Below are positions 1-39,362 of a DNA stretch of 39,362 nt, in pieces; position 1 is the stretch's first letter; every line of letters starts with the position of its first letter. Position numbers and translations under genes: made by a program. Under the pieces are notes generated by a model that worked only from the letters and a program-made list of their open reading frames with translations, made no database searches and was not told the origin of the DNA. Source of the DNA: an uncultured Pseudomonadota bacterium (GTDB taxonomy: Bacteria; Pseudomonadota; Alphaproteobacteria; RUG11792); contig CACYBM010000039.1 in the NCBI GenBank assembly GCA_902772645.1, positions 1 through 39,362 on the forward strand, read 5' to 3'.

Positions 1-481
1 AATCATGTAATATTAATATTATAACTGCAATTACTGCTTCAATTCTATGTTCTTGCTCTTTATAATATATTAAATATTTAAAAGATACACATGAAGTAAT
101 AAATGAACCAACTGTTCCTAATACTAACCCTGATAATGTTTTATTATTTATTATGCTTTGGAAAAATTTAGGACCACCTATTAATTTATCTCCTAAATAT
201 GACAATACTCTGTAACTCCATATTATACTGAAATACCATATTGTTACACTACTACCATATGGTGGAAATATTATACACCATAAGAATAACTGAGGCATTA
301 TATAGAAAGTAAGAAAACTCAACAGTGCATGATTATTCTTACTTATCCTAAACCATTCTATTAATGATAATATAAATAAAATCAAAAACAGTACTGGATA
401 TAGTATATAATAATCAGTTATTAATACAAGAGATATTATAAAGTTAAATAATATGCTACTTAATGTTTTGTTGTCAAACAT
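1..481 (-). CDS. CdsA-like membrane protein, degenerate paralog (3' end outside window)
   Basis: The frame is open for 160 codons from the ATG at 481 to the window edge, with a TAA five codons upstream of that ATG. The product is hydrophobic with several membrane spans. It aligns along its length with the intact CdsA at 26441-27073: the start (MFDNKTLSSIL versus MLNNSLTRSIS), then LIEWFRISKNNHALLSF versus LIEWFNINKNKNTLLFY, then KLIGGPKF, which is identical in both. The conserved CdsA segment WSCDTFAYIGG has become WSYRVLSYLGD, losing the acidic residue, and SPNKTWSG has become INNKTLSG. CdsA makes CDP-diacylglycerol from CTP and phosphatidate in the inner membrane; this copy probably cannot. 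The C-terminal signature lies outside the window. It sits head-to-tail with a second such paralog. Homology is seen directly; loss of activity is inferred. Confidence 0.8.
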   Translation of the reverse strand, partial: MFDNKTLSSILFNFIISLVLITDYYILYPVLFLILFILSLIEWFRISKNNHALLSFLTFYIMPQLFLWCIIFPPYGSSVTIWYFSIIWSYRVLSYLGDKLIGGPKFFQSIINNKTLSGLVLGTVGSFITSCVSFKYLIYYKEQEHRIEAVIAVIILILHD

Positions 482-535
482 ATACAGTATGAATTAGTTT
501 AATACATCTTTTATTGTAATATATCTTTGTAAAAA

Positions 536-1192
536 CTATATTAATTTTAGTATAACTACGTATATTATATAAACATAGCTAATAAATAAGAAACTATTTG
601 CAATCTTTATTATAATACCATGAGTTGGCATTATACTTTCAGTAGTTGATAATTCTTTTATATAATTATTTTCTGATAATGGTTTTATCCTAGTTAACAT
701 AAAATCACTAATCAATAACATTATAGTAAATGATAGTGTAACACTTGTGCAGTATAACAATTGAAAATTATCATTATTTAAAAATTTTAAGTATAAATAA
801 AAATATATAACAATAAAAGCAGTTATTACATTTATTATTCGTTTCAATAAAATTCTATTAATTTTTATTTGTAAGCCATCTATAATTTTAAAGAATACGA
901 ACGATATAATATCGTATAACAGTATCATTCTAAAAAATAATATAGATATTTCCTCCTGTTTTGTTATGTACCAATATATCATCGGAATAATTATATATAG
1001 TATGCCAATATAAAATATTAATGATTTTTTATTTGTTTTATTAGCTGCAATCCATCCTATTAACATTGAAAATAATGCCATTACCATATATATGTTGTAT
1101 GTATTATCTGAAAAATAATCAATATATATCGTTATTCCAATAAACAAGATAGATACCATTACATTAATAAATTTTTTTATAAATTTGTTCAT
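536..1192 (-). CDS. CdsA-like membrane protein, catalytic signature lost
   Basis: This is a 218-residue multi-spanning membrane protein with a clear, distant resemblance to the intact CdsA at 26441-27073. The middle matches as SLIFYIGILYIIIPMIYW versus TLLFYCGTLYISFPILYL. The C terminus matches as SIMPTHGIIIKIANSFLF versus NIIPGHGGVLDRFDSFLL, and both end in a YIIY-rich hydrophobic tail. The CdsA family signature K-R-x4-K-D-x8-H-G-G-x2-D-R-x-D, complete in the intact gene, is gone: KR and KD are absent, HGG is HGI, and DRFD is KIAN. The GGPKF and SPNKTW segments are also lost. Length is normal for the family and the frame is intact, so the gene has probably been kept for a non-catalytic role or is an early pseudogene. 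It precedes the partial paralog at 1-481 by 54 bp on the same strand. Confidence 0.8.
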   Translation of the reverse strand: MNKFIKKFINVMVSILFIGITIYIDYFSDNTYNIYMVMALFSMLIGWIAANKTNKKSLIFYIGILYIIIPMIYWYITKQEEISILFFRMILLYDIISFVFFKIIDGLQIKINRILLKRIINVITAFIVIYFYLYLKFLNNDNFQLLYCTSVTLSFTIMLLISDFMLTRIKPLSENNYIKELSTTESIMPTHGIIIKIANSFLFISYVYIIYVVILKLI

Positions 1193-1505
1193 GACATATA
1201 TTAATAAATATACTACTATTAATTCTAATATAAAATTATTTAATGCTTTGTTAAATGATATGATATTCGTTTTGCTAATCTTATGAGATTATATTCAGTA
1301 TAAGTTAAATACAATTGAATTATTGAAAAGTACCGAAAATATATACATTATAATTTATCTTCTAAATCGTATTTAATTTTAATAAAATTTAAATGAATTA
1401 GTAATGCACTTAACTAATCCACATTAAAAATACACACCATGCTAAACGCTATTTTAGTGATATTTCTAATATTCGCCTTAATACCAAATTGAATTGGAGA
1501 TAAAT
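1193..1505. other. Non-coding stretch with a possible 17-codon leader remnant
   Basis: No gene-sized open frame is visible on either strand. At 1439-1492 (plus) there is a 17-codon hydrophobic frame (MLNAILVIFLIFALIPN) ending in TGA, which looks like the remains of a signal peptide. The rest is AT-rich sequence in which I see no structure. Confidence 0.4.
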
Positions 1506-1676
1506 ATGTTTTTTACTACTGATCTATTTAAAGTATTGTATAAATTTAGTAAATTATCCAAATCCGTCTGTAATAATCTACTAGTAAATGGATTAGATTT
1601 ACTAATGCCAAATCGTTTCCTACATATTTTATCTACAGGTTTTTTGTATTATATTGCAAAAATATTTTATCAATAA
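1506..1676 (+). CDS. Possible small protein, 56 residues
   Basis: The ATG at 1506 is preceded by GGAG at 1496-1499, a plausible ribosome binding site at six-base spacing. The product (MFFTTDLFKVLYKFSK...) has a weakly amphipathic N-terminal half and an aromatic C terminus, with no recognisable domain. In DNA this AT-rich a frame of this length can arise by chance. It is listed only because of the ribosome binding site. Confidence 0.25.
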   Translation: MFFTTDLFKVLYKFSKLSKSVCNNLLVNGLDLLMPNRFLHILSTGFLYYIAKIFYQ

Positions 1677-1737
1677 TAAATTATATACTAAGCAACAGTT
1701 GGTATTTTGTCTTTAAATAATTGTGTAATAGTTAATA

Positions 1738-1967
1738 TTACATGTTTATAAAATCATGTAGATTGTTAAGTTTTAACGTACTACGTATTGTATTCAATCT
1801 ATCTACTGATAACTGTTTATTTGTTTTTATATCATTAACAACATAATTTTTATCGATATTAACTTGTTCGCCATAGGAATTGTTCATACAATTGATTAAA
1901 ATAATTTAGATTTTGTTGTTCACTTTGAACATTTGAAGATAATAACAAAAGGTTACTAATACAGAAT
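1738..1967 (-). pseudogene. Remnant of a small exported-protein gene
   Basis: Two minus-strand frames join into one plausible product. The upstream frame reads a leader-like NLLLLSSNVQSEQQNLNYF and ends in TAA near 1861. The other frame (ATG at 1887, stop at 1738) reads MNNSYGEQVNIDKNYVV and ends TIRSTLKLNNLHDFINM. That ending resembles the tail TLKDQIKPESYLQTIDDMI of the decayed leader-family gene at 35156-35622. I infer a frameshifted remnant of the same kind of gene, with its start lost at the junction with the gene beginning at 1968. The similarity is short, so confidence is low. Confidence 0.35.
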
Positions 1968-3554
1968 TTGAATGCGGCTGATAGAGTTATATCAGATAAT
2001 TTCATGATTCCTCAGGGTGCAATTGCAATATATGATGGTGGGGCTAATTTACATTTAGATAAAGATGGAAAACTAAATTGTGGAACAATTAATACACAGT
2101 TAACAGGAAATCCTGGAACCGTATTGGTAAATAAAGCTATTGATAATAATAACAAAATAATTCCACATATAATAGAAGGTGCACTAAATATTTATAAAGA
2201 TGGAATATTTATTAATAATTTCAATGAATCGGATAGTATTAAATTAAATAATACTGTTATATTAGCATCCACTAGTAATGTAACAACTTATAATACTGAT
2301 AATAATAGTATTTTAAGTGGTATTATCCAAAATGGTATAGCATGTGATGAGAATAAGAATGGAAATAGTGTACTAATACTTGAACCTGGGGTAGCAATTA
2401 ATATTAACAAAAATAATACTGAAAAACAAAATAAAGGACAAATATATGGTGGTATAGTAGACTTAACACAATATATTAAAATAGATAATACAAGTAAACT
2501 TACATTAAATAACTTAGTAATCACCAATAATGGACAGTCAATTAATGCACATGTAAGAAATGCATTTATAAAATTATTTAATAATGAAGATAAACGTAAT
2601 ACAAAACAACAACTAACATTAGATAACAATATTGATCCAATTAATAATAAGAAAAATGAAAATAAAATATTATTTAATAAAATGAAGTTTACTAACTGTG
2701 TTACTGAAATACCAAGTGGTAGTGGATACATTGGTTATGGAGAACATAAAAAAATGATAAATAACAATATTAAAACTAGTCAATTAAATTATATTTATAA
2801 TAATAATTTAGAAATAGTTAAAAAATTATTTAACGGTAATTTGAATACAACCATAACTAGTAATACAGCTTTAAAACAATATAATTTAATGATAAGAAAT
2901 ATTGATTACAAGGAATTATTTGCAGATTTATTTAAGAAATACATGGAATATAATTGCTATATACAAACAAACGATAGTAATAACTATAAGATATCAGATG
3001 TAATATCAGATGAAGTTATTCAAAATGACAAAAAATATAAAGTCTCTAATGAGTTTCCATTACAACAGGCCAATATAAAATTAGATAATAATACACATAT
3101 TTATATACAAGTTATGGGATGTAATGTAAAGAAAATAAAATTAACTAGTGATAATGATAATAGCACTATACATGTATATAATGAATGGATAAAATTTGGT
3201 GGTTCTATTGAGTTAGAAAATATAGCTAATATAGTACAGGAGTATTATCCTATTAATAACGAATACCTTGGGTATTCATTTCCTTTATTACAGAATCAAA
3301 AAGTAAATTATGTATTTAAGAACAGTGGTGTATTAAATTTGAATTATATAAACAAAGATAATAGTAATGAAATTAATTTCAATTTGAATTCAATAATAAT
3401 TTGTAGAGGGAAAAGCATAAATAAACAAAACGAAGTTGTAATAAAAAAACATGAAAATGCAAAAATTACTAATATCAAATTAAATGACATAGTTGTTAGA
3501 CGAAATGCTGTTTTAAGAGGAGTATCAATAACATTATGTAAATTGAATAAATAG
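1968..3554 (+). CDS. Large exported-protein family member, apparently missing its signal peptide
   Basis: The 528-residue product is Asn/Ile-rich with beta-strand-like spacing, and I recognise no named domain. It is a paralog of the broken gene on the minus strand at 5541-7761: LFADLFKKYMEYNCYIQTN matches LSFSDLFNKYVDYNCYISS, and FNKMKFTNC followed by SGSGYIGYG matches FNQFKFNNC followed by SDGGYIF. The paralog has a signal peptide (IGILAINQCLYA); this copy has none. The first usable start is TTG at 1968, after an in-frame TGA at 1926, and the next is ATG at 2004. The 5' end therefore looks truncated, possibly by the rearrangement that put a leader remnant on the opposite strand at 1738-1967. 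Transport without a signal peptide is doubtful, so this may be a pseudogene with a long surviving frame. Confidence 0.65.
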   Translation: MNAADRVISDNFMIPQGAIAIYDGGANLHLDKDGKLNCGTINTQLTGNPGTVLVNKAIDNNNKIIPHIIEGALNIYKDGIFINNFNESDSIKLNNTVILASTSNVTTYNTDNNSILSGIIQNGIACDENKNGNSVLILEPGVAININKNNTEKQNKGQIYGGIVDLTQYIKIDNTSKLTLNNLVITNNGQSINAHVRNAFIKLFNNEDKRNTKQQLTLDNNIDPINNKKNENKILFNKMKFTNCVTEIPSGSGYIGYGEHKKMINNNIKTSQLNYIYNNNLEIVKKLFNGNLNTTITSNTALKQYNLMIRNIDYKELFADLFKKYMEYNCYIQTNDSNNYKISDVISDEVIQNDKKYKVSNEFPLQQANIKLDNNTHIYIQVMGCNVKKIKLTSDNDNSTIHVYNEWIKFGGSIELENIANIVQEYYPINNEYLGYSFPLLQNQKVNYVFKNSGVLNLNYINKDNSNEINFNLNSIIICRGKSINKQNEVVIKKHENAKITNIKLNDIVVRRNAVLRGVSITLCKLNK

Positions 3555-3972
3555 TGTAATAGCATAAATCTATAATATAGATATATTACTCATTAATAAA
3601 GTATTAGAGAATAATACTATATTGAACAGTTTATAAATAGTAATATAGATTTTATTAAAAGTTACATATAATTATGATTGTACATTAATAATATAATGTA
3701 AATAGAATATGTTATATAATATAGCATTATATATAACACGTGATAAAAATAATGCATTATCATTAGTATTTAGTGTGTGTTGTTATTAAGCAATACTACA
3801 ATATAAATATGTAATAGTAGTTATACTATTAATATAGTATTGATTAATAAAGGATTATATAATAAGTCACAACCAATAATTAATATTTGTTGTTATAAAA
3901 CAATGCCAGGAATGACAACGATGCATTAATGATATAATGTAAATTAATGGGTTTACGTTATTATGTGTTATC
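3555..3972. other. Intergenic region upstream of rbfA-nuoD with two imperfect direct repeats
   Basis: There is no open frame of note. A segment near 3680 (cattaataatataatgtaaat) recurs near 3922 (cattaatgatataatgtaaa), and a TTGTTAT-rich element near 3779 recurs near 3891. The stretch presumably holds the promoter for rbfA-nuoD, but no -35/-10 pair stands out from the AT background. Confidence 0.4.
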
Positions 3973-4383
3973 ATGTCAAGTTTGAATTTATTTGTTCCAG
4001 AAAAGCGTAAAACTATAAGTGCTAAGAATGATAAGATAGCTAATAAAATTAGAGAATGCTTTTCTATGGCCTTGACCAGAAGAGATTTCCCAATATTATC
4101 GGGACATGAAGATGAATCTATACTAAGAACTTACGTCACTATAACTTATGTAAAACTATCTTCTGACTTACGTAATGCTACAGTATTGTATGTTACATTA
4201 AATGATGAATATTTAGAAGAAACAGATAGATTCTTCAAATTACAGGAACACTACTTTAAAAATCTCATAGCTAAGAGATTAAAAATAAAGTATATACCAG
4301 ATATTGTCTTTAAATTAGATAAATCAATAGAGTATTCTAAAAATATCGATAAAGTATTAGAAAGTATAAATGTACATTCTTAA
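3973..4383 (+). CDS. rbfA: Ribosome-binding factor A
   Basis: The 136-residue protein has the RbfA layout: an N-terminal helix (ANKIRECFSMALTRRDFP), then a single KH-like domain with the strand pattern YVTITYVKLSSDLRNATVLY and the C-terminal RLKIKYIPDIVFKLDKSIEY that matches the family's R-x-P-x-L-x-F-x-x-D motif in relaxed form. RbfA binds the 30S subunit and helps mature the 5' end of 16S rRNA. Length is normal for alphaproteobacteria. In many bacteria it follows infB; here it is directly followed by nuoD, whose ATG lies inside its last codons (14-base overlap), so the two are probably co-transcribed and translationally coupled. Confidence 0.9.
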   Translation: MSSLNLFVPEKRKTISAKNDKIANKIRECFSMALTRRDFPILSGHEDESILRTYVTITYVKLSSDLRNATVLYVTLNDEYLEETDRFFKLQEHYFKNLIAKRLKIKYIPDIVFKLDKSIEYSKNIDKVLESINVHS

Positions 4384-5494
4384 CTATGGCCCTCATCATC
4401 CTTCTACTCATGGTATTTTAAGATTATTACTTACCATGGAAGGTGAGGAAGTAATAAAATGCGAGCCAATAATAGGATATTTACATAGAGGAGTAGAGAA
4501 ACTTGTAGAATCTAAAAGTTTTATATCAATAATTCCATATATAGATAGATTAGACTATTTAGCTCCTGTCATATCAGAACATGCATATGTTTTAGCATTG
4601 GAAAAAGTATTAAACATAGAAGTACCAAGAAGAGCATTAATAGTAAGAACTATATTTGATGAACTAACAAGAATCTCTTGTCACATTATGGGAATAGGAT
4701 GTGCTACGTATGATATGGGATTAATGAACGTATTCCTCTATGGTATGGAGGAAAGAGAAAAGATAATGGATATATTCTATAGTACTACTGGAAATAGAAT
4801 GCATCTTGCTTATTACATACCAGGAGGATTAACTAATGATATCAATATTGATATAATTACTGCAATAGTTTCATTTATCAATAATTTAGATTTTTACTTG
4901 AATAATGTCGAAACATTAGTATTGAATGGTAGAATATTTAAACAAAGAACTAAAAATGTTGGTATTATAACTAGTGACTTAGCAATTAGATATGGTATTT
5001 CAGGATTAAATCTAAGATCTACTGGAATTAATTATGATATAAGACAAGTCAACCCCTATGGAATATATAAAGAACTTAGTTTTAAACCAATATTATTAAA
5101 CAAAAGTGACTGCTATAATAGAACTTATTTAAGGTATTTAGAAATAAAACAAAGTATAGATTTAATTAGACAATGTTTAGATATAATAGAAAATGGTGAA
5201 TATTGCTCTTATAATAAATATACGAGAGACGATAGTAGTGTATTCTTTGATTTTAATATAAAATTACCAGCAAATATTTGCATATATACATCAGTTGAGA
5301 ATTCAAGAGGAGAGTTCGGAATACATTTATTTACTGGAAATAAATATTGCAATACTCCACATAGACTTCATTTTAAAGCTCCAAGTTTTGCAATAATACA
5401 AATGCTTGGGGAATTACTAAAGGGAGCAACCCTAGCAGATGTTAGTGTCATATTAGGTTCCCTAGATTTCATAATGGGTGATTGCGATAGGTAA
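4370..5494 (+). CDS. nuoD: NADH-quinone oxidoreductase subunit D (complex I 49-kDa subunit)
   Basis: The 374-residue protein starts NYGPHHPSTHGILRLLLTME, carries IIGYLHRGVEKL and DRLDYLAPVISEHAY, and ends GSLDFIMGDCDR, all hallmarks of NuoD. It belongs to the peripheral arm of complex I and helps form the quinone site where electrons leave the terminal Fe-S cluster. The start is firm, because a TAA immediately precedes the ATG in frame. The N terminus is about ten residues shorter than in many homologs, but the C terminus is complete. No other nuo gene lies beside it, so the complex I genes are split up in this genome. It implies aerobic respiration. It overlaps the end of rbfA. Confidence 0.95.
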   Translation: MYILNYGPHHPSTHGILRLLLTMEGEEVIKCEPIIGYLHRGVEKLVESKSFISIIPYIDRLDYLAPVISEHAYVLALEKVLNIEVPRRALIVRTIFDELTRISCHIMGIGCATYDMGLMNVFLYGMEEREKIMDIFYSTTGNRMHLAYYIPGGLTNDINIDIITAIVSFINNLDFYLNNVETLVLNGRIFKQRTKNVGIITSDLAIRYGISGLNLRSTGINYDIRQVNPYGIYKELSFKPILLNKSDCYNRTYLRYLEIKQSIDLIRQCLDIIENGEYCSYNKYTRDDSSVFFDFNIKLPANICIYTSVENSRGEFGIHLFTGNKYCNTPHRLHFKAPSFAIIQMLGELLKGATLADVSVILGSLDFIMGDCDR

Positions 5495-5540
5495 TTAAAT
5501 TAAAACAATCTCCTAATTATCATTCCATGTTTTTGCCACA

Positions 5541-7761
5541 TTATGAATTTACTGGAAGTTTTTCCTTAACCATTTTAGGACTAATTATTAATGTTCCATT
5601 TAATTTAAATGGTTTATTTGCTGCAAAACCTCCTGTTACTATGTAAGTATTGGCAGATGTTTCTACTACATCTATATTACTTTCCTTACTTTCTCCTATA
5701 GTTAATTTATCGACTACAAATGGCTTTTTATTATGTTTATCTCCAGCAGAAAATGCTTGTTTTGTTAAATCATCACTTGCACTTGGATTACAAGTTTGAT
5801 TAACTGTATATTCTAATATTTCACTATTTGTACATTCATTTTTACTTGTCTTTTCACTATCATTATTATTAATTAATAATGAATAATTTTCAAATACATT
5901 ACCGGCATAGTTTTGATATATTTGTGTCGTTAGTTTTTCAATGTTACGCTTTTTTATTTCTTTATTTTCTGAATCATCCTCTATTGCTCTGTTAGTAAGA
6001 TATTGCAATAAGTCCATTCGATCTACTGATGTTTTATTTAATTTTATTTTTACTAATTCTGTAATTTTTTTCTCATCTGAACCTAAATCAGAATAATTAT
6101 CTGGTTTTTCATTTACTTCATTTTCTAATACGGATAAGTATTGTGTGATTAATATTTGTAACTGATCACCAGAATCCGTTTTACCTGTAATATCTGAAAT
6201 GGTTTTTAGGCCCTCCAGTGTAGGTAGGTTACGAGATAAACTGCCACTGTAATTATCCCATGGGTTATTAAAGTGCAATCTTAATGGTTTACTAATATCT
6301 GCACTTTTTGTAGTAGTGCTTCCATCTTCTCCTGCTTCATCATATTGGTATTTATTACTTATTTTAATATTTTTATTTTCAGATACTTGTATATACAAAT
6401 TTTTTTCATGCCATGATCTTGTTTCATCGCTATTTGTTTTTATATTACCATCTTTATCAGACATTTTTAGTGTGAGATTCAATGGCTTGCTAACATCTTG
6501 TTCTTCAGTTGTTATTGCATAAGCTAAATTGTCTGAGTTACTTTCAGTTGAAGAAATATAACAATTATAATCAACGTACTTATTAAATAAATCTGAGAAT
6601 GATAGTTTATTTAAATCTTTATCAATAATTGCATCATACAATACTAATCCATCATTGTTTGATAGTTCATTGCCACTTGCATCTTTATAATTATGATATA
6701 TCTTTTGATTATTTACGTCAAACAACAGTTTTAATTTACCAAAATTTACATTTTCAACATTTTCATTGTATTCTATTTTACGAAGACCAGTCGTGTCATT
6801 GTATGATCTCACTGCATTTTTTGTTAATTCTTGTATAGAAATAACAGTCTCGTTATCTCCTGGTTTTCTAAATATGTACCCCCCATCACTAACATCACTA
6901 CTAGGTATTTTCAGCATTACAGTTGTTAAATTTAAATTGATTAAACATGGATTTTTGTTGATCTAATAAATCATTAAGTTGTATTACCTTATCTTCCATC
7001 TCATCATGTTTAAATAATTGTATATTTACATTTTCAAGTGTATTTGTCAATTTCTGACCAATTGTATTATCTTCTTGTTCTGTACCACTTCCAAATATTA
7101 CATTTTTATTTCCTTTGTCGTCTTCATCTGCTCCAATTTCTATATAACTTGTTAAATCTACATTTACACCATTTATATTACCATCTGATTGTGCTCCAGG
7201 TATGAATTTAATAGTCCCATCCTTTGCTTCTGATAGATTGCTACTTTTAGTAGAGGCTATACTTAATGAATCTGTATCAAATTCATGGTATCGAACATTA
7301 CTTTCTGTACTAGTATTCCACTTAAATCCATTTAATACTCTACCTATCTGGTTTGTTGACTCAAACGTTCCAGCATTTAATGTACCTGTCTTTTCTACTA
7401 TTATTGTGTTTTGGTTTATTAATTAACCAATATTACTAATTGTTCCATTAATAGATAGCGAAGCTTCATTTAAAACTCTACCGTCTTGATTTATTTTTAC
7501 TGTACCAGACATTTCACTTGTTAAGTCACCTTCACCTGATATGTGAAAATATGTGCTCTTTGTCTCGTTATTAAATCCAGCTTCAATGTTACCAATTGTG
7601 AAGTTTGCACCATCTGGTACATTAACTGCAGATAATGACATTACTCCACCATTTTCGAGTATCGCCCTATCATTAATATTAGCTATACCATACTTTGATG
7701 CATATAAGCATTGGTTTATTGCTAATATACCTATAATTGAACCTAATAATATTTTTTTTAT
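5541..7761 (-). pseudogene. Decayed large exported-protein gene (lost start, in-frame stop, frameshift)
   Basis: Read from 7761, the frame encodes a typical signal peptide (KKILLGSIIGILAINQCLYA), then KYGIANINDRAILENG. A good ribosome binding site (AAGGA) stands six bases ahead of an ATA where ATG is expected. An in-frame TAA lies at 7423-7425. The same frame resumes to FNQFKFNNCNAENT, then stops at 6901-6903. A +1 frame from about 6930 carries the continuation to 5541 (458 codons from an internal ATG at 6917). The product is a paralog of 1968-3554 (shared LFNKYVDYNCYIS, KNLYIQVSENKNIKIS). No beta-barrel domain is visible at the C terminus. Function is unknown; it was probably a secreted or surface protein. 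The three lesions make full-length expression unlikely, although the long downstream frame could still be translated from an internal start. Confidence 0.75.
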
Positions 7762-10760
<2,999 letters not shown>

Positions 10761-11509
10761 ACGTCTCTAAAAAGCGCGATAGAAGATTGAACATATCTGA
10801 ACTTATATAATAAAAACTCAGACGTGTGGCGGATGATCAGTAGCTTAGCTAATAAACTTAGACGTATAACTTCTAAAACTTGAATGTGGATAAAAAACCT
10901 GGATATGTAAACAGCAAAATTCTGATAAACAATTTGGATAGACATATTATAACTTGCTGAAAATTGATAAAAATGACGTATAGATGGATAGAACCAAATT
11001 AACAAGTAAGTCGTTGTATATCTAACATCTAAAAATTGATTATATAGAAATATGTTTAACTGATAAATTGTGTGAGACGCGAAGTATTACTAGATAAGTT
11101 GGATGTATAAATTCATCATGTGTCAAGAAGATGTATGGCCTAATAGAAATCTAATCATACCAGTGAGCATTTTAGATGGGTAAAACATGGGACTTAAACA
11201 TAAAAAGAACAAAAATTTAAATATATCTCATCTAATCAGTTCAGTAAACCAAATTGGAAGCATGTATATGGATTAATATTACAAGATATTTAGATTTATA
11301 TCAGAGAAATATTAGAGTATCTAAAAAGTTAGAATTATATTATCAAATACTTGTTAATATTACGAAATCTGGAGGACTGAACTATTAAATCAATTTAGTA
11401 AAATACAAAGTATTTTACAATATAAGACGTATTGAAAAATAGTGTGTATTATAATATAAATATTCTTACAACATAAATCTGATATAAGTAGTAATAAATA
11501 TTAAGTACA
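10761..11509. other. Unexplained 750-bp non-coding region after gyrB
   Basis: There is no open frame of coding character on either strand. Locally the sequence is less AT-rich than other gaps in the window and repeats short words such as gacgt and tggat. A segment at about 10893-10913 (aaaacctggatatgtaaac) resembles the very end of gyrB (aaaatttagatgtgtaaac at about 10744-10762). It may be a strongly decayed gene, a decayed repeat or a structured RNA. I cannot choose between these by reading. Confidence 0.4.
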
Positions 11510-11540
11510 TGCACATACAGTGTATATGTACTGTAGTGCA
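11510..11540 (-). terminator. Hairpin downstream of the 538-residue secreted protein gene
   Basis: TGCAC (11510-11514), a bulged A, TACAGT (11516-11521), an 8-base loop, then ACTGTA and GTGCA (11530-11540) form an 11-bp stem. It lies just beyond the stop of the minus-strand gene at 11550. The T-run after it is poor, so efficiency is uncertain. Confidence 0.5.
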
Positions 11541-11549
11541 CTATACAAA

Positions 11550-13166
11550 TTATTCAGTTGGGACAAGTGTAATTAATTGTTTAAATTGATCAAATGGTGT
11601 TTTACTCTTAAATTCTGTACCACTTAAGGTATTTTTTATTGTTGTATGGAATTCCATTGCTGCTTGTGCAGTATCTGCATCTTTCGGTTTCGTGTAATTA
11701 CCATTCAAATAGGTATTTATTACATTTTGTAAAGTAGTATCATTATATAATGTCCAAACTTTTGTAATAAAATCATTAATGACTTCCTGATGATCATTAG
11801 GTTGCAAGCATTTTAAATATCTTTGTTCAATTCCTAATAGTGCGTTAAGCCAACGTTCATATGTCACATCAAAATCGTATGTAGTTTTTGAATTTTTAAT
11901 TTCCCCTAATATTTTCTCAAATTCAGGAATAACATCTTTCTGTGTATTAGCAATAAGTGTTTTTACTAATGTTTTAATATCCTGTGTAAATATATTGTTG
12001 TATTGTGTTTTAATTTCTGAATCAGTTAATTTATTTATTTCTTCTTTGAATTTATTTATATCTCCATTACATTCATTACACAAAGTGACAAAAGAATTTT
12101 TCACATAATTAATAGCCCAAGGGTTACTAGTTTTTATAAAGTGCAAGATATAAGGTGAATCCTCAACTGGTACATTTCCTCCACAAATTTCTTTCGTCTT
12201 ATTATTAATGTAATCTCGAGACTTGTATAAAACATCCTCATTGTATTTCTTAATATTATCTATTAATGTTATTTTATTATTAATAATTTGTTCTTGCAAA
12301 TCAGTCATAAATATTATAGCATCAATATTAATTAATTCTGTTCCGTATACATTTACTGAATATTCTTTCTGGTCTACATTCTGTAAGGCTGTAAGGCGAT
12401 CAAGTATTTTTTTTCCAGGAGCCTGTGTTGCATTGAATAATGAACTCAACATTCTATTAATATCTTCTGAAGAGAACTTTTCAGAATCATTTATTATTCT
12501 TTCAATAAGTTTGGTCCATTCCTTAACAAATTCGTACCAAGTATTAGTTAATATTAGATCCGATATTACATTTTCTGGATATGCGGATGTTACATAATAA
12601 TTTATCACATCAGCAATTGAATCCAATGGGTATTGTTTAGATGGATCAGATTCTGATAATTTTTGTTTTACTTGATTTATAACATCAGTAGTATTATTTA
12701 CTACTTCTTTCCATATAGGTTCTGCATCGGCAATACTATTAATTTGTTTGTTGTCTATACATTCTTTTACTATTTTGTAACATGATGCTAATAAACAATA
12801 ATAAGTCTTTTTAATATCCCATTTCTTTAAAGCAATTGATATATTTTTTGTTGTTTTATCAAGTCGTTCTTTTAATGCTTGAACATTCGCTTGTTGATTA
12901 TCATTTTGATTACTGTCTGGAGTGGTTTGTTGTACTGGTGCATTGTTATTTTGAGATGTCTGAGCTGTAGCTTCTGTATTGGTTGTTTGTTGAGCTTGTT
13001 GAGTAGTAACGGTTTGTGCAGCTTGATCTGTCTGGATATTCTTAATTGGTTGGCTCACTTGCAAATCGTTAGCTTGTTGATTTTGTGAAACATTAATATC
13101 TGCAAACACATTAGTTAACGTTAATAGTACTAATAACAAGTATTTGGGGTCATTTTTAATAAACAT
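11550..13166 (-). CDS. Secreted all-alpha protein with Gln/Asn/Thr-rich linker (leader family)
   Basis: The 538-residue protein has a signal peptide (MFIKNDPKYLLLVLLTLTNV, cleavage likely after FA), then about 70 residues rich in Q, N, T and A, then about 430 residues with the pattern of amphipathic helices and no recognisable domain. The start is supported by GAGG five bases ahead of the ATG. The leader, ribosome binding site and promoter region are nearly identical to those of the next gene upstream (13342-14583), and a related but broken gene sits at 35156-35622. The bodies of the two intact proteins have diverged almost beyond recognition, while the three-part layout (signal, low-complexity linker, helical domain) is shared. 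It is probably a periplasmic, surface or secreted protein; the role is unknown. Confidence 0.8.
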   Translation of the reverse strand: MFIKNDPKYLLLVLLTLTNVFADINVSQNQQANDLQVSQPIKNIQTDQAAQTVTTQQAQQTTNTEATAQTSQNNNAPVQQTTPDSNQNDNQQANVQALKERLDKTTKNISIALKKWDIKKTYYCLLASCYKIVKECIDNKQINSIADAEPIWKEVVNNTTDVINQVKQKLSESDPSKQYPLDSIADVINYYVTSAYPENVISDLILTNTWYEFVKEWTKLIERIINDSEKFSSEDINRMLSSLFNATQAPGKKILDRLTALQNVDQKEYSVNVYGTELINIDAIIFMTDLQEQIINNKITLIDNIKKYNEDVLYKSRDYINNKTKEICGGNVPVEDSPYILHFIKTSNPWAINYVKNSFVTLCNECNGDINKFKEEINKLTDSEIKTQYNNIFTQDIKTLVKTLIANTQKDVIPEFEKILGEIKNSKTTYDFDVTYERWLNALLGIEQRYLKCLQPNDHQEVINDFITKVWTLYNDTTLQNVINTYLNGNYTKPKDADTAQAAMEFHTTIKNTLSGTEFKSKTPFDQFKQLITLVPTE

Positions 13167-13232
13167 ATTTACCTCGAAAAAATATTATTTGCAATTATAG
13201 GATATCAAATAATAGTTAATATTTGGTAAATA
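13151..13232 (-). promoter_or_regulatory. Duplicated promoter/leader segment, copy A
   Basis: This segment is nearly identical to 14568-14650, differing by one substitution and one single-base indel. On the minus strand it contains TATCCTATAATTG with a consensus -10 (TATAAT), a GAGG ribosome binding site and the first codons MFIKN. The -35 is weak (ATATTA at 17-base spacing). A third, more diverged copy precedes the broken gene ending at 35622. Confidence 0.7.
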
Positions 13233-13247
13233 ATAAAGACAATAACT

Positions 13248-13268
13248 AGAGTATTTTAAAAATACTCT
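13248..13268. terminator. Perfect palindrome between the two secreted-protein genes
   Basis: AGAGTATTTT (13248-13257) and AAAATACTCT (13259-13268) are perfect inverted repeats, extendable by one base pair. It lies downstream of the minus-strand gene ending at 13342 and upstream of the promoter of the next one, so it probably ends transcription of the former. Confidence 0.55.
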
Positions 13269-13341
13269 ATAAAATTTTGTAATATTCAATAATTGAAATG
13301 AGTGTTATTACTTTTTCCATATTTATGTACATATAAATAAT

Positions 13342-14583
13342 TTAACCATTATAATTAAATGTATTATTAAGGCCAAACTTAGTAATCATATCAGGAAATA
13401 CCCAATTTAACACATCAACCGACTTATTGTTACGTAACAACCTTATAGATTTGAGATATTCTTGTATTAACTTATCATTATTTCCAAGAGTGTCAGTTTG
13501 TATTAATCCAGATATACTCTGTTGTATTATCTTACTAAACTTCGTTTTGTAATCTGGATTGTCATCCTCATCATCACTGTATTCAACTGCTTCCAAATCC
13601 GGAATTAATCTTACTAAATCCAATCCTTGCACTCTCTCTTTTAGATTATTAAAAAACATTTTATATAAATCTGGCATTTCTTTCTGTTTCATAACGGCTT
13701 CTAGTACTATTCCAGTTCTTGCCATTACCCAATACAAATCATAGTAGTGGCTAATTCCATCACTGTGCATAATTCTTATCAAATAGCTTTTTAAAATTGT
13801 TTCAATATAAGGATTTTTGTCTGCAATATATTTCAAAACATAATTCATATCTAATCCATTATGAAGCTCTAATTTTAATTTCTTTTCTTTTTTTCTTCTA
13901 CTTAATAAATTACTCATAGCTAAAGTCTCATCAAAAGATTTTTTAAAATTATCAAAAGAAGAGAAGAAATTATTAATATTATTACTTGCAATACTACTAA
14001 ATTGTTCTGATATTTGATTTGCAAATAATGGTAATTCATAGTTATATACTTTCTTCTTTTGTATAGAAAGTGTACGATGTTTGGTAGTAGCCTTAGATAA
14101 TTCTTTTGCTAATAACTTTTTTATATTCTCGTTTATACTATCTTTATTTGATGCTAATTTATAGAAAGTATAACCACTTAGGTCAGAATTATTTTTTTGT
14201 TTAGCATAATTTATTAAATTAGTATATTGCTCTATCAGATCTGTTATATTTTCGCATTCTAATATTTTGGAAAAAATATTATCTGCTAAATCTTTGTCTA
14301 TTTGATTAGTTGCTATTAGTTTTTGACTATATTCCTCTTGCAATTTCTTAATATCAACTGTTGGTTGCGGGGCAGGCATTGTTGGATTATTTGTAACGAC
14401 TTGTTGATTATTTGCTGTAACATTTTGCAAATTGTTGTTTACTGGAACAGCTGGGGATGCTTGGTTGTTATTTAAAACATTAGTACCGTTATTTATTTGT
14501 GTACCCATCTGAGCAGCCATAACACTTGACGTTATTGTTAATAATACTAATAAATATTTCATATTTACATTTTTAATAAACAT
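13342..14583 (-). CDS. Secreted all-alpha protein with Asn/Gln/Pro-rich linker (leader family)
   Basis: The 413-residue protein begins MFIKNVNMKYLLVLLTITSS, a signal peptide probably cleaved after VMA. About 50 residues rich in N, Q, V and P follow (ending TMPAPQPT), then a helical body of about 330 residues with one acidic patch (YSDDEDDNPDY). No domain is recognised. The start has GAGG five bases upstream; an alternative ATG (MKYLL) seven codons in would keep the signal peptide. It shares its promoter, leader and overall layout with the next gene downstream (11550-13166), and both are followed by hairpins, so each is probably its own transcription unit. It belongs to a cluster of exported proteins on this strand that also includes the outer-membrane protein at 15059-16330. 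Confidence 0.8.
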   Translation of the reverse strand: MFIKNVNMKYLLVLLTITSSVMAAQMGTQINNGTNVLNNNQASPAVPVNNNLQNVTANNQQVVTNNPTMPAPQPTVDIKKLQEEYSQKLIATNQIDKDLADNIFSKILECENITDLIEQYTNLINYAKQKNNSDLSGYTFYKLASNKDSINENIKKLLAKELSKATTKHRTLSIQKKKVYNYELPLFANQISEQFSSIASNNINNFFSSFDNFKKSFDETLAMSNLLSRRKKEKKLKLELHNGLDMNYVLKYIADKNPYIETILKSYLIRIMHSDGISHYYDLYWVMARTGIVLEAVMKQKEMPDLYKMFFNNLKERVQGLDLVRLIPDLEAVEYSDDEDDNPDYKTKFSKIIQQSISGLIQTDTLGNNDKLIQEYLKSIRLLRNNKSVDVLNWVFPDMITKFGLNNTFNYNG

Positions 14584-14650
14584 ATTTACCTCGAAAAAAT
14601 ATTATTTTTCAATTATAGGATATCAAATAATAGTTAATATTTGGTAAATA
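14568..14650 (-). promoter_or_regulatory. Duplicated promoter/leader segment, copy B
   Basis: This is the partner of 13151-13232. It holds the same TATCCTATAATTG promoter core, GAGG ribosome binding site and MFIKN leader codons. The match stops abruptly within the leader coding sequence, beyond which the two genes share only general character. Confidence 0.7.
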
Positions 14651-15016
14651 AGAAGATTGTATTTTTATGTAAAATTACGAATACGAAAAGTAAAATGAAG
14701 GTATAACAAATTCAATAACATTACGATATAAATATTCATTATATTAATAGACTCAAATAATTTCAATCTATTAATTATTTTTTTTGTATTTTATTCCACT
14801 TATTATATTATATATAACACCTATATTATATTTTATTCACCATTTTTTATTAAAGAAAACGTTCAGAGTTCGAATATCATACTACAAGACAAATAGTACT
14901 GTCAATCTGTTTTATATAATAACGCAAATATAACAAAACGTAAACAACTAGAGCAACCAAGGCACAAAGTCAAAGCAACAAAATTTAAATATGCAAGAAA
15001 CAAATGTAAAGGCAAA
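14651..15016. other. Intergenic stretch without a gene
   Basis: This is the gap between the leader-family gene and the outer-membrane protein gene, both on the minus strand. A minus-strand frame covers part of it (14902-15156) but overlaps the end of the outer-membrane protein in another frame and has no coding character. Confidence 0.4.
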
Positions 15017-15037
15017 TGCGAAGCATGAAGCTTCGCA
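15017..15037 (-). terminator. Hairpin after the outer-membrane protein gene
   Basis: TGCGAAGC (15017-15024), loop ATGAA, GCTTCGCA (15030-15037) form a perfect, comparatively GC-rich 8-bp stem 22 bases beyond the stop codon of the minus-strand gene. The following T-run is broken (TTTGCCTTT). A terminator is the likely role. Confidence 0.6.
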
Positions 15038-15058
15038 TAATGAATATTTGAATTACTA

Positions 15059-16330
15059 TTAGAATTTACATCCAAAACCAATTGTTCCACTGACTCCTTT
15101 GTAAAAGGTTGTTCGAAGAGGCAATTTAACAGTGGCTTTATCATCAGAACTTGCACTATTTGCTATATTCATAGCAGGAGTGTATCCACAACCTACGAAT
15201 GCGTAGACATTATTAGTAATGTCAAAACATACGTTAGCAAAGAACGAAATCCCATTGGCTTTCCATTCAAACTTGTCACTAAGTTTTAGATCATTATTAG
15301 TGTTAGAAGTATTGTTATTATTGTTACTATTATTATTTGAAGAAGCACTAGCACTAGGAGCAAATGTTCCTTTATACCACATATATGAAACCCCACCTTC
15401 TAAGCCTATTTTCTCAGTGCAATAAACTATGAAACTGAGAACTACTCCAACACCCCACTTGTAAGTAACATCGTATGACAATTTTTGGCTGTCTGTATTA
15501 GTGGTATTACTACTTTGGTTCCTAGTGTCAGTATCTGCATATGTGATAGGAATTGTTTTATTAACTAATGGCAAATCACCCTTAACTCCAAACCTAATGG
15601 ATCCACCACCTGGTAAGTTGAATCGTGCACTAAGATCTCCACTAATATCCATTTGCATTTTTGATCCTGAAAGCTTATCCAAGTTTTCATATTTCTCACA
15701 TAATTTCCAGTTAGTATCACTGCTCTTCTTGTATATATTATCAAACAGTACATTGTTCTCAGTACCCGAAACTGCTGCAGGTGTTGCTTTCAATGACAAA
15801 GTAGCAACGTCGTGTTGAGTGTCATCAGTTCTGTATTGGCCTTGGGACAAAGAGTATGTAACATCAGCTGTCACTTTTCCATTATTAGGGTCCCATTCAA
15901 CTACTGGAGAAACACCTGACACAACCACTGCGTCACTTTGAGTAGAGTCCTTAATCTCATGAGGCTTTGATGTAACCGTATTCGTCATTGTACTCGAATT
16001 CGGCGAAGTTGGAGTATTGGACTCAATGTTTGCACTCAACATATTATGTTGTTTCAATTCACTAATTGCCTTACCAGCAGTAATTTTTGCATCGGTATAC
16101 AAATCTGTACCGGTTTTTTCCTTACAAGCTTTATATAATGCTTTACGCAATTCCTGATCAATTTCTCCATATGCTTTACTTTTCCGAAAGGTACATGATA
16201 TACGACCATCAAACTGCACTGGTTTCACGCAGTTTGATGCTGTCATGGCTTCTACCCTAGCGCAGTTAACGTTAATTACTTCCAAGCTAACTGCTGATAT
16301 AGTTAATAATTTTACTAATGTATTGTTCAT
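15059..16330 (-). CDS. Outer-membrane beta-barrel surface protein
   Basis: From the ATG at 16330 the 423-residue product has a signal peptide (MNNTLVKLLTISAVSLEVIN..., probably cleaved near NCA/RVEA). A further ATG at 16393 would add 21 residues ahead of the signal peptide and is less likely. The C-terminal half shows alternating beta-strand segments (SIRFGVKGDLPLV, GVGVVLSFIVYC, ISFFANVCFDI, NVYAFVGCGYTPAM). The last strand GVSGTIGFGCKF ends in Phe, the usual insertion signal for the BAM complex. One predicted loop is a low-complexity S/N run of about 20 residues. The base composition is less AT-rich than that of its neighbours. Barrel proteins of this kind are the major surface antigens of Rickettsiales, but I cannot place it in the P44/Msp2/P28 or TSA56 families by eye. 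It ends in a hairpin and has about 600 bp of upstream DNA. Confidence 0.8.
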   Translation of the reverse strand: MNNTLVKLLTISAVSLEVINVNCARVEAMTASNCVKPVQFDGRISCTFRKSKAYGEIDQELRKALYKACKEKTGTDLYTDAKITAGKAISELKQHNMLSANIESNTPTSPNSSTMTNTVTSKPHEIKDSTQSDAVVVSGVSPVVEWDPNNGKVTADVTYSLSQGQYRTDDTQHDVATLSLKATPAAVSGTENNVLFDNIYKKSSDTNWKLCEKYENLDKLSGSKMQMDISGDLSARFNLPGGGSIRFGVKGDLPLVNKTIPITYADTDTRNQSSNTTNTDSQKLSYDVTYKWGVGVVLSFIVYCTEKIGLEGGVSYMWYKGTFAPSASASSNNNSNNNNNTSNTNNDLKLSDKFEWKANGISFFANVCFDITNNVYAFVGCGYTPAMNIANSASSDDKATVKLPLRTTFYKGVSGTIGFGCKF

Positions 16331-16942
16331 AAATTCAATACCTAATTTACAATTTATATCCAACTCCAGGGTAACATACAAAATTGCATCCATGAATTAA
16401 TTTTTATATCTAAATAATATTATTAAAGAACGTATGATGTTTTTTTGCACTGTCATAAAATTCATCTATATTCTATATTTCTTTATTGTATTAATCATAA
16501 ATATTAAAGTAAATTATCCATATAGTGTAACTATATTATATTAATATTTAAAATTTAAAAAATTTTTACAGTTTATTTAGCCAATTAATTTCCAGCGATT
16601 ATAAGTGTGAAACAACATGTATGGTGTATATTTTTACTATAATTTTGTAGATCATTATATAGGTAATAATTCAACTATTTTACACTGGGATTTAATATTA
16701 TTTTATATAGTAATATGTCTATCTGAAGATATATAGCAAGATTGTATATATGTTCAACAAATTAGTATCATAATTTATGAAATTAGTATTAATTGTTCAC
16801 TATATTATTATTATCAGTAATACATTACATTTAATATTTTCTGATATTTGCCGTAATATACTTGTAATTTAATTTTCTTGATTGCTATTTTTATTTGTAT
16901 TTGTGTTAACATTTTAATAAATTATTTTATTAATTTATTGGC
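16331..16942. other. Long divergent intergenic region between the outer-membrane protein gene and dut
   Basis: No gene is visible. An AGG about ten bases before the ATG of the minus-strand outer-membrane gene may be its ribosome binding site. The region must hold promoters for both genes, but the AT background hides them. Confidence 0.4.
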
Positions 16943-17377
16943 ATGCATATTAAGTTTAAAAAGTTATTTGATAATGCTCATGTTCCTGTAAGTGGAACAA
17001 TTAGTAGTGCTGGATATGATTTGTTTGCTTGCGTTACTGAAGATATTACTATCAAACCCCATGATATTGTGATAATTTCAACTGGAATAGCAATTGAAAT
17101 TCCAAGTGGTTATTTTGGAATGGTTTGTTCTAGATCTGGATTAGCATCAAAACATGGAATACATGTATTAAACTCTCCAGGAATTATAGATTCAGATTAT
17201 AGAGGAGAATTAAAATGTATAATGCACAATTGTTCCAATAATTCTTTTGCAATACAAAATAATACTAAAATAGCACAGTTAGTAATAATTAAATATGAAT
17301 CTATTCAATGGATAGAATCAAATGATTTATCACGCACTGATAGAGGAATACAAGGGTTTGGATCAACTGGAATTTAA
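16943..17377 (+). CDS. dut: dUTP pyrophosphatase (dUTPase)
   Basis: The 144-residue protein has all five trimeric dUTPase motifs: SAGYDLFA, CSRSGLASKHG, GIIDSDYRGEL (with the catalytic-water Asp and the beta-hairpin Tyr), a central IAQLVI segment, and RGIQGFGSTG, the glycine-rich arm that closes over the nucleotide. It converts dUTP to dUMP and pyrophosphate, supplying the precursor for thymidylate and keeping uracil out of DNA. Length is normal. The ATG at 16943 follows an AT-rich leader without a clear ribosome binding site. It stands alone, 186 bp ahead of the histidine kinase gene on the same strand. Confidence 0.95.
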   Translation: MHIKFKKLFDNAHVPVSGTISSAGYDLFACVTEDITIKPHDIVIISTGIAIEIPSGYFGMVCSRSGLASKHGIHVLNSPGIIDSDYRGELKCIMHNCSNNSFAIQNNTKIAQLVIIKYESIQWIESNDLSRTDRGIQGFGSTGI

Positions 17378-17563
17378 TACAGATTCTTACAACCATGTTA
17401 TTTGATACAGTGTAAATGTTAGTACTATATGTTAATTAGTTGTTTATACTATCCAATAATGCACATAATACACAACAGTACATATAATAATAGTTTATTA
17501 TAGATGAACATTACTATAAACATTACATTTTATGTTATACTTAAAGTAAGAGCTTGATTTTTA

Positions 17564-19996
17564 ATGAAACAATCAATGTTATTCGCAAGTTTTTATGATG
17601 AACTAAAGAACTTGTTATCAATTGATTTTTTCATGTTATTAAGTATATGCTCAGTTTCTACTGTCATTATATTACTGTGTATTTTTCTTAAATGTAATAG
17701 AATCAAAAAAAAACTGGAAACAGATGTTGATGTCTTGCATGCTATATCCATATCATTATCAAACAATAATGAAATAGTAGCATTCAATGGAGATGACCTA
17801 GTATTGTATGCTACATATCCAAATTTATATTCTAATAAGGAAGAATTCATAGATGTACTAAATAGAGACATAGCAATAACAACGTTTTATAAGGCTTTTT
17901 GTAAGGCATTAAAACAAAATGATAACTGTCAGTTATTACTGACCAGTAAAGATGCAAAAAAGTATAAGAAAAGATTTATAGCATCTGTACATGTACAGAA
18001 TGACGTCACAGTAGCAACTCTTACAGATATTACAAAATATTATGCTCAAACTGATGAAATAATAAGGAATCATAGAAAGTTAGAAGCATATATAGATAAC
18101 CTGCCAGTAGGAATATTTTATATAGATAATAACGGTAAAATATTAGGATGTAATACAACATTCGCTAGTTACTTACAAACAAGTAAAGATAAAATAATAG
18201 GAGTTTCTTTGCATGATTTTATAGATGATTTAGATTTAATTCAACTAAATGATAAACCATTGCATATAACAATAAAAACTAAGTATTCACCAAATATCAA
18301 AGCATTTCTAATAAAACCAAGTGCATTGTCATTTCATACATCTCAACCATTGATAGTGATTAAAACACATGAAGATGAAGTACAAGTAAATCAAAAAATA
18401 GTAAAAACAGAAAAACCAAATACCCAGGAAAAAAAAGTTCAGCCAATTCAAAAAGATATTATTACACAAAAAATTTTCGATGATTCTAATATTGCTAGTA
18501 TGATAACGGATACAGATGGAGTAATTGTACATACAAACAAAGCATTTACTAATCTCATTGGGAATAGTAAGATATTGTCAATAAAGCACAATATAATTGA
18601 TTTTCTACATAATAGTAAAGAAGACTTGAATTCTATTATTGAATCTACTAATAATTATTTAGAATTACCATTAAAATGTTACAGTGATGAAGAACAAGAA
18701 TTAAATAAGACAGTACAATTATATGTAAGTCATTTTAATGATTCTACAAATAATAAAAAAGTATTACTACAATTTATAGATATTACCGAACAGAAGACAA
18801 TGGATCAGCAGTTTTTACAATCACAGAAGATTCAAGCAATTGGACAACTAGCTAGCGGTATAGCCCATGACTTTAACAACCTATTAACAGCAATGATAGG
18901 ATTTTGTGATCTATTATTACAGAGATATAATCAGGATGATCCACCATACGGTGATATACAACAAATAAAACATAATGCTAATAGGGCTGCCAATCTTGTA
19001 AAACAGTTGTTGGCATTTTCGAGGCAGCAGGCATTAAATCCGCAAGTAATATCAATCAAAAATACATTATTAGACATGTCTTCATTGTTAAAAAGACTAC
19101 TTGGACCTAATGTTAATTTAAGTTTTAATTATTCTTCTACTAATATATGGAATGTAAAAGTCGATAACATACAATTTGAACAGGTAATTATGAATCTTGT
19201 AGTTAACGCTAGAGATGCAATGCATAATAAGGGAAATTTAACTATTCAGGTACGTAATTACTATGCAGAAAAAAGTTTTACATGCTTTGATGATACTGTA
19301 CAGGTAGGGGACTATGTATTATTAGAAGTAATAGATACCGGATGTGGAATGGATCAAGAAACAGCAAAGCATATATTTGAACCATTTTTTACTAGGAAAA
19401 TAAAGGACATAAAGGATGGTACTAGTTCTGGTACTGGATTAGGATTGGCTACTGTTTATGGTATAGTGAAACAAACTGGTGGATATATAAATGTTAAATC
19501 TGAATTAAATAAAGGTACTAATTTTCAGATATTCATACCAAGATATAATGGTGATGATGAAGTAATACAAAATAATAACGATACCAATACTGATACAAAT
19601 AAATCCAACTGTAATTCTGATTTAAGTGGGGATGAAACTATACTTTTAGTGGAAGATGAAGATCCAGTGAGAAATTTTATTTCGAGAGCGTTAAAAGACA
19701 AAGGATATAATGTAATTGAAGCTAGGAGTGGTTCAGATGCACTACAAATAGCTAATGATACAAACATGGATTTGTTAATTACTGATGTAATAATGCCGAA
19801 AATGGACGGTCCTACTTTAAATAAAAAGTTGAGAGAAATAAAAAGTGGATTTAAAACAATATTTATATCAGGATATACTGAAGATACCTTTAGAGAAAAT
19901 TTGGATAAAGAATTGGGAATATATTTTATGCAAAAGCCATTTAGTTTGAAAGATCTAGTAATTAAAGTGAAGGAAGTTTTAAGTAAAAAACAATAA
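17564..19996 (+). CDS. cckA: Hybrid sensor histidine kinase, CckA type
   Basis: The 810-residue protein has one clear N-terminal membrane segment (FFMLLSICSVSTVIILLCIF, about residues 23-42) and PAS-like regions (about 170-240 and 305-405). A HisKA domain follows with phosphoacceptor His435 in GIAHDFNNLLTAMIGF, then a HATPase domain (N box NLVVNARDAM with Asn548, DTGCGMD, FEPFFTRK, SGTGLGLATVYGIVKQTGG). The C-terminal receiver domain has the acidic pair EDEDP, phosphoacceptor Asp741 in LLITDVIMPKMDG, the Thr/Ser position in FISGYT and Lys in MQKPF. This is the architecture of CckA, which in alphaproteobacteria passes phosphate through ChpT to CtrA to time the cell cycle and development. ChpT and CtrA are not in the window. 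All catalytic residues are present. Confidence 0.9.
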   Translation: MKQSMLFASFYDELKNLLSIDFFMLLSICSVSTVIILLCIFLKCNRIKKKLETDVDVLHAISISLSNNNEIVAFNGDDLVLYATYPNLYSNKEEFIDVLNRDIAITTFYKAFCKALKQNDNCQLLLTSKDAKKYKKRFIASVHVQNDVTVATLTDITKYYAQTDEIIRNHRKLEAYIDNLPVGIFYIDNNGKILGCNTTFASYLQTSKDKIIGVSLHDFIDDLDLIQLNDKPLHITIKTKYSPNIKAFLIKPSALSFHTSQPLIVIKTHEDEVQVNQKIVKTEKPNTQEKKVQPIQKDIITQKIFDDSNIASMITDTDGVIVHTNKAFTNLIGNSKILSIKHNIIDFLHNSKEDLNSIIESTNNYLELPLKCYSDEEQELNKTVQLYVSHFNDSTNNKKVLLQFIDITEQKTMDQQFLQSQKIQAIGQLASGIAHDFNNLLTAMIGFCDLLLQRYNQDDPPYGDIQQIKHNANRAANLVKQLLAFSRQQALNPQVISIKNTLLDMSSLLKRLLGPNVNLSFNYSSTNIWNVKVDNIQFEQVIMNLVVNARDAMHNKGNLTIQVRNYYAEKSFTCFDDTVQVGDYVLLEVIDTGCGMDQETAKHIFEPFFTRKIKDIKDGTSSGTGLGLATVYGIVKQTGGYINVKSELNKGTNFQIFIPRYNGDDEVIQNNNDTNTDTNKSNCNSDLSGDETILLVEDEDPVRNFISRALKDKGYNVIEARSGSDALQIANDTNMDLLITDVIMPKMDGPTLNKKLREIKSGFKTIFISGYTEDTFRENLDKELGIYFMQKPFSLKDLVIKVKEVLSKKQ

Positions 19997-20095
19997 TTAT
20001 TTATTATAACTTTATATTCAATAAATAACTTAACTGGTTTTATTTGATAAAATTATATTTTGCACTGTTGTGGTACTAGATAAAACGAGTGAAAT

Positions 20096-20987
20096 ATGAT
20101 TAATAATTTATTAAAACTGACATTATTTTTGGGAATATTTGGTGGACATATTAATACTAATAATGGTATTTGTATGTTGGAACACATTCAATCTCAAAAT
20201 TCAGCCGATTGCTATCGTAAAACATTCTATCGTAACATAATAGATAATTATTGTCTTACTAATATAACAAGCAATATATTAAAACAGAATTTAGAGATTA
20301 ATAGTTATTCCAATGGAAAAATATTACAAGATATTGTAACTTTAATTAAAAAAAAGAACACGAAAATTAAATAATTGAATAACATTAATGGCAATATAAT
20401 TCATGAGTTAAGTATTATTGATAACGGTGTAGATGGAATAATTAAGTTGAAAATGATTATGTTATGAAAAATCAAAATATTAACTAATATATAAATAATA
20501 TAACTTAGAAAATTAGTGATTATGATAATAATATAACGACAGTCCAAAACAATACTTAGTATCGTATTAATTAATATTAAAGGACATACAAATTTACTAA
20601 AGTTTCTTTAACAACATTAAAAATGCAAAATTACAACAATTATTTGATAAGCAATATTCCCCAATTAGAAAACTTATTAGATTGTGCAAATACATCATAT
20701 TTAGAAAGACAAAGCAAAAAGAGTTACATGCTATTTATCAGGAGTTACTCGAAAAAAGTTTACAATCACTTTGAATAAATCATAAATACATTAGAGAAAT
20801 TGAAAATAACTGTACAATACAAATAAACGCAATATTAAATGAGGATATTAATGACAAGAATAGGGATAAAGATTTAGCATCTTTGGTTGAATTAACAAGT
20901 CAAATAATCAGATTGTATAATACAATTATAGGCAACAGTGAAGAGGCTAAAAATAAAACATATACAGAAAGAATATCACAAATATAA
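20096..20987 (+). pseudogene. Decayed gene for a secreted helical protein
   Basis: The first frame (20096-20374, 92 codons) encodes a signal-like start MINNLLKLTLFLGIFGGHIN and then DCYRKTFYRNIIDNYC. After its TAA the same frame reads a plausible continuation (LNNINGNIIHELSIIDNG) to about 20466. A second frame from about 20620 reads AKLQQLFDKQYSPIRKLIRL, has an in-frame TGA near 20775, then continues with RDKDLASLVELTSQIIRLYN to TAA at 20985-20987. The leader matches the gene at 38255 (MKNNLLKIALSLGMLV), and FYRNIIDNY and the Asp/Asn-rich helical segment have counterparts there. I infer a degraded paralog of that gene. The 92-codon product alone could still be made and exported. An overlapping 51-codon frame from the ATG at about 20622 is a competing reading. 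Confidence 0.55.
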
Positions 20988-21379
20988 TACAATATATAGC
21001 GAGAAAATGCAAAAATTAAATTAAGTTAATAGCAATAAGATAAGAATATCTCAAAAAAAAGTTGTCGTATGATCATTATGGACTGGCATTATTAATTGGT
21101 AATCTATTAGTTTTTAAGTACTATATACTTTTAAATACGACAATTGCATAACTTTGTTTTAATTCACTATTTACTAATCTAGTTTCACATATGAGTAATA
21201 TTCTTTAATCTTTTAATATCTGCTCCATTATTACTTATTATAAAATCCAGAGATTTTTATAATTGTTATTTATGTTGTTTTTGAAGTAAAAATACATTTC
21301 AAACAGTTAACTATATATTAATATATTTTGTATATCATGGGAACCAAGGTCATTTATTATACCAATAATAACTAACAAC
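20988..21379. other. Intergenic stretch without a gene
   Basis: Neither strand has an open frame of coding character. The stretch must contain the promoter of the large decayed gene beginning at 21380; no convincing ribosome binding site precedes that ATG (aataactaacaacatg). Confidence 0.4.
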
Positions 21380-24369
21380 ATGAAAAAATTATTAAATACT
21401 ATTCTTATATCTATTATTTTTGGATACTATAACAATACATATTATAGTAGTATTAATACAATATATTACGATGCTTTGACTAGTTCTTATGATAATATCT
21501 GTAATTATAAAATAGATGAAAATAAAACAATTATCAATCCAATCGATAATAATACAATTATTAACAAGTTGTATGGTGCTCTGTATAAAGAAAAAAACAA
21601 TATAAAATACTATTTGATTGATAATAATGGCAAGTATTACTTTGATTTACAAACTAAAATTGATGAAGTTACTGAGCATAATCAGGAATTACAGAATTTT
21701 ACCGAAGGTGGAAATTTAATTGTAAAAAAATGTAATAATAATGGTAATACTTGTACATTAAAACAAAATAATACAAAATATGATTATTTAACTATTCGAT
21801 TGTTATCAGATACTAATTTAGTTATACCTAATAATATGTTATTAAACAACAAGGACGTAATATTAAAATTTTGCTGTAATAATGGAACAGTTTTAATTCT
21901 AGGAACTTTGCAAAATACATTACAAACTGATCAGAATTGTTATTTTATTAATACTAGTAAAAATACCAAGTTTAATGTGATTATTGGTCCACAAGCAAAG
22001 TATATTGATAAAAATACATTTGTTAATAGTCTCATTAGAATGTCTAATCCAGAATTACATAATATGGTATTATATCCTGGTTGTACAATAACTTGTTCAA
22101 ATAATGAACATAATAGTAATACAACAATTACTTATACAGGTAATTTATATTTAAACAGATATACAAAACCAGATAATCCAATGAAATTAAAATTAAAAGG
22201 GACTATAGATAATAATATACATGTTATTTATCCTGCAGAATGTGCAATAAAAAATAGTAAGTGGAAACTTGGATATGGATTAAAAACAGATTTATTACGT
22301 AATAATTATATGACAACTGCTTATTTTCCATCTTTATATTGGAAAAAGAATAATTCTGAGTCTAATCATGCATATTCCATTGACGGTGTTGGAAATTATC
22401 ACTTCGACACTGTGTGTGCACCAATAGAATTCATTGAGGATGGGGATGGATGCAAGATATTGATGTTAAATTCTAAGAATAAGTTTTCACAATATGATGT
22501 AAAGTTCTGGAACCAATGCACTGTAAATAATGGTAAATATAGTTTTAAAGAGTTTGTTAATATACAAAATAATATAGATAAATACATTAATGTAGATATT
22601 TTAGAAAACTTGTTTATGGATGGGAAACACTATAAACAAATAAATAGTAAATATAGCATGTATGGATTGTTAAATAATATGCCTAATACAATATACAATT
22701 GCTTAATAGGAAGTAAAAACATAGTAATACATGAAAATAATGGTGGTATAAATACATGCACTATACATGGTGATGTATCTAAATACAAATGATTAATTTG
22801 CATTTTACCTGGCATAACAACAATATCATTTCCAAATAATAATATAGAAAATATAAAAAGAAAAATTAGTAAAAGGAAATTTAAATATACTGCTATAAGT
22901 AGTGATAATGTTGTTTTCGTAATAACCAAACAATTTAGTTCTAGTATACAGAATATTAATGTACAAAATGCAAGCAATGGAATATCTCAATATAAAAGTA
23001 CTGATCCTAGTGCAATAAGATTCAGAAGCTGTTTTAATAATGATAATAAAGAAAATGCAGTTGAATACTTAGATAAAGTATCGCATCTTAATTCATATAA
23101 TGATGATAGTATTGTTTGGAATACAGATACATTATAAAGTTGTTTTATTGATGGAAGTACTTATAATCCAAATGGAAACAATAATGGATTATTAAATAAT
23201 ATATCAATTAGTAATTTGAAAAATAAGTTAAACATGGATTTATGTGGCAAGAAAGATATAACTTTATACTCAATAAAAGAAAATGATACTATAACATTTT
23301 TAGGTGATAATACAGAATATAATGGTATAGTTCATGTATCTCCGAATATAACAAAAATTTATTTTAATAACGAAATTTCTACACTAAAATTAGATACAGG
23401 AGCAAAAAATACACTGTATTAATAAATGACGAATTGCAAGTACAAAATAAATATAATAATAATATTAAGATCTTTTTTAAAGATGGTACAATAGTGAATG
23501 ATATTAGTTATGAGGATATCAATATATTACAAGATAATAGAGAAAGTATATCTAATATTGACAAATACAATAAAATTGGTCTCAATTGGAATATAGATAA
23601 TTTAGAAGAATGTTTTACTGATGGTAAAAAATTATTATCAAATCTACCAGATACAATATATAGCAATCTATCTGGAAATAAGGATTTAAAAATAAATACT
23701 AATAAAAATGAAGTAAAGTTATATGGTGATAATAGTAAATATAATGGTACTATTATAGTTCCACAGAATGTTCATGGAATATATTTACATACCAATTCAT
23801 TAGTTAAAATAAAACACGAAGAACATAATAATTCATCTGATCTGACTTATCACTTACTTTGCAATAATAATTGGAATATTAACAAATTATCTAATAATAT
23901 GAAACTAACAAATTTTATAGATATTAATAACAATACTAGTGATAATAATGCAGTATCTCAAAAGACTGTTAATAATATTAATACAATAGAAGAAAGAAAT
24001 AGGTCAATAAATATTGATATATATAATAAAAAGGGTATTAACCTAAATATAGATACATTAGAAATAAGTAATGATAATAGTTTTGTAAAAATGCATTGTA
24101 ATAATAAAAATGATATTAGTTGTAATATACAAGGAAGTAAAAATATATTAATTAACATAAAAGGAGATGTATTAAAAATAAGCGGGGATAATTCTAAATT
24201 TACTGGTAATTTAATAATTCCTTATAATATTAAGAAATTAATTTTCAAGAATAATATGTCTTACATAAACAATATAAAACAACTTAACCAAAGCGGAAAT
24301 AATATCATGTATATACAAAATACAAATATACCAGATCTATCCAGAATTAAAATACTGAAAAGTATATAA
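21380..24369 (+). pseudogene. Decayed large surface protein with tandem beta-rich modules
   Basis: Translation starts with a signal peptide (MKKLLNTILISIIFGYY) and runs 470 codons to TGA at 22790-22792. The same frame continues meaningfully to TAA at 23135-23137 and again to TAA at 23420-23422. A frameshift in an A6 run (23404-23409) leads into a frame open to 24369. About four modules, spaced roughly 450-540 bp, share the pattern F-x-DGK...NTIYxxLxGxKxIxI...GDNSKYNGxIxVPxNIxxIYF (near 22610, 23140, 23610 and 24060). The best-kept pieces are YGDNSKYNGTIIVPQNV and SGDNSKFTGNLIIPYNI. This looks like the strand-turn repeats in autotransporter passenger domains; no translocator barrel follows. 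Intact, it would have been about 990 residues. TGA readthrough as a recoded codon is unlikely because two TAAs and a frameshift also interrupt it. Confidence 0.75.
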
Positions 24370-24432
24370 AATATGATATATAAACCTTGATATCACATGT
24401 ATATCACTAGATAATTAAACAATATATGTATT

Positions 24433-24747
24433 TCATTTTACAAAGTATTTTAATAATGTATCGCGAGTAATTATACTGATATCATAATTACTTGTTTTAC
24501 TTTTCATCTCATTTGTTAATATTGTTATAAACTTCTGGATGTTATTATCCAAAGTATTATATAATTTCTTCTGTAGTAATCTGTGTATTAATAAAGAATC
24601 GGATTGTAATTGCTTACTATTCAATCCAGTATTTACATCTATTTTTGGAAAGGTATTTTTATAGTTTGATTTATCTGTTTTATTAGCTATATTATTATCA
24701 TCTGATTGTTTATTACCAAATATGTCTATTAATTTTACTGTTTTCAT
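24433..24747 (-). CDS. Hypothetical protein, 104 residues
   Basis: The product is small, with no signal peptide or membrane segment. The N-terminal half is polar and Asn/Lys/Asp-rich; the C-terminal half looks helical (SLLIHRLLQKKLYNTLDNNI, then ITILTNEMKSK). I recognise no family. The ATG at 24747 has a GGAG about 12 bases upstream (minus strand ctccta read as TAGGAG). It is divergent from smpB, with about 225 bp between them. The even amino-acid pattern and lack of stops make it a plausible gene, but an AT-rich frame of this size could be fortuitous. Confidence 0.5.
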   Translation of the reverse strand: MKTVKLIDIFGNKQSDDNNIANKTDKSNYKNTFPKIDVNTGLNSKQLQSDSLLIHRLLQKKLYNTLDNNIQKFITILTNEMKSKTSNYDISIITRDTLLKYFVK

Positions 24748-24930
24748 GTTGTTAGGAGATATTTATAGTATAAGAAATACAATGTTATTATAGCATAATT
24801 TAATATAAGTACATTACATATGCATATGAAAATATGCGTTAACATTCATCGATTTAATATTAGTTTATAAAATAAGTATATATAATGTAATACACCAAGT
24901 AAATTTCACACTTTTGTCTAATTATTCACG

Positions 24931-24939
24931 TGTTATAAT
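24931..24939 (+). promoter_or_regulatory. Extended -10 promoter of smpB
   Basis: TGTTATAAT, an extended -10 (TGnTATAAT), lies 34 bases ahead of the smpB ATG. A weak CTTTTG sits 17 bases upstream of the TATAAT as a possible -35. It stands out moderately from the AT background. Confidence 0.45.
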
Positions 24940-24972
24940 ATATATATATGATCAATATAAAAATATAATTAT

Positions 24973-25446
24973 ATGGCAAAACAAATTGATAATTTTAAAA
25001 TAGTTGCTAAGAATAGTAAGGCACATTTTAATTATGAAATATTAGATAAATACGAAGCTGGTATTGTTCTATGTGGTCCTGAGGTAAAGTCTATTCGTAA
25101 TGGTAAAGTGAGTTTATTAGAATCATTTATTGGACCGATGAGTGATAGTCCTCATTTGTATTTATTTAATGCAAATATAGCTAAGTATAATGAAGCTACG
25201 TATAATAATCACGAACCCAAACGTCCTAGGATATTATTATTACATAATAATCAAAAAGTAAAATTAATTAATGCTATACAAAAGAAAGGAATGACAATAG
25301 TACCCTTGACTATGTATTTCAATAATAAGGGATTATTAAAATTAAGTATAGCATTGGCGAAAGGTAAGAATTTAGTTGATAAAAGAAATACAATAAAACA
25401 AAGAGACTGGCAAAGAGAGAAAGCTCGCTTGTTAAAAAGATATTAA
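24973..25446 (+). CDS. smpB: SsrA (tmRNA)-binding protein SmpB
   Basis: The 157-residue protein shows the SmpB features: KNSKAHFNYEILDKYEAGIV, the GPEVKSIRNGKVSLLESF motif, an oligonucleotide-binding barrel core ending PLTMYFNNKGLLKLSIALAK, and the basic tail KGKNLVDKRNTIKQRDWQRE. SmpB brings tmRNA to stalled ribosomes for trans-translation, which releases the ribosome and tags the incomplete protein for degradation. Length is standard. The tmRNA gene is not in the window. It is a single gene between a divergent small ORF and a convergent secreted-protein gene. A genome with so many broken frames would put real load on this rescue system, though that remark is inference. Confidence 0.95.
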   Translation: MAKQIDNFKIVAKNSKAHFNYEILDKYEAGIVLCGPEVKSIRNGKVSLLESFIGPMSDSPHLYLFNANIAKYNEATYNNHEPKRPRILLLHNNQKVKLINAIQKKGMTIVPLTMYFNNKGLLKLSIALAKGKNLVDKRNTIKQRDWQREKARLLKRY

Positions 25447-25751
25447 TAATTATTAATGTATATAAAGTAAAGATATTAAACAGGTTGAACATAGTTTGTT
25501 ATAATATGTATTAAATAATTTTAATATTACTGATAATATGTATAAGTATAATTCATGTAATTAATATGTACTATTATCGTATAATAATTACATTAAATAT
25601 AAGTACCAGTATGGTTATCATACTGATACATAATATTTGAGATAGTAATCACGTGTTTAAATTATTTTTCTCTTTCTTGCACAACGCTACTATTGTTTCA
25701 TTAATACATTAATTAATAATATGACTACTATTATTAACATGTTGTTTAATA
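25447..25751. terminator. Convergent gap with a hairpin at 25607-25625
   Basis: CAGTATG (25607-25613), loop GTTAT, CATACTG (25619-25625) form a 7-bp stem between smpB and the convergent gene ending at 25752. It may end transcription from either side. The rest of the 305-bp gap shows nothing else. Confidence 0.45.
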
Positions 25752-26315
25752 CTAGTTGTACTTTTTGTTAATATGCTTCTTAATATTAATGGTACGATCA
25801 TCTATACGTTTCTCAATATTAATTGTATGATTATCAATATGTTCTGTAATTCCATTTTCAAAATTATTAATACGTTCTATAATTTCCTCTTCAACATTAT
25901 CAATCTGTTTAGCAATACTATTAAAACGTTTTCCATTCTCGATATTAGAAGTATTAATACGTTTTGCAATATGCAGTGTATTATCCTCAATATTTTTATT
26001 AACATCATTCCTAATACCCAAAATTAAATCTATTAATCTATTTTCCTTTTTCTGCATTGCAATCATGATTTCGTATTTAGTTCTTAGTATTTCATCCCTA
26101 ATTTCATTTTGATTATTAATTATTTTTTGTATTACGTTGTCTTGTGGTTCTCTATTCACATTATTTAATATTGATTTATTTATCATATTACTATCTTGTT
26201 TACTTCGAATACTATCTCTTGGTTCGTTGTTAACATGCATTGCATTTATATGTGGAACCGTTAAACATATTGTTAATCCAAGCATAAAAATTGTAATTTT
26301 GTTTTGAAAAATCAT
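25752..26315 (-). CDS. Secreted coiled-coil protein built on 11-residue repeats
   Basis: The 187-residue protein begins with a signal peptide (IFMLGLTICLTVPHINA, cleavage likely after INA). A polar segment and a helical stretch (about 60-100) follow. From about residue 104 to the end the chain falls into seven 11-residue units with one 7-residue interruption: DVNKNIEDNTL, HIAKRINTSNI, (ENGKRFN), SIAKQIDNVEE, EIIERINNFEN, GITEHIDNHTI, NIEKRIDDRTI, NIKKHINKKYN. Ile recurs at unit positions 2 and 6. An 11-residue (hendecad) periodicity predicts a near-straight or right-handed coiled coil, probably oligomeric, exported to the periplasm or cell surface. I recognise no named family. It lies downstream of cdsA on the same strand but with 125 bp between them. 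Confidence 0.75.
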   Translation of the reverse strand: MIFQNKITIFMLGLTICLTVPHINAMHVNNEPRDSIRSKQDSNMINKSILNNVNREPQDNVIQKIINNQNEIRDEILRTKYEIMIAMQKKENRLIDLILGIRNDVNKNIEDNTLHIAKRINTSNIENGKRFNSIAKQIDNVEEEIIERINNFENGITEHIDNHTINIEKRIDDRTINIKKHINKKYN

Positions 26316-26440
26316 AGAAAATCCCTTTATTCACACTCACATGTATTATATTACAATAACAATATTACCAGTCAAGCATCATTTGTTAAAACCTTGTTAA
26401 TTAATGTACATATATTACATAACTAACAAAACAAATGTAA

Positions 26441-27073
26441 TCAATTAATCCAAATATATATAATGTAAATATAAGTAGTTAACAGAAAACTATCAAATCT
26501 ATCAAGTACACCTCCGTGACCAGGAATAATATTTCCTGTATCCTTTACTCCAAGTATTCTTTTAACTTTTGATTCAATTAGGTCTCCTAGTATTGATGAT
26601 ATTACAAATAATGGAATGAACCATAATATTAACATTGATTCATGCAGTACAGGCCATACATATCTCAAATATAAAAACGACATAATAAATGATGCTATAC
26701 ATCCACATATTACTCCTGACCAGGTTTTATTAGGGCTTATTTTGGGACTAAATTTCGGCCCTCCTATTAATTTCCCTCCAATATATGCAAATGTGTCGCA
26801 GCTCCATACTATGCTGAAAAGAAATAATATACTAGCACTATGAAAAAACTGTGATTTTATTAAATATAGTATTGGAAAGCTTATATATAATGTTCCACAA
26901 TAAAATAACAGTGTATTCTTATTTTTATTTATGTTAAACCATTCTATTAACATTAATACCAGTAATATAGAAAACAATATTTTGTAAAAGTAATTAAATT
27001 TTATTAATAGGAATACTACAGTGCCTCCTAGTAATACACTACTTATACTTCTTGTTAAAGAGTTATTTAACAT
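26441..27073 (-). CDS. cdsA: Phosphatidate cytidylyltransferase (CDP-diglyceride synthase)
   Basis: This integral inner-membrane enzyme condenses CTP with phosphatidate to give CDP-diacylglycerol, the precursor of phosphatidylglycerol and phosphatidylethanolamine. The protein has several hydrophobic spans, the conserved SIVWSCDTFAYIGGKLIGGP and SPNKTWSG segments, and a complete C-terminal signature: SKVKRILGVKD followed by IPGHGGVLDRFDS. I chose the ATG at 27073 (210 residues) because the family starts MLxxxLTR and the paralog at 1-481 aligns from this Met; an ATG at 27133 would add 20 residues. This is evidently the functional copy. Two degenerate relatives lie at 1-481 and 536-1192, about 25 kb away on the same strand. 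Confidence 0.93.
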   Translation of the reverse strand: MLNNSLTRSISSVLLGGTVVFLLIKFNYFYKILFSILLVLMLIEWFNINKNKNTLLFYCGTLYISFPILYLIKSQFFHSASILFLFSIVWSCDTFAYIGGKLIGGPKFSPKISPNKTWSGVICGCIASFIMSFLYLRYVWPVLHESMLILWFIPLFVISSILGDLIESKVKRILGVKDTGNIIPGHGGVLDRFDSFLLTTYIYIIYIWIN

Positions 27074-27239
27074 AGTTTTATCAATAAAACTACATATATA
27101 TATTATATTAATTAACAACACATTTTTAAACAAAATAATATAATAAAATTCGTATTCCCAAATAATATGATATAAACCCAGTATATACCAAATAAATATA
27201 TACTAAGCACTAATAATACATTATTTATATTTATCTGTT

Positions 27240-27551
27240 TCAGGTATTATATGTGAAATTTATTGGATCATTGTTTAATAATGTTTTATTGATTACATTA
27301 GCTTCTTGGAATGTACTAGCATGGTTATTCTGTATTTGTTTTATATATTAATTATCATTGTTATATTGATTTAATAAATTATTGTTCTTACTCATTAATT
27401 GCTTAGACAATGTATTATGTCATTAGGAATTGTTGCAATAAAGATCTAGCAAATTTGTATTATCCAAATTGATTTGTGTCTTATTGTCCCTTGTATTACC
27501 ATAAGAAATCCAAATAACTACTGGTAACAAGATTTTATAAATCTTTAACAT
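27240..27551 (-). pseudogene. Decayed secreted-protein gene, paralog of 30090-30518
   Basis: The ATG at 27551 opens a frame with a signal-like start (MLKIYKILLPVVIWISYGNT) that stops at TAA 27423-27425 after 42 codons. A second frame continues with LSKQLMSKNNNLLNQYNNDN, is cut by TAA, and continues with QNNHASTFQEANVINKTLLN to TGA at 27240-27242. The leader matches the gene at 30090 (MLRIYKLLLPIVICTTGVNS), and the match includes the untranslated leader TACTTTTTATTAAAGGA. The two genes are in opposite orientation on either side of lepA. Confidence 0.65.
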
Positions 27552-27752
27552 TAATTCCTTTAATAAAAAGTATTACTATTAATACAATAATACGATATAC
27601 CATTTGTTACCTAAAAATCAATAGGTTTTTCTGGAATTTTATAGTTTACAGTAACAATGTTACTTTATGTTATGGGCTTTTTTCTTTTCGTAAAATACTA
27701 ACTTCAATGTTATCCTATATATGAAAGATAGATACAGAATATCAAATATAAA

Positions 27753-29600
27753 ATGAATAATATTGAAGATATACAGGAATTTGATAGTATAAATAATACA
27801 AATAATATTAGATATATTAGAAATTTTGCAATTATAGCTCATATAGATCATGGTAAATCTACATTAGCTGATAGGATTATTGAAATATGTGGTGGATTGG
27901 ATAAAAGGGAAATGAAAGATCAAGTTTTGGATTCTATGGATATTGAAAGAGAAAGAGGAATTACTATAAAAGCCCAAGCAGTACGATTAAATTACAAATC
28001 ATTAGATGGGAATATTTACCAATTAAATTTAATAGATACACCAGGACACGTTGATTTCTCATATGAAGTTAGTAGATCATTGACAGCCTGTGAAGGATCA
28101 ATACTAGTTGTAGATGCATCCCAAGGAGTTGAAGCGCAGACACTAGCTAATGTATATCATGCCATAGATGCCAATCATGAGATTGTACCTGTACTTAATA
28201 AAGTTGATTTGCCAGCTGCTAATATAGATGGAGTGAAAAAACAAATAGAGGAAGTTATAGGAATAGATGCACATGATGCCATCCCAATATCTGCAAAGAC
28301 TGGAGATGGAGTAGTAGATGTATTAGAAGCAATAGTAAGTAAATTACCAAGTCCTAAAGTATTTAATACTGACAAATTATGCGCATTGCTTGTGGATAGT
28401 TGGTATGATCCATATCTAGGTATAGTAATATTAGTTAGATTATTTAGCGGAACTATAAAAACTGGCATGAAAATAAGAATGATTTCTACAGGATCAGTAT
28501 ATACTGTAGAGAGTGTTGGATATTCACTACCCAAGAAGGTAATTACTGGTGCTTTATATGAAGGAGAAGTAGGATTCATTACGGCTGGTATTAAAACTAT
28601 ATCAGACTGTAATGTAGGTGATACAATTACTAATGATAAAAATCCATGTGAAACAGTATTAAGTGGTTTTAAACCATCTATACCTGTAGTATTCTGTGGA
28701 ATATTTCCAATAGACAGTTCAGAATTTGAAAAATTACATGAGAGTCTGAAAAAGTTACATTTAAATGATTCCAGTTTTAGCTTTGAAATAACAACATCAG
28801 CAGCTCTTGGATTTGGATTTAGATGTGGATTTTTAGGATTATTACACTTAGAAATAATACAAGAAAGATTGGATAGAGAATTTAATATAGATATAATCAC
28901 AACTGCTCCAAGTGTATTATATAAAATAACACTGACTAATGGAGAACTAATAAAACTACATAATCCAGTAGAAATGCCAGATATTGTTAAAATATCTAAG
29001 ATAGAAGAACCATGGATAAAAGCCACTATAATAGTACCTGAAAATTATTTAGGAAATGTATTATCTCTATGTGAAGATAAACGAGGAGAACAAGTTAGTT
29101 TAAATTTCTCAGGCAATAGAGCAATAGTTGTATATAATTTACCATTGAATGAAATAGTATTCGATTTCTATGATAAGTTGAAATCTGCTACTAAGGGATA
29201 TGCTTCATTTGACTATGTACAAAATGAATATAGAGAAGGAGATCTTGTTAGAGTGTCAATATTAGTCAATAGTGAACCAGTAGATGCTTTATCAATGATA
29301 GTACATAAAAGTAAATCGGAGAAGAGAGGAAGGGCATTATGTGAAAAATTAAAAACTTTAATACCTAAACAATTGTTTAATATAGCAATACAAGCAGCTA
29401 TAGGAGGGAAAATAATAGCTAGAGAAACAGTATCAGCTTATAGAAAAGATGTGCTAGCTAAATGCTATGGTGGAGATATTACTAGAAAAAGAAAATTATT
29501 AGAAAAACAAAAAGCAGGTAAAAAACGCATGAGAACTGTTGGAAATGTTGAAATTCCACAAAAAGCCTTTATAGAAGCATTAAAGTTGTCAGATAATTAA
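27753..29600 (+). CDS. lepA: Elongation factor 4 (LepA), ribosomal back-translocase GTPase
   Basis: The 615-residue protein carries all GTPase motifs: G1 [10 protein letters not shown]2 within [11 protein letters not shown]3 DTPGHVDF, G4 NKVD and G5 SAKTG. The beta-barrel domain 2, EF-G-like domains III and V ([20 protein letters not shown]) and the LepA-specific C-terminal domain ([20 protein letters not shown]...[17 protein letters not shown]) follow. LepA acts on elongating ribosomes and affects initiation and stress tolerance. Compared with the family it has about 20 extra residues before [12 protein letters not shown]; no later ATG fits better. It stands alone, bracketed by inverted copies of a secreted-protein leader (27514-27575 and 30063-30127). 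Confidence 0.95.
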
Positions 29601-29675
29601 AAATGAATATAATGATTGATATTTAGTTCAAAACATTATAATATGTGTATAAATTAATTCATTATATTTCAAAAA

Positions 29676-29939
29676 ATGATTAAAAAAGTTTGTAAAATTC
29701 TAGGATTAGGAATGATTTTAATGTATCAGACTAGCAGTGCAAGTGAAAAGACAATAGAACATTTTTTAATGGATGCAAATTGTAACAAGTCAATGTTCAT
29801 AGAAGTAAGAGATGATAGTATTAGACCAAGTGACAATTGTGTGCTTAAGACACCTAGTGATCGTTATAGAAAGTTTATAAGAAGATTTTTAAAGAAAAAT
29901 ATAAACAAAATGATAAGTAATAAATTAACATTGGGATAA
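29676..29939 (+). CDS. Small secreted basic protein
   Basis: The 87-residue product has a probable signal peptide (MIKKVCKILGLGMILMYQTS, cleavage near SSA/SEK). The mature part has two Cys (DANCNKS, SDNCVLK) that could pair in the periplasm, and a basic C-terminal helix (RYRKFIRRFLKKNINKMISN). No family is recognised. Its tail NCVLKTPSDRYRKFIRRFL loosely resembles DCAQTDISG...RYNKIIKCLL in the frame at 30478-30747, hinting that the two are related. It lies 75 bp after lepA. Confidence 0.6.
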   Translation: MIKKVCKILGLGMILMYQTSSASEKTIEHFLMDANCNKSMFIEVRDDSIRPSDNCVLKTPSDRYRKFIRRFLKKNINKMISNKLTLG

Positions 29940-30089
29940 TAGTGTTTTGTATGTTTAAAAATTAATTTATAAAATCTATGCATTATGTGATATAATAAAC
30001 ATTATTTTGTAATAAAAATTTTTTTAGTTAATAAATAGCACATAATATTACTATATTAGTAGTAGTACTTTTTATTAAAGGAGTTTCAA

Positions 30090-30518
30090 ATGTTAAGAAT
30101 TTATAAACTCTTGTTACCAATAGTTATATGCACTACTGGTGTAAATAGTATGGTTTGGCAGGATAATAATGATATCAATAGTAATTATGAGAGTTTGTTG
30201 CACAGTGATGAAGATTCTACACCGTCCTATTTACGTAATTACAATGAATCAGACTTAAATAAAATTGACAATATTATTAATCCACCTATTGCTTTAATAC
30301 CACAACAAGATGGAAATTTAAAAAATAATACAAATAACGTCATATCAACTAATTTAATACCAGATAATAATATTAACATTAATAATAATATTTTTAATAA
30401 TGAAATACAAATCAATAATGACATAAACAATAATAAAATAAACAATAATAAAACTTTCTTAAATAAGAAAAGATTTAATGATAAAAATATTAAATTTAGT
30501 AAAATTAGTTTACACTAA
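30090..30518 (+). CDS. Secreted Asn-rich protein, possibly frameshifted at its 3' end
   Basis: The ATG at 30090 follows a good ribosome binding site (AAAGGAG). The 142-residue product has a signal peptide (MLRIYKLLLPIVICTTGVNS), then an acidic region (HSDEDSTPSYLRN) and an Asn/Ile/Lys-rich low-complexity tail. A second frame from 30478 overlaps its end and carries a more structured, Cys-containing sequence, so one indel may have split an originally 210-residue protein. It shares its leader and 5' untranslated sequence with the decayed gene at 27240-27551. Function is unknown; it is probably exported. Confidence 0.6.
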   Translation: MLRIYKLLLPIVICTTGVNSMVWQDNNDINSNYESLLHSDEDSTPSYLRNYNESDLNKIDNIINPPIALIPQQDGNLKNNTNNVISTNLIPDNNININNNIFNNEIQINNDINNNKINNNKTFLNKKRFNDKNIKFSKISLH

Positions 30519-30747
30519 TAATCAACATGCAAACGACACTAATACAAAAATTAAATGCAATAATAAATCAAATAATAAAAAATTATTTAGTAATAACAAT
30601 TCAGTACAGTTAATAAAACATAAAATAAATGATTGTGCACAAACTGATATATCTGGAATTTATAGCAGATACAATAAAATAATAAAATGTTTGCTGTTAA
30701 TGTATAAATGTGTAATTAGACATAATTTTATTTCCAAAAATAAGTAA
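30478..30747 (+). pseudogene. Probable frameshifted 3' part of the preceding secreted-protein gene
   Basis: This frame overlaps the end of 30090-30518 by 41 bases and reads VYTNNQHANDTNTKIKCNN, then DCAQTDISGIYSRYNKIIKC, ending in a basic, aromatic tail. It has no ribosome binding site or signal peptide of its own. The change of frame occurs in an A-rich stretch. It could be an independent gene, but continuation of the upstream gene is simpler. Confidence 0.4.
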
Positions 30748-30752
30748 AATTA

Positions 30753-30780
30753 GGCGTATTTAAAAATATTAAGATACGCT
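30753..30780. terminator. Bidirectional terminator-like hairpin
   Basis: GCGTAT (30754-30759) pairs with ATACGC (30774-30779), extended by wobble pairs, between two convergent genes (30747 end and 30791 end). Its two GC-rich arms stand out in this AT-rich gap. Confidence 0.55.
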
Positions 30781-30790
30781 TCAGTCTTTA

Positions 30791-32095
30791 TCAATGAAAG
30801 TTAAATATTTTTATTAATATATAAGAAATTGGTATTATTATTACACTAGAATACAAGCAATATGCTACAAATGATGGCATTTTTACTTTACCATTAACTG
30901 CTATATTTTTTACCATCATGTTAGGAGCGTTTCCTATATATGATAGTGATCCCATAACAACCGAGCTAACTGATATTGCTGTCAATATTTGAGCATTTGT
31001 AGTCATTAATTCTTTGGCAGTACATCCGCTCATCTTGAAGAATAATAAGTATGATGGAGCATTATCTAAGAATGCTGAAGCAAAAGAACATAGTAAAAAA
31101 TATGCAGTTGGAATATTTTTACCATTGTTGCTAATACTATCCAAGAAATTATGAATACTATTTGTGTTATGTTGCATTAAATATAAAACAGGAGCCAAGA
31201 CTATGAATATTACTAAAAATGTTCTAGCTACTTCTATAAATGGTTTAAAATTGATTTCTTCTATACCTTTATGACGTAATCTTAAAGATAATCCACTGAA
31301 TATCAGTAATATTGAATCCTTTGTATATATTGAAGACACTTCTATTCCACCTATACTAATCTTCATGTCAAGATTAATAAATAATATTAAAGCAGTAAGT
31401 ATTAGCAATATAATATTTAGTATTCCATCAATTTTTATACTAACGGATGTGTCATGGTTATTAATTTCCTCTTTAGCATTTGCATCCTTAGATAATATAA
31501 TTTTATCTATTACATAAAATATAGCTAAGCATAAAACAATATAAAATAACCAATACTTATACATGTGTATTAGTAACCATGTAAAATCTATGCCATTTAA
31601 GTATCCTAACAATAATGGAGGATCACCTAAAGGTGTTAATAGACCACCTATATTTGCTATTATTATTATGAAAAATATAACTAAATGCTGCTTCACTTTC
31701 CTTTTTTTATTGAATGTTAAGAATGGTTTTATTAGTAGCATTGCAGATCCTGTAGTTCCTATTAGTGAAGACAGTGCACCACCTACTATCAGGAATGTAA
31801 TATTCCCAAATGTACTTGGTTTTGCATCAACAGTTATATTAATACCATTACTTAATGTATATAAAGTAAATAACATTATTATAAATGGTAAGTAATCTTG
31901 AAATATAGCATGGCTAATTAGTTTATTAGCATGTTGGATATATGTCAAGTCAAATATAAATGATAATATAGAGAATATAGATAACAATCTTATTTCATAT
32001 TTTTCCCAAAATTTTGGTAATATTAACGGTAGAAAAGCTAATGATAACAAAACTAGTATCATTGGGCTTATTAAAGCAACAGTTGAAAATAACAT
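30791..32095 (-). CDS. CitMHS/NhaD-like ion transporter (putative sodium:proton antiporter)
   Basis: The 434-residue protein has roughly 11-12 predicted membrane spans. Two reentrant-loop-like motifs typical of the ion-transporter superfamily are visible: IGTTGSAMLLIKPFL with NIGGLLTPLGDPPLLLGYL in the first half, and FLDNAPSYLLFF with SLSYIGNAPNMMVKNIA in the second. This is the pattern of the Rickettsiales proteins annotated as sodium:proton antiporter or putative citrate transporter. The substrate cannot be told from sequence; Na+/H+ exchange is the usual guess. The ATG at 32095 is divergent from ribF, 73 bp away, so the two share a promoter region. Confidence 0.85.
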   Translation of the reverse strand: MLFSTVALISPMILVLLSLAFLPLILPKFWEKYEIRLLSIFSILSFIFDLTYIQHANKLISHAIFQDYLPFIIMLFTLYTLSNGINITVDAKPSTFGNITFLIVGGALSSLIGTTGSAMLLIKPFLTFNKKRKVKQHLVIFFIIIIANIGGLLTPLGDPPLLLGYLNGIDFTWLLIHMYKYWLFYIVLCLAIFYVIDKIILSKDANAKEEINNHDTSVSIKIDGILNIILLILTALILFINLDMKISIGGIEVSSIYTKDSILLIFSGLSLRLRHKGIEEINFKPFIEVARTFLVIFIVLAPVLYLMQHNTNSIHNFLDSISNNGKNIPTAYFLLCSFASAFLDNAPSYLLFFKMSGCTAKELMTTNAQILTAISVSSVVMGSLSYIGNAPNMMVKNIAVNGKVKMPSFVAYCLYSSVIIIPISYILIKIFNFH

Positions 32096-32168
32096 AATAT
32101 AGAAATTTGATTATTACCTCTATAATATATTTTATATTCGATTATTTTAAAATAAAAGGGTTTTAGAT

Positions 32169-32726
32169 ATGGATGTCTTTTTTAAATTACAAAAAATGTA
32201 TAATTTATCATTAGCACTGGGATTTTTTGATGGTATTCATATAGGCCACCAAATAGTAATAAATAATGCTATAGCTATTGCTAAGAGGAATAATACTAAG
32301 TCAGCAGTCATTACATTTAAAGAACATTCTAAGTCTATATTAAGCAATAGTAATATAAAATTATTAACAGATAATAATATGAAAATAAACATATTATCTA
32401 ATCTTGGAGTTGATTACTTATTTCTACTTGATTTTAATGAATTAAGATATATGAGTGCTATTGATTATTTAGAATTATTAATAGAATATTTTTCTCCAAT
32501 TGCAATAACTACTGGATTCAATTATGGATTTGGGTATAAAAGATTAGGAAATAATGAATTATTATCACAAATGAGTAGTAAATATAACTATAATTATTTT
32601 GAAATAGGAGCAATAAAGTACAATAATAATGTAATAAGTAGTACATTAATTAGACAATTAATATATGAAAAAAGATATGATAAAGCGAAATTATTACTAG
32701 GGAATAATTTGTATGATATAAAATAA
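32169..32726 (+). CDS. ribF: FAD synthetase domain of RibF, riboflavin kinase domain absent
   Basis: Only 185 residues long. It contains the nucleotidyltransferase motif LGFFDGIHIGHQ, the HSK segment EHSKSIL, TTGFNYGFGYKRLGN and the ISSTLIRQLI motif of the FMN adenylyltransferase half of RibF. The usual bifunctional enzyme has about 300 residues, with a C-terminal riboflavin kinase domain beginning right after the LLGxxY segment. Here the chain ends at LLLGNNLYDIK, and none of the three frames downstream holds a kinase domain; a hairpin follows at once. If functional it would make FAD from FMN, with FMN imported from the host or made by a separate kinase. It is divergent from the transporter gene. 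Confidence 0.88.
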   Translation: MDVFFKLQKMYNLSLALGFFDGIHIGHQIVINNAIAIAKRNNTKSAVITFKEHSKSILSNSNIKLLTDNNMKINILSNLGVDYLFLLDFNELRYMSAIDYLELLIEYFSPIAITTGFNYGFGYKRLGNNELLSQMSSKYNYNYFEIGAIKYNNNVISSTLIRQLIYEKRYDKAKLLLGNNLYDIK

Positions 32727-32733
32727 AAACATA

Positions 32734-32750
32734 TGTAATACTGTATTACA
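32734..32750 (+). terminator. Hairpin directly after ribF
   Basis: TGTAATAC (32734-32741) and GTATTACA (32743-32750) form a perfect inverted repeat eight bases past the ribF stop codon. Its closeness to the stop suggests the short ribF frame is a settled gene end rather than a recent truncation. Confidence 0.5.
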
Positions 32751-32880
32751 CATAGTAATATTAAATATAATAGCAATAGAAAAATATTGATAAAATAAAA
32801 ACTATAAACAATAAATAGTAGAATCTAGACAATATAAGAGGTATACTTTCTAAAGGAAATATTAAGAATATGTTATATAG

Positions 32881-33405
32881 ATGCAATATTATTCAATAAT
32901 ACTAATATGTTTATTCGTAAGTGGATGTAATATTCATGAAAATAAGAACATACAAGATAATAATAATAAAAAAGAAATATCCAAAAATACAAAACGAGTG
33001 ATGCATATACAAAATGGATATAAGCATAATAAAGAAGATACTAAAATGATAAATTCTCTTATAGAACAATATAATAAAAATAAATCAAGTAATACGCATT
33101 GTAATAATTATAGAAAATATTTATATAATAATAAATATCCTAGTTTAGTTAATAATTCTTCATCAGGGATGACTAAAGAAATGAAAGAACAATATAAAAA
33201 AGAACACGGACATTATCATTGTTTTGAAGAAAATATTAACCAACATAATTGTGATATGTTAAATGATAATAATTCGCATAATCAGGATGATATTGACAAT
33301 AATTTATCTGTAAATATTGATAAAAAAACAGGTAATGTACAAGTATTAGATAATAGTAACAGAATAGAAAAATATAAGAAAATTGTATACAAGAGTGACT
33401 TATAA
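32881..33405 (+). CDS. Putative lipoprotein, His/Asn-rich
   Basis: The 174-residue product starts MQYYSIILICLFVSGCNI, a lipoprotein signal peptide with lipobox FVSGC and Cys at position 16. The mature protein is polar, with KEHGHYHCFEENINQHNCD giving a cluster of His and Cys that could bind metal (inference only). I recognise no named domain. The ATG at 32881 lacks a strong ribosome binding site. It lies on the same strand as ribF but behind its hairpin. It would be anchored in the inner or outer membrane. Confidence 0.65.
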   Translation: MQYYSIILICLFVSGCNIHENKNIQDNNNKKEISKNTKRVMHIQNGYKHNKEDTKMINSLIEQYNKNKSSNTHCNNYRKYLYNNKYPSLVNNSSSGMTKEMKEQYKKEHGHYHCFEENINQHNCDMLNDNNSHNQDDIDNNLSVNIDKKTGNVQVLDNSNRIEKYKKIVYKSDL

Positions 33406-33749
33406 TAATTGATAATATTGTGATATAATAGGATAATATATTGATATTATAAGTACATTATATTTTGGAAATGAAACTTATAACAATAGTAAGAAATATA
33501 AAACTAAATATCCTCAAAACTAGTAACTATTTCATAATAACTTCTCCATATAACTTGGTAAAATGCAGTAGAATAATTTTGTAATACTATAAATATAGGT
33601 ATAATATATTTTTACATTAGTACTGACAAAAAAATAGGAATGGTATACGAATAATCAAAAAATAGAGATATACTATATTTACAAGAAATTTACAGTTATT
33701 TTATAATAACATCCATACAGTACTGCTCAATTTGATTTTGCTTGGATTT
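33406..33749. other. Convergent intergenic stretch without a gene
   Basis: No open frame is supported. Two loosely similar segments (actatttcataataac near 33525 and gttattttataataac near 33695) repeat about 170 bp apart. Nothing else is recognisable. Confidence 0.4.
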
Positions 33750-34214
33750 TTATATCATATTATTTATACTGAAATATTTAGTCTGTCTTAATGCTTCTGA
33801 TAATACTATTGCTGCACTTATAGCTACGTTTAATGATCTTGTATTTTCAAACATTGGAATTTTTACTTTATATTTACATTCCTCATATACACCATCTGGT
33901 ACTCCAGTACTTTCACTACCAACCATTAAACAATCATTTGTTTCAAACACAAAATCATAATACATAGTAGTAGCTTTAGTATCCAACAGTACTATTCTAT
34001 TATTTGTATTAATTTCTTTATATAGTTGAAATGAATCATACAATTTTATTTTAGTTCTATCAATATAATCCATACCAGCTCTTTTAAATTTCTTACACCC
34101 AATGACAAACGAAGCAGGTTCTATAATACTTATTGGTATATTAAAACAAGCACATAATCTAGTGAGAGTCCCAGCATTCTGAGCTATCATTGGTTCATAC
34201 AAACATAGTTCCAT
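33750..34214 (-). CDS. trmL: tRNA (cytidine/uridine-34-2'-O)-methyltransferase
   Basis: This 154-residue single-domain SPOUT enzyme transfers a methyl group from S-adenosylmethionine to the wobble ribose of tRNA-Leu. The N terminus MELCLYEPMIAQNAGTLTRL matches the family's short N-terminal motif. The trefoil-knot motifs are CLMVGSESTGVPD (G-x-E-x-x-G) and IPMFENTRSLNVAISAAI. I chose the ATG at 34214 because the conserved motif starts there; an ATG at 34241 would add nine residues. It is alone on this strand, 120 bp beyond the end of rsfS. Confidence 0.9.
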   Translation of the reverse strand: MELCLYEPMIAQNAGTLTRLCACFNIPISIIEPASFVIGCKKFKRAGMDYIDRTKIKLYDSFQLYKEINTNNRIVLLDTKATTMYYDFVFETNDCLMVGSESTGVPDGVYEECKYKVKIPMFENTRSLNVAISAAIVLSEALRQTKYFSINNMI

Positions 34215-34334
34215 ATTATATATAAGTAATACATACGTCACATACTATTAAAACATAACATATAAACAATTGATTTAACATACAAATAAGCAGATCTGTA
34301 CTACATAATATTCGTATGTATTATACATATTATA

Positions 34335-34667
34335 TTAATTAATAACTTGTATAACATTAGGTAATGATAATAGTAATGATTCTATATCATAATGAAAACG
34401 TATGTCAGGTTTGAATAAATGTACCTCTATACCATTAGCTTCGATTGTCACCCAACCATCCTTAGCATTACCTTCAACATTTGGAATAATACCACTGCTT
34501 TTAAATAATTTTGTTAAATATTCAGATACAGCCTGAGTATGTCTTAAAGAGGTTCCTGATCCTATTATGCAGTAATCTATTAATTTAGAACTATTATTTG
34601 ACAGGTCAAATACACATATATTATCTATTTTCTTATCATTTAGTAAATTGATTATTATATTCTTCAT
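34335..34667 (-). CDS. rsfS: Ribosomal silencing factor RsfS
   Basis: The 110-residue protein has the RsfS (Iojap) fold markers: ICVFDLSNNS, DYCIIGSGTSLRHTQAVSEY, then EGNAKDGWVTIEANGIEVHL and the closing FHYDIESL. RsfS binds ribosomal protein uL14 on the 50S subunit and blocks subunit joining when nutrients are short. The gene begins three bases after the infA stop codon, so the two form a translation-related operon (infA-rsfS). Confidence 0.92.
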   Translation of the reverse strand: MKNIIINLLNDKKIDNICVFDLSNNSSKLIDYCIIGSGTSLRHTQAVSEYLTKLFKSSGIIPNVEGNAKDGWVTIEANGIEVHLFKPDIRFHYDIESLLLSLPNVIQVIN

Positions 34668-34670
34668 TAT

Positions 34671-34889
34671 TTACTTTTCTCTAAATACTATTCTTCCTTT
34701 ACTAAGATCATACGGAGTAATCTCAACGGTAACCTTATCTCCAGCTAATACTCTAATTCTATTTTTCTTCATTCTACCAGCAGTGTATGCTATTATCTCA
34801 TGACCATTCTCCAACTTTACTTTATACATTGCATTTGATAATACTTCTAATACTGTTCCACTAAACTCAACTAAATCTTCCTTTGTCAT
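34671..34889 (-). CDS. infA: Translation initiation factor IF-1
   Basis: The 72-residue protein is a single S1/OB-fold domain: [20 protein letters not shown], then [20 protein letters not shown], then [20 protein letters not shown]. It occupies the ribosomal A site during initiation and helps IF-2 and IF-3 select initiator tRNA. Length matches the family exactly. AAGGA lies 11 bases ahead of the ATG. It is followed without a gap by rsfS. Confidence 0.95.
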
Positions 34890-35103
34890 AACAACAATTT
34901 CCTTATGTCATTCTATTGTTAGAATAACAATATTGATAGAAAATGTCACGGACAAAAAAGAGACATTAGAAATACTGGTACAATGTTCCAACATGATTTT
35001 TACAAAATACATCATATTTAAATCGTTTATTTAATACAATGGATGTAAGATTAGTATGATTAATTAGTTAAACATCACTTGTCATAACAAGCAATAAATA
35101 TAA

Positions 35104-35126
35104 GTGGTATACTAACTGTATACCAC
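35104..35126 (-). terminator. Hairpin downstream of the decayed leader-family gene
   Basis: GTGGTATAC (35104-35112), loop TAACT, GTATACCAC (35118-35126) form a perfect 9-bp stem. It lies 30 bases past the end of the minus-strand pseudogene at 35156, like the hairpins that follow the two intact genes of the same leader family. Confidence 0.6.
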
Positions 35127-35155
35127 AAATTTGTTATCAAAATACTATGCAATTA

Positions 35156-35622
35156 TTAAATCATATCGTCTATTGTTTGTAAATAACTTTCAGGTTTAAT
35201 TTGGTCTTTTAATGTAGGTGTAGTTTCTCATCCTGTTCTGTTGCAACATATTGCCGTTCATCATATCTGTATCTTAGATTATTTTCCAGTGTTGCTAATT
35301 TTGGCATTGTGTTATTATTCATGGTCTTTTTGGAGTATTTATCGCTGTGAAATGAAGTTGTATTAGTATGTAGTGTTCTAGTGATATAATTACTGTTGGA
35401 AGTTGTTTACTCTTTATTTTACTTGATAATGATGGTAATATTTCACTATATGTATTTTGTTGTTTCTTTATTGATGATTGACCAGTGGTTATTTTATCAT
35501 TTAGTGACAAATATTGATTATCATAATCTGAATTTTGGTAAGCGATTACAGCAAAAGTCGTACTTCCACTTATTAGCAATAATGATGATAGTATTGCTAA
35601 ATATTTTTTTTGTAAAAAACAT
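35156..35622 (-). pseudogene. Decayed leader-family secreted protein (frameshifts, first at an A8 run)
   Basis: The ATG at 35622, with a GAGG ribosome binding site, begins MFFTKK and then leaves frame at a run of eight A. With seven A it would read on as KYLAILSSLLLISGSTTFAV, a perfect signal peptide, and then QNSDYDNQYLSLNDK in the frame that ends at 35319. A third segment in another frame gives TSFHSDKYSKKTMNNNTMPK and LATLENNLRYRYDERQYVAT, and the end (TPTLKDQIKPESYLQTIDDM) needs one more shift. The upstream sequence shares the CCTATAATTG and CGAGGTAAA elements of 13151-13232 and 14568-14650. The mature protein would have been about 135 residues. Transcription slippage at the A8 run could rescue the signal peptide but not the later shifts. 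Confidence 0.65.
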
Positions 35623-35690
35623 GTTTACCTCGTTAAGAAATATCCTACTCAATTATAGGATAATATGAAAAGGTTAATTTTTAGTTAAAA
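35623..35690 (-). promoter_or_regulatory. Promoter/leader segment, diverged third copy
   Basis: On the minus strand it reads TATCCTATAATTG, then about 17 bases, then CGAGGTAAA ahead of the ATG: the same order and spacing as the two near-identical copies at 13-14.6 kb, with the rest of the sequence diverged. The conserved parts are therefore the likely functional core: -10 box, transcription start and ribosome binding site. Confidence 0.5.
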
Positions 35691-35893
35691 TATTGTATTT
35701 GTTTTGATTATATTTAAAATATTGTTATGAAAACACAAAAATGTAGTATTATTACCACTCTAAACTTTCGTAGATTATATTTTTCAATTACAGTTAGTTA
35801 AGTATACATCTATAAATCATGCTTCTTTCATAGTGTTTACTTTTAGTTTAATCGCTATCAGTAAACACATAGTTCACAATATAATTCTATAAA

Positions 35894-36835
35894 TTAATAT
35901 CTACCATAATACTGTTTATATTTATCGGCATCGATGTATTTACTTTTTAGTTTTTTGAATTTATTTATATTGTTATTTACATTATTATAATTTCCATTGT
36001 AATAATAATACTCGTGTACAACAGGTGTAGTATTTAATTTGTTACAATATGATAATCCTGTATAAACTGATATATTCTTTAATTTAGCATAAATAGTAGA
36101 GTCTTTTTTATATTGCATTAAATATTTATTATTTGTTGTTATGCTATTATAATATTCTTGTATCACTGGTATACGATTTAATTGATCAATTGCTGAACTG
36201 TGTGTATTAAATACTTGTTCTATACTATTATTGTCTTCTTTCATGTACTTATTGTAATATTCATTGCCTTTATCTTGAACATTCAGGGATGAATTATTAT
36301 ATAAATATTTAACCTCATAAAGTTTTAAAATGTCAGAAACATTATTATTTTTTTGTTCTATACTCTCTTGAAGCACTGCATCATCAGACTCACAATCATC
36401 ATCAGATTCATAGTAAATATGATTTTCTAAATCATCAATATTTGCAGAAAGATTATTTTCATTATATACTGTTACTCTAGTATTATTTTGTAGTTTGTTC
36501 TGAATATTATCTCTTTTTTCAAAGTTTGGTATTTTATTAGTATTGTGCACTAGTCCATTACATGAATTATCTTCTTGTTTTAGAAAATCATTGTCTTGTA
36601 TTTGGTAATAACATTCTTCTTCTAGATTAGTGTTTTGTTCTGCGCTGATATACTTTTCACAGTATGATTGTGTTATTTTTTTCTCTGAATGTTGTTGGTT
36701 TGTATATAATGCATTTGTACCGGTATTGCATGGTGTGCTATTATTAATATGATCTAAGTAGTAATTCATACTGAATGATGATACATTTATTGTAAGTACT
36801 GCTGCTGGTAAGATTAATAAATTGATAAATTTCAT
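35894..36835 (-). CDS. Secreted Asn/Tyr-rich protein with a duplicated motif
   Basis: From the ATG at 36835 the 313-residue product starts MKFINLLILPAAVLTINVSS, a signal peptide; an ATG at 36856 would add seven residues. The mature protein is hydrophilic and rich in N, Y, D and E, with an acidic patch (YESDDDCESDD). Near the C terminus a motif is repeated about 50 residues apart: LNRIPVIQEYYN and LNTTPVVHEYYYY. I recognise no family. The frame is intact, unlike its decayed upstream and downstream neighbours. It is probably exported; function is unknown. Confidence 0.7.
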   Translation of the reverse strand: MKFINLLILPAAVLTINVSSFSMNYYLDHINNSTPCNTGTNALYTNQQHSEKKITQSYCEKYISAEQNTNLEEECYYQIQDNDFLKQEDNSCNGLVHNTNKIPNFEKRDNIQNKLQNNTRVTVYNENNLSANIDDLENHIYYESDDDCESDDAVLQESIEQKNNNVSDILKLYEVKYLYNNSSLNVQDKGNEYYNKYMKEDNNSIEQVFNTHSSAIDQLNRIPVIQEYYNSITTNNKYLMQYKKDSTIYAKLKNISVYTGLSYCNKLNTTPVVHEYYYYNGNYNNVNNNINKFKKLKSKYIDADKYKQYYGRY

Positions 36836-36958
36836 TGTTATTTCATATATTAACAACTATAGGTCAAATTATAACATATTTTACTAATTTCATGTTACAC
36901 TCTTGCATATAATAACGATTTACCAATACAAAAGTTCAGTAAACCAATATTAATTAAT

Positions 36959-38089
36959 ATGAAATTTTACAAATGTAAAGTATTAAAAGATAATACTGTA
37001 AAAGTAGAAGTCGCATTAGTAGAAAACGAAAAAGATTTACTTAAATTATATAATAATATAATTACTATTAAAGAATATAAACCAAAAATTAAGGACCCAA
37101 TTAAGTATTTTACATTGCCATTCTTTAAAAATATTTATCAGTTGACAATAAATAATTTTGATATTATTAATTCTTTAAAAATTGCAGCTCATTGTTTTTT
37201 AGATGAAAGGAAATTAATAGTTGATTTTATCATAAATAAATTAAAAATTGGATATACATTATCTGAAAGTTTATCAATATTTGACAATTACTTTGATAAT
37301 CTAATTGTTGAAATAGTAAGAGTATCTGAAAAAACTGCAAATATTAATCAATCTATAAATGATATAATTAATTATTTAGAATCTAAAAATAAAACTAAAG
37401 AAAAAATAAAAAAAGCAGTAAGATATCCAATTACTATGCTAATATTAGTTAATGCAATTTTGTTAATTTGGTTAATAATCATTATTCCTCAATTTCAGGA
37501 TATATTCGATGAGCTAAGTATTGATTTACCACTATTAACAAAATGTATTATAAATTGTAGTAATTTTTTAATAAATCATCCAATTATTATTAGTGTAATA
37601 TTTATAAGTATTGTAGTATATTTTAAATTAAATATCAATATACTAAAGAGTAAATTATTGAAATTACCAATTATAAATGATATAAATAATCACATAAATA
37701 AAATACAGTTCTTTAATTCATTATCACTAATGTTACAAGCAAATATTAACTTAATAGAAGCATTGGATTGTTTGAATAAAGTAGAAAATTTTAAAAAATA
37801 TGCTAGTATAATGGATTTTATTAAAAACGGTAAAACTTTAACGGCCTCAATTATTCTGAGCCAAAAATTCGAAGATTATGAGATATCAATAATATCAGTT
37901 GGGGAAAAATCAGGACAAATTTGGATATCATGTCAGTCAATAGTCAATATATTAAATATAAAAATTAATGATAAATTAGATAAACTAATATCAACACTCC
38001 CAACTATATTAATGATATTAGCAGGGATAATATTAATTATTTTAATATACTCAACATTTACTCCACTGTATAGTGGATTTAATTATTAA
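36959..38089 (+). CDS. GspF/PilC-family inner-membrane platform protein
   Basis: The 376-residue protein has the two-fold layout of type II secretion / type IV pilus platform proteins. The first cytoplasmic helical domain (about 65-145) leads into the hallmark KAVRYPITMLILVNAILLIW with IIPQFQDIFDEL and a second membrane span. A second helical domain follows (IQFFNSLSLMLQANINLIEA, then IISVGEKSGQI), and a last span (LPTILMILAGIILIILIYST). In complete systems this protein couples the cytoplasmic ATPase to pilin polymerisation. No ATPase, pilin or secretin gene is nearby, so partners, if any, lie elsewhere. The N-terminal region is normal in length. A role in a reduced pilus- or secretion-like machine is inferred from homology only. 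Confidence 0.85.
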   Translation: MKFYKCKVLKDNTVKVEVALVENEKDLLKLYNNIITIKEYKPKIKDPIKYFTLPFFKNIYQLTINNFDIINSLKIAAHCFLDERKLIVDFIINKLKIGYTLSESLSIFDNYFDNLIVEIVRVSEKTANINQSINDIINYLESKNKTKEKIKKAVRYPITMLILVNAILLIWLIIIIPQFQDIFDELSIDLPLLTKCIINCSNFLINHPIIISVIFISIVVYFKLNINILKSKLLKLPIINDINNHINKIQFFNSLSLMLQANINLIEALDCLNKVENFKKYASIMDFIKNGKTLTASIILSQKFEDYEISIISVGEKSGQIWISCQSIVNILNIKINDKLDKLISTLPTILMILAGIILIILIYSTFTPLYSGFNY

Positions 38090-38254
38090 AACTGCTTAGA
38101 CAATATTTAATATTAAATATTACATTATAATAAGATATTAATTGTAATACTGATGCAAATAATTATATTTATTTCTTATTAAACAAAATAATGATGATTA
38201 TAGTAGATTAGTTTTAAAAAACGAGAAGAGAGAAATTAGATAGGAGATAAGGAT

Positions 38255-39362
38255 ATGAAAAATAATTTATTAAAGATAGCGTTGAGTTTAGGAATGCTAG
38301 TGGCAGTTAGTGGGATGCAAGTTGGTACAGCAATGCAAAGTATATCTTCTTCGGAACAAGTTAAGCAGAAAAATACTATGAGTAACGTCCCAGCAAGAGT
38401 TGGTTTATCGCTTAAGAAAAAACAATTTGCAAACGCAAGCGATTTTAAACAGAAATATACAATTGATAGACAAAAAAAGGAGCAATCAGTGAACAACTAA
38501 AGAGCTGAGATCATACTATAATGTCTATAAGAACAAGTATCATATTGATAGTGACTTAGAATCAGATATTAACACATTTTTGCAGTTGGATGGAGATATG
38601 CTAACGAAACAATCATGTGGTACAGATGTTGTCAACCAAATTTTTGATGAAGTTAGTAAATTGATGTTAGATGTTGAACAAGATAAATTAGATTTAAATA
38701 ATGATACAGAAGTTGCATTAGTCTATGGCAAACTCAATACCTTAGCCGGGCAAATAAATAAGTTAAACACACAGCTTTACAATTCTAAAGTAACATGTAG
38801 GTATAGTGGACAAACTGTTTCATTGTTAAAAGCAATTAGTGAAACGCAGGGTAAATTCATGGAAAAATCGAAGATGATTCATGAAGATCTTAACGATCTG
38901 ATATCGCAATATGATCAAGCCAAATTAAAGTTTGACAATAGTGATTCGGATTTGGATAGAGTAACATTAAAACCCTTAAAAAAGCACTGGAATCTGAATT
39001 AAAGAAAGCGTAAGAAGAATATGACAAAAGAGTATCAAGCATAAAACAATCATATAGTGCCAAAATAGAGCAATGTAAGAAAAAATCAGGAAATACAACA
39101 GAGTATTTGCAAGTACAGTTAGGACAATTGGACACACAAATAACAGATATGCAGAAAGTGCGAAAGGAATTATACGAAAAATATGATCAATTGATTGAAT
39201 CTCATGGAACAAATAAGGATGAGGGACCTGTACTGTCCGTAATAGATGAATACAAAGCAAAAGTGAGATATATAAAAGAGAACTTAGATAATATTGCTAG
39301 TTTTCAGGAACAAATAAAAAGTTTAATGGGAACAAAAGAGAATAAAATTGATGTAAAAGAAA
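38255..39362 (+). pseudogene. Decayed secreted coiled-coil protein gene, runs off the window
   Basis: The ATG at 38255 has a strong ribosome binding site (AAGGA) and begins MKNNLLKIALSLGMLVAVSG, a signal peptide. The frame stops at 38498-38500. The sequence continues one frame over, reading TKELRSYYNVYKNKYHIDSD, then LDGDMLTKQSCGTDVVNQIF and DLNDLISQYDQAKLKFDNSD, to a stop at 39000-39002. Near 38970-38985 it returns to the first frame, reading TLKKALESELKKA, a TAA at 39011-39013, then EEYDKRVSSIKQSYSAKIEQ and more coiled coil to the window end. At least two frameshifts and one stop interrupt what was a long secreted helical protein. The first 81 codons could still be translated and exported. 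It is related to the decayed gene at 20096-20987. Confidence 0.65.

Follow-up and report, generated by a model that had tools for sequence, protein, structure and literature searches.

Two adjacent CdsA-like genes that lack the CDP-diacylglycerol synthase active site are candidate pseudoenzymes in a 1-Mb bacterial genome

The window, by which we mean the whole stretch of 39,362 nucleotides that was analysed, is contig C39 of a 1-Mb genome assembled in 59 contigs, and it begins at the first base of that contig. The closest named relatives, in a comparison by CdsA, were Holosporales MAGs. Two CdsA-like genes, here called A and B, lie at the left end of the window, and an intact paralog lies farther along it. 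The features are as follows.

1-87, strand none: repeat that matches the start of contig C47 exactly and is common to a broken copy of A, called A' (sequence identity)
1-481, minus strand: gene A, putative CdsA-like membrane pseudoenzyme, residues 1 to 160 (open to the contig edge; contig overlap; HMM; ortholog)
536-1192, minus strand: gene B, putative CdsA-like membrane pseudoenzyme, 218 aa (open frame; HMM; sister ortholog; neutrality rejected)
26441-27073, minus strand: cdsA, intact, the catalytic paralog, 210 aa (Pfam CTP_transf_1, 161.8 bits)

CdsA stands at a gateway to phospholipid synthesis in bacteria; its product, CDP-diacylglycerol, is a building block of membrane lipids. The cdsA gene listed above was the single intact match in the whole genome, and all 21 of 21 invariant residues were present. 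In some family members, placed in genus g3, CdsA is longer, at about 335 aa (L132 1603-2610), versus 210 aa in this genome. Upstream of cdsA, positions 27140-27560 on the minus strand are ridden with stops and resemble, by eye only, the start of an exported protein at 30090-30518 on the plus strand. The first-pass annotation had described two open CdsA-like frames on the minus strand, B of 218 residues and A of at least 160; both were found to be open, A over 160 aa as far as the end of the contig. The two genes are co-oriented, with a spacing of approximately 55 bp here and approximately 40 bp in the sister genome considered below; adjacent and co-oriented as they are, they are probably expressed together. 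Scanned for promoters, the leftmost 2 kb of the window gave a site count not above that of shuffled sequences.

Because the window begins at a contig end, gene A is incomplete there. Bases 1 to 73 match the termini of contigs C22 and C23 exactly (73 bp), bases 1 to 87 are identical to the start of C47, and the assembly broke at the window start on the repeat common to A and A'. Contig C22 carries A on to a stop, which gives a joined protein of about 215 aa, some 55 aa beyond the window; in this part PGHGG is deleted and D194 is replaced by G. The sole alternative continuation found for A was C23, where the PGHGG deletion was present too, and the loss of PGHGG in A is therefore independent of contig pairing. 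Our pairing of C39 with C22 rests on the intactness of the two pieces of the gene and is not proved by the assembly itself; C22 most likely holds the remainder of A. A mobile element had been suspected of cutting A short, as the similarity to CdsA stops near the repeat, but this was rejected when the rest of A was found on the contigs beyond. The next gene after A was rlmN-like on C22 and gspE-like on C23, and in the sister genome a DNA glycosylase (tag-like) gene lies beyond A (all three names read from translations). The earlier suggestion that the array may continue past the left edge is rejected in view of these non-CdsA genes next to the end of A.

Both genes aligned to the intact CdsA along their length. 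In pairwise BLASTP, A was 42% identical to it over 135 aa (E 2e-24) and B 30% identical over 204 aa (E 2e-13). Gene A scored above the cut-off for Pfam CTP_transf_1 (25.6 bits) and B scored below it. A lineage-specific CdsA-family HMM was then built from 41 sequences, with shuffled sequences as controls. In this genome A reached 103.0 bits in the joined reading (best shuffle, 5.1) and B reached 61.2 bits (best shuffle, -0.7); across the two species the scores were 103 and 89 bits for A and 61 and 36 bits for B, and the best shuffles did not exceed 13 for A and lay near 0 for B. By these alignments and profile scores, A and B are real CdsA homologs, and the family membership claimed for them at first sight is upheld for both copies in both species. 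An AlphaFold model of B from a 25-sequence alignment had a pLDDT of 82, and 187 of its residues were matched to TmCdsA (4q2g) at a Z score of 10.7, the next, unrelated row scoring 7.2; the input alignment included CdsA, and this predicted likeness is hence not independent of the sequence comparison. The single-sequence model of B was poor (pLDDT 56), a Foldseek search with the B model by itself gave no significant match, and a PDB sequence search with a B-like profile gave no match.

CDP-diacylglycerol synthases (CDS) are marked by the signature KDx5PGHGGx2DRxD, and in TmCdsA the metal-binding Asp dyad is D219/D249 (PMC7018664). Mapped by spacing, Asp219 and Asp249 correspond to D164 and D194 of the CdsA of this genome. 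In neither A nor B does the signature survive, DRxD being lost in both, and the Asp dyad is broken: the second Asp (D194) is G in A and N or H in B, and the first is D or E in A and D or N in B. Gene B has PTHGI for PGHGG (PTRGI in the sister genome), KP for KR, NY for KD and KI..N for DR.D, together with a four-residue gap at the position of GGPKF. Gene A has D93 changed to R, NNKTL for PNKTW and PGHGG deleted. The losses shared by the two species are PGHGG, D194G, R192N, G100D and R172Q in A and D194N/H, R192I, D191K, R172P, G100F and W118L/F in B, and neither gene retains D194, R192, R172, S168, G100 or G188. Of the 21 invariant CdsA columns, 9 and 7 were kept by A in the two species and 7 and 7 by B. 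The residue losses that the first-pass annotation had read from the sequence were thus confirmed by alignment, and A and B, as judged from their sequences, are without a CDP-diacylglycerol synthase active site. Since several of the losses are common to both species, catalysis was most likely lost before the species separated.

The second species is represented by sister genome G001, the only second genome of the genus compared, so that the pair is known from two species. On its contig C17, B and A are adjacent as they are here, and neighbouring genes of the window lie mostly on other G001 contigs; the B-A pair has been kept together despite differing surroundings. The B ortholog is 43% identical and open, with no stops in either species. 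The A ortholog is 61% identical over 213 codons and has one apparent frameshift. This single interruption lies at L125 9295-9301 (G001:C17), and its two frames overlap.

Under a codon model, omega for A was approximately 0.2 (0.12 to 0.3 within 1.2 lnL units), and omega of 1 was worse by 17.8; for B, omega was at most 0.12 within 3 units, a value to be taken as an upper bound because synonymous sites are saturated, and omega of 1 was worse by 28.1. For comparison, omega for cdsA was approximately 0.03. In a simulation of neutral evolution to the observed divergence, each copy of B accumulated about 8 stops and each copy of A 4.4, and none of 500 runs left both copies open. Since neutrality is rejected for both genes and many stops would be expected under drift, A and B are most likely pseudoenzymes of the CdsA family, ancient and specific to the genus, rather than fresh debris. 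With orthologs of both in the sister species and omega of 1 rejected for each in the dN/dS comparison, the earlier suggestion that the copies are retained gains support: both have been kept across species under purifying selection after catalytic loss, as pseudoenzymes are, with the caveat that the sister A is frameshifted. The accompanying statement that the frames had stayed open holds in full for B only: the sister species has A with one frameshift, and the additional copies A' and C are both broken. We consider that A and B have probably been retained for a non-catalytic function.

The further copies indicate that decay forms part of the story, along with the frameshift in the sister A. 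The second copy of A in this genome, A' (C23 and C47; L127, L129), is interrupted by a stop toward the C terminus, and its differences from A are spread evenly across codon positions (9, 8 and 7). In the sister genome a truncated B-like ORF, C, lies directly upstream of cdsA (L126 4483-4980, G001:C49) and scored 24.8 bits against a B profile, where the highest of 500 shuffled controls reached 4.3. Beyond C on the same contig are psd-like and DedA-like genes on the opposite strand (names from translations). The main rival explanation, which we judge rather unlikely, is accordingly slow decay: A and B would have been functional after the species split, perhaps would still be so in one species, and would now be on their way to loss, like A' and C. 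Besides the broken copies and the single frameshift, the rates bear on it in both directions. The A branch is longer in the sister genome (0.55 versus 0.22), and B evolves fast, its branches of 1.4 versus 0.3 for CdsA amounting to an approximately 5-fold faster divergence; however, the end branch of A in this genome is no longer than that of CdsA (0.22 versus 0.30), B is open in both species at 43% protein identity where drift would give the stops noted above, and omega of 1 is rejected for both genes.

In the tree, A and B were sisters (97/91) and grouped, with less than firm support (80/94), with the CdsA of their own genus; the tree program warned that two long branches meet, and the sisterhood of A and B is therefore provisional. 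None of the 33 other genomes of the family that were searched clearly showed an additional, dead CdsA, the extra matches being mostly pieces of a single CdsA frame. The exceptions were G029, with a partial CdsA-like frame at a contig end downstream of a uppS-like gene, and G006, G015 and G026, with weak CdsA-matching fragments. Gene conversion between cdsA and B was rejected, as a species-specific excess of identity was absent.

We propose that A and B are products of a cdsA duplication, which most likely took place in the ancestor of the genus, that both ceased to work as CDP-diacylglycerol synthases before the two known species split, and that purifying selection has kept them as membrane pseudoenzymes. 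They would most likely act through the CdsA-type helices that they retain, by pairing between themselves or with the intact CdsA, and this pairing would stabilise or regulate CDP-diacylglycerol synthesis instead of catalysing it. For this reading as a whole, that of duplicated genes dead before the split, kept by selection and acting as membrane pseudoenzyme partners, we put the probability at roughly 0.5; protein expression, partner and role are inferred. CdsA is a dimer (PMC7018664), and the specific partner proposal, that of pairing between A and B or with CdsA, drawn by analogy, is tentative, as is the first-pass suggestion of lipid-binding scaffolds. Coincidence of the CdsA residues kept by A and B was not above chance (Fisher p 0.48), so that no shared A/B interface is visible. 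That an operon of two dead, genus-specific CdsA paralogs assembles with and controls the sole CDP-diacylglycerol synthase of a reduced endosymbiont is a more doubtful extension of the same idea.

A different outcome, somewhat less probable than slow decay, is that A, B or both have been neofunctionalised outside the CdsA complex, as lipid- or nucleotide-lipid-binding proteins or with a different enzyme chemistry. Gene B keeps a P.HG segment, in which the sister genome has R for H, and its conservation between the species is highest over the C-terminal 30 positions (67%); the IGG...NKT.SG loop is partly kept in A; against this, few residues are kept (7 to 9 of 21 invariant), and the two sequences per gene are too few to judge any new invariant charged motif. 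That A and B jointly form one composite CDP-diacylglycerol synthase, each giving part of the site, is highly improbable: A is richer in CdsA residues at 91-125 and B at 53-75 and 181-210, but this complementary retention is not significant and was rejected by the same Fisher test (p 0.48), the six residues lost from both genes could be supplied by neither, and the genome already has an intact CdsA.

To return to the preferred reading, in which A and B are selected pseudoenzyme partners, a preserved dead CdsA pair in a small, host-associated bacterium suggests a non-enzymatic job in the membrane. If functional, the pair would amount to a lipid-synthesis pseudoenzyme embedded in the membrane of a bacterium whose 1-Mb genome is otherwise losing genes, and it would give a way to ask how host-dependent bacteria set their supply of CDP-diacylglycerol. 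Among the open-access papers searched we found no description of a CdsA pseudoenzyme or of a regulatory layer of the A-B type on phospholipid synthesis.

Among known systems, A and B resemble CdsA itself (PF01148; TmCdsA 4q2e/4q2g) in sequence family, length and helix order, and may resemble it in predicted fold; unlike CdsA, they are without the active-site dyad, the PGHGG-x2-DR-x-D signature and KR, and B is also without KD. Escherichia coli YnbB is likewise a second CdsA-family gene besides CdsA, but this paralog is listed as a CDS enzyme (PMC7018664), whereas A and B lack the signature. Two reports describe dead paralogs that bind and activate an active partner, namely the trypanosome AdoMetDC prozyme (PMC5201418) and the dead paralog of trypanosomatid DHS (PMC3663545). 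The likeness is that of a dead copy kept alongside an active one in the same genome; partner binding was measured for the prozyme and DHS systems, whereas for A and B, which are two dead membrane paralogs, it is a candidate property.
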